The notes below the pieces were generated by a model, which saw nothing but the letters and a program-made list of their open reading frames with translations, was not told where the DNA came from and did no database searches. A DNA stretch of 64,000 nt from contig JANYJE010000034.1 in the NCBI GenBank assembly GCA_025408405.1, positions 1-64,000 on the forward strand. The letters are read 5' to 3'. This document shows, piece by piece, positions 1 to 64,000 of this stretch. The first letter of the stretch is position 1; each line of letters begins with the position of its first letter. The translations under genes and the position numbers were made by a program. Origin of the DNA: Nitrosomonadales bacterium. Its GTDB lineage: Bacteria > Pseudomonadota > Gammaproteobacteria > Burkholderiales > Gallionellaceae.

Positions 1-219
1 CGGCACCGCCAGCATCGCCTGCGGATGGTTCATCGCATCGACAATTTCCTTGAGCGCCAGCGGCACCGCCACGTTGGCCACCTTGGCCAGCACCAGCAGG
101 ACAATGGCCAGGGCAACCCGCCCCTTGAATTCCAGCAAGTATGGCAACAGCGTGCGGATCGTGCTCCAGTCGGTGCGCGCTGATGGATCGTGATGGGAGG
201 AAGAAGAATGGCCGCGCAT
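1..219 (-). CDS. ABC exporter N-terminus, heavy-metal (ATM1/ABCB7) type, partial
   Basis: Only the first 73 codons are in the window; the ATG is at 217-219 and the gene runs off the left edge. The product has a short polar, Ser/His-rich N-terminus (HSSSSHH), then a stretch reading RTLLPYLLEFKGRVALAI followed by a hydrophobic segment and a KEIVDAMN motif. This matches the start of the transmembrane domain of half-size ABC exporters of the ATM1/HMT type, which move glutathione- or metal-related substrates across the inner membrane. The nucleotide-binding domain is not visible, so the substrate cannot be judged. It is transcribed away from the response regulator gene at 510. Confidence 0.7.
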   Translation of the reverse strand, partial: MRGHSSSSHHDPSARTDWSTIRTLLPYLLEFKGRVALAIVLLVLAKVANVAVPLALKEIVDAMNHPQAMLAVP

Positions 220-509
220 TTCAGGTGTACAGATATTGAGTAGACATCATTATAGCCGTTTGCAGAAGATTTCCTTTAAGTCCGACAGGATCACAGGTGC
301 AGAACCGCAAAAATTGACTGTTAGCCTGTTGAAATGCAAGATGCGGCACAGCATTTGCACGCAACCTCGCCGCCATGGGTCTTGCCGCAGCCAATATCGC
401 GCATGGCCGGAGATAAAATCGCAGCCCCGGATATGTTGAGAGGCCTGCCCCTCCGCTCCCGTCGCTGGCTGACCAGCACTTGCGTCTTGTACATTTTAAG
501 GGAGCAGAA

Positions 510-2141
510 GTGGCAGAAGCCATAGAGTTCAAAAACAAGCGCGTCCTGATCCTCGACGATGACCTTGGCATGCGCAACACCATGCGGCTTATCCTCGGCA
601 CCTTCGGGGTGACCAACACATATCTGGCGGCCACCGCCAATGAAGCGGTGCGCCGAATCCAGCAGGAAAGCTATGACATTATCCTGTCCGACTATTTCCT
701 CGGCGCGGGGCGCGACGGCCAGCAGTTTCTGGAAGAGTTGCGCCACAACAAGCTGATCAAACTGTCCACGGTGTTTGTGATGATCACCGCTGAGCGTGTT
801 TATGAAAAGGTGGTGAGCGCGGTGGAGCTGGCGCCCGACGACTATCTCATCAAGCCGTTTTCGGGTGAACAGTTGCGTGCCCGTCTGGAGCGCACGCTGA
901 TCAAGAAGGCAGCGTTTGCGCCGGTGTATGCGCTGATCGAAAGTGGGGAACTGCGCGAAGCCCTCAGAGCCTGCGATGGATTGATGGCGGAACACCCCAA
1001 ATATGCCATAGACTTCATCCGCCTCAAGGGCGACCTGTGCCTCACCCTGTGCGATTACGCTGAAGCGGAAAAGGTATACAGGCAAGTGCTGGAAACCCGC
1101 GCCGTGCCCTGGGCGCGCATGGGATTTGGAAAAGCATTGTTCATGCAGGACAAGTTTGAACAGGCCGAGGAAATTTTTCTGGACGTTGTGGAAGTCAGCT
1201 CGCAATACCTGGAAGCGTACGATTGGCTGGCCAATGCGCATGAGGCCGTGGGGAACGGCGCGGCGGCGCAGGCAGCGCTGGCGGCGGCAGTGGAAAAAGC
1301 TCCCAACACCCTGCCCAGGCAGCGCAAACTCGGGGATGTCGCACGCCGCAATGGCGACCTGGACACAGCAGAGAAAGCCTATTCCACAGTGGTGCAAAAT
1401 GGCAAATATTCCTATTTCCGCAGGCCGGATGATTATGCCGATCTGGGTGGAGTGATGGCCGAGAAGGGCAATTTCAACGAGGCGCTAAGCTTGATGGGCG
1501 AAGCACGCAGGCAGTTCAACCACTCTCCGGAAGCCTCCATGTGCGCGGCCGTGATGGAGAGCATCATCCACAAAAAATCCGGCAACGATGAAGATGCGCA
1601 GGCGGCTCTCGCAGAGGCCCTGCAATGGCAGGAAGACTCCAAGCCGGAAATAAGCAACGCAATGAAACTGAACCTGGTCAACGCCTGCTATCAGAGCGGG
1701 CGCGAGGATGCAGGCAATAGCATTGTCAGCGACCTGATCAGGAACAATCACGAGGACAAGGCGCTGATGCAACAGGCCGAGCGCACGTTTGAAGCGCTAG
1801 GGCGCCGTGACTTCGGCAAGAACCTGATCGAGAACAGCGCCATGGAAATCATCCAGCTCAACAACCAGGCCGTGCGCAAAGCCCAGCAAGGGGATCTGGC
1901 AGGCGCCATAACCATGCTCCGGGACGCCGCAACGCGGCTGCCAGACAACCTGCAGATCGTGCTCAACGCTGCGCATGCCTTGCTGGTGTTCATCGACAAG
2001 AATGGCTGGGACCAGGACCTGATGGCCGATGCAAAACGCTATCTGGAGAAAGGCAACGCAAAAGACCCATCCCATCCCAAGCTCGCCAAACTCAACGCCA
2101 TGTATCAGGATGTCGCCAAAAAATACGGCTCAACCCGCTGA
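510..2141 (+). CDS. Response regulator receiver domain fused to TPR repeats
   Basis: 543 residues from a GTG at 510 preceded by AAGGGAG; the frame is open upstream to a TTG at 480, which has no ribosome site. Residues about 8-125 are a CheY-like receiver: acidic pocket in VLILDDD, phosphoacceptor Asp in ILSDYFLG, Thr in MITAE and Lys in LIKPFSG. The remaining 400 residues are helical TPR-type repeats (for example YAEAEKVYRQVLE and PWARMGFGKALFMQDKFEQAEEIF). There is no DNA-binding or enzymatic output domain, so it probably acts by protein contact. A soluble histidine kinase gene follows 16 bp downstream and is the likely partner. Confidence 0.85.
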   Translation: MAEAIEFKNKRVLILDDDLGMRNTMRLILGTFGVTNTYLAATANEAVRRIQQESYDIILSDYFLGAGRDGQQFLEELRHNKLIKLSTVFVMITAERVYEKVVSAVELAPDDYLIKPFSGEQLRARLERTLIKKAAFAPVYALIESGELREALRACDGLMAEHPKYAIDFIRLKGDLCLTLCDYAEAEKVYRQVLETRAVPWARMGFGKALFMQDKFEQAEEIFLDVVEVSSQYLEAYDWLANAHEAVGNGAAAQAALAAAVEKAPNTLPRQRKLGDVARRNGDLDTAEKAYSTVVQNGKYSYFRRPDDYADLGGVMAEKGNFNEALSLMGEARRQFNHSPEASMCAAVMESIIHKKSGNDEDAQAALAEALQWQEDSKPEISNAMKLNLVNACYQSGREDAGNSIVSDLIRNNHEDKALMQQAERTFEALGRRDFGKNLIENSAMEIIQLNNQAVRKAQQGDLAGAITMLRDAATRLPDNLQIVLNAAHALLVFIDKNGWDQDLMADAKRYLEKGNAKDPSHPKLAKLNAMYQDVAKKYGSTR

Positions 2142-2157
2142 GAAAAAAAGGAACTCC

Positions 2158-2841
2158 ATGACAGACCAACCCCCATCGGTGGAGCTGGCCGCCCTCCTCG
2201 CCGGCAATATCCACGAAGTGAAAAACCTGCTGGGGCAACTGTTTCTCGCCCTGGATGAAGCTTCTGTCACGGCGCAAACAGAATGCCCCAAGCTGGCGCA
2301 ACGCCTCACTGCAATGCGCCTGACCGGGCGCCGCGTGCATGATCGACTGCTGCATATCCTGACAGTGTACAAGGCGGAAAGCGGTTTTTTTGCGGCCAAC
2401 CTGGACGCATACGACCCTGCGGAAACAATCGAGGATCTGGTGCAGGAAGCCAGGTCGCTCGCCGGGATGCACCTGAGCATTGCAGGCCAGTCGCTATCTC
2501 CCGCCAGCTGGTATTTTGATCGCTATCTGGTGGAAAGTGCGCTGACCAATGCGCTGCACAACTCCCTGCGCTATGCGGCAACGCGCATCAGCCTCAGTGC
2601 GCGCGCGGAAGACGGCTACCTGGTGCTGAGTGTGGAAGATGATGGCCCGGGCTTCCCGGCACAGATGCTCGAGGGCGGTGTACTGCCTTTGCACAATGGC
2701 GAGAAAGGCAGTACCGGGCTGGGGCTGTTTTTTTCGCGCACGGCTGCGGCCGCCCATAAAAACCGGGACAAGGCCGGTTTCGTTAAAATCGAAAACGGGG
2801 GAACGCTGGGTGGGGCGGTGTTTTCGCTGTGGCTGCCTTGA
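2158..2841 (+). CDS. Small soluble sensor histidine kinase
   Basis: 227 residues, starting at an ATG 8 bases after AAGGA, just behind the receiver-TPR gene. It has no signal peptide, membrane segment or sensory domain. The dimerisation/H-box is degenerate (NIHEVKNLLGQ near residue 20). The ATPase domain is clear: N-box around LVESALTNALHNSLRYA, G1 DDGPGF, and a G2-like GSTGLGL. It may phosphorylate the adjacent receiver protein, or act in a multi-kinase network because it carries no sensor of its own. Partner assignment is inferred from the operon arrangement. Confidence 0.8.
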   Translation: MTDQPPSVELAALLAGNIHEVKNLLGQLFLALDEASVTAQTECPKLAQRLTAMRLTGRRVHDRLLHILTVYKAESGFFAANLDAYDPAETIEDLVQEARSLAGMHLSIAGQSLSPASWYFDRYLVESALTNALHNSLRYAATRISLSARAEDGYLVLSVEDDGPGFPAQMLEGGVLPLHNGEKGSTGLGLFFSRTAAAAHKNRDKAGFVKIENGGTLGGAVFSLWLP

Positions 2842-2921
2842 CTCAAGCGATTCACATGCAAAAGATAGTGAGGGGTGCGCAGGGTTTGTCGAGGTAGCCC
2901 GACCAGCCAGATGCCGGCGAC

Positions 2922-4088
2922 TCAGATATCGTCATGTCCCTTGTGGTAAACCAGCACCCCGGTCAGCAGGCGCGCAAAAGCATAGCTGATGCGCATCGCC
3001 AGCCAGCCGAAAATATTCAGGTCACGCCATACCGAGGGAGCAATGCGGCGTGCGCGGCGCTCCATCTCGGCCAGCAGATCGTCGCGCAATACCGACGCAA
3101 AGCCCTTGTCGCGCACCACCAGATTGGCTTCGCGTGCCAGCCACAGGCTGAACGGATCGATATTGGAGGAGCCGACCGTTGCCCACTCGCCGTCCACCAC
3201 CGCGACCTTGGCATGCATGTAGCTGGCGTGATACTCGTGTATTTCAATTCCGGCGCGCAACAGTTCGGCGTAGAGCGACAGCGTGGCATAGTGCTGCAGG
3301 CGGTATTCCACGCGGCCCTGCAAGAACAGCACCACGCGCACCCCGCGCTGTGCCGCATCCAGCAAGGCGTGGCGGAAGCGTCGTCCGGGCAGGAAGTAGG
3401 CGTTGGCGATGATGATCTCGCGTTGCGCGCCGCTGATGGCCTTGAGATAGGCGCGCTCGATATCGCGGCGATGGCGGAAATTGTCGCGCATCAGGAATGT
3501 GACTTGATGTTGCGTAGTGGTCGTGGTCAGCCGCCTGATTTTTTTGCGCCCGCCGCGTTGCGGGAATTGCGTCCACGCCACGATCAGCCACAGGCGCAGC
3601 ATGGCAGCGTGCATGTCGCGCACCACCTCGCCTTCCAGCTGCACGGCATAATCCAGGCGCGGCGCGTGCAGGCCCTCGGGCGTGTCGTCGACGATGTTGA
3701 TGCCGCCTATATAGGCGATCTTCGCATCGATCACGGCCAGCTTGCGGTGCAACCGGCGCAGGTGATAGCGCTGCAGACTGAAGCGCCCCACTTCCTGGCG
3801 GAACCACAACACCTGCATGCCTGCAGCGCGCAGCTCATCCACCCAGCTCTGCGCCAGCTCGGCCGAGCCGTAGCCGTCCAGCAGCATGTGCACCGACACG
3901 CCGCGCCGCGCCGCGCGCTGCAAAGCAGCCGCGACCATGCGCCCGCTGGCATCGGCGGCATAGATGTAAGTTTCCAGGTAGACAGAATGTGTGGCAGCGT
4001 CTATCGCATCGATCAGATGCGGAAAATATTCTTCACCGTTGCGCAGCAGTGTGAGGGTGTGACCGGCGATCTGGTGCGAACTGTACAT
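2922..4088 (-). CDS. clsB: Cardiolipin synthase B, phospholipase D family
   Basis: About 388 residues from the ATG at 4086-4088; a GTG two codons upstream is an alternative with better spacing to a GAG. Two HKD phospholipase D motifs are visible: HRKLAVID followed by GGINIVDD, and HAKVAVVDGEWATVGSSNIDP. This arrangement matches the ClsB/YbhO family, which makes cardiolipin by phosphatidyl transfer at the inner membrane. No N-terminal membrane segments are present, as expected for ClsB rather than ClsA. The ybhP-like gene lies immediately upstream on the same strand, mirroring the E. coli ybhP-clsB order. Confidence 0.88.
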   Translation of the reverse strand: MYSSHQIAGHTLTLLRNGEEYFPHLIDAIDAATHSVYLETYIYAADASGRMVAAALQRAARRGVSVHMLLDGYGSAELAQSWVDELRAAGMQVLWFRQEVGRFSLQRYHLRRLHRKLAVIDAKIAYIGGINIVDDTPEGLHAPRLDYAVQLEGEVVRDMHAAMLRLWLIVAWTQFPQRGGRKKIRRLTTTTTQHQVTFLMRDNFRHRRDIERAYLKAISGAQREIIIANAYFLPGRRFRHALLDAAQRGVRVVLFLQGRVEYRLQHYATLSLYAELLRAGIEIHEYHASYMHAKVAVVDGEWATVGSSNIDPFSLWLAREANLVVRDKGFASVLRDDLLAEMERRARRIAPSVWRDLNIFGWLAMRISYAFARLLTGVLVYHKGHDDI

Positions 4089-4101
4089 AATCACAGCGAG
4101 C

Positions 4102-4857
4102 TCACGCCACAGGCAAAGTTAAAGTGGCGGACAGGGCGGCATGATCTGAAATCCTGTTCCACGGGTACATGGCGTGTATAGCCACCTGTTGCACACCGAG
4201 CCCGCGCACATAAATGCGATCCATGCGCAAGATGGGCAAACCGGCAGGGAAGCTGCGCGCCAGCCTGCCCGCCCCCACTTCGAACACCTCATGCATTTTC
4301 AATTCCTGCGCCAGCAGGCGGCTGGCATGGTTGCGCCAGTCGTTGAAATCCCCGGCGATAATCAAGGGGGCCGTGTCCGGCACCACGCGCCGGATGCGCT
4401 CCACCAGCTCGCCCATCTGCTGGCCGCGACCGCGCGCAAACAGGCCCAGATGCACGCACAGGCAGTGCAGAATGGTCCCGCCCTGCGCCATTTCAATTTC
4501 GCAATGCAGCACGCCGCGGCTCTCGAAACGGTGCGCGGAAATATCCTGGTTGTCCCATTTCAGAATCGGATAACGGCTGAGGATGGCATTGCCGTGATGG
4601 CCCGCGTCGTACACCGCATTTTTTCCGTAAGCATGGTGCGGCCAGATTTCATGCGCCAGAAATTCATGCTGGGGATGCGCCGCCCCGCTCTGGTGGCGCA
4701 GCGCCAGACGGCTGTTGGCGCCCTGCACTTCCTGCAGGAAAACGATATCCGCATCCAGCTCGCGCAGGCGCTCGCGCAGCTCGTGCAGCACCATGCGCCG
4801 GTTGAACTGGGAAAAACCCTTGTGAATATTGTAAGTGGCGATTTTGAGCGTAAACAA
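4102..4857 (-). CDS. Endonuclease/exonuclease/phosphatase family protein (YbhP-like)
   Basis: 251 residues. No ATG fits; the TTG at 4855-4857 has a GGAAG eight bases upstream. Family motifs are present in order: IATYNIHKG, VFLQEVQG, the central CVHLG, the Asn/Asp pair in IIAGDFNDW, and the C-terminal RISDHAAL. These are the metal- and phosphate-binding residues of the EEP fold, shared by DNase I-like nucleases and phosphodiesterases. The substrate is unknown, but fixed linkage to clsB suggests a role connected to phospholipid head groups. The stop lies 13 bp before the clsB start. Confidence 0.83.
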   Translation of the reverse strand: MFTLKIATYNIHKGFSQFNRRMVLHELRERLRELDADIVFLQEVQGANSRLALRHQSGAAHPQHEFLAHEIWPHHAYGKNAVYDAGHHGNAILSRYPILKWDNQDISAHRFESRGVLHCEIEMAQGGTILHCLCVHLGLFARGRGQQMGELVERIRRVVPDTAPLIIAGDFNDWRNHASRLLAQELKMHEVFEVGAGRLARSFPAGLPILRMDRIYVRGLGVQQVAIHAMYPWNRISDHAALSATLTLPVA

Positions 4858-5000
4858 GGTTTATGCTTCCAGTAAATTTACACACAAGACCAATATTACC
4901 CTACCCTTGAAGGGTTGCTGCTTTATCAGGGAAGCTGTCGCCACCCAAGCTGCAACCTGCCCGCACCCCCGCAAGGGGCAGGCCGTGGTTGTAAAGCCGA

Positions 5001-7139
5001 TCAGAACAGATCGCCGAACATGCCTTCCGGCAAATCCGCCCGATACAGGCCATGACGTGCATCCCAGCTATATCGCAGCGTCAGCAACACACTGGCGTCG
5101 CTGTAATTTTGGCTGTAACGCAAACTCAGCGCGCCGCCCAGTTGCCAATGCTGGGTAACAGCGTAGCGCCATAACCCCTCGATACTGCCCCCCACTCCCT
5201 GCTTGCTGCTGGACGCATAAGTGCCGCAGTCCGGCTGGGCTATGGCCGGGGCCAGCGGAAAACAGGCAGCGGCATCTTCGGTGACATGCTGCAAACCGGC
5301 ACTGACCTGGCCACGCGCCACCCAAGGCCCGCCTTCCAGGGTCAGAAAACGCGCGGCCAGACCCACGTTCAAAAATGATTGCGGGCTGAAATAACCGCCG
5401 TGACCCCAGGTAAAATGGCTGAGGTTATCGGTGTAATGATCGTAATCAATACCCGGCCCCACGCTGAAATAGGTGAAATCTTTCCCGCCCAGCTCATAGC
5501 CCAGCCCCACCCCGCCTGCCACGCGGGCATTCGCGGCCACATCTTTGCCATCGATATGTTCCGCCCGGATGTTGCCGTTCACGCTCCACGGAGCGCCCAC
5601 CATCTGGTAAGCATCAGCGCGCAAGCCGTTGCGCACCACCCGTCCCCATGACTGCCCGCTATAGGGGTCAACCGCGCCCACGGTAGCAAGCACTGAATCG
5701 CGCACGCTGCTGCGGTAGGCGGCGGCACGCCAGGCGCCCTGCTCGCCGAGGCGTTCCGTCATGGCTTCGAATGTAGGGGTCAGGCCAACCGGTGCAGCGG
5801 TTGGCGTAGTGCCCAGGCTGAACTGATAAGCGCTGCCATCGCCTTCATGGCGCCAACTCAAGCTGGGCACCCAGCCACTGGACTGGGTAGTGGGCTGAGC
5901 CACATAGCGGCCCAGCGCGTTATAACTGCCAAATCGGGCATCCGTCGGCAAAGCGCCGCTGTCCAGCCGCAGGCGCGTCAGGCGCAATTGCAATACTTCA
6001 TTACCACTTGCGAACAGCCCTTCCATAGCCGGCTGCATGTCGATCCGCAAGCGCGATTGCCCGCTGTCTCCTGTCTTGCTGCGCAATGCGGCAGCAACAT
6101 CCAGCCACGGCCCCTGGATACCGGCCAGTTCCGGGGTACTGCCAGGACTGTTGGAATGCGCTGCCCAGACCCAACCCTGCTGTTTGAGAAATTCATTGTG
6201 CCGGCTTTGCGCCAAACGTCGCAGCGGATCATCGGGATTGGCGCTCATCCATGACGGCAATTGCTCCTGCTTGCCGCTGGCAAGTGCCGCCTGATACAGA
6301 CCCTGCGCAACCTCTGCGTCGGGATGTGCCTGATATAGGCTGGCAAAGCGCTGCAAGGCCGACGCATCATCACCCAGTTTGAGATCCGTCCACGCCCGCA
6401 TAAGCTGCACATCACGTCCATTGCGACCGCTCTCCACAGCCTGTGGCCATAGTTTGGCAGCAACCTGAAAGTTTCCGGTCTCGTATTCGGCCATGCCTTG
6501 GGAAAAAAGTATATTGCCGCGCAGTTCACGTGCGGCGGGAGAATCATTGCCTTGCAACAGGGTGAGCGCTGCCGTGACATTGCCCGCCTGATACTGCGCC
6601 AGCGCTAAACCATAGCGCGCATCGTCATCGGCCGGCGACCAGGCAGCGGCCTGCCCGAACCAGTAAATTGCACTTTCAAATTTTTTGGCCTTGAGTTCAT
6701 TCCAGCCGATCAGGCGTGCCACCCCGGTGGCATGTCTGGTCAGGGTCATCTGCACCAGGTCTTGCTGGGGGGGCGTCCCGCCGCTTGCCTGATAGATTTT
6801 CACTGCACGGCCAAAACGCGCGGCGTCCCTTTCCGCAGCTGTCCCGGGCTCTTTCCGCGCGGCCCCATGCGTCTTGCTCTGGTTAGCCGCCTCCCCGGCC
6901 TCAAATTGCCTGCGGCGTGCGTCTGCTGCCATTTCTTCCATCAAGGGAAAGCTGAGCGCGTCCTGTTTATGCTGTTGCAAACGCGTGACTTCAGCTTGTC
7001 CGCCGGAGCGGACCTCCGCGTCCATATCCTGCTGGCGCAGCGACTCCAGATGCTGCTGTGTTTCGGCTGTGGCGGCAATGGCCGCGGGAAGCCCGAGCAG
7101 GACAGGCAGCGTCAAAGACCAGGGCAACAAATATTTCAT
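5001..7139 (-). CDS. bcsC: Cellulose synthase outer-membrane export protein BcsC, short form
   Basis: 712 residues with a signal peptide (MKYLLPWSLTLPVLLGLPAAIAA). A helical region with a few TPR-type repeats (about residues 130-300: FESAIYWFGQAAAWSPADDDARYGLALAQYQAG and similar) precedes a C-terminal BCSC_C beta-barrel with its typical Tyr/Gly-rich strands, ending in Phe. BcsC scaffolds cellulose export through the periplasm and outer membrane. Most family members exceed 1,100 residues and carry many more TPRs, so the periplasmic arm is unusually short here. Its ATG overlaps the bcsZ stop by 4 bp (7136-7139), and it is the last gene of bcsABZC. Confidence 0.87.
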   Translation of the reverse strand: MKYLLPWSLTLPVLLGLPAAIAATAETQQHLESLRQQDMDAEVRSGGQAEVTRLQQHKQDALSFPLMEEMAADARRRQFEAGEAANQSKTHGAARKEPGTAAERDAARFGRAVKIYQASGGTPPQQDLVQMTLTRHATGVARLIGWNELKAKKFESAIYWFGQAAAWSPADDDARYGLALAQYQAGNVTAALTLLQGNDSPAARELRGNILFSQGMAEYETGNFQVAAKLWPQAVESGRNGRDVQLMRAWTDLKLGDDASALQRFASLYQAHPDAEVAQGLYQAALASGKQEQLPSWMSANPDDPLRRLAQSRHNEFLKQQGWVWAAHSNSPGSTPELAGIQGPWLDVAAALRSKTGDSGQSRLRIDMQPAMEGLFASGNEVLQLRLTRLRLDSGALPTDARFGSYNALGRYVAQPTTQSSGWVPSLSWRHEGDGSAYQFSLGTTPTAAPVGLTPTFEAMTERLGEQGAWRAAAYRSSVRDSVLATVGAVDPYSGQSWGRVVRNGLRADAYQMVGAPWSVNGNIRAEHIDGKDVAANARVAGGVGLGYELGGKDFTYFSVGPGIDYDHYTDNLSHFTWGHGGYFSPQSFLNVGLAARFLTLEGGPWVARGQVSAGLQHVTEDAAACFPLAPAIAQPDCGTYASSSKQGVGGSIEGLWRYAVTQHWQLGGALSLRYSQNYSDASVLLTLRYSWDARHGLYRADLPEGMFGDLF

Positions 7140-8149
7140 GGATGCCCTGTGGGATTTGCCGCGAGCCAGGTAAGCATTCTGAGCGCAGCAGAGTAATAAT
7201 CTTCACCGGCAATAGGCATGGGCGGCGCGACAGCGGCGCCCAGCACCCAGCTGCGCACCCCCAGAATGCCCGGCGCGGCATTAAATGAATCGACGGAATT
7301 ATCATTGAGATTGGTCCACGCAGGCACAAAGCGCGCGCCGTCAAAATAATGCCAATAGCTGATAAACGGGGCCATGCGCTCGGCGCTGGCCAGCCCCGCC
7401 CACTTGAGGTACAAGGGAATGCGCACTGCGTCATAACCGAACCAGGGCTTGAACCCGGATGCGCTAGTGCCAGGCGGGACATCCGACAACCAGTCGGGCG
7501 GCAATCCCCAGCGCCCCAGCCGGATCTTGGCCAGATAGCTGAGTCCGGTATCGCGCAGACGCGCCCAGTCCGGCGAGTGATCGACTTGGGCAAAGTCGGG
7601 AAAGGCCGGGAATACCCAATAGGACAGGTTCAATACGCGCCCTGTCGCAAGCTCAAAGCCATTTTCTCCGGGCAGAATCACCAAGCCATCGTCGACCACA
7701 CGCAACAGCTTGTTGCGCACTTCAACCAGCACCTTGCGCGCTTCCTCGCGCCAGCCGGGCACATTGAAACGCTCCGCCCCTCGCAGCAGGCCCCAGGCGA
7801 TCAACAGATCGCCATCGCTGGCATTGTTGTTATCGGTCACGCGGTTTTCCCGCGGATCCCAGCGCCAAGCAAACAGGGCATCGTTGCGGATCTGCAAATG
7901 GGCGCGTGTCCAGTTCCATACCTGCTCGAATGTGGCGCGATCTCCTGCCGCCGCCGCCAGCAGCAGCGCGATGCCCTGCCCTTCGGAGTGGCTGATATTG
8001 TCCTGCCCGGTATCCACTACCCGCCCATCCGCGCTTACGTAGTGAACGCGCCAACTCTCCCAACCCGGCAGGACAACTGGTTTCGCCCACGCCAGTGTGG
8101 GCAGCCACAGCAAGCAGATTATTCCCAGACAACGAAAATCAATCCGCAT
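7136..8149 (-). CDS. bcsZ: Periplasmic endoglucanase, glycoside hydrolase family 8
   Basis: 337 residues from the ATG at 8147-8149, overlapping the end of bcsB; an upstream TTG at 8158 is less likely. A signal peptide (CLGIICLLWLPTLAWA) gives a periplasmic product. GH8 signatures are clear: VDTGQDNISHSEGQGIAL with the catalytic acid Glu, NNASDGDLLIAWGL with the catalytic Asp region, and WFGYDAVRIPLYL. BcsZ trims nascent cellulose and is a standard component of proteobacterial cellulose operons. Tight overlaps on both sides indicate translational coupling with bcsB and bcsC. Confidence 0.92.
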   Translation of the reverse strand: MRIDFRCLGIICLLWLPTLAWAKPVVLPGWESWRVHYVSADGRVVDTGQDNISHSEGQGIALLLAAAAGDRATFEQVWNWTRAHLQIRNDALFAWRWDPRENRVTDNNNASDGDLLIAWGLLRGAERFNVPGWREEARKVLVEVRNKLLRVVDDGLVILPGENGFELATGRVLNLSYWVFPAFPDFAQVDHSPDWARLRDTGLSYLAKIRLGRWGLPPDWLSDVPPGTSASGFKPWFGYDAVRIPLYLKWAGLASAERMAPFISYWHYFDGARFVPAWTNLNDNSVDSFNAAPGILGVRSWVLGAAVAPPMPIAGEDYYSAALRMLTWLAANPTGHP

Positions 8150-10403
8150 GTCCCTCAACCTCTTTTACCTTGGGATGGTAGCGCCGTTTGTAACGCATGA
8201 TAAGCCGCAGTGTAAGCAGCGCCAGTGCTATCACCAGCAGCAGTATGCCGCCCAGCCAGAACAGGGGATGACGGTTAAAGTAATACGCCATACGCGAACT
8301 AAATCCGACTTCACCAAATACGTAATCGCTGCCGGCGCTCTGGGTGTAGATATAATCTTTCTCATTACGCCAGATAACGTAATCGCCTTCCAGCCGTTCC
8401 CATTTTCCATTCCGGATCAGGTCGTCCATGCTGCCGGCCAGTATGTCAGCGCTGCCCGCAGTGAAAACGGTGGCTGTTTGCTGGCTGCCCCATGGCGCCT
8501 TGAATTGCAGCGCCATGGCGTTGCGGCCCAGGCCGTCGCCTTGCCCGGTGATATAAACCGGCTGATTCGGCTCTGCATCAGGCACGAGCACAAATAAATC
8601 ACTTAAAAATTGCCATGCCTGGGCTTGCCAACCCAAATCGGGTTCCTGATTGCCGGGTCCGCCCGCCAGCGGGTACGGCAGGCGCGCGTGCTCACCCAGC
8701 TGCACCGGAGCGTCCTTCAATATATCGGCGGGCAGGCTGGCGAGTGGTGACAGTATCAGCCATTCGCCTGCATGTTTTGGCGGGAGGCTGGTCACCTGCG
8801 CCGCAAACATCGGCAGCCGCGTTGTCTGCGCCAGCTTGCCCATCAGCATCCACGCCGCAGCGGCAGAATTGCCGTCGGCACCAGGCAGATATACGGTCAC
8901 ATTCTCGCTGCCACTTTTAACCGTGTAAGGGAATCCGGCATGTGCAAGCAGGGACAAATCCGGCATGTTCACAAGATATGCCGCGTTGGGCATATCGATA
9001 CGCGAGTTATCGAACAGGGTCAGCGTCAGATTGTTGGTCTGTATGGTCTGACACTCACCGGTAACCAGCGGCATCATGCGCGGAATAAAACTCAGCGTAT
9101 TCTGGCCGGGCTGGAACGAGCGCAGAGGCAGGGTCACGGTGTAATCGCGAAAATAACCGCCATCACTGTTTTGCAGGGCGATCACATTTTCAAAACGCCC
9201 GTTGAGAAATATGTTGAGCACCGAATCCTGGCGCATGCTCGCGCCATACGCAAAGCGCAGATGCAGCGCCACTGTGTCCGTCTGCTTTCCGAACAGCGCA
9301 GGCGGGATGTTGATCGACAAATCCTGCGCTTCCGAAAACATGCCCTGCACGGTACGCGTATGAAAACCAAGATCATGAAAGGTATAGTGGCCGTTGGGGT
9401 AAATCGTATTGTGAGCGGAATAGTCCGGAGTGCGCGGCTGCTCCACCTTGCTCACTTGCGCAAAGGCCGTGTCCGGGTAAGGGAAATTAAGCATGGCAAA
9501 GGCATGTACCGCCATACTCACTTGCGCTTCGTTCAAGCCCGAAATCACCACCATGAAATGCGCCGGGTCGTTATCCAATGGATAAATCGCGATAAAGCCA
9601 TCATTGATCTGGCGCGAGGTGGCTGTCGGCAAAAAATGGGCCAACTGGTCGCGCGTGCCAATCAGGATGTTGTCTGAACCGGCCAGAAGGTGCTGATCCA
9701 GTCCCGGGAAAAAACCGCGCGTGCCATTGCTGCGAAGCGCAGGCAGGTAATGCACGCCTAGCGGCACATACTCCTGCCGCAGCGCCGCCCCCTGCACCGC
9801 CAGCGCGCCCCAGCCCAGCTCGTTGTCGGTGAGCTTGCCGCCACCGGCAGTAATAATATTGATGTGCCTCTTGCCGGGAAGCTTGGGATCAAACACCTCG
9901 GTCAGCTCGGATAAACGCGGCTGCCACTGGCGCAGCGGCGCATCCATACTCAAGACGGAACGCACGCTGTCTACCTGCACCCACAACTCAGGTGATCCCG
10001 GATCTTCGCATTTGTCGCTGTAATGTTGCGCGACCGAGAACATCAGTTTGTTATAGCCGGGCCGTAGCACAGAGACCGGCAAATCGATATCTGCGTCAAT
10101 TTCCGGTTGTTTGGGGTTGAGCGGAATCTGCGCTACGACCTGGCCATTGAGCAGCACCGCCAGTTGCGAACGGTTGCCCAGCAAAGAGATGGAGTTGATG
10201 GCACGCAGATGCAGCCTGGCTTTCACCACTGGCGCACGCCGAGCAACCGGGATACTCAGGGTGTATTGGCTGCTGGAAGTGCGCAGATCTATCGGTCGAC
10301 TATCCGACATGTATTCGGCCAGGGGCATCGCCAGGGTTTCCGCCACTACCGCAGTGGCAGACATTGCCCCCCACAAGCAGACCAACAAAATCCATTTTTT
10401 CAT
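8139..10403 (-). CDS. bcsB: Cellulose synthase periplasmic subunit BcsB
   Basis: 754 residues with an N-terminal signal peptide (WILLVCLWGAMSATAVVA) and a single C-terminal membrane anchor (PLFWLGGILLLVIALALL) followed by a basic tail. The body matches the BcsB family of carbohydrate-binding and flavodoxin-like modules, including GYNKLMFSVAQHYSDKCEDP near the N-terminus. BcsB forms the inner-membrane translocation complex with BcsA and guides the glucan chain into the periplasm. The start is preceded by AGGAAT. It lies 19 bp downstream of bcsA and overlaps bcsZ. Confidence 0.92.
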   Translation of the reverse strand: MKKWILLVCLWGAMSATAVVAETLAMPLAEYMSDSRPIDLRTSSSQYTLSIPVARRAPVVKARLHLRAINSISLLGNRSQLAVLLNGQVVAQIPLNPKQPEIDADIDLPVSVLRPGYNKLMFSVAQHYSDKCEDPGSPELWVQVDSVRSVLSMDAPLRQWQPRLSELTEVFDPKLPGKRHINIITAGGGKLTDNELGWGALAVQGAALRQEYVPLGVHYLPALRSNGTRGFFPGLDQHLLAGSDNILIGTRDQLAHFLPTATSRQINDGFIAIYPLDNDPAHFMVVISGLNEAQVSMAVHAFAMLNFPYPDTAFAQVSKVEQPRTPDYSAHNTIYPNGHYTFHDLGFHTRTVQGMFSEAQDLSINIPPALFGKQTDTVALHLRFAYGASMRQDSVLNIFLNGRFENVIALQNSDGGYFRDYTVTLPLRSFQPGQNTLSFIPRMMPLVTGECQTIQTNNLTLTLFDNSRIDMPNAAYLVNMPDLSLLAHAGFPYTVKSGSENVTVYLPGADGNSAAAAWMLMGKLAQTTRLPMFAAQVTSLPPKHAGEWLILSPLASLPADILKDAPVQLGEHARLPYPLAGGPGNQEPDLGWQAQAWQFLSDLFVLVPDAEPNQPVYITGQGDGLGRNAMALQFKAPWGSQQTATVFTAGSADILAGSMDDLIRNGKWERLEGDYVIWRNEKDYIYTQSAGSDYVFGEVGFSSRMAYYFNRHPLFWLGGILLLVIALALLTLRLIMRYKRRYHPKVKEVEGHAD

Positions 10404-10421
10404 ATTATGTGATTCCTGAAA

Positions 10422-12698
10422 TTAACTTTGTGCATCCCGGAAAAGCGCCCAATTCCTGATTTTCACCCAGGTAACAACTACACGCCAGAATAGCCACAGC
10501 ACTATTTGCTGCACCAGCCGCAGCAGATATGTCAGCCCTATGCGGGTGATCTCCCCGCCATGCCCGATCGCGTTGCGCAAGCCCACCTTGAGCAGCAGAA
10601 AATAGGCATGCAATATGGTTCTGCGGTTATCGGAACGTCCCTGCAAAAAGTTCACCCAACGCTGGCTATCTCCCAGCACCAGGCTGATGACCTCGGATTT
10701 AACCTGGTCGTCCGGGGTAACAAACGCCATACCAAGGTACGTTATGTTTTCCTCGGCATCATGCACGCTGGATCTCGTGGACAATGGCAATTCAGACATG
10801 CGTCCAAGCGCTGCATTGTGTATGCGCAAACTGGCGCCAGACGCGGCAGCTCCAACCTGAGTTGCGCCGGGAACGCGAATATTCAGCCCGCCAACCGACA
10901 GGTCATCAACCCGGCAAGGAAGCCACCCGGGGGCAGCGTCAAAACATATCTCGGCCGTCATCTGTGCCGGCATGCGCGGATGCGCGCGTCGCTGCCGCCT
11001 TTCATACAAGGCACCCAGGGCGCCGATCAGTATGCTGAAATTGAACAGTTCCCATCCCATGGTAATCATCACCACATCCCGATCAAGCGGGTAGGCAAAA
11101 TAACGATATACGCCAAACAGCAATGAGGCGATCGTGATAATCAGGATGGCATAAAATGGCCCGGACAATTTGGAGATAAAATCGCTATCCAGCTGCTCGC
11201 CCTTGGGCGTAACCATAAAGCTGGGGGAGGTCGGGCTTTTGATCACGCGCGCGATGCCTGGCAACGAATAAAATGCCTGCATCAATTCATACAGTTCTGA
11301 AATAAACGCCCAGCGCACTTTGCCAAACAAGAAATCCGACACATACATTGCCGCCACCACATGAGGCAATGCGTAGGCGAGAAACCCCAGCAGCGTGGCA
11401 TCGTAAATTTGCAGACCAAGAATCAGGTACATTGCCGGCGCCAGCACAAAAGTCACACGTGCGTATGCAAAGAACCAGAAAAAAGCACTGCTGAAATAAC
11501 TCAGACGTTGCCAAGGCGCCAACCCTTTTTGCAGCAGCGGATTCTTCAGCAACAGGATTTGCACCATGCCCTGCGCCCAGCGTACCCGCTGTACCACAAA
11601 GCCGGTATAGGTTTCCGGCTGCAAACCGGCAATCATGGGACGGCCTATATAGGCACTGCGGTATCCGAGCGCATGCAGGGTCAAAGCGGTTTCCGCGTCC
11701 TCGGTAATGGACTGACCGCTGATCCCCCCAATTTCATTCAGGAATTTACGGCGCAATACCGCAGCGGAACCGCAAAAAAACGCTGAATTCCAGAAATCCA
11801 GACCGTGCTGGATGACCCGGTAAAACATCTCGTTCTCGCTCGGCATTTCGCTAAACAGGCGCAAATTGCGCTCCACCGGATCCGGGTTGATAAAAAAATG
11901 CGGTGTCTGCACGAGGAACATTTTTTCATCCTCGACAAACGAGCCGACCGTGTTTTCGAGCAGATCAACCGTGGGTACGTGGTCCGCGTCCAGAATGAGC
12001 ACCAGCTCGCCGTCGAGATGCTCCAGCGCAGAATTGATGTTGCCCGCCTTGGCATGCAGGTTGCGTTCGCGGGTGAGATAACTGGCACCGATGCGCGCGC
12101 ACAGGGCCTGCAACTCATCGTGGCGTTGCCTGGCTTCTGCAGCCTTGGCCGGATTGCTGTCAGCGCGCTTCTGCACAGTTCCGCCATCGTCCAGCAGGCA
12201 CACGCGCAACTTGTCCCTTGGATAACGCATGGCAAGCGCGGCAAGCAAGGTGATTTCGAGCATGTCTTGCGGCTCGTTGTAGCTGGGAACCAGCACATCC
12301 ACTGTCGGCCAGCGCGACGAGTCTCTTGGCAAAGGGACGGGTTGGCGGCGCAAGGGGTGCACATTGACGAACATGCCCAGCGCATACACGGTGATGCCGT
12401 ATATCTCCGCCAGAAACAATGCCAGTGCGGCGAGGAAGCTCAGGAAATCATGGTAAGAGATCGTGCTGTTCACGCGCCAGAACACGTAACGCAGGGTCAA
12501 AAATGCTGCCAACGAAAGCAGGACCAGGCGCCAAACCGGTTTTTTCGCCTGCGTGCGTACCAGCAGCATCAGCATGAATACACCGACTGCCAGCCAGAGC
12601 TGGGCAAGTGCGGATATTTCTATCTGCGCCACGTAAACGAACGCCAGCAGCAGCACCAGCCAGATTGGCAGCAATTGCTTGGCGTGAAAGGTGTTCAT
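10422..12698 (-). CDS. bcsA: Cellulose synthase catalytic subunit (UDP-forming), PilZ-regulated
   Basis: 758 residues with multiple membrane segments at both ends. The family 2 glycosyltransferase core shows CLLDDGG, LILDADHVP (DxD), FFCGSAAVLRR, the catalytic-base motif ITEDAETAL and VVQRVRWAQG (QxxRW). A C-terminal PilZ domain carries the c-di-GMP-binding signatures RRQRRAHPR and DDLSVGG. It polymerises UDP-glucose into beta-1,4-glucan on c-di-GMP binding. It heads bcsA-B-Z-C; bcsQ, bcsE, bcsG and bcsD are absent nearby. No Shine-Dalgarno is visible: the leader is made of CCCAATC-type repeats and a hairpin. Confidence 0.95.
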   Translation of the reverse strand: MNTFHAKQLLPIWLVLLLAFVYVAQIEISALAQLWLAVGVFMLMLLVRTQAKKPVWRLVLLSLAAFLTLRYVFWRVNSTISYHDFLSFLAALALFLAEIYGITVYALGMFVNVHPLRRQPVPLPRDSSRWPTVDVLVPSYNEPQDMLEITLLAALAMRYPRDKLRVCLLDDGGTVQKRADSNPAKAAEARQRHDELQALCARIGASYLTRERNLHAKAGNINSALEHLDGELVLILDADHVPTVDLLENTVGSFVEDEKMFLVQTPHFFINPDPVERNLRLFSEMPSENEMFYRVIQHGLDFWNSAFFCGSAAVLRRKFLNEIGGISGQSITEDAETALTLHALGYRSAYIGRPMIAGLQPETYTGFVVQRVRWAQGMVQILLLKNPLLQKGLAPWQRLSYFSSAFFWFFAYARVTFVLAPAMYLILGLQIYDATLLGFLAYALPHVVAAMYVSDFLFGKVRWAFISELYELMQAFYSLPGIARVIKSPTSPSFMVTPKGEQLDSDFISKLSGPFYAILIITIASLLFGVYRYFAYPLDRDVVMITMGWELFNFSILIGALGALYERRQRRAHPRMPAQMTAEICFDAAPGWLPCRVDDLSVGGLNIRVPGATQVGAAASGASLRIHNAALGRMSELPLSTRSSVHDAEENITYLGMAFVTPDDQVKSEVISLVLGDSQRWVNFLQGRSDNRRTILHAYFLLLKVGLRNAIGHGGEITRIGLTYLLRLVQQIVLWLFWRVVVTWVKIRNWALFRDAQS

Positions 12699-12699
12699 G

Positions 12700-12758
12700 A
12701 AGATTGGGATTGGGGTTGCGATTGGGGTTCTTGCAAAATCTCCGATTTTGTCAATCGC
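12700..12758 (-). promoter_or_regulatory. bcsA leader: CCCAATC repeats and nested inverted repeat
   Basis: Immediately upstream of the bcsA ATG, the transcribed strand has several C/A-rich CCCAATC copies and no recognisable ribosome site. Behind it lies a nested inverted repeat: GCGATTG (12718-12724) with CAATCGC (12752-12758), enclosing CAAAATC (12734-12740) with GATTTTG (12744-12750). This could be an mRNA leader structure controlling translation of bcsA, but function is inferred from position only. Confidence 0.45.
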
Positions 12759-12935
12759 AGGTTCAAATTGGCTGATTCGGCGTTATTATCCTTCGCATCA
12801 CGGCTGCGCGCAATTATACAAAATATCTATTTCGCATCCCGTTATCTAGTCACTATCTAGGCCGCACGATTTGTCAGGACACACTCTCTGCACGGCTCAC
12901 AACGACGCATGCAGCGCACGCAAAATTCAATGGCG

Positions 12936-14036
12936 CTAAGCATTACCCAGGCCCTTGCCCGGCAGGTTAATCTGCTTGGCAAAGTCCAGCATGCGCTGGA
13001 TCGACACCCGGGCGCGCTCTCCCACCGCGCGCTCCACATGAATTTCATTGTTGCCTTGTTCCAGCACTTCGGCCAGATTCAACAGGCCGTTCATTGCCAT
13101 CCACGGGCAGTGGTTGCAGCTGACGCAGGTTGCGCCATAGCCGCGGGTGGGCGCCTCCAGAAACACCTTGTTGGGCGACAGCGTGCGCATCTTGTGCAGG
13201 ATGCCGTTGTCGGTGGCCACGATGAACTCATGCGCATCCAGGGCTTGCGAAGCATTGATCAGTTGCGTGGTGGAACCCACCACATCGGCCAGAGCGATGA
13301 TGGGCTCGGGCGATTCGGGATGCACCAGCACACGGGCGGCGGGGTGGGCTGCCATCAACTCTTCCAGCGCGACCAGCTTGAATTCGTCGTGCACCACGCA
13401 TGAGCCCTGCCACAGCAGCATGTCGGCCCCGGTCTGTTCCTGGATGTAGCGCCCGAGATGACGATCCGGCGCCCACAGGATTTTCTTGCCCTGCTCCTTG
13501 AGATGCCTGACGATGGGCAGCGCGATGGAACTGGTGACCATCCAGTCGGCCCGCGCCTTAACTTGAGCACTGGTGTTGGCGTACACCACCACGGTGCGGT
13601 CCGGATGCGCGTCGCAGAACGCGGCAAATTCGTCTGCCGGGCAACCGAGGTCGAGCGAGCAGTTGGCTTCCAGGTCGGGCATCAGCACCCGCTTCTCGGG
13701 GTTGAGAATTTTCGCGGTCTCGCCCATAAAGCGCACGCCCGCCACCACCAGTGTCCTGGCCGGATGCTCGTAGCCGAATTTGGCCATATCGAGCGAGTCG
13801 GACACGTAGCCGCCGCTGGATTCGGCCAGATCCTGCAAATCGGAATTGACGTAATAATGCGCCACCAGCACGGCACCCTGGTCTTTCAGCATCTGCTTGA
13901 TGTGCGCGATCAGCGCGGCCTTCTCTTCGGGCTTGGGGTCGCGTGGTTGGCTGGCCCAGGCTTGCGCAGTGCTGCACGCGCTCTGGTTGGTGGCGCCGGG
14001 GTGATCGTAGGGGATGGGAATCAGATTTTTTTGCAT
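12936..14036 (-). CDS. nadA: Quinolinate synthase A
   Basis: 366 residues from the ATG at 14034-14036; a GTG five codons upstream is possible. NadA condenses iminoaspartate with dihydroxyacetone phosphate to quinolinate in NAD synthesis, using one 4Fe-4S cluster. Family motifs are visible: [17 protein letters not shown] near the start, [47 protein letters not shown] and the C-terminal [13 protein letters not shown], which includes conserved cluster cysteines. It ends about 240 bp from the bcsA start and is transcribed in the same direction, but the gap makes a shared operon uncertain. Confidence 0.95.
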
Positions 14037-14074
14037 GGCGGATTCTTTCACTATGTCGCAGACTCAGTCGCAAA

Positions 14075-14518
14075 TCAACTTTTCACCCTCTCTGGCAACT
14101 GCAATATCGCAGCGCGATTGCTGGGTGAAAACACCTTATCGGCGGCCTGCTGCCAGGGCAGCCACACATAGCCCAGATGCTCGCGCGGCGACAGCATTAC
14201 CGGCTGCACTGCGGGTAACTGCAGCCCGAATACGTGCTCGGTGTTGTGCGTCACGCCGGGGGCATAGCGATGCCGCCACGTCGGGTAAATTTCATATACG
14301 TTTTGCAGCCGCCAATCCGTCAGCAGGTATTGGCCGGCATCAAGGCCGGTTTCTTCTCCCACTTCACGGATCGCGGTGTCACGCAATGATTCGCCATCAT
14401 CGCGGCTGCCGGTCACCGATTGCCAGTAACCCGGATGATCGGCACGCTCCAGCAGCAACACTTCCAGCGCTACGCTATAGATCACCACCAGGGTAGAAAG
14501 CGGCTGCTTGTACGGCAT
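14075..14518 (-). CDS. nudB: Dihydroneopterin triphosphate diphosphatase (Nudix)
   Basis: 147 residues. The Nudix box is complete (GSRDDGESLRDTAIREVGEETG), and the flanking sequence (GYWQSVTG, VYEIYPTWRHRYAPGVTHNTEHVF) matches NudB, which removes pyrophosphate from dihydroneopterin triphosphate in folate synthesis. nudB beside aspS is common in proteobacteria, although here two extra genes, the RNase and barstar, sit between them. It follows the barstar gene by 5 bp. Confidence 0.88.
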   Translation of the reverse strand: MPYKQPLSTLVVIYSVALEVLLLERADHPGYWQSVTGSRDDGESLRDTAIREVGEETGLDAGQYLLTDWRLQNVYEIYPTWRHRYAPGVTHNTEHVFGLQLPAVQPVMLSPREHLGYVWLPWQQAADKVFSPSNRAAILQLPERVKS

Positions 14519-14523
14519 GAAGC

Positions 14524-14919
14524 TCAGCTAAAAAACACCCAGAACGGCTTGTCCTGCGTCTTCCAGTAAGCCACGGTGTCGTTCAGGATTTCAACGGCAA
14601 TGTCGTGATCGCTGCTACCCAGATTGAGCATATCACCGCCGTTGCGCAGTATCAGCACATAACCCGGGGCGGGCTGCCATGACAGATCGCCCAGAACATC
14701 GGCGAGCGCGTCCCAGTTTTTGTGCAGCCAATCCGGAGCACTAATGGATTGTGCAATTGTCGCCAGGAACTCGCCCTTGCTGTGCACGCAGGAAAGATCC
14801 GCATCGAAGACCGTAAAATCCGCCCCACTGGCGGCGGCACGCACCTCGCTCAGGTCGCAGGTGATGCTGTACACGCCCGCTTCATTCAGGTTCTGCAAAC
14901 GCGTTGCTAGGTTGTCCAT
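14524..14919 (-). CDS. Barstar-family ribonuclease inhibitor
   Basis: 131 residues, no signal peptide, so cytoplasmic. The barstar fold signature is visible: an N-terminal strand, then LHKNWDALADVLGDLSW, where the Asp/Trp-rich helix normally plugs the RNase active site, and a final strand KPFWVFF. Its ATG lies 3 bp after the TAA of the upstream ribonuclease gene, and GGGAG overlapping that stop acts as ribosome site, so the two are translationally coupled. The likely job is to neutralise the adjacent secreted RNase before export. Confidence 0.85.
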   Translation of the reverse strand: MDNLATRLQNLNEAGVYSITCDLSEVRAAASGADFTVFDADLSCVHSKGEFLATIAQSISAPDWLHKNWDALADVLGDLSWQPAPGYVLILRNGGDMLNLGSSDHDIAVEILNDTVAYWKTQDKPFWVFFS

Positions 14920-14922
14920 GGC

Positions 14923-15315
14923 TTACTCCCGGATGCGTTTAAACGAAGCGTAGTGATCGTCGCTGTAGTAACACTCGGTGGGTTGACCGCAGATGATGCG
15001 GCGTGCGCCGCGATTGCGCGCACCGGGAGTCTTCACCGTGTATTCGTGGTAATAGCCGCGCGGATGTTTGGGCAGGCGCTTTTCAAAGTTGCCGAACACC
15101 ACGCCATCGCGTGCAAAGGGATATGGCCCTCCCTGCTTGATCAGCTGCAGGGTGGTGCGCGCCTCAGGCGGCAACTGCTCCACGCTGACCAAACCCGGCA
15201 AATCGCCAGCCGGGTGGTGTCCGCGTGCAGCTGCTGGCGTTGCCGCCAGCGCCAGCAACACTGCGCATAAAACCGGCAGCGTGCGCAGAAGCTGTTTAGC
15301 GCCAATCATTTTCAT
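14923..15315 (-). CDS. Secreted guanyl-specific ribonuclease (RNase Sa/barnase family)
   Basis: 130 residues from the ATG at 15313-15315; a TTG at 15330 with AGGGA upstream is an alternative. A signal peptide (TLPVLCAVLLALAATPAAA) precedes a compact domain closely resembling Streptomyces RNase Sa: LPPEARTTLQLIKQGGPYPF, DGVVFGNFEKRLP and YYHEYTVKTPGARNRGARRII. The catalytic trio is intact at about Glu91, Arg106 and His121, equivalent to Glu54, Arg69 and His85 of RNase Sa. It should cleave RNA 3' of guanosine outside the cytoplasm. It is paired with a barstar inhibitor gene. Whether it is a nutrient-scavenging enzyme or an antagonistic toxin is open. Confidence 0.85.
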   Translation of the reverse strand: MKMIGAKQLLRTLPVLCAVLLALAATPAAARGHHPAGDLPGLVSVEQLPPEARTTLQLIKQGGPYPFARDGVVFGNFEKRLPKHPRGYYHEYTVKTPGARNRGARRIICGQPTECYYSDDHYASFKRIRE

Positions 15316-15369
15316 CCGGCTCTGATTCAATCTGTTTCCCTAGTAAATGAAGCGCGCACACACCCAGCT

Positions 15370-17166
15370 TTAGCTCTTGAGCGCTTCCGTTGCCGCGGGC
15401 TGACGCAGACGGATATGCAGTTCGCGCAGCTGCTTCTCGTCCACCGCAGACGGCGCTTGAGTCAGCAGACATTGCGCGCGCTGTGTCTTCGGGAAGGCAA
15501 TCACGTCGCGTATCGATTCGGAGCCGGTCATCATGGTGACGATGCGGTCCAGGCCGAAAGCCAAGCCGCCATGCGGCGGCGCGCCGTATTGCAACGCGTC
15601 GAGCAGGAAGCCGAATTTGAGCTGCGCTTCTTCTGGCCCGATGTTGAGTGCGCGGAACACCTGGCTCTGCACTGCTTCCTTGTGGATACGCACCGAACCG
15701 CCGCGGATTTCCCAGCCGTTAAGGGCGAGGTCGTAGGCTTTGGCCAGGCACTTGCCGGGATCGGTTTCCAGGAATTGCAGGTGCTCGTCCTTGGGCGCGG
15801 TGAACGGATGGTGGCAGGCGTTCCAGCGCTTTCCCTCATCGTCGTATTCGAACATGGGGAAGTCCACCACCCACAGCGGCTCCCACGCACGGCCGTTGGT
15901 GTAATTCTTCTCGTGGCCGATCTTGCTGCGCAATGCACCCAGCGCATCGTTCACCACTTTTTCCTTGTCCGCGCCGAAGAAAATCAGGTCGCCATTTTGC
16001 GCACCGGTGCGCTGCACGATGGTTTTCAGTGCCGCCTCGCTCAAGTTTTTCACGATCGGGGATTGCAGGCCGGTTTCGTTCAGCTGCGTCACGTCGTTGA
16101 CCTTGATGTAAGCCAGGCCCTTGGCGCCGTAGATGCCGACAAACTTGGTGTACTCGTCGATCTCGCCGCGCGTAAATGCCGCACCACCGGGAATGCGCAA
16201 CGCCGCCACGCGACCGTTGTCGGAATTCGCCACACCGGCGAACACCTTGAAGGCCACGTCCTTGACTGCATCGGTCACTTCGGTCAATTCGAGAGTCACG
16301 CGCATGTCCGGCTTGTCCGAACCGAAACGCGCCATGGCTTCCTGGTAGCTCATGCGCGGAAACGGGGTGGGCAAGGTGACATCCAGCACTTCCTTGAACA
16401 CGGTGCGGATCATCTCTTCGGTCAGTTCCATGATCTGGTTCTCTGACAGGAACGAGGTCTCGATATCCACCTGGGTGAATTCGGGCTGGCGATCGGCGCG
16501 CAGATCCTCGTCGCGGAAGCATTTGGTAATCTGGTAGTAGCGGTCAAAGCCCGCCACCATCAGCATCTGCTTGAACAGTTGCGGCGATTGCGGCAGGGCG
16601 AAAAATTCGCCCGCATGCACACGCGATGGCACCAGGTAATCGCGCGCACCTTCCGGAGTGGATTTGGTCAGCATCGGGGTTTCGATGTCGATAAAGCCGC
16701 GGTCGTCGAGGAAGCGGCGGAAGGCGCGCGCAGTCTTGTAGCGCAACATCATGTTCTTCTGCATCTGCGGACGGCGCAGATCGATCACACGGTGAGTCAG
16801 GCGCACGTTTTCGGACAGGTTCTCGTCGTCCAGCTGGAACGGCGGGGTCACCGAGGCATTCAGCACTTCGATTTCCTGGCACAGGATTTCAATTTCGCCG
16901 CTGGCCAGATTGGCATTGGTCGTGCCTTCGGGGCGGCGGCGCACCTTGCCTGTGATGCGCAACACGAATTCATTGCGCACGGATTCGGCGATCTTGAACA
17001 TGTCGGCACGATCCGGATCGCACACGACTTGCGCCAGCCCTTCGCGATCGCGCAGGTCGATGAAGATCACACCGCCGTGGTCGCGGCGGCGATGCGCCCA
17101 GCCGCACAGGCTGACGGTTTGATCGAGTAGTGAGGCGTTCAGGTGTCCGCAGTAATGAGTTCGCAT
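15370..17166 (-). CDS. aspS: Aspartyl-tRNA synthetase
   Basis: 598 residues, the usual bacterial AspRS length including the GAD insertion domain. An OB-fold anticodon domain ([25 protein letters not shown]) precedes the class II core: [21 protein letters not shown] (motif 1 region), [19 protein letters not shown] (motif 2) and [11 protein letters not shown] (motif 3). It charges tRNA-Asp, and since this lineage may use the indirect route, possibly tRNA-Asn. The ATG at 17164-17166 follows the DUF502 gene by 37 bp. Confidence 0.97.
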
Positions 17167-17203
17167 GTCAGTTCAGTAGAGTAAAAATCAAAGGTAAAAC
17201 AGT

Positions 17204-17821
17204 TCAGGGTTTAAAGGCTTTAAACTTGGCGGTATCTTCCGGGGAGGCCACCACACCCATCGAGATGATGGATTTGAAAGCCACATCCACGCTGATACTC
17301 AACTCTATGGTGTCGGCACGACGCACATAGAAATAAAAGCCGTTCACCGGGCTGGGCGTGGTGGGAACAAACACCCCCACATATTCCTCTTCAAGCTTGC
17401 CAGCCACCTCGCTTGGTACCGTGGTCTGAAAGGCCAGTGACCACGCATCAGGGTGAGGGTATCGCACCAGCAACACCTTGCGGAAGGCATTGCCCTTGCC
17501 CGACAGCAAGGTGTCGCTGACCTGCTTCACGCTGTTGTACACAGCGCTTACAAACGGGATGTGGCGCAACATCGCTTCCCAACCAAGCAATAATTGCTGG
17601 CCGAACACATTGCGCACCAACAGCCCTGTTCCCAGCACCACCACCGCAGTCAGGATCACGCCCAACCCGGGGATGTGCAGTCCCAGCAGCCGATCCGGCT
17701 GCCATTCATCGGGCAGCAGCGAAAGGCTGAGGTCGAGAGTGCTGATAGTCAGGTTCAGCACCCACACGGTAATGCCCAGAGGCACCCATACCAGCAGTCC
17801 GGTTAGCAGGTATTTTTTCAC
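17204..17821 (-). CDS. DUF502 family inner-membrane protein
   Basis: 205 residues from a GTG at 17819-17821 that overlaps the TGA of the fmdB-type gene (GTGA, 4 bp), which fixes the start. Two membrane segments are seen near residues 8-28 and 55-80 (LLTGLLVWVPLGITVWVLN; LGVILTAVVVLGTGLLVRNVFG), followed by a cytoplasmic domain with PFVSAVYNSVKQVSDTLL and VFVPTTPSPVNGFYFYV. These are hallmarks of DUF502, often encoded between fmdB-like genes and aspS in betaproteobacteria. Its biochemical role is unknown. Confidence 0.88.
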   Translation of the reverse strand: MKKYLLTGLLVWVPLGITVWVLNLTISTLDLSLSLLPDEWQPDRLLGLHIPGLGVILTAVVVLGTGLLVRNVFGQQLLLGWEAMLRHIPFVSAVYNSVKQVSDTLLSGKGNAFRKVLLVRYPHPDAWSLAFQTTVPSEVAGKLEEEYVGVFVPTTPSPVNGFYFYVRRADTIELSISVDVAFKSIISMGVVASPEDTAKFKAFKP

Positions 17822-18063
17822 GCGTTGCCGCTCGCGGCCGGACAGGAAGCGCACGCCGACGTGTCGCACGGGGTGGCAGGCTTGTTTTTAAAGTCGGTGG
17901 CGTAATAGCCGCTGCCCTTGAGCTGAAAACCGGCAGCGGAAAGCTGCTTGGCGTAAGTTTCCTTGCCGCACGCAGGGCAAGTACTGAGCTCGGCATCGCT
18001 CATTTTCTGCATGACATCATTCTGGACGCCGCAACTGCTGCAACGATATTCATAAATAGGCAT
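17818..18063 (-). CDS. FmdB-family zinc ribbon protein
   Basis: 81 residues beginning MPIYEYRCSSCG, the invariant FmdB-type N-terminus, with a second zinc half-site in STCPACG and a Cys/Ser/Ala-rich tail. These small proteins are regulatory or stress-linked in other bacteria, but the role is not established. The ATG at 18061-18063 is preceded by AGGAGAACTC. It leads an fmdB-DUF502-aspS arrangement. A six-unit tandem repeat lies directly upstream. Confidence 0.88.
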   Translation of the reverse strand: MPIYEYRCSSCGVQNDVMQKMSDAELSTCPACGKETYAKQLSAAGFQLKGSGYYATDFKNKPATPCDTSACASCPAASGNA

Positions 18064-18107
18064 GAGTTCTCCTGAATTCAAAGCAAAAACCAAAGGGGGC
18101 GCATTAT

Positions 18108-18329
18108 ACCCTACACTCCCCTGTCGGGTCGCATAGGGCAAGTCCCTACACTCAACTTGATAAAATCACATAGGGCTAGACCCTACACTCAACTTAATAA
18201 AATCACACAGGACAAGTCCCTGCACTCGCTTATAGACTTCATAGGACATGTCCCTGCACTTGCTTATGAATTTCATAGGGCAAGTCCCTGCGCTCTGCCC
18301 AAAATTGCATAGGGCGAGGCCTTACACTC
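18108..18329. repeat. Six-unit 34-37 bp tandem repeat with hairpin core
   Basis: Units begin at 18132, 18169, 18206, 18240, 18274 and 18308, with periods of 37, 37, 34, 34 and 34 bp; a half unit starts near 18108. Each has a 22 bp conserved core (consensus start CATAGGGCAAGTCCCT, then RCACTC) and a 12-15 bp AT-rich tail. The core contains an AGGG...CCCT or AGGAC...GTCCC inverted repeat. The last unit overlaps the rluE stop codon at 18328. The array separates rluE from fmdB. Confidence 0.85.
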
Positions 18330-18870
18330 ATGCCCGCCCCTCGCGCCACTCGCCTGGTGCCAGCCCGTCCAGCGTCCAATCGCCGATGCGGTAGCGGATC
18401 AGACGCAGGGTGGGCAAGCCAACGGCGGCAGTCATGCGCCGCACCTGGCGGTTCTTGCCTTCACGGATAGTGATTTCCAGCCAGCTGGCGGGGATGGTCT
18501 TGCGTGTGCGTATGGGAGGGTTGCGTGCCCACAGGCTGGCAGGCTCATCCATCATGCGCGCCTCGGCTGGCTGGGTGGTGAAGTCCGCCAGTTTCACGCC
18601 CAACCTCAACCGGGCCAAGGCCGCCGCATCGGGCACGCCTTCCACCTGCACCCAATAGGTCTTGGGCAATTTGTGCAGCGGATCGGTGATGCGATGCTGC
18701 AACTTGCCGTCGTCGGTGAGCAACAGCAACCCTTCGCTGTCGGTATCCAAGCGTCCTGCGGGATAAACCTCGGCAACAGGGATATAATCCGCCAGCGTCG
18801 GGTGCATCCCATCGCGGCTGAATTGGCAGATCACGCCATAAGGTTTGTTGAACAGCAGGATGCGACTCAT
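18328..18870 (-). CDS. rluE: 23S rRNA pseudouridine synthase, RluE type
   Basis: 180 residues, close to E. coli RluE, without an S4 domain. The RsuA-family catalytic motif is [15 protein letters not shown] with the catalytic Asp; [15 protein letters not shown] at the start and [25 protein letters not shown] near the end are typical. It isomerises a uridine in large-subunit rRNA. The ATG is at 18868-18870, divergent from icd. Assignment as RluE rather than another RsuA-type enzyme rests on length and the absence of S4. Confidence 0.82.
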
Positions 18871-18890
18871 TTCATTTTCTTATTTAATAA

Positions 18891-21146
<2,256 letters not shown>

Positions 21147-21190
21147 GCTAACCTGCAAGCACACATGTAACTTGCAACTCCGCAAAGCAA

Positions 21191-21219
21191 GCAGCCCGTT
21201 GTGCAACGGGCTGCTTTTT
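21191..21219 (+). terminator. Rho-independent terminator of icd
   Basis: A perfect 11 bp stem, GCAGCCCGTTG (21191-21201) with CAACGGGCTGC (21204-21214), is separated by a 2-base loop core and followed by TTTTT. It lies 45 bp after the icd stop. Confidence 0.92.
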
Positions 21220-21237
21220 ATCAGCACTCAAAAACGA

Positions 21238-24045
21238 TCAAAAGTCCCAACGGAAGCCTAGTGCGAAATATTGCCTGACAGTTTGGGAAGAATCCAAGCC
21301 GCCGCCAGGTGTATTTTGGGTCCAGTCTATCCCGCACTCAGCCTCCAAGGTAAGACTGGTTCTCAACCGATACCCAGCCTTGGCTGTCGGTGAAATTGTC
21401 GTTGCACTCCCACCCGTGCTGTCATTCTGCAAATACAAGCGCAATGTAGAATCGAGCGTCCATGGATCCTGTAAATAGGCATGGTTATACATCAGCAGGG
21501 ACTTGCCCGACATCTGATCAGTCTGCGTCAAGCTCGCGCTGAACATGGTCAGATCGTGGCTCGCAATCACATTGTTTCCTGTCAGCCTTTCAGTGATTGT
21601 CCACGCATTGCCGGTAGACGGGGTGGCAGGAACGAAGCCTTCCAGGCCGGTTGTAAAATCCGGATTCAGGGTTCCGCTCGCTTGCAAGCCGGTTGTATTC
21701 GACAGCGTTACATCCGTACCCAGCTGCCACTTCTCGGATAGGTGGTTGGTCACGCCGAACATGGCCATGCTGGAAGTCGGCGTGCGCTGATCAGCCAGGG
21801 TGAGCAAATCATCCGTAGTCCAGCCGTTATCCAGCAAGGTCTGCACCGAAGCCGTGGTGCCAATTACTGCGTTCCTGATGCTTAGAGACGGGCTCCTGCG
21901 GCGATCCAGCAGGAAGTTGTAATCCATCCCTGACTCGCTGCTAAGCGTTCCCTGCACCGTAAGCATGTTCAGTTGTTTGAACTGAGTATCGTAATCGATC
22001 ATGGTAAAAGCGGTTCTTCTCGGTTCAAAATATCTCACAATACCGCCGGCAGCCTGGCGATCAAGAATCCCGGCCACGGTCTGGTTAATAAAATAAAACG
22101 AACCGCCGATGGCGGATTTGACACCGAAGTCTACGCTTGCGCCTGCAAATCTTGGCTGGTCGCCAATGGTCTGATCCGATAGCTGCCCGCCCACCACGTT
22201 AACGCGCCAATCGGGCGAGAAACCGTAGCCAGCCGTGATCCCGTCAAACCTGCCCATTACGCCGCCGCCATAGGCAGACTGGCGCCCTACGCGCAGGGAA
22301 TAATTATCGACACGATTTTTCACTTCCGCATAGGCTGCATTTAACCTGTTTCTATCTTGCCCGTTGGGCAAGAAATTTTTGGCATACATATCCTGAAATA
22401 CCAGGCGATTATCGAACTCGTTGTTGTATGAGCGCACCGAGGTCATTACATTGGTAAATAATGCAGATTGGTCATTGGTAGTCAGGGTGGTTGGCGTCTG
22501 AATCCCACCTACGGTCGAAATCGTGTCGATACGGCTTTTCCCGTTATAGTAATAAGAGGACAGGCTGCCGAACCCTGTTGTATGAAATGCCGACAACTCT
22601 GCGTCAGGAGCCGCCGGTTTGACTGCCAGAGGTGTTACTTGAGCAGGCAATATTAAATTCAGTTTTGCCACCCGATCCTTGGCCCACGCCGACGCAGCTC
22701 CGTTCGGATATAACTTCAAATATGACTCATACTCCAATCTTGCCTTGGCTGGCTGCCCGGATTTTTCCTTGGCTATGCCAATCCAGATTTGTGCATCCTG
22801 CGAGTATTTGTTGGGGGGAAGGTTAAGCGTATTGTTAAACGCTTCAACTGCAGCATACATTTGCCCCGCCAGCAGCGCATCCTGCCCCTTCGCCATCTGC
22901 ACTGCTGCCAGGTCATTTGCATTTTTTACCTGATCCGCCAGCGTGGGGGATTCTGGCGGTGCAATGCTTGCCACACCCGGGGCCGGCAATTCGATGTCTG
23001 GAAACAGTGGCAATCCATCTTTTCCACCAAGGCGTGAAGCGATGATGGTTGGCTTGGCAGCAGGCTGAATCGCAGCCGGTTTTGTTTGGGCAACAGCAGG
23101 CGGCGCAACCGCAACAGCAGCGACTACGGGCTGTGGCGTCGGCGCAGCCGCAACAGTGGGAAGTGGCACCGGGACCGCAACAACCGCGGGTTGTGAAGTC
23201 GGCACGGCGGCGGCAACTGCAGATTGCGGGCTGGGAGCAACAGCAACCACGGACTTCTGAACTGGAGCAGCAGCGGCTTGCTGAGTCGGAGCAACCAGTG
23301 GAAGCGGGATCGCCGCAACAGCCATTGCTGGAATCGGAACAACGGCAACCGCCGATGGCGGAGTGGGAGCAACTGCGGGCTTCTGCACCGGAGCGGCAGC
23401 AACAGCAGATTGTGGCGCTGGAGCAGCTGCAAGCACGGGCTTCTGCACCGGAGCGGCAGCAGGTTGCGCAAGCGGGACAGCTGGAACAGGTTTAGCGCTC
23501 GCCCCAGCCAACGCTATGCCCGCTAGCGGAACTACCGGTTTGGCCAATGTCGTTGCCTGAGCCAGTGACGATGCCGCTACCACAGCGGATCCCGCGCCTG
23601 ACTGTGCTTTATTCAATATTGCAGGTTTGATATGAATCAGAATACTTCTGCCGCTTTTCCCGGCACTCACCTCGTACTCAGCAGGTTTATCAAATTGAAG
23701 TTGAATTTTAGGGCCGGTATTTAAATCACGCGTTGTTATCGTAAAGCCGGTAATGGTATCCGACGGAGGAGATCTGTGCGATTCGTAGTCTATCCATTCA
23801 TCGCGGGGAACAGTATTGAGGATGTTGAAAAAAATCGCGACATAGGGCGATTTATGCTGCGGGAAATGTCTGACGTACTGGATTGGAACGATGAACTTGA
23901 CCACCGCATCAATCTCGCCATTGGCATCGGTATGCAGGGTGATCTCGTCTATAATCTCGGCCGAGGCATGGCTTGCCAAGGCAAGGCAAATCACCATCAA
24001 AGCAAAAAATGCCCCCAACCTTTTTTTTACATCAATATGCGGCAT
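21238..24045 (-). CDS. Outer-membrane porin-like protein with AMIN-like, Pro/Ala linker and TPR regions
   Basis: 935 residues from the ATG at 24043-24045. Order of parts: signal peptide (AFFALMVICLALASHASA); an AMIN-like beta domain, about 30-150 (FIVPIQYVRHFPQHKSPYVAIFF); a long Pro/Ala/Val linker, about 160-355; a TPR-like helical segment, about 375-470 (GQDALLAGQMYAAVEAFNNTL, KARLEYESYLKLYPNG); then a roughly 450-residue domain of alternating amphipathic strands ending in ALGFRWDF, with the terminal aromatic residue expected of an outer-membrane barrel. It follows the 21-heme cytochrome gene by about 55 bp and is likely co-transcribed. The pairing suggests a porin-cytochrome conduit, similar in concept to MtrAB or the PCC clusters of iron oxidisers; function is inferred. 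Confidence 0.72.
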   Translation of the reverse strand: MPHIDVKKRLGAFFALMVICLALASHASAEIIDEITLHTDANGEIDAVVKFIVPIQYVRHFPQHKSPYVAIFFNILNTVPRDEWIDYESHRSPPSDTITGFTITTRDLNTGPKIQLQFDKPAEYEVSAGKSGRSILIHIKPAILNKAQSGAGSAVVAASSLAQATTLAKPVVPLAGIALAGASAKPVPAVPLAQPAAAPVQKPVLAAAPAPQSAVAAAPVQKPAVAPTPPSAVAVVPIPAMAVAAIPLPLVAPTQQAAAAPVQKSVVAVAPSPQSAVAAAVPTSQPAVVAVPVPLPTVAAAPTPQPVVAAVAVAPPAVAQTKPAAIQPAAKPTIIASRLGGKDGLPLFPDIELPAPGVASIAPPESPTLADQVKNANDLAAVQMAKGQDALLAGQMYAAVEAFNNTLNLPPNKYSQDAQIWIGIAKEKSGQPAKARLEYESYLKLYPNGAASAWAKDRVAKLNLILPAQVTPLAVKPAAPDAELSAFHTTGFGSLSSYYYNGKSRIDTISTVGGIQTPTTLTTNDQSALFTNVMTSVRSYNNEFDNRLVFQDMYAKNFLPNGQDRNRLNAAYAEVKNRVDNYSLRVGRQSAYGGGVMGRFDGITAGYGFSPDWRVNVVGGQLSDQTIGDQPRFAGASVDFGVKSAIGGSFYFINQTVAGILDRQAAGGIVRYFEPRRTAFTMIDYDTQFKQLNMLTVQGTLSSESGMDYNFLLDRRRSPSLSIRNAVIGTTASVQTLLDNGWTTDDLLTLADQRTPTSSMAMFGVTNHLSEKWQLGTDVTLSNTTGLQASGTLNPDFTTGLEGFVPATPSTGNAWTITERLTGNNVIASHDLTMFSASLTQTDQMSGKSLLMYNHAYLQDPWTLDSTLRLYLQNDSTGGSATTISPTAKAGYRLRTSLTLEAECGIDWTQNTPGGGLDSSQTVRQYFALGFRWDF
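22985..23570. repeat. Degenerate Pro/Ala-coding low-complexity repeat inside the porin gene
   Basis: This stretch of the porin gene encodes a degenerate tandem of short APxxQ(K/S)(P/A)VAAA-type units. At DNA level some units are near identical, for example GGGCTTCTGCACCGGAGCGG near 23380 and again near 23434. Such tracts expand and contract by slippage, so linker length may vary between strains. Confidence 0.75.
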
Positions 24046-24071
24046 TAAATTGCTCAATAATTATTGAAACA

Positions 24072-24093
24072 AGCGAGCCGACTGCGGCTCGCT
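24072..24093 (-). promoter_or_regulatory. Intercistronic hairpin between cytochrome and porin genes
   Basis: AGCGAGCCG (24072-24080) pairs perfectly with CGGCTCGCT (24085-24093) around an ACTG loop. It sits between the cytochrome stop and the porin start. In the direction of transcription no long T-run follows, so it is more likely an mRNA stabiliser or partial attenuator than a full terminator. Confidence 0.6.
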
Positions 24094-24100
24094 ACTTTTT

Positions 24101-26062
24101 CTAGTTCCAAGAGTTATATGTAGAACCTATGCTCCCCAACGGCTTGTGGCAGCCAGACTTCGAGCAATCTTTCGCAACGCTGGCGCCATTATGGCTCTTC
24201 TTCTGCATAGATCCCAAGTAGGTAACCCCGGTAAGGTGACAATTCACGCAGTAATTAGGCGCTCCACCCGGTGCTCCATTATGGTTCATTTTCTCGGGCG
24301 GTTGCGTCCATAACATAGCCGCACTACTTGCGTTGACGGCAGTCACATGGCAGGTATTGCAATCCAATGCGCCGGTAATAGTCGTCGGGATATGGTTGCT
24401 CACTTTAGGTTGCGCCCCCAATGTTCCCTGGGTGGTATAGGCACCGTTATGGCAAGTCTGGCACTGTATGGCTGCAGTCAGCACATGGTTCATGGTTCCC
24501 GGTGCAAAGGTGATAACCGACGTGCCATTGTATTTCTGGTGGCATCCGTCACAAGACATGGCACCTGTCGGAATATGCCCTGCTGAAAGCCCCTTCGCGG
24601 CAGCGCCATTGTGGCAGGTCTGACATGAGCCCGCCGCAATTGTTGAATGGTCAACTCCTGTCGCCCCGAGGAAGGTGGTGAAATTGGCGGTGTTAGTCGG
24701 TGTGTGGCAGGCATCGCACGCCACCGAGGTCACCATATGCCATGTTGGCTTACCCAATGCGGTGATGCCGTTGTGACAGGTCGCACAAGAGCCGGGGGTC
24801 GGGATAGGAGGAGTGTGCACATATACCGCCCCCAGCCATGTCGTGTAACCGGCTGTGTTGGTATGGCACGAGTCGCATACCGCCGCAGTCGGAATATGAG
24901 CCGCGGGCTTACCCAATGCATTCACGCCGTTATGGCAGGTACCGCATGAGCCCGCGACGACAGCCTGATGACTATACGTGGCACCAAAGAAGGTCGTGTA
25001 GTTGCTGGTGTTAGCAGCGGTGTGGCAGGTGTCGCATTGCGACACAGTTGATATATGGAATGCCGGCTTGCCCAGTATTCCGGCAAATTGCCCCGTGTGG
25101 CAGGTAGAACAATTTCCCGCTGACGCAGGGGTTGCCGTGGCAACGTGGTCATAGTACCCGCCCAGAAACGTCGTATAACCTCCAGTGTTGGCAGCGGTAT
25201 GACACGTATCGCATTGCGCTCCCAATGTCATGACATGAGCTGCCGGTTGGTTAACCACACCAGCATATTGCCCCAAATGGCAGCTGTTACAAGCTCCTGC
25301 GACTGCGACTGACGAGTGGTTGAATATCGCCCCCAGAAATGTAATGGTGCTCGAGTGGCACACTTCGCATGGCGCCGTTGTCGCAATATGCGCTGCGGGT
25401 TTGCTCACCACATTGACAAATTGCCCGCTATGGCAGGAAGCACATCCGGTCGTGATACCGGTATGGTCCATACGCGAGCTGGCAAAGGTAGCGGTATTGG
25501 TATGGCAGTTTTCGCAAGGCAACAAAGTTGGAAAGTGGTTTACAGGTTTGCTCACCACCCCTAAAGACTGTCCGTTATGGCAGGAGGTGCAACCGCCGGT
25601 TATGCCGATATGCCTGAAGCTCGCAACCAGAAAGCTGGTAGGGCTGATATGACAAGTATCGCAAGCATCATTGGTCACCACGTGATTAACGGGTCTGGGA
25701 GTGGCGGCGACACGGCTGCCGATAGAATGGCAACCAGCGCATTCCTTGGGCGTCCCTTTGAACACGCCCTCCACATGGCATTGCTCACAGCGTAAAGTGG
25801 TATGAATATCCCTGAGCAAGAATCCTGTTTTAGCGTGATCAAATGGGGGAATCTTGGTGGTTGGCGGCACCTGCTGGGGCACAGACTGTGACGGCTTGGG
25901 TGCCACCTGTGTCGGCTTGGATATTGCCTGCGCAGGTTTGGGGGCTATCTGTGTCGCCTGGGGCGCAGATTGCGCCTGCGCGAGGCCCACAAAACTGATC
26001 AGTGACAGCATCACTATCGCGCTACAAACGGAAAATATTTGTTTAGTGTCTGTAATGTTCAT
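24101..26062 (-). CDS. Secreted 21-heme c-type cytochrome
   Basis: 653 residues from the ATG at 26060-26062, which has GGTGGGGG upstream; the ATG at 26077 has no ribosome site. A Sec signal peptide (IVMLSLISFVGLAQA) and a Pro/Lys/Gln-rich segment precede the heme region. I count twenty CXXCH motifs and one terminal CX4CH (CSKSGCH). Outside these motifs there are exactly 21 further histidines, mostly in regularly placed xxHxxT or FxHxxV contexts, consistent with every heme being bis-histidine ligated. Motifs repeat about every 30 residues, alternating CxxCHNGQ and CDTCHTxxN types. No lipobox is seen, so it is periplasmic or threaded through the barrel. Likely role: long-range electron transfer with the downstream porin. 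Confidence 0.9.
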   Translation of the reverse strand: MNITDTKQIFSVCSAIVMLSLISFVGLAQAQSAPQATQIAPKPAQAISKPTQVAPKPSQSVPQQVPPTTKIPPFDHAKTGFLLRDIHTTLRCEQCHVEGVFKGTPKECAGCHSIGSRVAATPRPVNHVVTNDACDTCHISPTSFLVASFRHIGITGGCTSCHNGQSLGVVSKPVNHFPTLLPCENCHTNTATFASSRMDHTGITTGCASCHSGQFVNVVSKPAAHIATTAPCEVCHSSTITFLGAIFNHSSVAVAGACNSCHLGQYAGVVNQPAAHVMTLGAQCDTCHTAANTGGYTTFLGGYYDHVATATPASAGNCSTCHTGQFAGILGKPAFHISTVSQCDTCHTAANTSNYTTFFGATYSHQAVVAGSCGTCHNGVNALGKPAAHIPTAAVCDSCHTNTAGYTTWLGAVYVHTPPIPTPGSCATCHNGITALGKPTWHMVTSVACDACHTPTNTANFTTFLGATGVDHSTIAAGSCQTCHNGAAAKGLSAGHIPTGAMSCDGCHQKYNGTSVITFAPGTMNHVLTAAIQCQTCHNGAYTTQGTLGAQPKVSNHIPTTITGALDCNTCHVTAVNASSAAMLWTQPPEKMNHNGAPGGAPNYCVNCHLTGVTYLGSMQKKSHNGASVAKDCSKSGCHKPLGSIGSTYNSWN

Positions 26063-26153
26063 CGCAGCCCCCACCATAACTTAATTATTGTTGAATAAAA
26101 ATTGCATCCAGCCCGACCCGCTCCCAATGGACATCCTGCTGACTTCGGGTGGC

Positions 26154-26183
26154 ATTCTACTTGAACCGTCATGCAGTCACCAA
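26154..26183 (-). promoter_or_regulatory. Possible promoter of the cytochrome-porin operon
   Basis: On the minus strand a TAGAAT -10 (complement of 26154-26159) lies 18 bp from TTGGTG (complement of 26178-26183). This would leave a leader of roughly 85 bases before the ATG at 26062. The -35 match is poor. No further gene is seen in the 370 bp between the cytochrome and the divergent gene at 26432; a TTGACA hexamer on the plus strand at 26273 has no convincing -10. Confidence 0.3.
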
Positions 26184-26431
26184 GCACCGTTTGTCTGCTG
26201 AAATTAAAAGCATGAGCGCCCCAATAATCCGACAAACGGTAAAAATATCGGAATGAACGCAATGATTCGAGCTTGACATTTCATGCGGCCAGCGCCTGTT
26301 ACACCCAGGTATTAGTACCGTAAATAAGGTTTTCCCTTATGTCAGTTTAAGGATTTTAATTATTTCCGTTTCATGGTTAGCAGTTCAACATGCCGTCGCA
26401 TGATTAAATTATTAATTAATGGAGAGGCAAC

Positions 26432-26710
26432 ATGAATAATCCCAACTCAAATATGTCGGCCTCTAACAGCAATATTGAGTCCAATATTCGCCCCGTCAGG
26501 AAAGACTACCCAAGCGAAGTGGCAGAAATTTACCGACAGGAGAGTCAGCAGTCATTTGACATTTCGAATTGCCAAGTAAGAACTTATGTGGCGGGCTTGG
26601 CGGAATGTCTCACCTCTGAATTCTGCCATTTCTGCGGCAACTCAATACCCTTTGCAAATACCAATTTTTGCAAACACCCGTTACTAGTCAAAAAGGTAAC
26701 TAAATACTAA
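26432..26710 (+). CDS. Small Cys-containing hypothetical protein divergent from the cytochrome
   Basis: 92 residues with a good ribosome site (GGAGAGG before the ATG). The N-terminus is Asn/Ser-rich and polar. The C-terminal third carries ECLTSEFCHFCGNSIPF followed by NFCKHPLL, a CxxCG plus distal Cys/His pattern resembling half of a zinc ribbon or an anti-sigma-type metal site. There is no signal peptide. I do not recognise the family. It diverges from the 21-heme cytochrome gene across a 370 bp AT-rich gap, so a regulatory link is possible but unproven. Confidence 0.6.
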   Translation: MNNPNSNMSASNSNIESNIRPVRKDYPSEVAEIYRQESQQSFDISNCQVRTYVAGLAECLTSEFCHFCGNSIPFANTNFCKHPLLVKKVTKY

Positions 26711-26760
26711 GGTTTAATTGCAGGTTCAAACTGCGAGCGGGTTTTGTGATTTTTTTCTGT

Positions 26761-26820
26761 CTTAGCTCCCCCCTCTTCAGCTAAGACATGCCCCCCTGAC
26801 TCTTGGGTCAGGGGGTTTTT
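26761..26820 (+). terminator. Two stacked hairpins ending in a rho-independent terminator
   Basis: CTTAGCT (26761-26767) pairs with AGCTAAG (26779-26785), then CCCCCTGAC (26792-26800) pairs with GTCAGGGGG (26807-26815), followed by TTTTT. It ends the transcript of the small gene at 26432 and could also form the 3' part of a small RNA. The remaining sequence to the tRNA terminator at 27031 shows no gene. Confidence 0.85.
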
Positions 26821-27030
26821 ACATGCAGTTCGTTGAGCTGGACCATTCATGACGATAGCTTTTGCACCTTATCAGTTGCTTTCGCTTGCGCCGCAATTGC
26901 TCTGTTAGTGCCGCATTTATCTTCACAACAGCCCCTTGTTGTTACATTTCACAACCAGACTGCCTTGCAACAACAAATATAACAACAATAATGCGAGATT
27001 GCGTGAGATCGCCTGCTACCGCACGGACGT

Positions 27031-27066
27031 AAAAAAACCCGCAAAGCCTTACGCAGAGCGGGTTTT
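27031..27066 (-). terminator. Terminator downstream of tRNA-Ser
   Basis: On the minus strand AAAACCCGC pairs with GCGGGTTTT around a 15-base loop, followed by further T residues. A second inverted repeat, ATTAGCT/AGCTAAT (27071-27077 and 27084-27090), lies between it and the tRNA 3' end. Confidence 0.75.
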
Positions 27067-27099
27067 AGAGATTAGCTGAGACCAGCTAATAACGTGTTC

Positions 27100-27187
27100 T
27101 GGCGGAAGCTGTGAGATTCGAACTCACGGAACATTTCTGTTCGGCAGTTTTCAAGACTGCTGGTTTAAACCACTCACCCAAGCTTCC
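27100..27187 (-). tRNA. tRNA-Ser (anticodon TGA), CCA encoded
   Basis: The minus strand gives GGAAGCTTGGGTGAGTGG at the 5' end, an anticodon loop CTTGAAA with anticodon TGA, a long variable arm, the T-loop GTTCGAATC and the 3' end GCTTCCGCCA with an encoded CCA. The acceptor stem GGAAGC/GCTTCC is fully paired. Length is 88 bases, right for a class II serine tRNA reading UCA and UCG-type codons. Confidence 0.95.
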
Positions 27188-27258
27188 TGATTTTTTCTCT
27201 CTGTACGCATAGAGTGGCAGTTTTGGCTACAACATAACCTAAAGGTTAGTCTGCGCCG

Positions 27259-27283
27259 CAACAAGCCGCTACGCGGCGTGTTG
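27259..27283. repeat. Hairpin abutting the tRNA-Ser fragment
   Basis: CAACAAGCCGC (27259-27269) pairs with GCGGCGTGTTG (27273-27283) with one mismatch and a 3-base loop. Its right end touches the first base of the truncated tRNA copy at 27284. No T-run follows on either strand, so it is not a classical terminator. Confidence 0.6.
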
Positions 27284-27339
27284 TCAAGACTGCTGGTTTA
27301 AACCACTCACCCAAGTTTCCTGATTTTCTCTCTCTGTAC
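27284..27339 (-). pseudogene. Truncated 5' copy of tRNA-Ser plus its leader
   Basis: The 56 bp at 27284-27339 match 27151-27206 with only two differences, offset 133 bp. The copy covers tRNA nucleotides 1-37, ending exactly at the TGA anticodon, plus 19 bp of upstream leader. One mismatch changes the acceptor stem (GGAAGC to GGAAAC). It cannot encode a functional tRNA. It is either the relic of a tandem tRNA duplication or one end of a past integration. Between 27340 and the gene at 27532 nothing else is seen. Confidence 0.85.
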
Positions 27340-27531
27340 CGCAATTAAAGTAGCTATTATCGCTACGGCTTGGGGACATCCGAGCTTGCAGAGGCGCGCA
27401 TCATACCTGAAAACCCCTATTGATTTAAAGCCCCCTGCATATTCAAACTTAAAACTCATGCAAGCATTGCAACTTTTAGCCTGCTTCGATACTCTTACGC
27501 CCGTTGTTCACTACATCTTCTGGAGAAAACC

Positions 27532-28215
27532 ATGGAATACCAAACTATCTCGCAACCAGGCACGCTTGGCCTGGAGCAAAATAAGGTGCTGCGCAACACC
27601 TATATGATGCTGGGGCTCACCATGATCCCTACGGTCATCGGCGCATTCCTCGGCTTGTCCACCAATTTTTCGTTCATGGCGCAACACCCGATCATGGCTC
27701 CGCTCTTGATGTTTGGCGTGATGATGGGAATGCTGTTTGGCGTTACTATGCTGCGCAACAGCGTATGGGGCATTGCCATGCTGCTGGGTTTTACCTTTGT
27801 GGCCGGCTGGTTCCTCGGGCCTATTCTGCAGCACGCGCTGCATCTGCGTAACGGTGCACAACTGGTAGGCATGGCCGCAGGTGGAACAGGACTGATTTTC
27901 TTTAGCCTGGCCACAGTGGCAACGGTGACCAAGAAAGATTTCAGCTTCATGGGGAAATTTCTGTTTATCGGCGTGATCCTGCTTCTGATTGCCTCGCTGG
28001 CAAATATTTTCTTTGAAATTCCGGCACTGTCTCTGACCATTTCGGCCATTGCCGTGCTGATCTTCTCGGCCTACATCCTGTACGACATCAGCCAGATCAT
28101 TCATGGCGGCGAGACTAACTACGTGATGGCAACCATGGCGCTGTACCTGGACATCTACAACATCTTCGTTAACCTGCTGAGCCTGCTGATGGCTTTTGCC
28201 GGCGAGAAGGATTGA
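27532..28215 (+). CDS. Bax inhibitor-1/YccA family membrane protein
   Basis: 227 residues, with GGAG before the ATG. Seven hydrophobic segments follow a short N-terminal tail. The family motif near the C-terminus is visible: FSAYILYDISQIIHGGETNYVMATMALYLDIYNIFVNL, including the conserved Asp residues of the BI-1 pH-sensing pair. YccA/YbhL relatives sit in the inner membrane and interact with FtsH or act as Ca2+ leak channels. A terminator follows 18 bp after the stop. Confidence 0.93.
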   Translation: MEYQTISQPGTLGLEQNKVLRNTYMMLGLTMIPTVIGAFLGLSTNFSFMAQHPIMAPLLMFGVMMGMLFGVTMLRNSVWGIAMLLGFTFVAGWFLGPILQHALHLRNGAQLVGMAAGGTGLIFFSLATVATVTKKDFSFMGKFLFIGVILLLIASLANIFFEIPALSLTISAIAVLIFSAYILYDISQIIHGGETNYVMATMALYLDIYNIFVNLLSLLMAFAGEKD

Positions 28216-28232
28216 GCGTAGCTGCAACCCAG

Positions 28233-28258
28233 AAAAAGGCGGCGCGAGCCGCCTTTTT
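28233..28258. terminator. Bidirectional terminator
   Basis: AAAAAGGCGGC (28233-28243) and GCCGCCTTTTT (28248-28258) form a perfect stem around GCGA. A- and T-tracts on both sides let it serve the YccA-like gene on the plus strand and the DUF455 gene converging from the minus strand. Confidence 0.92.
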
Positions 28259-28285
28259 CATTACCAGCAGCCCGCTGCATGAGGT

Positions 28286-29119
28286 TCACGTTAGCACCTT
28301 CGCATCCCTATTCCCGCCCATAGCCGCCAGCTCGCCCTCGCTAAAACCGGCCGCCCTTCTCGCTTCCAGGTTGAACGGCCCGCGTAAAGCTGGTGCCCGG
28401 TAGCCGGCCGCCAGGGCAGCATAGGCCGCATCCGGCTCCAACCCTCTCTGTTTGCACACCCAGTTGAACCAGCGATTGCCTATCAGCACGTGCCCGATCT
28501 CGTCGGCAAGAATGATGTCGAGTATCTCTGCCACCTCCACCTCGCCAGCGTGGGCAAGCTTGGCGCGCAGGGGTGGCGTAGCATCCAGGCCACGCGCCTC
28601 CATGGTGCGCGGCACTAGCGCCATACGCGCAAGGACGTCATCACGGGTTTTCTCGGCCATATCCCACAGGCTGTTGTGTGCCTGGAAGTCGCCGTAGACA
28701 TAGCCTTTGCTGCGCAGGTGCGTGGAAAGCAATACAAAATGCCGCACCTCCTCTGCGGCCACTTGCAGCCAGTCAGCGTAATACTCACGCGGCATCTCGG
28801 GAAAGCGCCAGATCGCATCCAGCGCAAGATTGATGGCATTGAATTCGATGTGCGTCAGCGCATGCAGCATAGCCGCACGCCCCTCTGTGGTCGCCATCGA
28901 CCGATGCGGAACAGCTGTGGGGGACACCAGCTCGGGTAGCGGCGGATGCCCGGGAATGGGAGCGCTGAGCACAAGAGCAGTGCCTGCATCCAGGCCGAGT
29001 CTGCCCTCCTTCCAGGCATGTGCCAGCGCGGTCACCCCGGCGCATTTTTCAGCAGGGTCTGTCTCGGCCAGCCAATGCAGGGCAGCCTGGCGCAGCTCGG
29101 TTGGCGCGTTGAGAGACAC
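28286..29119 (-). CDS. DUF455 family ferritin-like protein
   Basis: 277 residues from a GTG at 29117-29119, one base after the rlmD stop codon. Ferritin-like diiron ligands are suggested by HIEFNAINLALD, AAEEVRHFVLLSTHL and ILADEIGHVLIGNRWF, the conserved core of DUF455. Members resemble the MiaE tRNA hydroxylase fold, but no confirmed substrate exists. Coupling to rlmD hints at an RNA-modification role; this is only contextual. Confidence 0.85.
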   Translation of the reverse strand: MSLNAPTELRQAALHWLAETDPAEKCAGVTALAHAWKEGRLGLDAGTALVLSAPIPGHPPLPELVSPTAVPHRSMATTEGRAAMLHALTHIEFNAINLALDAIWRFPEMPREYYADWLQVAAEEVRHFVLLSTHLRSKGYVYGDFQAHNSLWDMAEKTRDDVLARMALVPRTMEARGLDATPPLRAKLAHAGEVEVAEILDIILADEIGHVLIGNRWFNWVCKQRGLEPDAAYAALAAGYRAPALRGPFNLEARRAAGFSEGELAAMGGNRDAKVLT

Positions 29120-29120
29120 G

Positions 29121-30413
29121 TTACTCGCGCTCGAACAAGGCAATAGACTCCACATGCGAGGTATGCGGAAACATGTTCATCACGCCCGCAGCCTTGAGCA
29201 CATAACCTTTGCCATGCACCAAAACCTCCGCATCGCGCGCCAGCGTGGCGGGGTTGCACGACACATACACAATGCGCCGTGGCGCATCCTCCCCCAGCGC
29301 TGTGACCAGTGCCATCGCCCCGTCGCGCGGCGGGTCAATCAGCAATTTGTCGAAATGCCCCAGCTTGGCCAAAGATTCTTCGGTCATCTCGAACAGGTTC
29401 ATCGCGCTAAACGAGGTGTTGGCTGACAGGCCGTTGAGTGCTGCATTCTGCGCGGCGCGCTTGACCAGCATGGCGCTGCCCTCTACGCCCACCACCTGTG
29501 CACCGCTGCGCGCAATCGGCAAGGTGAAGTTACCCAGCCCGCAGAAGAAATCGCCGATGCGCTCGCCCGGCTGGGGCGACAGCAGGCGCATGGCACGGCT
29601 CATCATGAGCCGGTTCATCGTGCTGTTCACCTGGGTAAAATCGGTAGGCGCATAAGGCATGGTGATGCCGAACTCGGGCAGGCTGTAGCTAAGCTGCGGC
29701 GCGTCCAGCGGGTAGAACGGAACTACCGTCTCAGGCCCTTTGCTTTGCAGCCAGAACTGCACCTGATGCGTGTCGGCAAACTGTTTGATGATCACTTCAT
29801 CGGCAGGCGACAAAGGTTTTAATATGCGCAGCACCAGCGCATCTACATGCTCGCCGACGGCCAGCTCGATTTGTGCCAGATGATCGCGGATCGACAGTGC
29901 CTCGTTCATCTGCGCCAGCAGCGGCAACAAGGCCGCTATCTTGGGAGGCAGGATTTCGCAGTGCTGCATGTCGGCCACGTAACGGCTGCTCTTCTCGTGG
30001 AAGCCCACCAGCGTCTTGCCTTTTTTGAGCACATGGCGCACCGACAGACGCGCGCGCTGGCGATAGCCCCAGGTCTCGCCGTAGATGGGGGGCAGCACGC
30101 GTTCCGGTTTGACCTTGCCGATACGCGCCAGATTGTCTTCGAGGATGCGCTGCTTGACCGCCACCTGGGCACGCGCATCCAGATGCTGCATGGAACAACC
30201 GCCGCACACATCGAAGTGCACACACTTGGGTGCTACGCGCATGAACGACTGCCTGAGGATCTGATCCACTCGGGCCAGCTCGTAGCTGGGCTTCTTGCGA
30301 TAGGAGCTATAGGTGACACGCTCACCGGTCAGCGCACCTTCGATAAAAATGACCTTGCCATCGGCATGCGCGATGCCGCGACCTTCCTGGTCGAGCGATT
30401 CAATGACTACCAT
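29121..30413 (-). CDS. rlmD: 23S rRNA (uracil-1939-C5)-methyltransferase
   Basis: 430 residues from the ATG at 30411-30413, six bases after GGAG. A TRAM domain comes first ([14 protein letters not shown]), then the 4Fe-4S cluster cysteines ([15 protein letters not shown] and QHCEILP). The SAM-binding core [12 protein letters not shown] follows, with IDPPRDG and the catalytic-Cys motif [12 protein letters not shown]. It methylates U1939 of 23S rRNA. The DUF455 gene starts 1 bp after its stop. Confidence 0.95.
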
Positions 30414-30492
30414 ATGATTCTCCAACTAATACGATTATTTATAAATTCAGGTTGATGCATCCACTGCGGGAATGCGCAATTATTTTACGGCG

Positions 30493-31146
30493 TCAATCTC
30501 CGCCACCACCACAACCGCTGCCGCAGCTGCTGCCACCATCGCCACCGTCACTACTGCCGTCAGAACTTCCGCCGCAACCACCACCGATATCCGAGGCGCA
30601 AAAAGCACCACTGGATGATGCGGCTGCATCGTGGCAATTCAGCGCATAAACAAAGCCGCCGGCAATGCCCAGCTGCGCATCCAGTGCAAACAGCAGCGGC
30701 AGCCGCTCGGGAGCCTTCGGATTGATGCCTTCCTCCCTGCACGCCAGATGCCACGCACGCCGTATGCCCTGTGTAGCCGTATCGGGTGCAGGCATGGCTT
30801 CAGCCGGGGTGTGATGCAGATAGCGCCCGAGGGCGCGTTCGCAGAAGCGTTGATACAAACGCGTGAACAGGATGAACTCGTGCCACAGCTCATCGACCAC
30901 TTGCGAAGGCATGGAAACAAAACGCCCGCCCGCTGCGACACAGATGCGAAAATATTGCTGCAGGCCCTGCTGCACCAGCGCCTGCTGTTCACGACTCAGT
31001 TCCGGACGCTTGCGCAGCATGCGCTCCATCACGCCCGCAGGCAGTTCGAATTGATCCAGGAAGCGCCGACGCGATGACTTTAGCCAGCGGCGATAAAACA
31101 CATAAGCCAGCAATGCGGTCAGGGCGAGCGCCAGAAAAAATTTCAT
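30493..31146 (-). CDS. Glycine-rich domain protein with Cys/Gly/Ser tail
   Basis: 217 residues. One N-terminal membrane segment (FFLALALTALLAYVFY) is followed by a basic stretch and a helical domain with VVDELWHEFILFTRLYQRFCERALGRYLHH, the WHxF-type motif of GRDP-like proteins (PF07173-type). The last 40 residues are almost entirely Gly, Ser, Asp and Cys (GGGCGGSSDGSSDGGDGG). A cytoplasmic or periplasmic peripheral role is possible. Function unknown. Confidence 0.7.
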   Translation of the reverse strand: MKFFLALALTALLAYVFYRRWLKSSRRRFLDQFELPAGVMERMLRKRPELSREQQALVQQGLQQYFRICVAAGGRFVSMPSQVVDELWHEFILFTRLYQRFCERALGRYLHHTPAEAMPAPDTATQGIRRAWHLACREEGINPKAPERLPLLFALDAQLGIAGGFVYALNCHDAAASSSGAFCASDIGGGCGGSSDGSSDGGDGGSSCGSGCGGGGD

Positions 31147-31155
31147 CCTGACCTC

Positions 31156-31941
31156 TTATTCCCCGGCCTCAGGCCAGGCTGCCAGATACTCAGCCCAGTG
31201 CGGCTCGGCGGACTTGCCCAGGGTGCTGCGCACCAGCGCACACTCCTTGTCGTAACGCGCGCGCGTGAACTGGCCGCGCATCAACTGGAAGCGGGCGTAA
31301 ACCAGCCAGGTGTTCACCACATCGGTCTCGCAGTAATTGCGTATCTCGGCAAGCCTGCCCTGTTGGTAAGCCTCCCATACACGGCTCCCATCCATGCCCA
31401 GCTTGCCGGGGAAGCCGATCAGCTTGGCCAGGTCATCCAGCGGTGCATTGGCGCGCCCGGTATACAGCGCCAAGAGATCCATCAGGTCGAGGTGACGCGC
31501 GTGGTAGCGACTGATGTAGTTGTTCCACTTGAACTCCTTGTCGTCCTCGCCCATATCCCAGTAGCGCGCGCATTGCACGCCGTGGATCAGGCCGCGGTAA
31601 TGCAATACCGGCAAGTCGAAACCGCCTCCATTCCACGACACGATTTGCGGCGTATATTTGTCCAGTCCATCAAAGAAACGCTGGATGATGCTGCCCTCGT
31701 CATCCTCCAGGCCGCCCAGCGACCACACGCGAAAATTGTCTCCCTCGCGCAGCACGCAGGAAATGGCCACCACGCGCTGCAGATGATGCTGGATAAAATC
31801 GCTGCCGGTTTTCTGGCGCCGCATCTGGAACGCCATTTCCGCCACATCGGCGTCGCTGACGCGCGCATCCAGCCCGTGCAGAGTGCGCAAGCCGGCGATA
31901 TCGGGGATGGTTTCAATATCAAATACGAGGACAGGGTTCAT
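31156..31941 (-). CDS. 3'-5' exonuclease, DEDD superfamily
   Basis: 261 residues from the ATG at 31939-31941. Exonuclease motifs are in order: VFDIETIPD (ExoI), SWNGGGFDLPVLHYR (ExoII) and YCETDVVNTWLVYARF (ExoIII). This matches the predicted 3'-5' exonuclease family annotated near polysaccharide genes, probably acting on single-stranded nucleic acid. It is separated from the Gly-rich gene by 9 bp. The frame extends upstream without a ribosome site, so a longer start is unlikely. Confidence 0.88.
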   Translation of the reverse strand: MNPVLVFDIETIPDIAGLRTLHGLDARVSDADVAEMAFQMRRQKTGSDFIQHHLQRVVAISCVLREGDNFRVWSLGGLEDDEGSIIQRFFDGLDKYTPQIVSWNGGGFDLPVLHYRGLIHGVQCARYWDMGEDDKEFKWNNYISRYHARHLDLMDLLALYTGRANAPLDDLAKLIGFPGKLGMDGSRVWEAYQQGRLAEIRNYCETDVVNTWLVYARFQLMRGQFTRARYDKECALVRSTLGKSAEPHWAEYLAAWPEAGE

Positions 31942-32023
31942 AATCGTGTCGGGTCGGCAAAATACGGGCTGGAATTGTAGCCTATCGGGCAGGATGCCCA
32001 AAACGATACTCAAGGGTAAACTT

Positions 32024-32458
32024 ATGCCTATGCGACATCTTCAAATATTTCTGCTGCTTTGTCTTGCCCTCCCGTCGGCTTGGGCGGAAACGCTCAGCCT
32101 GAGCATCAACCAGCACCCTCTGCAGGCGGAAGTCGCCGCCACCCCGCAAAGCCGCGAGCATGGGCTGATGCAGCGCAAGCAGTTATGTCCCGACTGCGGC
32201 ATGCTGTTCATTTTCCCTAATGCAGACAGGCACACCTTCTGGATGAAGGACACTGCGTTGCCGCTCTCCATCGCCTTTATCGCCGCAGATGGCAGCATCA
32301 TCAATATCGCCGAGATGCAGCCCAACACCACGGATTATCACCGTGCGCTTGGGGACGCCTTGTATGCGCTGGAAATGAATAGAGGCTGGTTTGCCAGCCA
32401 CGACATCAGGCCCAACGGCAAGGTAATGGGACTTCAGCTCGCCCCCAGGGGAAAATAA
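32024..32458 (+). CDS. DUF192 family exported protein
   Basis: 144 residues from the ATG at 32024 with AAGGGT upstream. A signal peptide (IFLLLCLALPSAWA) precedes the DUF192 fold: TPQSREHGLMQRKQLCPDCGMLFIFP, TFWMKDTALPLSIAFI and ALEMNRGWF. It is periplasmic; the family's function is not settled. A hairpin at 32476-32497 (AACGGCGGC/GCCGCCGTT) lies between it and the convergent PuuD-like gene. Confidence 0.9.
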   Translation: MPMRHLQIFLLLCLALPSAWAETLSLSINQHPLQAEVAATPQSREHGLMQRKQLCPDCGMLFIFPNADRHTFWMKDTALPLSIAFIAADGSIINIAEMQPNTTDYHRALGDALYALEMNRGWFASHDIRPNGKVMGLQLAPRGK

Positions 32459-32475
32459 CTTACCCGCCAAATGCA

Positions 32476-32497
32476 AACGGCGGCTTGCGCCGCCGTT
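32476..32497. terminator. Probable bidirectional hairpin terminator without strong T-run
   Basis: AACGGCGGC (32476-32484) pairs with GCCGCCGTT (32489-32497) around TTGC between two convergent genes. The following GCTTGCT is only weakly T-rich. Confidence 0.55.
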
Positions 32498-32521
32498 GCT
32501 TGCTCCATGAGAACAACCGTA

Positions 32522-33013
32522 TTACAGGCCTAACGCTGCGCCATGTGAGAAGCCACCCGCCATGAAGAACAGCAACGGGATGGACAGCATGGTATTGGTA
32601 CGCGATGCAAGGAACGCAACACGACGTGCCCGTGCCTTCACCTCATCCGTTGCGCTAACGATACCCAGAATCTTCTTCTGGTTTGGCCAGATCACGCCCC
32701 AAACATTAAGCAGCATGATTGTGCCCAGCCATGCGCCCATACCGATACCGGCAAAGCCCTGTTTAAAGGTAAAGGCATCCATGAAATGAGCACCCAGCAA
32801 CGCGGCTCCAGCCAGCCAGGTTACAACGGCCGACCAGCGAAAGAACAGCAGCGCACGCGGCGCAACATGCTTGCTGATGCCGGCAGCAGTGCCGTCAGCA
32901 GTCGCCGCTTTCATCGCAGCCACCTGCACGAAGTTGAAGTAATACAGCAAACCGATCCACATGATACCGGCCATGAAGTGCAACCAACGCGCCAATCCTG
33001 GTAAGTATTCCAT
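32522..33013 (-). CDS. Four-helix PuuD-like membrane protein
   Basis: 163 residues with four hydrophobic segments: WLHFMAGIMWIGLLYYFNFVQV, FFRWSAVVTWLAGAALLGAHF, GAWLGTIMLLNVWGVIW and SIPLLFFMAGG. It resembles the membrane part of the urate hydroxylase PuuD family but lacks the C-terminal cytochrome c domain of full PuuD. Conserved histidines lie in the first two helices (LHFM, AHFM) and near the C-terminus, so heme binding is possible. AGGAG precedes the start and overlaps the end of an upstream 33-residue membrane peptide gene. Confidence 0.75.
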   Translation of the reverse strand: MEYLPGLARWLHFMAGIMWIGLLYYFNFVQVAAMKAATADGTAAGISKHVAPRALLFFRWSAVVTWLAGAALLGAHFMDAFTFKQGFAGIGMGAWLGTIMLLNVWGVIWPNQKKILGIVSATDEVKARARRVAFLASRTNTMLSIPLLFFMAGGFSHGAALGL

Positions 33014-33016
33014 GGC

Positions 33017-33118
33017 TTAAGCTCCTATCAGAAATTTTTTGACGATGATAAACAGAACCAGGGTCAGTACCAGTCCAGAAATGACCGTGCCCCACAGAGA
33101 ATCCAAAGGGTTTTGCAT
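33017..33118 (-). CDS. 33-residue single-span membrane peptide
   Basis: ATG at 33116-33118 with AGGAG upstream, TAA at 33017-33019. The peptide starts MQNPLDSLWG, then a single hydrophobic span (TVISGLVLTLVLFIIV) and a basic C-terminal end (KKFLIGA). Its last codons contain the ribosome site of the PuuD-like gene, which starts 3 bp later, so the two are coupled. The size and topology resemble tiny accessory subunits of membrane heme complexes. It is too short for most annotation pipelines. Confidence 0.7.
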   Translation of the reverse strand: MQNPLDSLWGTVISGLVLTLVLFIIVKKFLIGA

Positions 33119-33328
33119 AACATGCGCTCCTATAAATTTGGTATTGGTTTTGGTTTAAGAGCCGCTATCAGTGTAAGAACAGCGGAAGCGGCTATATTAA
33201 GCAGTAACAGGTGCTTCATGCAACAACATAATGTCAGTACGAAGTGTATGGTTTTCAATCAGAATTTGAGTTTTAAGCAGGCACTATCGGCGTGGAAAAT
33301 CATCTTCCAGGCGGTGTAGCATTACACC

Positions 33329-33805
33329 ATGAGCACCCTGCCCCGCTTCCTCTGCGACGAAATGCTCGGCCGCCTGTGCCGCTACCTGCGTGCCGCCGGC
33401 TTTGACACCCTGTGCGCCAGCAATGGCCAGCCCGACTGCGACTTGCTGCGCCAGTGCCATGAAGAAGGCCGCCATTTCCTCACCCAGGATCAACTCATCC
33501 GCGAACACAGGGCCGCACAAGATATCGCCTTTATCCTGCCGCAAGGGGATGTTGACCATCTTGCCAAGCTGATAGCCGCTCACTACAAACTGGACTGGCT
33601 CAGCCACGCCTTCACCCGCTGCCTGGAAGACAACACCCTGCTACTCCCCGCCGATGCAGCGGCACTGCAACGCGTGCCACTGGATGCACGCAGGCCTGAT
33701 GAACCGTTCAAACATTGCCCCGCATGCGGGCGGGTCTATTGGCGCGGTTCGCACTACAAACGCATGCACGCCAGACTGATCAGGTGGCAGGCAGGAAAAA
33801 CCTGA
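33329..33805 (+). CDS. Mut7-C RNase domain protein with zinc ribbon
   Basis: 158 residues. The N-terminal PIN-like Mut7-C domain shows RFLCDEMLGRLCRYLRAAGFDT and FLTQDQLIREHR; a C-terminal zinc ribbon reads HCPACGRVYWRGSHYKRM. Mut7-C proteins are predicted RNases related to PIN toxins, though the solo form is chromosomal and usually lacks an antitoxin. No antitoxin-like neighbour is seen. The 210 bp upstream hold no recognisable gene. Confidence 0.88.
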   Translation: MSTLPRFLCDEMLGRLCRYLRAAGFDTLCASNGQPDCDLLRQCHEEGRHFLTQDQLIREHRAAQDIAFILPQGDVDHLAKLIAAHYKLDWLSHAFTRCLEDNTLLLPADAAALQRVPLDARRPDEPFKHCPACGRVYWRGSHYKRMHARLIRWQAGKT

Positions 33806-33892
33806 TGGTGGAAACACCAGGGCAGTAGCCAACGCTTTCGATTTTGAGAATCGTAATTCAGCGTGGCATGAGCTCAGGCTGAGAAGGCGCCA

Positions 33893-34924
33893 CTAATAAC
33901 CCACGGATTTACCATCACTGCTCTTGAGATCCGCCCAGGATGTGCGCACCTGGGTTGCCACAGATTTTGGCATGGTGACATAGTCAAGCATCATTGCGGA
34001 CAGTTCGCCCGTACGGTAAGCCCAGTCGAAAAACTTAAGCACCTCCTTGACATGTGCTGCATTGCTCACATCCTTCGGCACCAGGATGAAGGTGGTTGCA
34101 GCAATTGGCCAGCTCTGTTCACCCGGGGCATTGGTCAGCACCTGGTAAAAGCCACTGGCGGCATCCCATTGCGCGCCCGCTGCTGCGGCTTGTACATTGG
34201 GCGGATTGGGGCTGACAAAATTTCCATCGTGGTTTTTCAATTGCACATAGTCAAGCTTTTGCTCCATGGCAAAAGCATATTCCACATAGCCTATGGAGCC
34301 AGGCATTTCCTTGACCTTGGCCGATACCCCCGCGTTACCGTTAGCCCCCTGTCCCACTGCCCATTTCACGGTTAAACCTTCCCCCATGCTGATTTTCCAA
34401 TCAGCACTGACCTTGGACAGATAATTGGTGAAGTTGAAAGTCGTGCCGGATTTGTCTTCGCGATATATCACGCTGATCGGCAGATCAGGCAAATGCAGCA
34501 TAGGGTTCAGCATACTCAGCTGAGGATCATTCCATTTGCTTATCTTGCCCAAATAGATTGCTGCCAGCGCAGAGCCATCCAGCTTCATGTCTCCCACGAA
34601 CACACCGGGCAGGTTGATCACAGGGGTTACCGCCCCCATCAGCATGGGGAACTGCAGCAATCCTTTTTTGTTTAGTTCTTCAATCTTCAACGGCATGTCT
34701 GAAGCGCCAAAATCGACCCCCTTCGCATCAATGAGCCTGATCCCCTCGCCGGAGCCCACGCCCATGTAATACACATTGCCAGTCTTGCGCATGGTGTAAT
34801 TCTCCGCCCACTTCTGGTATACCGGCGCAGGGAAAGTAGCTCCCGCCCCATGAATATCAGCTGCAAATGCAGACGGCATCATGACTAGCAACAGCAGGAA
34901 ATATCTGGGCAAAGAATAAAACAT
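33893..34924 (-). CDS. pstS: Phosphate-binding periplasmic protein PstS
   Basis: 343 residues from the ATG at 34922-34924 directly after GGAGG. A signal peptide (YFLLLLVMMPSAFA) precedes IHGAGATFPAPVYQKWAENY, the PstS signature; the phosphate-binding loops include VGSGEGIRLID, GASDMPL and YREDKSGTTFNF. It would bind phosphate for a PstCAB transporter, but pstC, pstA and pstB are not adjacent. About 120 bases upstream lies a c-di-GMP-I riboswitch on the same strand, so synthesis is probably controlled by c-di-GMP rather than solely by PhoB. Confidence 0.93.
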   Translation of the reverse strand: MFYSLPRYFLLLLVMMPSAFAADIHGAGATFPAPVYQKWAENYTMRKTGNVYYMGVGSGEGIRLIDAKGVDFGASDMPLKIEELNKKGLLQFPMLMGAVTPVINLPGVFVGDMKLDGSALAAIYLGKISKWNDPQLSMLNPMLHLPDLPISVIYREDKSGTTFNFTNYLSKVSADWKISMGEGLTVKWAVGQGANGNAGVSAKVKEMPGSIGYVEYAFAMEQKLDYVQLKNHDGNFVSPNPPNVQAAAAGAQWDAASGFYQVLTNAPGEQSWPIAATTFILVPKDVSNAAHVKEVLKFFDWAYRTGELSAMMLDYVTMPKSVATQVRTSWADLKSSDGKSVGY

Positions 34925-35041
34925 AAGGCCTCCAATAATTAATTGGTATACATAACTTGCTGCGAACCGGGTAGCAGGCAGCAAAATCAACGGCAGAGGC
35001 GAAATGGAGTATGAGGAGATTCAGATAGCCGCAAAAGAAGC

Positions 35042-35137
35042 AGTGGCTAACCGGCGATCCCGCTATCATAGACTCCATAAGGACTCGTTAGACCGGTAAC
35101 TTTGCGCCCCTACCTTTCGATATAGGTTTGCCTTTAA
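35042..35137 (-). promoter_or_regulatory. c-di-GMP-I (GEMM-I) riboswitch upstream of pstS
   Basis: Read on the minus strand, the GEMM-I elements appear in order: AAAGGCAAACC, a P2 helix capped by a CGAAAG tetraloop, GGGGCGCAAAG, ACCGGTCTAA, a variable P3 stem with an UUAU loop, then TGATAGCGGG and GCCGG closing the receptor side. These are the tetraloop, the three-way junction core and the tetraloop receptor of class I c-di-GMP aptamers. The aptamer ends about 120 bases before the pstS ATG. No intrinsic terminator is obvious in between, so translational control is more likely. The rest of the 400 bp gap holds no gene. Confidence 0.88.
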
Positions 35138-35325
35138 CTAAAATAAATTTACGTTACAACCTATCTGAAAACAAGCTCAAATAAATATTGCAGTAATATT
35201 ACACTGAGTGTGGGTGTTGTCAAAAATACTATTTAGAGGCTCCCGGTTTGAGGCAATTCAGAGCATTATCGCTTCTCGTTTAGAATGCAGGTTGTCTCAA
35301 CAAAAAATATGCCGGATAAATTGGG

Positions 35326-35835
35326 ATGCCAGAGAAATTTTACCCATTTAGAATGTTAAAAAATCTTCCTTTGATGATCGTCATCTGCGTATCCGGCACA
35401 TTGCAAAATGCTCATGCTGACTCGATTGTCATAACAGGCGCATCCTGGCACGCTTCCGATCATGGAGGATCGGATAATATTGGCGATACCTATTTTAACG
35501 AAATTAATCCAGGCCTCGGGTTCGAACATCCCCTGAATGAAAACAACACTTTTTCCCTGGGCTTCTACAATAATTCATTCAGCCGCCACACTGATTATAT
35601 TCTGGACTTCTGGCAACCCCTGCAATGGGCTCCCAGTATTGGAAAAATCAAATTTGGATTGGCAGTGGGAATTGCCAGTGGGTATCAGGGTGATTCATTC
35701 ATACCTGTTGCAGTGCCGATGTTGACATATGAAAACGAAAACTGGGGGCTTAATTTCGTTACCATCACCTTCCCAATGCCGGAATTAGCGAAACGGTCGG
35801 TACTCGCGGTGCAGCTTAAAATAAATATCCCATGA
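35326..35835 (+). CDS. Small outer-membrane beta-barrel protein, unrecognised family
   Basis: 169 residues with a signal peptide (LPLMIVICVSGTLQNAHA). The mature part has alternating amphipathic strands (GASWHASDHGG, NEINPGLGFEHP, TFSLGFYNNSFSRHTDYI, FGLAVGIASGY, AVQLKINIP). The NPGLGFE..GFYNNSFSRHT pattern looks like small barrels of unknown function also seen in other bacteria and phages. The upstream region is AT-rich and the ribosome site is weak, so an internal ATG at 35353 is possible. Confidence 0.55.
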   Translation: MPEKFYPFRMLKNLPLMIVICVSGTLQNAHADSIVITGASWHASDHGGSDNIGDTYFNEINPGLGFEHPLNENNTFSLGFYNNSFSRHTDYILDFWQPLQWAPSIGKIKFGLAVGIASGYQGDSFIPVAVPMLTYENENWGLNFVTITFPMPELAKRSVLAVQLKINIP

Positions 35836-35973
35836 AAAACACACTGCGAGAACTGACGCAAATCAAGTTGAAATCGCAGCTGCTTTCCGCATATTTTCCT
35901 GAGCCCGGTTTTCCGCAAACGCCAGCCAGCCAAGCGGCACTCCCAGGTACGCGGAAGCAAGGGATGTGGGCTA

Positions 35974-36396
35974 TCAGTAAGACGCTTCGTGTACTTCCGG
36001 CATACCGTCTGCCACCCAGCGAGTATAACCGCCGCCCAGGTTGAGCACGTTATTGAAACCCATCATCTGCAGTACGGCGCCAGCCATGGCGGAGCGGCCA
36101 CTGGTCGCGCAGTAAACGACAACTTGGCGGTCGCGTGCAGCGGTCAGCTCCGGCACATGCTTGGGATAAGCCGGATCGGCGGCAGCCTCGATGATGCCGC
36201 GCGGCACCAGGTGGGCACCCTGGATGTGACCGCTTTCATATTCGGCGTGTTCGCGCACGTCGATCAGCAGCAAGTCTTCCTTGTTATTGAGTTTATCGAC
36301 CAGCTCTTGCGGAGTGATTTCCTTGACGCATGACTTTGCAGCGCGGACAAAGTCCATCAGGCCCATGGGCTGTTCTGGTTTGAAAGTGTTGTACAT
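35974..36396 (-). CDS. Rhodanese-like sulfurtransferase
   Basis: 140 residues: a single rhodanese domain with LLIDVREHAEYESGHIQGAHLVPRG and the active-site loop VVYCATSGRSAMAG, catalytic Cys present. GGAG lies 9 bases before the ATG. It is likely cytoplasmic, handling persulfide or thiosulfate sulfur. It stands alone, about 100 bp after the helicase gene on the same strand. Confidence 0.9.
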   Translation of the reverse strand: MYNTFKPEQPMGLMDFVRAAKSCVKEITPQELVDKLNNKEDLLLIDVREHAEYESGHIQGAHLVPRGIIEAAADPAYPKHVPELTAARDRQVVVYCATSGRSAMAGAVLQMMGFNNVLNLGGGYTRWVADGMPEVHEASY

Positions 36397-36494
36397 GGTT
36401 CGAGCTCCAGTATTGATCTTGAAATTTTTTAATCCCGCGTGGGGTTTGACTTCAAAAATAATATCACATTGCGCCTGTAATTATTTTCACGGGC

Positions 36495-39400
36495 TCATAT
36501 TTCGCTCAGCGTCCCATCCGCAAATACCAGCGCACAACGCACAGCCTTGCCTGCATAAATACTCTGCATGGCGCTGCGATACTCGGACATTTGCGCACGG
36601 TAAGGTGCACGGTCAGGCGTTGCACCAGTCTTGTAATCCAGCACCCACACTTCATTTTCAAACTCGACCAGCCGGTCTATGCGTTTCAGTTCACCGCGTG
36701 CGTTGACGTAGGGCATCTCGTTGGCAGCACTCAGGTAGTGTTGCGCATCGAAGAAGCGCTGCAGTGCGGGCTGCGCCAGCAGTTGTTGCGCTTGCCGCCA
36801 CAGCGCCCCCATCTCATCCAGGGGAATGCCGCATTGCGCCTGCAACACAACCTGATCGGCGATAACACCAAACGTCGTCAGGTGTTGCAGCAAGGCGTGC
36901 AGCCAGGTGCCACGGCGTTGTTCCAGGGTAACGTTGTCTGATCGCTTGCCGGTGGGGAAAGGGCGCTGCAAGGCAGCATTCACTTCCGCTGCTGCGTGAG
37001 ATTTGATCGGCGTAGCCTCGCTATTATCCTGCAGCAATGGATTGCCACATGGTATTTGCAGCTGCGCGATGCGGTCGTACCAGGACAATATCTTGTTCTG
37101 CTGTTCCGTCTCCGCATTCTTGCCGTTGCCGCTCACGATGAGGGCTTGCCGCGCGCGCGTGATGGCGACATAAAGCAGGTTCATGCCCTCGCGCCGCGCG
37201 TAATCTTGCTCGGCCTCGAATAGCGGGAGGCGCTGTTTGCCGTGAGCGGATTGCGTACTGTAGAGCGAGAAATGTGCGGGGCGCGGATTGTTGGTGGGCC
37301 AGTCCAGCAGCACGCCGTAGCTGTCTGCCACGCTGCGTGTATCGTTGGCGTCAAGCAGCCACACGATGGGTGCTTCCAGACCCTTGGCTTCGTGCACGGT
37401 GTAGATGCGCAGCGCGTTGCCCACCTCACCCACGCGGCCCTCATCCGGCGATTCGTTTTCTGCCGCGCGCAATTCGCGCAACTCGGCAAGGAAGCGCGGC
37501 AGGCTGGGGTAGCGTCCACCATCGACATCCAGCGCGATTTCCATAAAGGCCTGCAGGTTGGCGTGCACGGTGGCGCGCATCACCTCGGGCACGACAGCGG
37601 CGTAACGCTGCGGCACATCGGCGCTGAAATAGATGTGATCGAGCAGGTCGTGCACGGGAAGTTTGTCCGCACGCTGCAGCCAGTCTTGTAGCAGATGATG
37701 GGCGCGTTGCAGGGCAGCTGAACCAGTGTCAGCGCAACGTTGCAAACGAGTCCACCAGCTGCCCTCCTCCGCATCCTGCGCCAGTTGCACCAGGTCTTCA
37801 TCCGAGCAACTGAACATCGGCGAGCGCAGTGTCTGCGCCAGTTGCAAGTCGGCAAACGGGGTGATCAGAAAAGCCAGCAGCGCCTGGATGTCTTCGGCTT
37901 CCAGCGTGTCGAGCAGGCCACCGCGTCGTGAGGTAATGAAGGGAATGTTGTGTGTGCGCAGAGCGGCTTCATACACGCGCAGATGCGTGCGTTTGCGCAC
38001 CAGCACCATGATGTCGCCCCAGGACGCGCGGCGTTGTGTGCCGTCTGCATCCAGCACTGTCCATGTTGCCACGATCGCGGCGATATGCGCAGCAAATTGC
38101 GCGGCCTCAAGCTCGCGCGCGCCGCTTTCATCTTCGCCACGCGCCTCGATCAGGGGGTTGCGCAGGCGCAGTTTTTCTTCTCCGGCAGTCGCTGCAGCGC
38201 TGGCTTCGTGCATTGCCAGTGGCAGCACTTCAACGTGGCCGGGCAGGTTCTTGTGGTGGGCTATGTGAATTTCGAAATCGACAAAGCCCTCGGGGTGAGA
38301 TGCGAATACGCCATTCACCGCGTCCAGCACGGCCGGCGCATTGCGCCGCGTTTCGTTCTGGCTGAGGAAGTGCGCATCAAACTCGTGCTGCAGGAATTGG
38401 CTGACCTCGCCGAACAGGCGCGAATCGGCGCGGCGGAAGCGGTAGATGGATTGCTTGGGATCGCCCACCACAAAGATTTTCGGGCGCGCTTCGGCGGCCA
38501 CCGAAGCTTCGAACCATGCCTGCAGAATCTGCCACTGCAAGGGGTTGGTGTCCTGAAACTCGTCCAGCAACACGTGCTTGTAGCGGCTGTCGAGCTTGTA
38601 CTGCATGTACTCGGCGCTGTCGCTTTGCTTGAGCAGGCGCGCGACCTGCCACTCCACATCGGTGAAGTCCATCAGCTGCTGACGCAGCTTCAGTTGTTGA
38701 TAGTGCTGCAAAAATGCTACACCGCAACGCAGCCCGGCCTGATTCAGGCGCAAGGCGGCGCGCTCGGCGAGTGCATCCTGCATGTGATGCAGCACCTCCA
38801 ATATTCCTGCAAACAGGTTGGCGTAATGCTCGGCATCCTGCCCCTTGTTGGCCTTGAGCTTGCGTGGCTCGCCCTTGCCCGTGTGCAGCACATCGAACAG
38901 CGCATCGAAGCGTGCCTGCAACTCCTGTTGCGCACGTGCATCGTCGAGCGACTTGGCGAGCTTCTGCTGCGCTTCTGTGCCGCTCTGCAACAGACTGGCA
39001 AAGGCCTGCACAGTCAAATCAAAATCCTCTTCCAGCAATGCGCCAAGAGGATCTTCGTCTTCGTCCACTTGCAGCTCGCTGCGCAGTTCTTCCAGCGCCC
39101 AGGCCACCGCATCTTCCCGCCCCAGGGTGTAAGCCCACCATTCCGCGCGTTTGCTTAAGAAATTTTCCAGCAAGGCGCGCGTGTTGTGCAGACCGATGGC
39201 ATTAAGCAGCCATTGCATCTGTTGCGCCAGTTCACCCTCGGGCGCGGCACGCAAGCTGTCGGCCAGCGCATCCCAGGCTTCTTCGCGCAATGCGCTGGTG
39301 CGCTCAAGCAGTTGCAGGCCGACCGGCACATCCGCATTCAGCGGCGCACGCTGGATAATCTGCATAAACCAGCCGTGGAAGGTGCTGATGGTGATGCTGG

Positions 39401-39722
39401 AAGACGACAACAGGAAGTCACGATACAGGCCGCGTGCCCGCGCAAATGTCTGCACATCCACATCGGCCAGGGCGCGTTCGCGCAAAAAATTGCGCACTGT
39501 CTCGTCGTCCGCCGATGCGAGCAAATGCAGCCAGTCGTGCAAACGTGCCTGCATCTCCTGCGCCGCCTTGCGCGTGAAAGTGATGGCGAGGATTTCGCCG
39601 GGCGCAACGCCCGCCAGCAACAGGCGCACGATGCGCGACACCAGCAGCCAGGTCTTGCCACTGCCGGCGCAGGCTTCCACCACGATGCTGTTTTTGGGGT
39701 CGAGGGCGATGCGGTTATCCAT
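36495..39722 (-). CDS. AddA/RecB-like UvrD-family helicase-nuclease
   Basis: 1,075 residues from the ATG at 39720-39722; a TTG three codons earlier is less likely. Helicase motifs: ACAGSGKTWLL (Walker A), AITFTRKAAQEM, LLDEFQDTNPLQW (motif II), VGDPKQSIYRFRRAD, YTVHEAKGLEAPIVWL and LLYVAITRARQAL. The C-terminal PD-(D/E)XK nuclease shows ELKRIDRLVEFENEVWVLDYKTG. With the downstream-acting partner at 39768 it forms a two-subunit AddAB-type double-strand break resection enzyme, an alternative to RecBCD. Confidence 0.9.
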   Translation of the reverse strand: MDNRIALDPKNSIVVEACAGSGKTWLLVSRIVRLLLAGVAPGEILAITFTRKAAQEMQARLHDWLHLLASADDETVRNFLRERALADVDVQTFARARGLYRDFLLSSSSITISTFHGWFMQIIQRAPLNADVPVGLQLLERTSALREEAWDALADSLRAAPEGELAQQMQWLLNAIGLHNTRALLENFLSKRAEWWAYTLGREDAVAWALEELRSELQVDEDEDPLGALLEEDFDLTVQAFASLLQSGTEAQQKLAKSLDDARAQQELQARFDALFDVLHTGKGEPRKLKANKGQDAEHYANLFAGILEVLHHMQDALAERAALRLNQAGLRCGVAFLQHYQQLKLRQQLMDFTDVEWQVARLLKQSDSAEYMQYKLDSRYKHVLLDEFQDTNPLQWQILQAWFEASVAAEARPKIFVVGDPKQSIYRFRRADSRLFGEVSQFLQHEFDAHFLSQNETRRNAPAVLDAVNGVFASHPEGFVDFEIHIAHHKNLPGHVEVLPLAMHEASAAATAGEEKLRLRNPLIEARGEDESGARELEAAQFAAHIAAIVATWTVLDADGTQRRASWGDIMVLVRKRTHLRVYEAALRTHNIPFITSRRGGLLDTLEAEDIQALLAFLITPFADLQLAQTLRSPMFSCSDEDLVQLAQDAEEGSWWTRLQRCADTGSAALQRAHHLLQDWLQRADKLPVHDLLDHIYFSADVPQRYAAVVPEVMRATVHANLQAFMEIALDVDGGRYPSLPRFLAELRELRAAENESPDEGRVGEVGNALRIYTVHEAKGLEAPIVWLLDANDTRSVADSYGVLLDWPTNNPRPAHFSLYSTQSAHGKQRLPLFEAEQDYARREGMNLLYVAITRARQALIVSGNGKNAETEQQNKILSWYDRIAQLQIPCGNPLLQDNSEATPIKSHAAAEVNAALQRPFPTGKRSDNVTLEQRRGTWLHALLQHLTTFGVIADQVVLQAQCGIPLDEMGALWRQAQQLLAQPALQRFFDAQHYLSAANEMPYVNARGELKRIDRLVEFENEVWVLDYKTGATPDRAPYRAQMSEYRSAMQSIYAGKAVRCALVFADGTLSEI

Positions 39723-39767
39723 TAGATGCAACCTCTAACACTATGAATTTTTTCGAGGCGCTCTGCA

Positions 39768-42530
39768 TCATTTCCATTCCGCCTTTCTGCACAGGCCGCG
39801 CATCTCGCAATATCCGCACACCGCATCAATTCCGTTCGCGGGCAATGGCGCAGCGCTGCGCATCAGTGCAAAAATATTTTTCAGCCGCGCGATGTTGGCG
39901 GCGGACAACTGCTCCACATCCTGCGGCGGCTCAACTGCCAGCACCTGATCTTTTTCGATGCTGACAAATGCGGCTTCGGTGGCCTCGAACACATGCGCAT
40001 AGAACGGCAGCTGCACATCTTCGCCCGCCTGTTTCAATTTGCTGCGCAGTTTGTTGGCGTCCTGCATCTTGTAGTCCAAAACTTTCACCACGCTGGCCGC
40101 CTCTGCCTGCACGTCGATGCGGTCGATGCGTCCCTTCATCTGCAAACCTTCTTCCAGAGGCAGCTCGAATTCCACCTCGCCGCTTTGATAGCGCCAGCCT
40201 GCTGCCTCGCCCTGCAACTGCGCTGCGATATAGGCCGGGATGGATTGCTGCCAGCGCAGCAGCCAGGCGCGCGCCCAGTAGTCGCGCGCTACCGCCTGCG
40301 CAAACACCTCGGCGCTGATACGGTGCAAGCCAGCCTCCAGTTCTGCGCGGTGATGTTCTTTCAGCAGCGAAAACTCTTCGTGGAAGCGATGCAGAATGCC
40401 ATGCACCCACTCGCCGTAGTCGCGTTTTTCTATGCCTTCGCGCACTTCGTCCAGTTCGTTCAGGTGCAGCACATGGCGCGCAAAATACTGGTACGGACAC
40501 GCCACCAGGCTGTTGTAGCCGCTGGCAGAAATGCGCTGCGGCACCAGGCTGGCTTGCACACTGGGCGCGGGCATGGCAGCGGCACGCGGCATGGTGCCGG
40601 GCGCAGTGCGTACCTGGGCACCATCCAGCATGCCGGCCAACTCTGTTTCTGCCAGATCATCGTCGTAAGCTTGGGTGTGCAGACCGCGCAGCATTTCCAG
40701 ATAGGGGCTGAGCAGGTTTTCTTCGCCAGCACGGCTCGCCTGCCAGGTGGCCAGCACGCTGTCGTTCAGGGCGAACAGTGCCAGCAGATCATCGCGCTGC
40801 TGCGCGCGGTGCACGGCTGCCACCGGCAAGCCGAGTGTGTCGCGCACAGCATCGTTGAACCACACGGCTTTCTTGTCCGCGCTGGGCAGGTGGGCGGCGT
40901 CACAGCCCAACAGCAGCACCGCGTCGAAACTGCGCCAGCGCGTGGCGGCAAGATGGGTGATGAGCACCGGGCTGTCGATACTTAAGTCGCGGAAGGTTTC
41001 TGCATCCAGCTGCAGCGCCAGCCAGTGGCGCCATTCGCCGCGACTGAAACGAGTGGCGTCCGCGGCCAGCTCCTGCTGCCAGGTGTGCAGGGCACCCAGC
41101 AATTGTTCGCCCGCCGCGTCTGCCGCGAGCCCTGGAAGCACACCGAGAATTTCAAGACTGTTATGCAGCGCGGCCAGCCAGCCAGCCAGCGTATCGCTCT
41201 TCTTGCGCAGCAAGTCTGCCGCCTGACGCAGGCGTGCCAGCGGGGCGTTAAGTGCTTGGTCTTCGGCGTCGGCCATCTCGACAAAGGTGTCGAGATGCGC
41301 GACCACGCCGCGCTTCCTTACCAGCTGTTCCAGCTGGTACACCAGCTGTTTGCGACAGCCCTGCTCGCTATCTGAAAAAATATACGGCGACTTGAGCAGG
41401 TCGAGCAGGTCCTGATAATAGAAGTCGCTTTGCAGCGCATCCAGCCAGCGCATCAGCACCGTCGTGACGGCCATGGTGGACAAGGTCCAGCCGGTTTCGT
41501 CGCGCACCTGCACCTGGGCCCGCTCGAGCAGGGCGCGCACGCGGCGCGCGGCGAGGCGATCCTGGGCTACGATGGCAATGCTGCTCTTGCCCGCCAGCAA
41601 CCAGCGCCGCACCTGCACCTCGGCGGCGCGTGCCTCCTGCTCCAGGCCGTGCGCGGCGAACAGGCGCAGGCGCTGTCCCAGCGCGCTGCGCGGAAAGTGC
41701 TCGCGCAACTGTGCCGCCTGTTCGCGCAGTTGCATGGCGGGTGCGTGCACGTCGTCAACATTTTCGCCCCACCCCTGTTTGATGTTCCCTCGATCCAATT
41801 GCCCCAGGGCAGCATATACCACGGCACAGGCGGGCTCGCGCACAGCCATCTCGCGCAGATCGAAAATGGTGACTTCGGCACGCTCGCCATAGGCCTGCAG
41901 GAAGCGCCGCTCGGGGCGCGCCAGATCGGAGGCGAGCAGCACATACAGCGGTGCTTTTGCCTGCAGCGCCAGCTGTGCCAGGCGCTGCTGCATGGCGCGC
42001 GCGGCATCCAGTTCGCCGCTGGCATTCATCGCGTACCATAGCTCGTGCACCACGCGCGCTTCGAACTGCATGGCGGTGTTGCGTTTGGCCTGATAGGCGC
42101 GCTCCAGCTGCGCGAGAAAATCCTCTTCGCTTTGCGGCAAGGGCACATGGTGGCGGGTTAGTTCGTCGAGCAGGCTTAGCAGCTCGGCGGCGATACCCCA
42201 CAGATCGGCATCGGGAAACCAGTTGCGCGCGCGCAATGCCTGATACAGGATGGTGGCGCGGCAGCTGTCCGGGGTGACGCTTTGGGTGAGTGCAACGGAT
42301 TGCGCCCAGTCGTTAAGGGTGATCAGCTGCGGCAACAGCACAGCGGGAAGTTGCGCCGCGCGCGCCAGGTGTTGCGCAAGCGGCTGTGCCACATGGTAGT
42401 TGGGCAACAGCACCACCACCCGGCGCAGATCCGGCAGTTCGCGCGCATGCCGTGCCAATATGGCGGCTGCAACGCTGTCAAAAAAAACAGCGGCCGCCGT
42501 GTGCATGCCGCTGCTCCTGGTCTGTTTCAT
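39768..42530 (-). CDS. AddB-like nuclease with iron-sulfur type Cys motif
   Basis: 920 residues. The N-terminal part is a degenerate helicase-like domain (RVVVLLPNYHVAQPLAQHL). The C-terminal nuclease carries VACPYQYFARHVL and, at the very end, CGYCEMRGLC, the four-Cys arrangement that holds a 4Fe-4S cluster in AddB; VVKVLDYKMQDA is the nuclease lysine region. It lies 46 bp upstream of the AddA-like gene and forms its operon partner. Start is the first ATG after the fdxA stop. Confidence 0.85.
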   Translation of the reverse strand: MKQTRSSGMHTAAAVFFDSVAAAILARHARELPDLRRVVVLLPNYHVAQPLAQHLARAAQLPAVLLPQLITLNDWAQSVALTQSVTPDSCRATILYQALRARNWFPDADLWGIAAELLSLLDELTRHHVPLPQSEEDFLAQLERAYQAKRNTAMQFEARVVHELWYAMNASGELDAARAMQQRLAQLALQAKAPLYVLLASDLARPERRFLQAYGERAEVTIFDLREMAVREPACAVVYAALGQLDRGNIKQGWGENVDDVHAPAMQLREQAAQLREHFPRSALGQRLRLFAAHGLEQEARAAEVQVRRWLLAGKSSIAIVAQDRLAARRVRALLERAQVQVRDETGWTLSTMAVTTVLMRWLDALQSDFYYQDLLDLLKSPYIFSDSEQGCRKQLVYQLEQLVRKRGVVAHLDTFVEMADAEDQALNAPLARLRQAADLLRKKSDTLAGWLAALHNSLEILGVLPGLAADAAGEQLLGALHTWQQELAADATRFSRGEWRHWLALQLDAETFRDLSIDSPVLITHLAATRWRSFDAVLLLGCDAAHLPSADKKAVWFNDAVRDTLGLPVAAVHRAQQRDDLLALFALNDSVLATWQASRAGEENLLSPYLEMLRGLHTQAYDDDLAETELAGMLDGAQVRTAPGTMPRAAAMPAPSVQASLVPQRISASGYNSLVACPYQYFARHVLHLNELDEVREGIEKRDYGEWVHGILHRFHEEFSLLKEHHRAELEAGLHRISAEVFAQAVARDYWARAWLLRWQQSIPAYIAAQLQGEAAGWRYQSGEVEFELPLEEGLQMKGRIDRIDVQAEAASVVKVLDYKMQDANKLRSKLKQAGEDVQLPFYAHVFEATEAAFVSIEKDQVLAVEPPQDVEQLSAANIARLKNIFALMRSAAPLPANGIDAVCGYCEMRGLCRKAEWK

Positions 42531-42539
42531 CCGGGCTAA

Positions 42540-42863
42540 TTAACGTTGCAACAGGTGCATCTTGTCTTTGACTGCCTTCCATTCGTCCGCATCGGCTGGC
42601 GCATCTTTTTTACGCACAATCACTGGCCATAACTTGGACAATTCTGCATTCAGTGCGGTGAAATGGTGCTGCGACTCTGGCAAGTCATCCTCGGCAAAAA
42701 TGGCTTCTGCCGGGCATTCGGCAACGCACAGCGTACAGTCGATACACTCATCCGGGTCGATCACCAGAAAATTAGGACCTTCATGAAAACAATCCACCGG
42801 ACATACATCGACACAGTCGGTATATTTACAGCGGATACAAGCTTCGGACACAACGTACGTCAT
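42540..42863 (-). CDS. fdxA: Seven-iron (3Fe-4S/4Fe-4S) ferredoxin
   Basis: 107 residues starting [25 protein letters not shown], with the second cluster in [12 protein letters not shown]; this is the FdxA pattern of Azotobacter-type 7Fe ferredoxins, including the C-terminal extension with [12 protein letters not shown]. It carries low-potential electrons in the cytoplasm. GGAG precedes the ATG. It lies just upstream of the addB-like gene (9 bp gap), so it could be co-transcribed. Confidence 0.94.
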
Positions 42864-43059
42864 CGCTCACTCCAAACAGAATAGTGTGAGCGAATTCTAT
42901 CAGAATGCATCATTCCAGCAGGCGATTCCAAACCAAAATTGTAATGGCCGAAGTTAATCAGAAAAATAGAAGCGGTCATGCTGAATTCCCGCTTGCGCAA
43001 GGAATAATAGGGAAACTCTCTTAATTAGAGTGAGTTTGGGATCATGCGGGTTATGTGTA

Positions 43060-43758
43060 TCAAACACCCATGCAGACGTCATACTTGGTTGCATCATCAA
43101 TTGCGGCCGTTGCGGTAGCACCCGTGCCTATGACATGCCCATCAGTCGGAGTAGCCATCATAGCGCCTGAATCGGTGTTGCCATCATCCATGATGATATC
43201 AAGCTGTTTTACATACTTTCCGAGAATGCCGGATGAGCAGATGATGTAGGTACCGCGGATGGCATTACCGTGAGCATCCTTGATTAGGGTTAGGTTGGCA
43301 GCGGTGCAGGCAGTACTCGGGACGCCTACAGCGCTACAGTTGGTGCCACTCTGGATACCGATGGCATCTCCCACCGCATTGCTGGGCAGATAGTCTGCAG
43401 CACCGACAGTGGTTGACCCCGGTGCCAAGCCAGCGAGACGCACATGCTGCCAGAACAGATAAGACTCATCTGTGGTGGTGGTGCTGCTCCAGCTTCCGTT
43501 AATGATGCCATTGCCGTTGCCTGCAACCGTGGCTGCCACATGCCTGACTGCTGCCACATCATCTCCAGGTAACGCCTTGAATTTCCCCTGATAGGCGTAG
43601 ATTAACAAGGGAATACTCTTGAAATCCATGCAGAGATCCTTCACTTTGGCACTGCTGATCAACTCCTGTTCCTTTAGTACCATACCGACAAGCAGGCCAA
43701 TAACCCCCATCGCGATGGAAGTTTCTATTAAAGTGAAGCCGAATTGGTTGCGTTTCAT
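43060..43758 (-). CDS. Type IV pilin-like protein with prepilin peptidase site
   Basis: 232 residues beginning MKRNQFGFTLIETSIAMGVIGLLVGMVL: short basic leader, Gly-Phe prepilin peptidase site, then Glu5 and the hydrophobic N-terminal helix. KFKALPGDDVAA and WQHVRLAGLAPGS are typical of a minor pilin/pseudopilin subfamily. Three or four Cys near the C-terminus may form disulfides. No other pilus or type II secretion gene is nearby, so its assembly partners lie elsewhere. The 446 bp upstream to 44204 contain no convincing gene, only short inverted repeats. Confidence 0.85.
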   Translation of the reverse strand: MKRNQFGFTLIETSIAMGVIGLLVGMVLKEQELISSAKVKDLCMDFKSIPLLIYAYQGKFKALPGDDVAAVRHVAATVAGNGNGIINGSWSSTTTTDESYLFWQHVRLAGLAPGSTTVGAADYLPSNAVGDAIGIQSGTNCSAVGVPSTACTAANLTLIKDAHGNAIRGTYIICSSGILGKYVKQLDIIMDDGNTDSGAMMATPTDGHVIGTGATATAAIDDATKYDVCMGV

Positions 43759-44204
43759 GATCGGCAGGTTCGAAAATTTTAAGTTTCAAGCACCTTGGGT
43801 TGGGAGATCGAAATACTGTAGACATCCGCGTCTTATTGCCAAGCCAGTCATGAGCGAACTCAAGAAATTAAAGACACCAGCCACATACACGTCACATCCT
43901 GGGAAAATATTAGGACTGCAATCCCATATAGGGAATAAGAGGTCTTCTTAATATGACCTAAGAAAACCCCTTAAAAAATATTACATTTTGAATACCCATT
44001 AAAGGGCGGCAGTAACGCGAGGCTGGCTATACACTTCTGATTACACATGATGCGGATTGAAAGCATCCTGATGGCCTGTTTCGGACAGGTGTTACCGATC
44101 GGCGCGGAAAAAATTAGGTACCGTGGCGCTGTTCTACCATGAACAGGCACAGTGAAGTATCGTTTGGAAGTATCAGGAGCTGACTGATACGCGGGTGCAG
44201 CAAG

Positions 44205-44915
44205 CTATGGACGGGTGGGAAGCCCCTGCACCCAATGGCTGTATACTTGAGCCGCACGCTGGCGCAAGCCCGGCAGATGCCTGGCCATTTGTTCCTGCAT
44301 CAGGCTTGCCGGTTGCACTGCCGGGCTGGCAGCGGCAGAGGTTATTTCATCGGCTCCTAGCGCGCACCAGTCACGCACCATGCTTTCCGTCATTTCAATA
44401 TGGCATTGCAATGCCAGGTGTTTGCCCAGGCTAAAAGCCTGGTTGCCGCAGTGCTTGCTGGATAGCAGTTGTATTGCCCCTGCTGGCAGGCTGAAGGTTT
44501 CGCCATGCCAGTGAAACGCGGTGAAGCTCTCCGGCTTGCCAAACCATCTATTCGCCTCAGAATTGTCGGCAACACTCACTTCGCCCCAGCCAATTTCCTT
44601 TACGCCATTGCGCGATACCTTGCCACCGAGTGCCTTCGCCATCAACTGGCCGCCCAGGCAGTGGCCCAGTACGGGAATATCGCGTGCCACTGCATCGCGT
44701 ATGAGTGCGAGTACGGATGCTATCCACGGCAGGTCATCGTTCACGCTCATCGGCCCGCCCATAAACACCAAGCCGGACCAGGCGCCGACATCCTCTGGTA
44801 GCGCGTCGCCCTGATCGATGCGGATTAGTTGCCAGGGCAGAGCGCGTTCGTCGAGAAACCGGGCCAGATAGCCGGGGCCTTCGGTGGCAGCGTGCTGAAA
44901 GATGGCGATGGTCAT
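44205..44915 (-). CDS. Class I glutamine amidotransferase
   Basis: 236 residues. The nucleophile elbow GHCLGGQLMA carries the catalytic Cys, FHWHGETF and CHIEMTESM give the conserved His and Glu. It resembles GMP-synthase-like amidotransferases that act alone. Substrate is unknown. A heptanucleotide inverted repeat array lies just upstream of its start, between it and folE2. Confidence 0.85.
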   Translation of the reverse strand: MTIAIFQHAATEGPGYLARFLDERALPWQLIRIDQGDALPEDVGAWSGLVFMGGPMSVNDDLPWIASVLALIRDAVARDIPVLGHCLGGQLMAKALGGKVSRNGVKEIGWGEVSVADNSEANRWFGKPESFTAFHWHGETFSLPAGAIQLLSSKHCGNQAFSLGKHLALQCHIEMTESMVRDWCALGADEITSAAASPAVQPASLMQEQMARHLPGLRQRAAQVYSHWVQGLPTRP

Positions 44916-44916
44916 A

Positions 44917-44970
44917 AAGTCAGGAGTGAGGACTTAGGACTGAGGACTTACCTCAATCCTCGATCCTGTT
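44917..44970. repeat. Heptanucleotide inverted repeat array (copy 1)
   Basis: A G-rich arm of tandem 7-mers (GGAGTGA, GGACTTA, GGACTGA, GGACTTA) is followed by a complementary arm (CTCAATC, CTCGATC, CTG). It fills the gap between folE2 and the amidotransferase gene. The same family occurs twice near lipB. Confidence 0.75.
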
Positions 44971-44972
44971 TT

Positions 44973-45776
44973 CTAGTCCTTGGTCTTGTCGCGCTCAATC
45001 AAGGCGTAGGCGGAATGATTATGGATGGACTCAAAGTTTTCCGACTCGACCACATAAGCTTCAATCCTGTCATCCGCATTCAGCACGGCTGCCACATCGC
45101 GCACCATGTCTTCAACAAATTTCGGATTGTCGTAGGCACGCTCGGTTACAAATTTTTCGTCCGGGCGCTTGAGCAGACCATACAGCTCGCAGGAGGCCTG
45201 CTCTTCGGCGTAACGCACCACCTCTTCTATCCACACCGAGTCCTTGGTGCGCACGGTAATGGTGACATGCGAACGCTGGTTGTGGGCACCGCGTTCGGAA
45301 ATTTTCTTCGAGCATGGGCACAGACTGGTCACCGGCACCAGCACCTTCATGTTAAAGCGATAATCGCCTTCGACTATTTCTCCGATAAAGGTCACATCGT
45401 AATCAAGCAGGCTTTGCACGCCGGAAACAGGCGCGGTTTTGTTGATAAAGTACGGGAATGACATTTCGATGTAGCCGGACTGCGCTTCCAGCTTGCCCAC
45501 CATCTCGCGCAGGATGCTCTCGAACGATTCGACTGAAATCTCGCGGCCATGATGGTTGAGAATCTCGACAAAGCGCGACATGTGCGTGCCTTTGAAATTG
45601 TGCGGCAGATGCACATACATATTGAAGTTGGCGATGGTGTGCTGCACCCCCACGCTCTTGTCCCTGACGATTACCGGGTGACGCAGGCTTTTAATGCCAA
45701 CCTTGTTGATTGCCAAATGACGGGTATCAGCAGAATTCTGTACATCTGGAATCGGGCAGGCAACGGGAGAGTTCAT
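44973..45776 (-). CDS. folE2: GTP cyclohydrolase FolE2 (type IB)
   Basis: 267 residues from the ATG at 45774-45776. The family signature [21 protein letters not shown] is present, with the metal-binding Cys. FolE2 opens GTP to dihydroneopterin triphosphate for folate or queuosine and, unlike FolE1, does not need zinc specifically. It is therefore often in the Zur regulon. A perfect palindrome, TTGCATA-AG-TATGCAA at 45804-45819, lies just upstream. It follows dxs by 56 bp in the same direction. Confidence 0.95.
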
Positions 45777-45803
45777 GGTTATTCTCAATTGATAAAGTCA
45801 AAG

Positions 45804-45819
45804 TTGCATAAGTATGCAA
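45804..45819. promoter_or_regulatory. Palindromic operator-like site before folE2
   Basis: TTGCATA, then AG, then TATGCAA, a perfect 7 bp inverted repeat 28 bp upstream of the folE2 ATG, within the dxs-folE2 gap. Size and placement fit a dimeric repressor such as Zur, but the sequence is not an obvious Zur consensus. Confidence 0.4.
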
Positions 45820-45831
45820 TATTCGAGTATT

Positions 45832-47676
45832 TTACTCAAGTATGATTTTCTGTACCGATTTAACCATGCCTGCTGCATCCAGCCCACAGTCCGCCAGCAT
45901 CTGCACCGGATCGCCGTGTTCCAGAAAACGGTCTGGTAGCCCCAGCTGCAGCAGCGGCACTACCACACCATGCTGTGCCAGACATTCTGCCACGGCACTG
46001 CCTGCACCACCCAGAATGGTATTTTCCTCCACAGTCACCAGCAAGCTGTGTTCTCGCGCCAGACGCAACACCAACTCTGCATCCAAGGGTTTGACGAAAC
46101 GCATGTTCGCCACTGTGGCATCCAGTATTTCTCCCGCTTCAAGCGCCGGGGCAAGCATGGAGCCGAAGGCAAGAATGGCGATTTTACAGCCGCTACGGCG
46201 TACTTCACCACGCCCCACTGGCAGCGCCTGCATCTCCTGTTGCGGCCTGACACCGGGGCCGCTGCCGCGCGGATAACGTACCGCAGCGGGGCTATTCAGC
46301 AGGTGTGCGGTATACAACATCTGGCGACATTCGTTTTCATCGCTCGGCACCATCACCGTCATATTCGGCACGCAACGCAAAAAGCTCAGATCGAAACTGC
46401 CCGCATGGGTTGCACCATCCGCACCTACCAGGCCGCCGCGATCTATCGCCAGCAGCACCGGCAAATTCTGGATGGCGATGTCGTGGATGAGCTGGTCATA
46501 GGCGCGTTGCAAAAACGTGGAGTAGATCGCCACCACCGGCCTGTAGCCCTCGCACGCGAGTCCGGCGGCAAAGGTCAGCGCATGCTGCTCGGCGATACCT
46601 ACGTCGAAGTAGCGCTGGGGGAATTTTTCGGCGAACTCGACCATGCCTGAGCCTTCGCACATGGCCGGGGTAATGCCAATCAGTTTTTCATCGGTAGCGG
46701 CCATGTCGCACAGCCAGTCACCGAAGATTTTCGTATAAGCGGGCTTGGCCGGCGGCTTGGCGACGATGCCGTGGTGCGGGTCAAACTTGCTGACACCGTG
46801 ATACAGGATGCAGTCGGCCTCTGCGTGGGCATAACCCTTGCCCTTCTGCGTCACCACATGCAGGAATTGCGGCCCTTCCAGATGGCGGATGTTATTCAGT
46901 GTGGTGACCAGCACATCCAGGTCATGGCCGTCGATAGGGCCGATGTAGTTGAAACCGAATTCCTCAAACAGGGTGCCCGGCGTGACCATGCCCTTGACAT
47001 GCTCTTCGGCGCGCTTGGCAAACTCCAGCATCGGCGGCATGCCTTTCAGCACCTTCTCGCTGCCGCGCCGCATGGCCGCATAGAAGCGGCCAGACATGAG
47101 TTTGGCCAGGTAGTTGTTGAGCGCCCCGACCGGCGAGGAAATCGACATGTCGTTGTCGTTCAACACCACCAGCAGATTGGCATCCATCGCGCCTGCATTG
47201 TTCAGCGCCTCAAATGCCATGCCTCCGGTCATCGCGCCATCACCGATAATCGCCACGGCACGCTGGTCGTTTCCCGCCAGGTGCGCCGCTACCGCCATCC
47301 CCAGCGCCGCTGAAATCGAGGTGCTGGAGTGGCCGGTGCCAAATACGTCGTATTCACTTTCGCTGCGCTTGGGGAAACCGGAAAGACCGCCCGCCATGCG
47401 CAGCGTTTTCATCGCTTCGCGCCTCCCCGTCAGTATTTTGTGGGAATAGGTTTGATGGCCTACGTCCCACACCAGCCGGTCATGCGGGGTATTGAACACA
47501 TAGTGCAGCGCAATGGTCAGCTCCACCGTGCCCAGATTGGAAGAGAGATGCCCGCCCGTCTTGCTGACCGACTCCACCAGGAAGGCGCGCAGCTCTTCCG
47601 CCAATTGTGGCAATTGTTTGCGCTCCATCTGGCGCAAGGCATCCGGGGTGTCAATGGTGGCTAGCAATGGATACAT
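45832..47676 (-). CDS. dxs: 1-deoxy-D-xylulose-5-phosphate synthase
   Basis: 614 residues; the ATG at 47674-47676 shares its A with the ispA stop (TGATG). Thiamine-diphosphate motifs are clear: [31 protein letters not shown] (Mg/TPP site), [10 protein letters not shown], and the transketolase half with [11 protein letters not shown] and [15 protein letters not shown]. It catalyses the first step of the MEP isoprenoid pathway. Translational coupling to ispA follows the xseB-ispA-dxs order common in proteobacteria. Confidence 0.97.
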
Positions 47677-48581
47677 CAATATTTTCTGATTACGATAAAA
47701 TCGGCCAGTTCACGCAAGCGACGTGCGCGCTCGCCAAATTGTGCCAGCGTATGCAAGGCCTCGCCATGCAGCTCGGCCGCCATTTTTTTTGCCTGTGCCG
47801 CCCCCAGCAGGGTCACGTAGGTTGGCTTGTCGTTATCGGCATCCTTGCCGGCAGTCTTGCCCAGTGTGGCGGTATCCGCCTCGGCATCGAGCACGTCGTC
47901 CACCACCTGAAAAGCCAGCCCGACACACTTGCCGAAATGATCGAGCGCTTCCAGCTGCGCGTCATTCAGCGCATCACCGCAATGCGCGCCCAGCAAAACA
48001 GCGGCACGGATCAAGGCACCGGTCTTGTGGATATGCATGAACTCGAGCTCGGGCAAGCCCAGCTGTTTACCCACGCTGTCCAGATCAAACGCCTGCCCGC
48101 CCGCCATGCCGCGCGAACCGGAGGCCATTGCCAGCAGCCTGAGCATATGCAGCTGGCCGGCTGGAGAGTCGCACAGGCTGTGCTCGGACAACAATTGAAA
48201 CGCCAGACTTTGCAGGCTGTCGCCCACCAACAGCGCGGTCGCCTCGTCATATTCGACATGGCAAGTTGGCTTGCCGCGGCGCAGTACATCGTCGTCCATG
48301 CACGGCATGTCGTCATGCACCAGCGAATAGGCGTGGATCAGTTCGACTGCGGCGGCAACGATATCCACACGAACCTGTGCAGCACCGACCAGCTCGCCGG
48401 CAGCAAAGGCCAGCAATGGTCGCACGCGCTTACCTCCATCCAGCACGCTGTAGCGCATCGCCGCGTGCAGGCGCTGCGGCGCCAGCTCAGGCTGCGGCAG
48501 CAAACGCCGCAACACGTCCTCGAAACGCTGCTGGTGGGCGCTTGACCAGCCTTGGAAATCCGAGTTGGAAAAATCAGGCAT
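47676..48581 (-). CDS. ispA: Farnesyl diphosphate synthase (polyprenyl synthetase)
   Basis: 301 residues from the ATG at 48579-48581. The two Asp-rich motifs are [10 protein letters not shown] and [23 protein letters not shown] and [15 protein letters not shown] are family hallmarks. It condenses IPP with DMAPP and GPP. It overlaps the end of xseB by 8 bp and the start of dxs by 1 bp, forming a tightly coupled isoprenoid operon. Confidence 0.95.
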
Positions 48582-48825
48582 CTTCACGCCTGTCATTAGC
48601 CATGTCCTTGAGCGCACCGTCTTCCAGGATGCGCACCTGCTGCTGCGCGGCATCCAGGCGGCTACGGCACTGCTGCAACAGTTCGGCGCCGCGCTGATAC
48701 GCGGCAAGCGATTCTTCCAGCGGCAATTTGCCGCCTTCCATGTCGCTTACCACCTGCTCCAGCTCGGCCAGGGCCGCCTCGAAAGACGGCGATTTGTGGG
48801 GTTTTCCCGCCATGTGCATTTCCAT
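48574..48825 (-). CDS. xseB: Exodeoxyribonuclease VII small subunit
   Basis: 83 residues with the XseB signature SFEAALAELEQVVSDMEGGKLPLEESLAAYQRGAELLQQCRSRLDAA. A Met at position 5 is an alternative start. It combines with XseA, not in this window, to degrade single-stranded DNA. It heads xseB-ispA-dxs. Confidence 0.93.
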   Translation of the reverse strand: MEMHMAGKPHKSPSFEAALAELEQVVSDMEGGKLPLEESLAAYQRGAELLQQCRSRLDAAQQQVRILEDGALKDMANDRREDA

Positions 48826-48954
48826 CCGCGAAAAAAACGCATTTTACCCAAAGCCCTCACCTTGAACCAATTTTTGTTGCACCCCCCCCTCGTTTAAAGG
48901 ACAATCCACGGCTTCCCCCAAACCGTATTCACCATTTTTTGCAAGGGTGTGGGT

Positions 48955-50058
48955 ATGTCCGAGATAGCCCAAGTCGCACAATTCAAGCAGGTTTCAGCAC
49001 AGCCGCCGCTACGCTGGTATTTTGACCCCAAGGTATTGGAGGTCGAACAGCGCGTGCTGTTTGAAGCCGGACCCAATTACATCGGCCATGAACTGATGAC
49101 GCCCAACCTCGGCGACTATCATGTTCTGGAGTGGCTGGACAACGCCAAGATGCTGGTGCGCAATGAAAACGGCGTGGAGCTGCTTTCCAATATCTGCCGC
49201 CATCGCCAGGCCACCATGCTCGTGGGCCGCAGCAATGCCCAGCACATCGTGTGCCCGTTGCACCACTGGACTTACGAGACCAACGGCAAACTGTTGGGCG
49301 CTCCGCACTTTCCGCAGAATCCGTGCCTGCACCTGCACAAGGCGCCGCTGCAACGCTGGAACGGCCTGCTGTTCGCCAGCGGGCGCGACATCCTGAAAGA
49401 TCTGTCCCGGGTCAGCGTAATGAAGGACATCGATTTTTCCGGCTACATGCTGGATCGCGTGGAAGTGGACGAATACAACTTCAACTGGAAGACTTTCATT
49501 GAGGTGTATCTGGAGGACTACCACGTGGTGCCCTTCCAGCCCGGCCTCGGCCACTTCGTCAATTGCGACGATCTGGCCTGGGAATTCGGCGACTGGTACA
49601 GCGTGCAGACGGTGGGCATCAACAACGGCCTGCGCAAGGCCGGCAGCGAAGTTTATAAAGCCTGGCAGGAACAGGTGCTGCGCTACTCCGACGGCGTCAT
49701 CCCCAAGTACGGCGCCATCTGGCTGACCTACTACCCCAACATCATGGTGGAGTGGTACCCCAACACCCTGGTGGTGAGCACCGTAGTGCCACGCGGCCCG
49801 GACGCTTGCAGCAATATCGTGGAGTTCTACTACCCCGAGGACATCGTGCTGTTCGAGCGCGACTATGTCGAGGCAGAGAAAAAAGCCTATCGCGAAACTG
49901 CGCTGGAAGACGATATCATCTGCCTCAAGATGCACCAGGGACGCCGCGCGCTGTATAAACAAGGCATCGAAGACGGAGGCCCTTACCAGTCGCCCACCGA
50001 AGACGGCATGCTGCACTTCCACGAATTTCTGCGCCGGAATCTCGCCCCTCACCTGTAA
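48955..50058 (+). CDS. Rieske-type aromatic-ring-hydroxylating oxygenase, large subunit
   Basis: 367 residues; ATG at 48955 seven bases after AAGGG, with a GTG two codons upstream. The Rieske cluster site is NICRHRQAT...CPLHHWTYETNG. The mononuclear-iron domain shows FIEVYLEDYHVVPFQPGLGHFV with the conserved Asp/His facial residues. Substrate is not apparent; solo alpha subunits of this type in betaproteobacteria often act on choline-, stachydrine- or sterol-like compounds. It is divergent from xseB. Confidence 0.85.
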   Translation: MSEIAQVAQFKQVSAQPPLRWYFDPKVLEVEQRVLFEAGPNYIGHELMTPNLGDYHVLEWLDNAKMLVRNENGVELLSNICRHRQATMLVGRSNAQHIVCPLHHWTYETNGKLLGAPHFPQNPCLHLHKAPLQRWNGLLFASGRDILKDLSRVSVMKDIDFSGYMLDRVEVDEYNFNWKTFIEVYLEDYHVVPFQPGLGHFVNCDDLAWEFGDWYSVQTVGINNGLRKAGSEVYKAWQEQVLRYSDGVIPKYGAIWLTYYPNIMVEWYPNTLVVSTVVPRGPDACSNIVEFYYPEDIVLFERDYVEAEKKAYRETALEDDIICLKMHQGRRALYKQGIEDGGPYQSPTEDGMLHFHEFLRRNLAPHL

Positions 50059-50107
50059 ACCCACGCCCCCACGTGTCCGCTTACATCTTTTTTTCTGGTT
50101 GAAACAC

Positions 50108-50950
50108 ATGGGCGCATTGTGGATGCTGGTCGCCGGATTCCTGTTCGCCTGCATGGGTATTTTCGTCAAGCTCGGCGCGCACTATTTCTCCCATATTGAA
50201 CTGGTGTTCTACCGCTGCTTTATCGGCCTGCTGATGGTTTACCTGATCGTGCGCCAGCGCGGCGGGTCACTTTCCACACCGCACTGGAGAGGCCATCTGT
50301 GGCGCGGCATCTCCGGCTCCATCGCGCTGATGCTGTTCTTCTACTGCATCACCGTGTTGCCGCTGGCCACTGCCGTTACCCTGAATTACACCTCGCCGCT
50401 GTTCCTCACCGTGCTGGTCATGCTGGTGTTCAAGGAGCGCTTTCATGTCCCGCTGATCGCCGCCATTGCACTCGGTTTTGTCGGCATGGTGTTGCTGTTG
50501 CACCCAACCTTGGAACGCAACCAGCTGCTCCCAGGCCTGCTCGGCCTCATCTCCGGCTTCTTCGCCGGCATCGCCATGCTCAACGTGCGCGAACTCGGCC
50601 GCAGCGGCGAGCCGGAGTGGCGCATCGTGTTCTACTTCAGCCTGATTGCCAGCGCCGTCAGCGGTGTCGCCATGCTCGCCGGCACGCTGCATGCCATCAC
50701 GCTGCAAAGCCTGCCTGTCCTCTTGGGGCTGGGCGTCAGCGCCACCCTGGCGCAACTCGCCCTCACCCGCGCCTACAGCACCGGCAAGACATTGGTGGTG
50801 GGCAGCTTGTCTTTCAGCGCGGTGGTTTTCGCCAGCCTGTTCGGCATATTGCTGTGGGATGAAACACTGCCGCTATCCGGCTGGCTCGGCATGGCGCTGA
50901 TCATCGTGAGTGGCGTGGCCAGCCTGAAACTGGCGCCAAGACATGATTGA
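50108..50950 (+). CDS. DMT superfamily EamA-type exporter
   Basis: 280 residues with about ten hydrophobic helices and the two-repeat EamA layout: YRCFIGLLMVYL, TAVTLNYTSPLFLTVLVMLVFKERF in the first half and QLALTRAYSTGKTLVVGSLSFSAVVFA in the second. It sits in the inner membrane and probably exports a small metabolite. The gene follows the Rieske gene by 49 bp on the same strand; the ribosome site is weak. Confidence 0.88.
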   Translation: MGALWMLVAGFLFACMGIFVKLGAHYFSHIELVFYRCFIGLLMVYLIVRQRGGSLSTPHWRGHLWRGISGSIALMLFFYCITVLPLATAVTLNYTSPLFLTVLVMLVFKERFHVPLIAAIALGFVGMVLLLHPTLERNQLLPGLLGLISGFFAGIAMLNVRELGRSGEPEWRIVFYFSLIASAVSGVAMLAGTLHAITLQSLPVLLGLGVSATLAQLALTRAYSTGKTLVVGSLSFSAVVFASLFGILLWDETLPLSGWLGMALIIVSGVASLKLAPRHD

Positions 50951-51154
50951 GGATTAAATATTGGAAGGCCGCATCCTGTCATTTAGAATGCGCTTGGCTG
51001 TCATGCTAACTCAAGCTTTCGCCGCAACAGGTTTTAGCCACACAACTGCTTGCCTGACTTGCTGCGTACGGCTGGCAGGGCAGAGCACTCATCATCGCAA
51101 GGGCTGTGGTAAGCTTAAAACCTGCATCCAGGCATTAACCAACAGGAATACAAC

Positions 51155-51502
51155 ATGATTACTATTGAACAATCGGGCAACCTGCTCAACATCGCGGTTA
51201 TGGGCGAATTCACCCTGGCAGATTTCAAGCAGTTTGAAGAAAACGCCTTGTACAAACTCAAGACTCCCGGCCCGGTCAACCTGGTGTTTGATTTGCGCGC
51301 CATGATCAGTTACACCGTGGATGTGGCATGGGAAGAAATAAAATTTTTCGGCAGCGAACACCAGCACGATTTCAGCAAAATCGCCGTGGTCACCGATGAC
51401 CAGTGGCTTACCTGGCAGGCATGGCTGTCGCGCCTGTTCGTGGATGCAGACATACGTGCATTTTCCGATTACCCGCAAGCACAAAACTGGGTTGCCGCCT
51501 GA
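51155..51502 (+). CDS. SpoIIAA-like STAS-fold protein
   Basis: 115 residues with AGGAAT before the ATG. It matches the SpoIIAA-like family: GEFTLADFKQFEENAL, PGPVNLVFDLRAMISYTVDVAWEEIKF, KIAVVTDDQWLTW and DIRAFSDYPQAQNWV. STAS-fold proteins often regulate by binding partners. No anti-sigma or kinase partner is adjacent. Confidence 0.8.
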   Translation: MITIEQSGNLLNIAVMGEFTLADFKQFEENALYKLKTPGPVNLVFDLRAMISYTVDVAWEEIKFFGSEHQHDFSKIAVVTDDQWLTWQAWLSRLFVDADIRAFSDYPQAQNWVAA

Positions 51503-51576
51503 ACTAATGGATAGCAGCAGTGCCTGATGTGACGGTTTACACATAATAATTATTATTTGAATTTTGGAGAGCGGGT

Positions 51577-52758
51577 ATGTACTCAGGTTTGATTGACTTG
51601 CCATGGTGGGGCTATGTGCTGACAGCACTGGCTTTGACCCATGTCACCATCGCAGCGGTGACCATTTTCCTGCATCGCCATCAGGCACACCGCGCGCTCG
51701 ATCTGCACCCTATATCCAGCCATTTCTTCCGTTTCTGGCTATGGCTTTCCACCGGCACTGTCACCAAGGAATGGGCTGCCATCCACCGCAAACACCACGC
51801 CAAGTGCGAGACCGCCGAAGACCCGCACAGCCCGGTAATTCTGGGCATCAAGAAAGTATTGCTGGAAGGTGCAGAGCTGTATCGCAAGGAAGCAAAAAAC
51901 CAGGAAACACTGGATCGGTATGGCCACGGCACGCCGGACGACTGGCTGGAACGCAAGCTCTACACCAAACACAGCATGCTGGGTATCGTCCTGATGCTGA
52001 TCATCGATGTCGCGCTGTTCGGCCCCATCGGCCTGACGATCTGGGCCGTGCAGATGGCCTGGATACCCGTCAATGCAGCGGGCATCATCAACGGCGCCGG
52101 GCATTACTGGGGCTATCGCAACTTCGCCTGCGCAGATGCTTCGACCAACCTGCTGCCCTTGGGAATTTTCATCGGTGGCGAGGAGTTACACAACAACCAC
52201 CACGCTTACGCCAGTTCGGCCAAGCTATCCAGCAAATGGTATGAATTCGACATCGGCTGGCTGTACATCCGCACACTGGAAACTTTGGGCCTGGCGCAGG
52301 TGAAAAAACGCGCACCGCAAATTCGCCTCACCCCCGGCAAGGCTGCTTGCGATGCAGAAACACTGCAGGCGGTAATTACCCATCGCTACGAAGTGATGGC
52401 GAAATACGCGCAATCGCTGAAGAAAACCTACTCGGCAGAAATTGCCCGACTCAAGCTGCAAGCCCTCAAGCTGCAATCATCAGACAAGCTGGATGCGGCA
52501 CGCATCAAACAGTGGCTGCATCTGGATGCGATCCACCTGACCGAGCAACAGCAATCCAGACTGAGCGCAGTCATCCACGCCAGCCCTACCCTGCACACGG
52601 CTTACACCTTGCGTCAGGAGCTGGCCTCCATCTGGGAGCGCTCTACCGCCAGCAAGGAGCAATTGGTGAGACAGCTGGAAGACTGGTGCAACCGCGCCGA
52701 AAACAGCGGTATTGCAGCCCTGCAGGAATTCTCGCAACGCCTGCGCTGCTATGCCTGA
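51577..52758 (+). CDS. Acyl-CoA/acyl-lipid fatty acid desaturase
   Basis: 393 residues with GGAGAGCGGG before the ATG. The three histidine boxes of membrane desaturases are intact: HRHQAHR, HRKHHAK and HNNHHAY, coordinating the diiron site, with membrane helices between them. It introduces a delta-9-type double bond. The last 120 residues form a helical extension (ARLKLQALKLQSSDKLDAARIKQWL ... IAALQEFSQRLRCYA) that resembles the C-terminus of some ISL3-type transposases, a known add-on in betaproteobacterial desaturases. Confidence 0.92.
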   Translation: MYSGLIDLPWWGYVLTALALTHVTIAAVTIFLHRHQAHRALDLHPISSHFFRFWLWLSTGTVTKEWAAIHRKHHAKCETAEDPHSPVILGIKKVLLEGAELYRKEAKNQETLDRYGHGTPDDWLERKLYTKHSMLGIVLMLIIDVALFGPIGLTIWAVQMAWIPVNAAGIINGAGHYWGYRNFACADASTNLLPLGIFIGGEELHNNHHAYASSAKLSSKWYEFDIGWLYIRTLETLGLAQVKKRAPQIRLTPGKAACDAETLQAVITHRYEVMAKYAQSLKKTYSAEIARLKLQALKLQSSDKLDAARIKQWLHLDAIHLTEQQQSRLSAVIHASPTLHTAYTLRQELASIWERSTASKEQLVRQLEDWCNRAENSGIAALQEFSQRLRCYA

Positions 52759-52989
52759 GTTATGGATGCCATCATTCATTGATCAAGCCATTTTTCTGCC
52801 CGTCACCGTTATGCACTCTTGATGTGTAATTGCACTTAAAAACCGCCCTGTCTATTGGCAGGAATGAGAGTGTCGCGATTAACCAACATCTCGTCTTTAT
52901 AGCTCCGACAGAGGTTGCCTCCAAGTCAGTTGGCGTTCACAATGCATCCCCAGAAATCAACAAGTCGGGAAATTCTTTGCGGAGGCTGA

Positions 52990-54423
52990 GTGTTTAAAAC
53001 TATCGTAGTTCAACAATTCAGCGACAATCTGCTGCTGCGTACCGATCAGTTCCTGTCCTCATTGCCGAAGTTGTTTTTGGCTGCTGGCATTGTCGCCTTC
53101 CAGCTCTTGCTGTTCTATTTGTATTTCAATGTAGGGCCGCAGGTTCCTCTTATTGTGTTTTTTGTGATCAACTTTTTCCTCGCTGCAAAATACGTAGGCA
53201 GCGAATTTTCGTATGCCATCGCGTTCATGGCAGCCGCAGGAAAGACTTACATAAAAATCGAATTCTATCCGGGTGATGCAGTGTGGTGGCAAGGCCATTG
53301 GCAATTCATCTCCAGCTATTCGCTTTACACCCTGATTTGCTACTTGATCAACTCCCAACTTGCCAGCCGCAAGCGCATCGAGGCGGCTTTTGACGAGCTA
53401 TCAAGATTGAGCGAGGCTATCGTTACGGAAACAGACTCAGGGGTGCTGGTGTTTGACAACAAAGGGAAGTGTGTCGTGGCAAACCCATCGGTAGCACGCA
53501 TGCTGGGGGCTCACATCACACAGCTGCAGCACTGCGAACTAGGACGCGACGATGCACTGTTCCCCTCGACTTTGCTGGCCACCATGCAAGGAACTCTGAA
53601 CAATGGTGAACGCCGCCAGTTGACCGTTCGACTCGGCACTCCCCAAAGCGAGGTGTGGAGTGTCGTGACCATCGGCCAGATACTGCATGCCGATTCCAGC
53701 TATCTGTTGCTGGTATTTGCCGACATCTCGGCGTACAAAGCGGCGCAGGATGCAGCAGCGGCGGCATTGAACCGTGCCGGTGCAGCAGAGCGCAAGTTAA
53801 TCAATATCGGCGAAGAGGTTCAACAGCGTATCGGCCGGGAGCTTCATGACGATCTTGGCCAGCATTTGGCCGGCGTGGCTTTCATGTCCCAAGTACTCTT
53901 CCAGAAACTAAAGCATTCCGGGTATGAAGAAATACATGACGCGGTCAAGATCACTGAAATGCTGAACGAGGCGGTGGGCAAAACACGTCAGCTGTCACAA
54001 GGACTCTATCCTGAAGAACTCAAGGAAAAAGGCTTCTGCGAAATGATGGAAAAACTTACTTCCTTCGTGGAGGCAAACCACCAGATCAGCTGTGAATTCA
54101 AGTGCGACAACAATCGCATTGTCGACAATCCTGAAATTGCAATTCAACTGTTCCGCATCTCGCAAGAGGCGGTGAACAATGCAGTTCGACATGGCCATGC
54201 ACGCCAAATCAACCTAAGGATAACAGGCGATGATGCGACAAATATATTGACGATCGAAGATGATGGTTGCGGTTTCGGCAATGCCACCAGCTCGCAAAAA
54301 GGAGGGGGGCTAGGCATGCGCACCATGCAGCATCGTGCCGATCTGATCGGTGCGACACTCAAAGTTGCCTGCCCGGGGCATGGCGGAACCTGCGTCACAG
54401 TTCAACTGCCCACGGCCAGATAA
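52990..54423 (+). CDS. NarX-type membrane sensor histidine kinase with PAS domain
   Basis: 477 residues; GTG at 52990 right after GGAGG. Several N-terminal membrane helices (KLFLAAGIVAFQLLLFYLYF, VPLIVFFVINFFLAAKYVG, LYTLICYLINSQL) precede a PAS region (TDSGVLVFDNKGKCVVANPSVARMLGA) and a HisKA_3 box IGRELHDDLGQHLAGVAFMSQ. The ATPase domain has ISQEAVNNAVRHGHA, EDDGCGF and GGGLGMRTMQHRA. It pairs with the LuxR-type regulator 9 bp downstream. The ligand is unknown. Confidence 0.9.
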   Translation: MFKTIVVQQFSDNLLLRTDQFLSSLPKLFLAAGIVAFQLLLFYLYFNVGPQVPLIVFFVINFFLAAKYVGSEFSYAIAFMAAAGKTYIKIEFYPGDAVWWQGHWQFISSYSLYTLICYLINSQLASRKRIEAAFDELSRLSEAIVTETDSGVLVFDNKGKCVVANPSVARMLGAHITQLQHCELGRDDALFPSTLLATMQGTLNNGERRQLTVRLGTPQSEVWSVVTIGQILHADSSYLLLVFADISAYKAAQDAAAAALNRAGAAERKLINIGEEVQQRIGRELHDDLGQHLAGVAFMSQVLFQKLKHSGYEEIHDAVKITEMLNEAVGKTRQLSQGLYPEELKEKGFCEMMEKLTSFVEANHQISCEFKCDNNRIVDNPEIAIQLFRISQEAVNNAVRHGHARQINLRITGDDATNILTIEDDGCGFGNATSSQKGGGLGMRTMQHRADLIGATLKVACPGHGGTCVTVQLPTAR

Positions 54424-54432
54424 GGAGAATCC

Positions 54433-55092
54433 ATGCAGCAAGAAATCAAGAAAGCCAGAGTGATGGTGGTGGACGATCATCCCATAGTGAGGCAGGGAGT
54501 GATGTTGCTGATCAACAGGGAGGCTGACATGCAGGCGTGTTGCGAAGCCGAGGATATCGAGCAGGCACTTGCGGCAAACCGCGCGTGCCCGAATGACATT
54601 GCCATCGTTGATATGTCGCTAGCCAGTTCCTCTGGCCTGGAGTTGATTCGCCGTTTGTTGTTGGAATTTCCTGAATTATCCATTTTGATGCTGTCGATGC
54701 ACGACGAGCTGATCTATGCAGAGCCCGCACTACGGGCGGGAGCCAAGGGCTATTTGATGAAGCAGGCTGCGACTGATTCCTTGTTGATTGCGATTCGCCA
54801 GATATTGCGCGGAGACCTCTACGTCAGTGATCGTTTGCGCACGAAGATGATAAAAAGAATGGTTGGCGGATCGAAAAACGATTTGCCTGTGAACCAGTTG
54901 TCCTCCAGCGAACTGGAGGTATTGCATCTGATCGGGATGGGAATGGGCACCAGCGAAATTGCCGAGAAGCTATCGCGCAGTGTCAAGACCGTCGAATCGC
55001 ACAAAGCCAACATCAAAAAGAAGCTGGGCTTGGAAAGTGCCAGTCAACTTTCCATGTATGCTATCAATTTAGTTTCCTCGCAAGTGGTGTGA
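54433..55092 (+). CDS. NarL/FixJ-type response regulator
   Basis: 219 residues. Receiver: VMVVDDHPIVRQGV, phosphoacceptor Asp in IAIVDMSLASSSG and Lys in GYLMKQ. The C-terminal LuxR helix-turn-helix reads LSSSELEVLHLIGMGMGTSEIAEKLSRSVKTVESHKANIKKKLGL. It is the cognate partner of the upstream kinase. Targets are not visible. Confidence 0.93.
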   Translation: MQQEIKKARVMVVDDHPIVRQGVMLLINREADMQACCEAEDIEQALAANRACPNDIAIVDMSLASSSGLELIRRLLLEFPELSILMLSMHDELIYAEPALRAGAKGYLMKQAATDSLLIAIRQILRGDLYVSDRLRTKMIKRMVGGSKNDLPVNQLSSSELEVLHLIGMGMGTSEIAEKLSRSVKTVESHKANIKKKLGLESASQLSMYAINLVSSQVV

Positions 55093-55347
55093 TGCCACAG
55101 AAAAACCGATCCGCTTTCACCCGTAGCAAACAATGTTCTCGCTTATCACCGGCATGTGTTCGAGCCATCCACACTTGATTCAGACAGGGATGCCAGCAAT
55201 CACTTCCCACATCTTTTGTGAGGCCTGGGGAGGGAACTAATGCGGGGTGCGTTCCTGGCAGGCGCACTGTATGCAAAACAAATATGTTTGAAAATGTGGC
55301 AAATTGCCGCACCCACCTTCTCGCTCAAGCCGTTAAAATGGCAAGCC

Positions 55348-56664
55348 ATGAATCATTCTCTGCTTGCCGCCCAAACCGGCCACACACAACTGCGCCGCCT
55401 GTTCTGGTTGCGCAATGCCGCCATTGCTGCGCAATGCGTCACGCTGGTGCTGGCGTACCAGTTCCTCAGTCACGATCTGGCCTGGGCCCCCCTGCTGGGC
55501 GCAGTCGCTTTTCTGGCTGCGCTCAACACACTGAGCTGGTGGCGATTGTCGCTGGCTTATCCGGTGAGCCACACAGAGTTATTCATGCAACTGGTGGCCG
55601 ATGTGGGGGTTCTGAGCGTCCTGCTTTATTACAGTGGCGGCTCGACCAACCCCTTTGTGTCCCTGTACTTGCTGCCGCTGGTGATTGCCGCAGCCACCCT
55701 GCCGCGCGTGCATACTTGGAGCATGGCCACCTTGACGCTGGGCTGCTACAGCCTGCTGATGCTGTGGTATGTGCCGCTGCCGATGACGGGCGCTCACGCC
55801 CAGCACAGCGCTGTTGGGGCTGAACACCTGCATCAGCAGGCAGAAACCGTCAGCGCTGGCGACAACGCATTCAACATCCACATTCTCGGAATGTGGATGG
55901 GCTTTGTGATCAGCACCATCGTAGTCGCGTATTTTGTGGCGGAAATGGCGCGTGCGGTGCGCCAACGCGATGCGCAGCTCACCCGCGTGCGCGAAGAAAC
56001 ACTGCGCAACGAGCGCATTGTGGCGCTCGGCATGCAGGCCGCCGGCGCCGCGCACGAACTGGGCACGCCGCTCTCCACCCTGGCGGTTGTTATCGGCGAG
56101 TTGCGCCATGACGCGGCCGCACTGCCTGAATGGCGCGACAGCCTGGCCTTGCTGGACGGACAAGTGCGTGCCTGCAAGACCATCCTCGACAAGCTGCTGG
56201 CCAACGCACAGGATGCTGCCAGCGCCAGCGCGCAGCCACTGGAGCAATTCCTCGCCGAGACGCTGAATGAGTGGCAGTTTCTGCGCCCCGCCGTGCACTT
56301 CAGTTACCAGTCATCCGGCGCACAGCCCGCACCGCACATGCGTATCGATCCGGCGTTGCGCGCTGCCCTGTTGAACCTGCTCAATAATGCCGCCGATGCC
56401 TCACCAGCAGGAATAGAGATTAATGCACTGTGGGACAGTGAGCGTTTCACCCTGCAAATTCACGACCATGGGCCGGGGCTGACCTCTGCAGTCGCCGCCC
56501 GCGTCGGCAACGCATTCTTTACCACCAAGGAACACGGGCGCGGGCTGGGGTTTTTCCTCGCCAACGCCACACTGGAAAAGCTGGGAGGGACAGTACGCCT
56601 GTTCAACCGCGAGGAGGGAGGCGCCACCACCGAGGTCATGCTTCCGCTGGTGAGCAAGGCATGA
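55348..56664 (+). CDS. regB: Redox sensor histidine kinase RegB/PrrB type
   Basis: 438 residues; the frame is open upstream, but the ATG at 55348 gives the family's usual start. Six hydrophobic helices contain the quinone-binding motif YYSGGSTNPF (GGxxNPF, about residues 95-103). The H-box AAGAAHELGTPLSTLAVV places His at about 236, and a Cys (VRACKTILDKLL) follows 40 residues later, the same spacing as the redox-active His225/Cys265 of Rhodobacter RegB. Its stop overlaps the regA start by 4 bp. It likely senses respiratory redox state. Confidence 0.92.
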   Translation: MNHSLLAAQTGHTQLRRLFWLRNAAIAAQCVTLVLAYQFLSHDLAWAPLLGAVAFLAALNTLSWWRLSLAYPVSHTELFMQLVADVGVLSVLLYYSGGSTNPFVSLYLLPLVIAAATLPRVHTWSMATLTLGCYSLLMLWYVPLPMTGAHAQHSAVGAEHLHQQAETVSAGDNAFNIHILGMWMGFVISTIVVAYFVAEMARAVRQRDAQLTRVREETLRNERIVALGMQAAGAAHELGTPLSTLAVVIGELRHDAAALPEWRDSLALLDGQVRACKTILDKLLANAQDAASASAQPLEQFLAETLNEWQFLRPAVHFSYQSSGAQPAPHMRIDPALRAALLNLLNNAADASPAGIEINALWDSERFTLQIHDHGPGLTSAVAARVGNAFFTTKEHGRGLGFFLANATLEKLGGTVRLFNREEGGATTEVMLPLVSKA

Positions 56665-57209
56665 GCACGCCACTGCACGAACAGGCAGAGTTGCTGCTGG
56701 TGGATGACGACATCACCTTTTGCAGTGTGCTGCAGAGCGCGCTGGAAAAACGCGGCTACCACGTCACGGTGGCGCATAGCGTGGAACAGGCCCTCCCCAT
56801 AGCCGCCGCCAATCCGCCGGAGTATGCCGTGGTGGATTTGAAAATGGGCGGCGCATCCGGGCTGGTGCTGATCCGATCGCTGCACGAGCTGGACAGCGCC
56901 ACCCGCATTGTGGTGCTAACCGGTTACGCGAGTATTGCCACGGCGGTAGAGGCTATCAAGCTGGGGGCCACGCAGTACCTTGCAAAACCGGCCAACGCCG
57001 ATGAAATAGTGGCCGCATTTGGCCACAGCGCCCGCGCTGATCATCCGCTTAACGCCCAACCATCCTCCATCAGCCGCCTGGAATGGGAACACATCCAGCG
57101 TGTACTGCAGGAAAATAATGGCAATATCTCGGCTACCGCACGCGCGCTCAACATGCACCGCCGCACCCTGCAGCGCAAACTGGGCAAATATCCGGCCGAG
57201 CCCGGCTGA
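56661..57209 (+). CDS. regA: Redox response regulator RegA/PrrA type
   Basis: 182 residues. Receiver motifs are LLVDDDITFC and VVDLKMGGASGL (phosphoacceptor), and ATQYLAKPA. The C-terminal Fis-type helix-turn-helix NGNISATARALNMHRRTLQRKLGKY closely matches RegA. Together with regB it controls respiration, carbon fixation and electron transport genes in other proteobacteria; targets here are unknown. Confidence 0.93.
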   Translation: MSTPLHEQAELLLVDDDITFCSVLQSALEKRGYHVTVAHSVEQALPIAAANPPEYAVVDLKMGGASGLVLIRSLHELDSATRIVVLTGYASIATAVEAIKLGATQYLAKPANADEIVAAFGHSARADHPLNAQPSSISRLEWEHIQRVLQENNGNISATARALNMHRRTLQRKLGKYPAEPG

Positions 57210-57336
57210 AGCACTGCACTCGAACAATCCTTGCCGAACAAAGATTGTCGTTCCCCCACGCCAGCACTTTGGTTAGAATAAACACAGCGAGTACCTGCTT
57301 CACCCCAAATACATAGATACCGCCTGGAGATGAGTA

Positions 57337-58209
57337 ATGAATGACACAAGCACTGTAAATCTGCGAGAAGCGGTAAAGAACCTTGATGACCTGCCGGCCA
57401 TGCCCATTATTGCGCAGAAGCTGCTGGCACTGAATACGGACAGTGATGAGGGCGAACGGCAGATGCTGTTGCTGATCGAACAGGACCCGCTGATCTCGGC
57501 GAAAATTATCGGCCTCTCCAATGCACCCATCCTCGGCGCCACACGCAAGATCAGCTCGATTAAAGATGCAGCCATGCTGCTCGGCCTGAAAAAAATCAAA
57601 TCGGTGGCAACAGGTATCGCCGTCATGTCGCTAAAATCCAAAACGTCCACCGGCCGTCTCAACCTGCAGGATCTGTGGCTGCACAACCTCGGCATTGCCT
57701 TTGCCATGCAGGCCATTGCACGTTCCATGCCGAGGGTCATCAGACCCGCAGATGACCAGGTATTTCTAGCCGGAATGCTGCACGATATCGGCTATCTGGC
57801 GCTCGCCCATCTGGACCCAAAGCGCAGCGATGAACTGCATACCTATCTGGCCGCCAAGACCCGCCGTCCTGCCCTGCAGATTGAGCGCTCGATACTGGAG
57901 ATGTGCCACGATGAACTGGGTGGCGAACTGGCGCGCCACTGGAACTTGCCGGATGAAATCTCCATGGTGCTGCGCTATCACCACATGCCCAACGTAAATG
58001 AAACCGTGTCAGGACAACCGCTGATACGCATGGTCTACATCGCTGAAAAACTGCTGCCCTCATTCGGCATCGAAGAGTACGTTGAGCCCGGTGTCAGTGA
58101 TGCCGACTGGGAAGCGCTAGGCATCGATCCAGCCCTGGCCGAAGATATCGTGACACTGATTGCCGAACAAGGCGACCAGGCAGCGCAATTTGCCGCCAGT
58201 TTTTCCTGA
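57337..58209 (+). CDS. HDOD domain signalling protein
   Basis: 290 residues, with GGAG before the ATG. The HDOD domain spans most of the protein: LPAMPIIAQKLLALNTD, LLIEQDPLISAKIIGLSNA, AGMLHDIGYLALAHL and VLRYHHMP. HDOD proteins resemble HD phosphohydrolases but usually lack the full metal set and act in signalling, including motility and c-di-GMP regulation. No second output domain is present. Confidence 0.9.
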   Translation: MNDTSTVNLREAVKNLDDLPAMPIIAQKLLALNTDSDEGERQMLLLIEQDPLISAKIIGLSNAPILGATRKISSIKDAAMLLGLKKIKSVATGIAVMSLKSKTSTGRLNLQDLWLHNLGIAFAMQAIARSMPRVIRPADDQVFLAGMLHDIGYLALAHLDPKRSDELHTYLAAKTRRPALQIERSILEMCHDELGGELARHWNLPDEISMVLRYHHMPNVNETVSGQPLIRMVYIAEKLLPSFGIEEYVEPGVSDADWEALGIDPALAEDIVTLIAEQGDQAAQFAASFS

Positions 58210-58290
58210 AACACAGCTTATTCATCACCAGCCCGGAATCGTCGTGCGCAATGAAGCCTCTGGTTTTCAGGTATTTTTACCGCCCGGGCT

Positions 58291-58299
58291 TGCTATAAT
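58291..58299 (+). promoter_or_regulatory. Extended -10 promoter of dacC
   Basis: TGC-TATAAT at 58291-58299 is a consensus extended -10, 28 bp before the dacC ATG at 58327. No clear -35 is seen, which the TGn extension can compensate. Confidence 0.55.
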
Positions 58300-58326
58300 T
58301 GCGTTCCTGATTTTTCGCCCCCTGAC

Positions 58327-59466
58327 ATGAAGTTTGCACTAACACTCCTGCTTTCTCTGTTGCTGCCCCTGGCTGCCCATGCGCAACTGGCCACAACAAC
58401 ACCTGCTCCGAATCTGGCAGCCAAGACTTGGGTGCTGTACGACTATTCCAGCAACCAGGTCCTGGTGGATCAGGGCAGCCACGAACGCATCGAACCGGCC
58501 TCGCTCACCAAGCTGATGACTGCCTATCTGACTTTTTCCGCGATCAAGGAAGAAAGACTCTCGCTCACCGGCAGAGTGACGCCTTCTACGGCTGCCATAC
58601 ACACACAACGTACGGAATCACGCATGTTCCTGGATCACAACAAGGCAGTATCGATCGGTGAATTGCTGCGCGGACTGATAGTCGAATCCGGCAACGATGC
58701 AGCACGCGTGCTGGCGGAAACCATCGCCGACAACGAGAGCGCTTTTGCCGAGCAGATGAACAAGGCTGCGCTGCGCCTCAACATGCAAGACACGCACTTT
58801 GTAAACGCCACCGGATTGCCCGATCCGCTGCACTACAGCAGCGCTTATGACCTGGCACTGCTGGGGGCGGCCATCGTGCGCGACTTCCCCGAGTACTACC
58901 CGCTGTACTCGCTGCGCGAATTCCAATACAACAACATCAAGCAGTTCAACCGCAACCGCCTACTGTGGGAAGATCCTTATGTAGACGGCATGAAAACCGG
59001 CCACACCGAGAGTGCCGGCTTTTGCCAGGTATCTTCTGCCAAACGCGGCGAGCACCGCCTGATCGCGGTGGTGATCGGCACAACATCCGAATTTCTGCGT
59101 GCCAGCGAAAGTCAGCGCCTGCTCAACTACGGCTTCCAGAATTTCGAGGCCTTGGCCTTGTATGGAAAGGGGCAACCCATCACCAGCGTGCATCTGTGGA
59201 AGGGAACCGAGAAGAGAGTTAATGTAGGATTCCGCGATGGCCTCACTCTCACCATACCGCAGGGCCTGCGTTCCCAGCTCAAGGCTAGCATCGAAACACA
59301 ACGCCCGCTGCTGGCCCCGGTCGGTGCCGGGCAACGCATAGGCACGCTGAAATTCACCCTGGCCGGCAAACCCTATCTGGAATTGCCGCTGGTGACGCTG
59401 GAAGCCGTGCCGCTGACCAACGTATTTTCACGCGGCATAGACAGCATTCGCATGTTCTTCAACTAG
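58327..59466 (+). CDS. dacC: D-alanyl-D-alanine carboxypeptidase (PBP5/6 type)
   Basis: 379 residues with a signal peptide (FALTLLLSLLLPLAAHA). The penicillin-binding motifs are SLTK (in EPASLTKLMTAY), SGN (VESGNDAARVLAE) and KTG (DGMKTGHTESAG), followed by the beta-rich PBP5 C-terminal domain and an amphipathic end (IDSIRMFF) for membrane attachment. It trims pentapeptides in peptidoglycan. It starts the dacC-dat-ybeD-lipB-lipA run. Confidence 0.95.
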   Translation: MKFALTLLLSLLLPLAAHAQLATTTPAPNLAAKTWVLYDYSSNQVLVDQGSHERIEPASLTKLMTAYLTFSAIKEERLSLTGRVTPSTAAIHTQRTESRMFLDHNKAVSIGELLRGLIVESGNDAARVLAETIADNESAFAEQMNKAALRLNMQDTHFVNATGLPDPLHYSSAYDLALLGAAIVRDFPEYYPLYSLREFQYNNIKQFNRNRLLWEDPYVDGMKTGHTESAGFCQVSSAKRGEHRLIAVVIGTTSEFLRASESQRLLNYGFQNFEALALYGKGQPITSVHLWKGTEKRVNVGFRDGLTLTIPQGLRSQLKASIETQRPLLAPVGAGQRIGTLKFTLAGKPYLELPLVTLEAVPLTNVFSRGIDSIRMFFN

Positions 59467-59474
59467 GAGATTTG

Positions 59475-60353
59475 ATGACTGTTTATTTGAACGGAAAATT
59501 CATGCCGATTGCGGAAGCCTATGTGCCAGTGCTCGACCGCGGCTTTATCTTCGGCGACGGCGTGTATGAAGTGATACCGGTCTATTCAAAACATGCTTTT
59601 CGCCTGGCCGAACACTTGCAGCGTCTGCAGCACAGCCTGGACGGCATCCGCCTGCCCAATCCGCACAGCAATGCGGAGTGGACCCGGATCATCAAGGAAC
59701 TGATCGCGCGCAACGCGCCAGAGGACCAGTACCTCTACCTGCATATCACGCGCGGTGTGGCAAAACGCGACCATGCCTTCCCGCAGCCGCCGGTACCAGC
59801 AACCGTCTACATGATGAGTTCCCCCCTGCTCACGCCGGACAGCGCACTGCTCGCCAGCGGTGTGGCGGCGGTCACCGCCGTGGACAACCGCTGGCTGCGT
59901 TGCGACATCAAGGCCATCGCACTGCTGCCCAATGTGCTGCTGCGCCAGCAGGCAGTGGATGCCGGCTGTGCCGAGGCCATCCTGATGCGCCCCGATCCCA
60001 TCACAGGGTCCAGCTTCATGACCGAAGGTGCGGCCAGCAATATCTTCGTGGTGAAGAATGGCACCCTGCTGGCGCCGCCGAAAGACAACCTGATGCTGCC
60101 CGGAATCACCTACGATGTCGTGCTGGAACTTGCGCGGGCTGCGGGCATTCCTCACGAAGTGCGCAAGATCACAGTCGCCGAGGTGCACCACGCCGATGAG
60201 CTGTTGCTCACCTCCTCCACCAAGGAAGTGCTCGCTATCACCACCCTGGATGGCAAACCGGTAGGCTGTGGAAAACCGGGGGCGATGTTTATGCAGCTGT
60301 ATCCGCTGTATCAGAAATTCAAACGCGAAATAATGAGAAAAAAACAGGATTGA
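59475..60353 (+). CDS. dat: D-amino acid aminotransferase (PLP fold type IV)
   Basis: 292 residues from the ATG at 59475 with AGGAG upstream. Family motifs: VLDRGFIFGDGVYEVIPVY, the PLP-Lys region CDIKAIALLPNVLLRQQA, EGAASNIFVVKNG and LLLTSSTKEVLAITTLDG. It interconverts D-amino acids and keto acids, likely supplying D-Ala or D-Glu; its place behind dacC supports a cell-wall role. A branched-chain aminotransferase is a less likely alternative. Confidence 0.85.
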   Translation: MTVYLNGKFMPIAEAYVPVLDRGFIFGDGVYEVIPVYSKHAFRLAEHLQRLQHSLDGIRLPNPHSNAEWTRIIKELIARNAPEDQYLYLHITRGVAKRDHAFPQPPVPATVYMMSSPLLTPDSALLASGVAAVTAVDNRWLRCDIKAIALLPNVLLRQQAVDAGCAEAILMRPDPITGSSFMTEGAASNIFVVKNGTLLAPPKDNLMLPGITYDVVLELARAAGIPHEVRKITVAEVHHADELLLTSSTKEVLAITTLDGKPVGCGKPGAMFMQLYPLYQKFKREIMRKKQD

Positions 60354-60431
60354 GGATGCAGAATTGAAAACTGCGCGCCGCCCACGTACCTCAATCCTCA
60401 ATCCTGAATCCTCAATCCTCGATCCTGAAAA
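60346..60431. repeat. Heptanucleotide inverted repeat array (copy 2)
   Basis: Arm 1: GGATTGA, GGATGCA, GAATTGA from 60348. Arm 2: CTCAATC, CTCAATC, CTGAATC, CTCAATC, CTCGATC from 60390. The arms are complementary and would form a long imperfect hairpin between dat and ybeD. Confidence 0.8.
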
Positions 60432-60434
60432 CTT

Positions 60435-60701
60435 ATGACACTGACAGACAGCCTCATCGAATACCCGTGCGACTTCCCGATCAAGGTATTCGGCCAGACA
60501 CAGCAAGGTTTTATCCAGGCTGTCAGCGAAGTGGTGCTACGCCATGATCCAGCTTTCAGCGCCGCCAGTATTGTCACGCGCAACAGTAAGGCCGCACGCT
60601 ATGTCAGCTTGACCTGCACCGTGCACGTCACCTCGCGCGAACAACTGGACGCGCTGTACCAGGACCTGTGTGACCACCCACTGATCGTGATGGTACTATG
60701 A
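60435..60701 (+). CDS. ybeD: DUF493 family protein (YbeD)
   Basis: 88 residues: [27 protein letters not shown] and the final DHPLIVMVL are typical of the YbeD/DUF493 ferredoxin-like fold, which is found beside lipB in many proteobacteria. A regulatory role in lipoate metabolism has been suggested but is not proven. Its TGA overlaps the lipB ATG (ATGA). Confidence 0.92.
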
Positions 60702-61408
60702 AAAATACTAGGATTGAGGATCTAGGATTGAGGAATGAGGAAGCACTCGCTGTTTCTCAACTCAATCCTCAATCCCCAATCCTCAATCCTGCAATCCGGT
60801 TTTTAGGTATAGTCGATTACGAACCCACCTGGCGCGCGATGCAGCAATTCACCGCGCAGCGCACAGCAGTGACGCGCGACGAAATATGGCTACTGCAGCA
60901 CCAGCCCACCTATACGCAAGGGCAGGCAGGCAAGCCTGAGCACCTGCTCAATGCGCACAATATTCCGGTGGTGCAGATCGACCGTGGCGGCCAGATTACC
61001 TATCACGGCCCCGGCCAGATCGTGGCCTATCTGTTGCTGGATTTGCGCCGCTGGAAAATCAATGTGCGGCAACTGGTGCGCCTGATGGAGCAGGCAGTTA
61101 TCGACGTACTGGCGGCGTACGCCATCGTAGCCAGCGGGCGCACGGACGCACCCGGCGTGTATGTAAATGATGCGAAGATTGCCTCGCTCGGCCTGAAAAT
61201 AAAAAACAGCTGCAGCTACCACGGCTTGGCTCTGAATGTGGATATGGATCTCACCCCGTTCAGTTTCATCAACCCGTGCGGTTATGCCGGGCTGCGTGTA
61301 ACCCAGATAAAAGATCTGGGCGCCAGCGTTACACCGGCACAAATCGAACAACTACTCGCCCGGCAGTTGCTGGCATTATTGGCAGCACACAAGAAGGAAT
61401 CTGCATGA
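60698..61408 (+). CDS. lipB: Octanoyl-ACP:protein octanoyltransferase, with repeat-derived N-terminal extension
   Basis: 236 residues. From residue 33 the family sequence starts ([20 protein letters not shown]), with [23 protein letters not shown], the lysine in KIASLGLKI and the catalytic Cys in [11 protein letters not shown]. The first 32 residues ([20 protein letters not shown]...) are encoded by a heptanucleotide repeat array and have no counterpart in LipB proteins. No other start codon lies between the array and the core, so the extension appears to be translated. It overlaps ybeD and lipA by 4 bp each. Confidence 0.93.
60708..60797. repeat. Heptanucleotide inverted repeat array (copy 3), inside lipB
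   Basis: Arm 1: GGATTGA, GGATCTA, GGATTGA, GGAATGA, GGAAGCA from 60711. Arm 2: CTCAATC, CTCAATC, CCCAATC, CTCAATC from 60761. It lies within the 5' coding region of lipB and is read in frame without a stop. Confidence 0.8.
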
Positions 61409-62364
61409 GCACTATCGAAAAGCAAACCGGCGCCTCCAAAACCGCGCGCAACCCGATCAAGATCGTGCCGCTGCAGACCCGTCTGCGCAAGCCGGAATGG
61501 ATACGCGTGAAATCCGGCAGCGGCCAGGGCTACCACGATGTAAAGCGCATGCTGCGCGAACACAAGCTGAATACGGTATGCGAGGAAGCCTCCTGCCCCA
61601 ACATCGGCGAGTGCTTCGGCAAGGGCACGGCCACCTTCATGATCCTGGGCGATGTGTGTACCCGCCGCTGCCCATTCTGTGATGTCGCGCATGGCAAGCC
61701 GCTGCCGCCGGACAAGGAGGAGCCCGCGCAGCTGGCCAAGTCCATCGGACTGCTCAAACTAAAATATGTGGTCATCACCAGCGTCGATCGCGACGATCTG
61801 CGCGATGGCGGAGCACAACATTTTGCCGATTGCCTGGCCGCCATCCGCGCCAGTTCTCCTCACACCAAACTGGAAACCCTGGTGCCGGATTTTCGCGGCC
61901 GCCTGCAAGCCGCGCTAGATGCACTCGCAGCCGCACTGCCCGACGTGCTCAACCACAATCTGGAAACTGTGCCGCGTCTCTACCCGCTGGCACGCCCGGG
62001 CGCCGACTATGCGCACTCGCTCAAACTCTTGCGTGATTTCAAGGCGCGCTTCCCGCAGGTGATGACCAAATCCGGGCTGATGCTGGGCCTGGGCGAGACC
62101 GATGAAGAAGTGCTGCAAGTCATGCATGATCTGCGTGCACACGATGTGGAGATGCTCACCCTGGGGCAATACCTGCAACCTTCAGACGGCCACCTGCCGG
62201 TGCTGCGCTATGTGCACCCGGACACCTTCGCCATGTTCGAGCGCGAAGCGCTGGCCATGGGTTTTAGCCACGCTGCCTGCGGGCCGATGGTACGGTCCAG
62301 TTATTTTGCGGATGAGCAGGCACAGCGGGCTGGTGTTGCTATTAATTCCATGGATAATTTCTAA
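61405..62364 (+). CDS. lipA: Lipoyl synthase
   Basis: 319 residues. Auxiliary cluster cysteines: [12 protein letters not shown]; radical SAM cluster: [10 protein letters not shown]; the closing serine motif is RSSYFADEQ. It inserts sulfur into protein-bound octanoate using two 4Fe-4S clusters. It overlaps lipB by ATGA and ends the dac-to-lip operon. Confidence 0.97.
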
Positions 62365-62393
62365 TCAATTGTCCAGATAGCCGGGGGCGAGAT

Positions 62394-62813
62394 TCAGTGA
62401 GGCATTGAACGGAAGTAATCGCGGTATTTCATATCTTCGATCAAGAGGTGATCGATCAGCGTGTCTTTAACTTTCAAGCCTGCGGAAATCCATTCGTACC
62501 CCAAACTCGCATGACTAAACTCGGCCATAACGGTATGGAGCTGCTGGGTAACCTGCTCATGTTTTTTTGCATGCTCATCGGCATCCGGGTAGTGCCACTG
62601 CCTGAATAACTCCTCTTCATGGGCAAAATGTTTTTCCCAGTCATCCAGGATCAACTGCATTCTCTCCCGGATTTCGGCCAGATCCATGCGATCGGCAATA
62701 GCTTGGTTCAATCCGTTGATCAGCAAAATGAAACCTTGATGCTCCTTGTCGACATCGGGTATGCCGACACTCAAACTATCATCCCACTCAAGCCGCCAAA
62801 TGTGCGGTTGCAA
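62394..62813 (-). CDS. Bacteriohemerythrin
   Basis: 139 residues; a TTG start at 62811-62813 with AAAGGAG six bases upstream. The diiron oxygen-binding ligands are in place: DKEHQGFILLIN, WEKHFAHEEELF, DEHAKKHEQV and LIDHLLIEDMKY. It binds O2 and may store or deliver it in a microaerophile, or sense it. It lies between lipA (convergent) and the HD-GYP gene upstream. Confidence 0.93.
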   Translation of the reverse strand: MQPHIWRLEWDDSLSVGIPDVDKEHQGFILLINGLNQAIADRMDLAEIRERMQLILDDWEKHFAHEEELFRQWHYPDADEHAKKHEQVTQQLHTVMAEFSHASLGYEWISAGLKVKDTLIDHLLIEDMKYRDYFRSMPH

Positions 62814-62844
62814 GATCGTCTCCTTTGCTTATCCGCATCAACAC

Positions 62845-64000
62845 TCAGGTTGGCAGGGCATAGCCTTGCTCATGTATAATTTTAAGACAGGCATCCACCA
62901 CAGCGGAATCAAAATGTATACCGCGCTTGTCGGTGATTTCGGACAAGGCAGCGTCCAATCCCAAACCGGGACGGTAAGGACGATGCGATGCCATCGCCTC
63001 GACGACGTCGGCCACAGCCAAGATGCGCGCTTCGAGAATGATCGCGTCTCCTTTCAATCCCTGAGGATAGCCGGAACCGTCTAGCCGCTCGTGGTGTTGT
63101 AACACCGCCTGCGCGATCGGCCATGGAAATTTGATTTCCTTCAGAATATCGTAGCCTGCCTGCGGATGGGTTTTGATGAAACTGAATTCGATTTCGCTCA
63201 GCCGACCGGGTTTGCTCAGCACTTCCGCAGGAATATGGATTTTTCCGAGGTCGTGCACGATGCTGGTCAAGTGGATGCCCTGCACCTGATCTTCCGGCAA
63301 TCCCAACTCGCGCGCGATGGCGACAGCAATATCCGCCACGCGTCGTTGGTGCCCGGCAGTGTAGGGATCTCGCATCTCCACTGTAGAGGAGATGGCCTGC
63401 AATGTATCCTCCATGCTGGCGCGTAGCTGCTCGGCATGATGCTGGCGTTCCTCGACCGCTTGGTCGCGCTCGCTGCTGATGCGTAAACTCACAATACCGA
63501 ACGCCAGGTCGTCTGCCACTTCTTCCAGTAATATCACTTCATTGCCGCTGAAGGCCGAGGCTTCCGCCGCGTAAATGTTCAGCACGCCGAAAACCACCCC
63601 GTTTTCTTTCAGCGGCAGGGTGATGATAGAATCGTAACCATACCTCTCCGCCGCTTCGCGCCAATACTCAAAACGCGAATCATTCTTGATGTCTTGCACA
63701 ATCTGCGTAACGCCGCTGCGCACCGCAATGCCGCTCGGCCCGTGCCCACCCGAGCGGTCATCCCAGGTCAACTTCAGCGCTTCAACATAATTCTTGCCTG
63801 CGCCGGATATAGCCACCTGTTCAATGTTCTTATTTTCATCCTGCCGTGCCAAGCCGATCCAGGCGAGTAGATATCCGCCGCTGACAGTAATTACCTTGCA
63901 CATATTATTCATTAGTTCAGCCACGTCGTTAGCACGCAACAGGGTACGGTTGCCTGCACTCAGCATTCTGTATGCCCGGTTGAGGCGTAATAATTCAGTC
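62845..64000 (-). CDS. GAF/HD-GYP cyclic di-GMP phosphodiesterase, 5' end beyond window
   Basis: The frame stays open to the window edge (TELLRLNRAYRMLSAGN... continues before the first ATG at 63966), so the true start and probably an N-terminal sensor lie outside. A GAF domain (about residues VSGGYLLAWIGLARQD to GVLNIYAAEASAFSG) precedes HD-GYP: TAGHQRRVADIAVAIA, HDLGKIHIPAEVL, KTHPQAGYDIL and HHERLDGSGYPQGLKGDAI, the motifs of active c-di-GMP hydrolases. It could lower the signal read by BcsA and the pstS riboswitch; this link is inferred. Confidence 0.92.
   Translation of the reverse strand, partial: TELLRLNRAYRMLSAGNRTLLRANDVAELMNNMCKVITVSGGYLLAWIGLARQDENKNIEQVAISGAGKNYVEALKLTWDDRSGGHGPSGIAVRSGVTQIVQDIKNDSRFEYWREAAERYGYDSIITLPLKENGVVFGVLNIYAAEASAFSGNEVILLEEVADDLAFGIVSLRISSERDQAVEERQHHAEQLRASMEDTLQAISSTVEMRDPYTAGHQRRVADIAVAIARELGLPEDQVQGIHLTSIVHDLGKIHIPAEVLSKPGRLSEIEFSFIKTHPQAGYDILKEIKFPWPIAQAVLQHHERLDGSGYPQGLKGDAIILEARILAVADVVEAMASHRPYRPGLGLDAALSEITDKRGIHFDSAVVDACLKIIHEQGYALPT

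Follow-up and report, generated by a model that had tools for sequence, protein, structure and literature searches.

A 21-heme cytochrome encoded beside a porin in a Gallionellaceae genome: a predicted outer member of the PCC3 family and a candidate NAD(P)-type partner

Introduction

The porin-cytochrome system PCC3, named by He in 2017 (PMC5566968), is reported in the available parts of that paper to occur in Alpha-, Beta- and Gammaproteobacteria, most of them without known metal redox activity, and to possess outer cytochromes with 22–39 residues per heme. Its described hallmarks further comprise a periplasmic cytochrome with 21, 24 or 27 hemes and an inner-membrane protein with two WX3HX13H motifs plus SGXXG (PMC5566968 / PMC10734462, available parts), and the accessible text of a 2025 paper (PMC12442390) calls PCC3 functionally unverified.

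The protein considered here is encoded in the window, that is, the whole analysed stretch of 64,000 nucleotides. As far as the texts are available, it shares with the PCC3 extracellular cytochromes (PMC5566968; clusters 241, 242 and 331 of PMC10734462) a porin neighbour, repeated heme-motif units, a low number of residues per heme, a composition rich in T, A, G and S, and the existence of periplasmic and inner-membrane partners; it differs from them in that its partner genes lie on another contig and in its Pro-rich tether. The outer clusters in Table 1 of PMC10734462, in the part accessible to us, have 10–18 and 26–35 hemes, as compared with 21 in the window protein, a number which in that table belongs to a periplasmic PCC3 cytochrome.

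Other multiheme families are more remote. The decahemes MtrC and OmcA (TIGR03507) are likewise outer cytochromes of a porin-cytochrome system, but the window protein reaches 39.6 bits against a cut-off of 209.3 for their profile, is devoid of a lipobox and carries its 21 hemes in linear modules. The MtrA/MtoA/DmsE decahemes (TIGR03508) share the small number of residues per heme, but the score of 47.8 bits is again far below the cut-off of 192.2. In the profile search against multiheme families suggested by the initial annotation, it is Pfam Cytochrome_C7 (PF14522) that matches, with 107.6 bits against a gathering cut-off of 24.8 and in seven stretches of the protein, while the c(7)-type triheme ‘nanowire’ domain TIGR04257 remains below its cut-off (33.3 against 40); in contrast to both TIGR04257 and PF14522, the repeat observed here is a two-heme and not a three-heme unit. 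Geobacter OmcS and OmcZ form filaments that are polymerised from units of few hemes and conduct outside the cell; these too are heme chains, but in the window protein the length is built into one polypeptide. A DmsE/MtoA-type decaheme that does exceed the TIGR03508 cut-off (280.9 bits) is encoded elsewhere in the same genome (G000:C70 8215–9054, locus L172).

Sequence sets and definitions

Related loci were obtained from a porin search of named genomes, with the best 80 of 101 related stretches being retained. An outer-type cytochrome was defined as an open reading frame (ORF) with at least five heme motifs and a K+R content of at most 10%, which yielded 72 such ORFs on the plus strand; ORFs of intermediate K+R content in L123 and L134 were left unclassified. 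The full-length set (n = 57) comprises the window protein and 56 of the 72 ORFs, the remaining 16 having been left out on account of a contig edge, a missing N-cap pattern or, in L103 and L111, a missing end motif. ORFs were taken from the first start codon, so that some N-termini are too long. The rows of alignment A2 were chosen by hand and those taken end in CX4CH; its invariant C-terminal columns therefore prove nothing.

For the oxidoreductase gene discussed below, adjacency was counted in the 39 named loci with at least 1.6 kb of sequence upstream of the inner-membrane gene. The wider scan for this gene produced 15 matches outside the family, for 14 of which the loci were fetched; the 15th, in genome G058, is L049. 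The genome that contains the window is a draft of 98 contigs and 93% completeness.

Results and Discussion

A cytochrome built from two-heme modules

The protein, read from the ATG at 26062 (an alternative ORF start at 26077 is possible), contains 20 CX2CH motifs, no CX3CH motif and one CX4CH motif, numbers which count motifs and not bound heme. All but one of its 43 Cys reside in heme motifs, the exception being C13 in the signal peptide, and its 42 His divide evenly into 21 motif and 21 spare residues. The recount thus reproduces exactly the 20 CXXCH motifs, single C-terminal CX4CH and 21 spare His of the initial annotation. Along the chain, spare His (h) and heme motifs (C) follow the order h h C C and then (h C) nineteen times, which was reproduced in none of 20,000 shuffles of the non-motif residues from residue 74 onward. 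With 653 residues for 21 motifs, the protein uses 31 residues per heme.

When split at its spare His (Table 1), the protein resolves into a two-heme cap, eight modules and a three-heme cap, so that its heme number equals 5 + 2n with n = 8. The modules M1–M8 have 49–61 residues each and are pairwise 27–60% identical, which bears out the two-heme repeat that had been proposed; at the DNA level their identity is 63% at most, and the duplications are therefore not recent. The N-terminal cap gives weak matches to the periplasmic cytochrome of the same genome (E 4.2e-5 and 2.7e-4). An AlphaFold model based on 41 alignment rows is poor (pLDDT 56.6, pTM 0.31), Foldseek found no PDB entry resembling it at E <= 10, and phmmer against the PDB returned a single weak match, MtrC, at E 0.0036. 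A scan for promoters and terminators remained near chance (7 versus 6.4 and 11 versus 8.0).

Table 1. Positions of the features discussed. Coordinates are those of the window unless another contig is named.
Feature	Position	Strand	Basis
Outer (extracellular-type) PCC3 cytochrome gene, 21 hemes, 653 aa (predicted)	24101..26062	-	ORF translation; Pfam Cytochrome_C7
Signal peptide, residues 1-31	25970..26062	-	Cut site by eye; helix 6-24 in AlphaFold model; without lipobox
Pro-rich tether, residues 32-73	25844..25969	-	>12% Pro; pLDDT 26-72
N-terminal two-heme cap, residues 74-121, h h C C	25700..25843	-	Split at spare His
Two-heme modules M1-M8, residues 122-551	24410..25699	-	Split at spare His
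C-terminal three-heme cap, residues 552-653	24104..24409	-	Split at spare His
Terminal CX4CH heme site, residues 633-639	24146..24166	-	Motif count; family signature
PCC3 porin, 937-939 aa by start chosen	21238..24057	-	Structure model, barrel comparison, relatives
Porin beta barrel, residues 490-936, 22-24 strands counted in model	21244..22584	-	pLDDT mostly >90
Porin TPR-like helical domain, residues 371-467	22651..22941	-	Model; YfiO and TPR_6 matches below cut-off
Junction particular to own genome	26078..27099	.	Small ORF, then tRNA-Ser, where sister genome G004 has periplasmic cytochrome
FeS/FAD, NAD(P)-type oxidoreductase gene, 434 aa	L053 8021-9325 (contig C81)	divergent from inner-membrane gene	Sequence

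Rules of the family

Spare His are at least as numerous as hemes in every one of the 57 full-length proteins, which as relatives are non-independent samples, and the two numbers rise together over a range of 9–63 hemes (slope 0.995, r 0.989). They are equal, in the exact order hhCC(hC)n, in 25 proteins, while 32 have an excess of 1 to 11 His. It is thus likely that a spare His serves as second ligand on each heme (bis-His ligation); since so many members possess extra His, however, ligands cannot be assigned by counting alone. In proteins with 20 or more hemes, the window protein included, the heme number is odd in 21 of 22, as 5 + 2n predicts, and CH-x-G sites past the second heme favour even over odd positions by 246 to 24. 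Among the proteins with fewer than 20 hemes, 27 of 35 have an even number, and 5 + 2n therefore describes only the longer members. As judged from sequence, chain length in these long members is changed by heme pairs; in some long relatives, repeat blocks of four or six hemes are apparent by eye. The strict pattern aa(ab)n aaa had to be rejected as a universal rule, its module alternation being kept in only three of the 57 proteins, with that of the window protein being perfect.

The C-terminus is a CX4CH motif in 57 of the 72 relatives, CX2CH in 12 and neither in three, and in 53 of the 57 that have CX4CH the first Cys of the terminal motif is followed by Ser. The Pro-rich tether (Pro content above 12% over the 42 residues preceding the N-cap), on the other hand, is found in the window protein alone of the 57 full-length proteins. 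Of the two features by which the initial annotation had set this protein apart, the tether consequently stands, whereas CX4CH, rejected as a mark of this protein, is a family signature; likewise, one spare His per heme is indeed present here, but is no special trait in a family where every member has at least that many. A reading as an MtrC-like lipoprotein was unsupported as well: a lipobox-like motif occurs in one of the 57 proteins (L127), where it probably lies upstream of the true start, and is absent from the window protein.

L077 (1160–7012) encodes an outer cytochrome with 63 heme motifs in a single reading frame of 1950 residues, and outer cytochromes with 63 motifs were also seen in L183, L185 and L186, from other families, in frames of 1673–1687 residues.

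The porin and membership in PCC3

The gene that follows 43 bp downstream of the cytochrome gene (longest reading frame) encodes a protein modelled with a mean pLDDT of 78 as an N-terminal beta domain (residues 31–142), a disordered Pro/Ala linker (147–328), a TPR-like domain and a barrel, which substantiates the neighbouring porin of the initial annotation. Pfam matches of the TPR-like domain to YfiO (24.3 bits) and TPR_6 (21.8 bits) are both below cut-off. The 50 VIA matches listed, which span the porin barrel only, are mostly TonB-dependent receptors (Z 15.6–18.1, rmsd 4.2–7.0, 244–401 residues). For the N-terminal beta domain AMIN was considered as a candidate; its assignment to a named Pfam domain was rejected, as no match within E 5 was found except MraZ at E 0.2.

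The cytochrome is matched in 20 of 60 genomes (own included), and a porin match accompanies it in 19 of them. At the level of loci, the porin was found at 17 of 20 cytochrome loci from relatives; of the remaining three, L036 is affected by a contig edge, L039 carries an orphan gene and L051 encodes a distant 15-motif protein. For the expectation that orthologs would keep the porin, which the initial annotation had made a test of its reading, the outcome is mixed. The orphan gene itself (L039 9795–11714) encodes an outer-type cytochrome with 22 CX2CH motifs and a terminal CX4CH, and lies in a 19-kb stretch without a porin gene; its flanking genes, as read by eye, probably code for a PAS-type sensor on one side and for hydrogenase maturation on the other. 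L110, from a contig assigned to Candidatus Wallbacteria, resembles the PCC3 loci in bins of Gallionella, and this contig is possibly misbinned.

The adjoining porin, the 31 residues per heme, a 24-heme periplasmic cytochrome and the motifs of the inner-membrane protein all agree with what has been described for PCC3. Taken at the level of sequence, the window protein belongs to a known family, as the outer multiheme cytochrome in a PCC3 system that is encoded beside its porin; PCC3 is a porin-cytochrome type reported for Gallionellaceae.

A cluster divided between two contigs

The remaining genes lie at the end of contig C81, apart from the window's contig C34: those of the periplasmic cytochrome with 24 CXXCH motifs (L053 10516–12294), of the inner-membrane protein (L053 9580–10491) and of the FeS/FAD oxidoreductase. 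The inner-membrane protein exhibits HX13H at 98 and 282, WX3H at 94 and 278, and SGIFG at 135; a simple hydropathy scan, for which the criterion is five transmembrane helices, gave overlapping peaks. Upstream of the outer cytochrome gene the window contains no periplasmic cytochrome gene. The small ORF located there (26432–26710, plus strand, 92 aa) has by eye a likely ribosome site and is followed by a terminator-like stem at 26792–26815; it finds matches, mostly partial, in nine of 120 family genomes (own included) and none in Pfam. Beyond it, tRNA-Ser(TGA) occupies 27100–27187, and part of its sequence is repeated near 27280–27330. The stretch 27100–27321 aligns to sister genome G004 in one piece, and the tRNA remains linked to the gene that comes after it here (27532, 227 aa) in six of seven relatives fetched, whose tRNA-Ser stretches hold no cytochrome with four or more CX2CH motifs.

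G004 has the same idh-porin-outer cytochrome block, followed directly upstream by a periplasmic cytochrome gene that is cut by the contig end. The remainder of its cluster begins a contig syntenic with C81, and the two pieces of the periplasmic cytochrome gene (479 + 1287 bases versus 1779) amount to about one gene. From this synteny and the sum of the pieces it follows that the cluster was probably once single and has been split in the present genome, for which a chimeric contig in the draft assembly may be responsible. A direct join of C81 and C34 was rejected, as no end sequence is shared; the tail of C81 occurs once in the assembly, presumably resembles in reverse reading the end of an IS256-family transposase, and a 27-aa piece of it has no Pfam match. 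Given the split, joint production of the outer cytochrome with its partners is uncertain. One could thus imagine that a rearrangement of the operon has left PCC3 decaying in this organism, with the outer half perhaps not being made together with its partners, and the location on two contigs and the broken synteny with G004 are in line with this. However, the reading frames of the two cytochromes, the porin and the inner-membrane protein are all open, the module grammar of the outer cytochrome is perfect, and the split may be nothing but an assembly chimera; we consider decay to be improbable.

Among the periplasmic cytochromes of L055–L134, the 46 that are not flagged at a contig end have motif numbers which are nearly all multiples of three, namely 24 (24 proteins), 27 (nine), 21 (eight), 15 (two), 12, 18 and a single 25; some smaller ones may be truncated.

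A conserved FeS/FAD oxidoreductase

At its N-terminus, the oxidoreductase encoded next to the inner-membrane gene shows a hydrophobic stretch with positive residues behind it (a predicted membrane anchor); it also has two Fer4-type sites with three Cys each (C-X5-C-X3-C-P), the vacant position of the second being taken by a nearly invariant His94. Its pyridine-nucleotide oxidoreductase domain is closest to YpdA, thioredoxin reductases and ferredoxin-NADP reductases; as there is only one further Cys (C410), it has no redox Cys pair. At E <= 1e-100 the gene is found once each in 17 of 60 genomes (own included), all of them among the 21 with a PCC3 porin and none among the 39 without (hypergeometric 1.5e-11, ignoring kinship). 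No match at E 1e-100 was found in the porin-positive genomes G001, G003, G024 and G032, with G003 and G032 being 99% and 100% complete.

In 28 of the 39 loci, the gene and the inner-membrane gene are divergently oriented and no more than 1.6 kb apart; it is located on the porin side in three (adjoining the porin in L131 and L134, about 7.6 kb off in L125), and is missing from the fetched stretch of eight. The wider scan, in which four candidates per genome were scored and which therefore gives a lower bound, detected it in at least 21 of the 399 genomes covered within the order. Of the 14 loci fetched from outside the family, 12 show the gene and the inner-membrane gene in divergent orientation with at most 450 bp between them, and the divergent arrangement is also seen in L049. 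In L180 it is on the porin side, 8 kb from the inner-membrane gene, and in L182 a porin is found at about 7 kb and no cytochrome with six or more motifs; in two further loci, L190 and L191, where the gene is near the contig end, neither partner was seen. Keyword searches of the main text, in its available parts, did not find the gene in PMC5566968, PMC10734462, PMC8788666, PMC12016527, PMC13386937 and PMC12442390, and the accessible portions of the PCC3 papers searched hold no mention of Slit_1445, its expected counterpart in S. lithotrophicus ES-1.

The conserved presence of this partner suggests an NAD(P)H link of PCC3. Fe(II) is unable to reduce NAD(P)+ unless energy is supplied, and with such a link an outward path from NAD(P)H would be the easiest. 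It is thus tempting, though tentative, to consider the conduit as an electron exporter in which electrons would pass from cytoplasmic NAD(P)H via the FeS/FAD protein, the b-type inner-membrane protein, the 24-heme and the 21-heme cytochrome to an acceptor outside. Both the restriction of the gene to porin-bearing genomes and its divergent placement, within and outside the family, argue for export. This is, however, gene association, with cofactors, direction and contact being putative; the gene is missing from four of 21 porin-positive genomes and from eight of 39 loci, the enzyme could serve maturation or redox repair instead, and the expression data for Sideroxydans sp. CL21 lean towards a role in iron oxidation (PMC12442390, available text).

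The latter role, that is, oxidation of Fe(II) or minerals outside the cell with transfer of the electrons to the quinone pool, is what has been proposed for PCC3 in iron oxidisers, and appears rather unlikely to us. It is supported by the models put forward in PMC5566968 and PMC10734462 and by the fact that iron oxidisers of the Gallionellaceae possess PCC3, and strain CL21 expresses both PCC3 copies above the mean, the inner-membrane gene of copy 2 being significantly up in cells able to oxidise iron (PMC12442390; all in the parts available). Conversely, the accessible data for ES-1 show both PCC3 clusters to be down-regulated on Fe(II) (PMC8788666), and many bacteria with PCC3 are without known metal redox (PMC5566968, available parts). 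The initial annotation had associated cytochromes of more than 20 hemes mainly with metal reducers and iron oxidisers, which neither the spread of PCC3 through three proteobacterial classes nor its regulation in ES-1 bears out. A conserved FAD/NAD(P)-type partner is moreover foreign to a pure quinone link, and the present genome has its own DmsE/MtoA-type decaheme as well.

Proposed mode of action

Very probably, the window protein is an exported outer PCC3 cytochrome whose string of two-heme modules holds, together with the caps, 21 c-type hemes, bis-His ligated and acting with its porin as an electron conduit whose partners are encoded on the other contig; heme loading, ligation, extracellular location, electron transfer, substrate and direction are what we infer from its sequence. 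Hemes would be bound along the modules between the two-heme N-cap and the three-heme C-cap, and spare His as second ligands would render them low-spin, leaving no open site for small-molecule catalysis. Electrons would then hop along the 21-heme chain between the exterior and the outer-membrane porin, beyond which the 24-heme periplasmic cytochrome and the b-heme-type inner-membrane protein would follow. Against a conduit stand the relative locus L039, with its cytochrome devoid of a porin, and the ES-1 outer PCC3 cytochrome Slit_1448, which reads 0 in all eight proteome columns shown (PMC12016527, available table), a value that speaks against the Fe(II) oxidase as well.

Alternatively, the many hemes might act as a charge store (capacitor) instead of a long-distance conductor, as suggested in the accessible part of PMC10734462. 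The span of heme numbers in the family would be left unexplained by a wire of constant length, but conduction and storage are not mutually exclusive and the recurrence of caps points to definite ends at which electrons enter and leave; storage in place of conduction is in our view unlikely.

Conclusions

If the conduit is combined with the oxidoreductase, PCC3 might be envisaged, quite provisionally, as a five-part, NAD(P)H-coupled wire that is probably exporting, in which the FeS/FAD protein would link NAD(P)H with the b-type inner-membrane protein and the outer arm would grow by two-heme modules with at least one spare His per heme. If true, the inner end of PCC3 would not simply be the quinone pool. 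The evidence from expression is two-sided, PCC3 being down on Fe(II) in ES-1 and above the mean in CL21 (PMC8788666 and PMC12442390, available parts), and the FeS/FAD partner makes the question concrete whether PCC3 is tied to NAD(P)H instead of being one more Fe(II) oxidase. Finally, a family in which single chains carry from 9 to 63 heme motifs represents a natural length series for tests of conduction versus storage in single-chain cytochromes.
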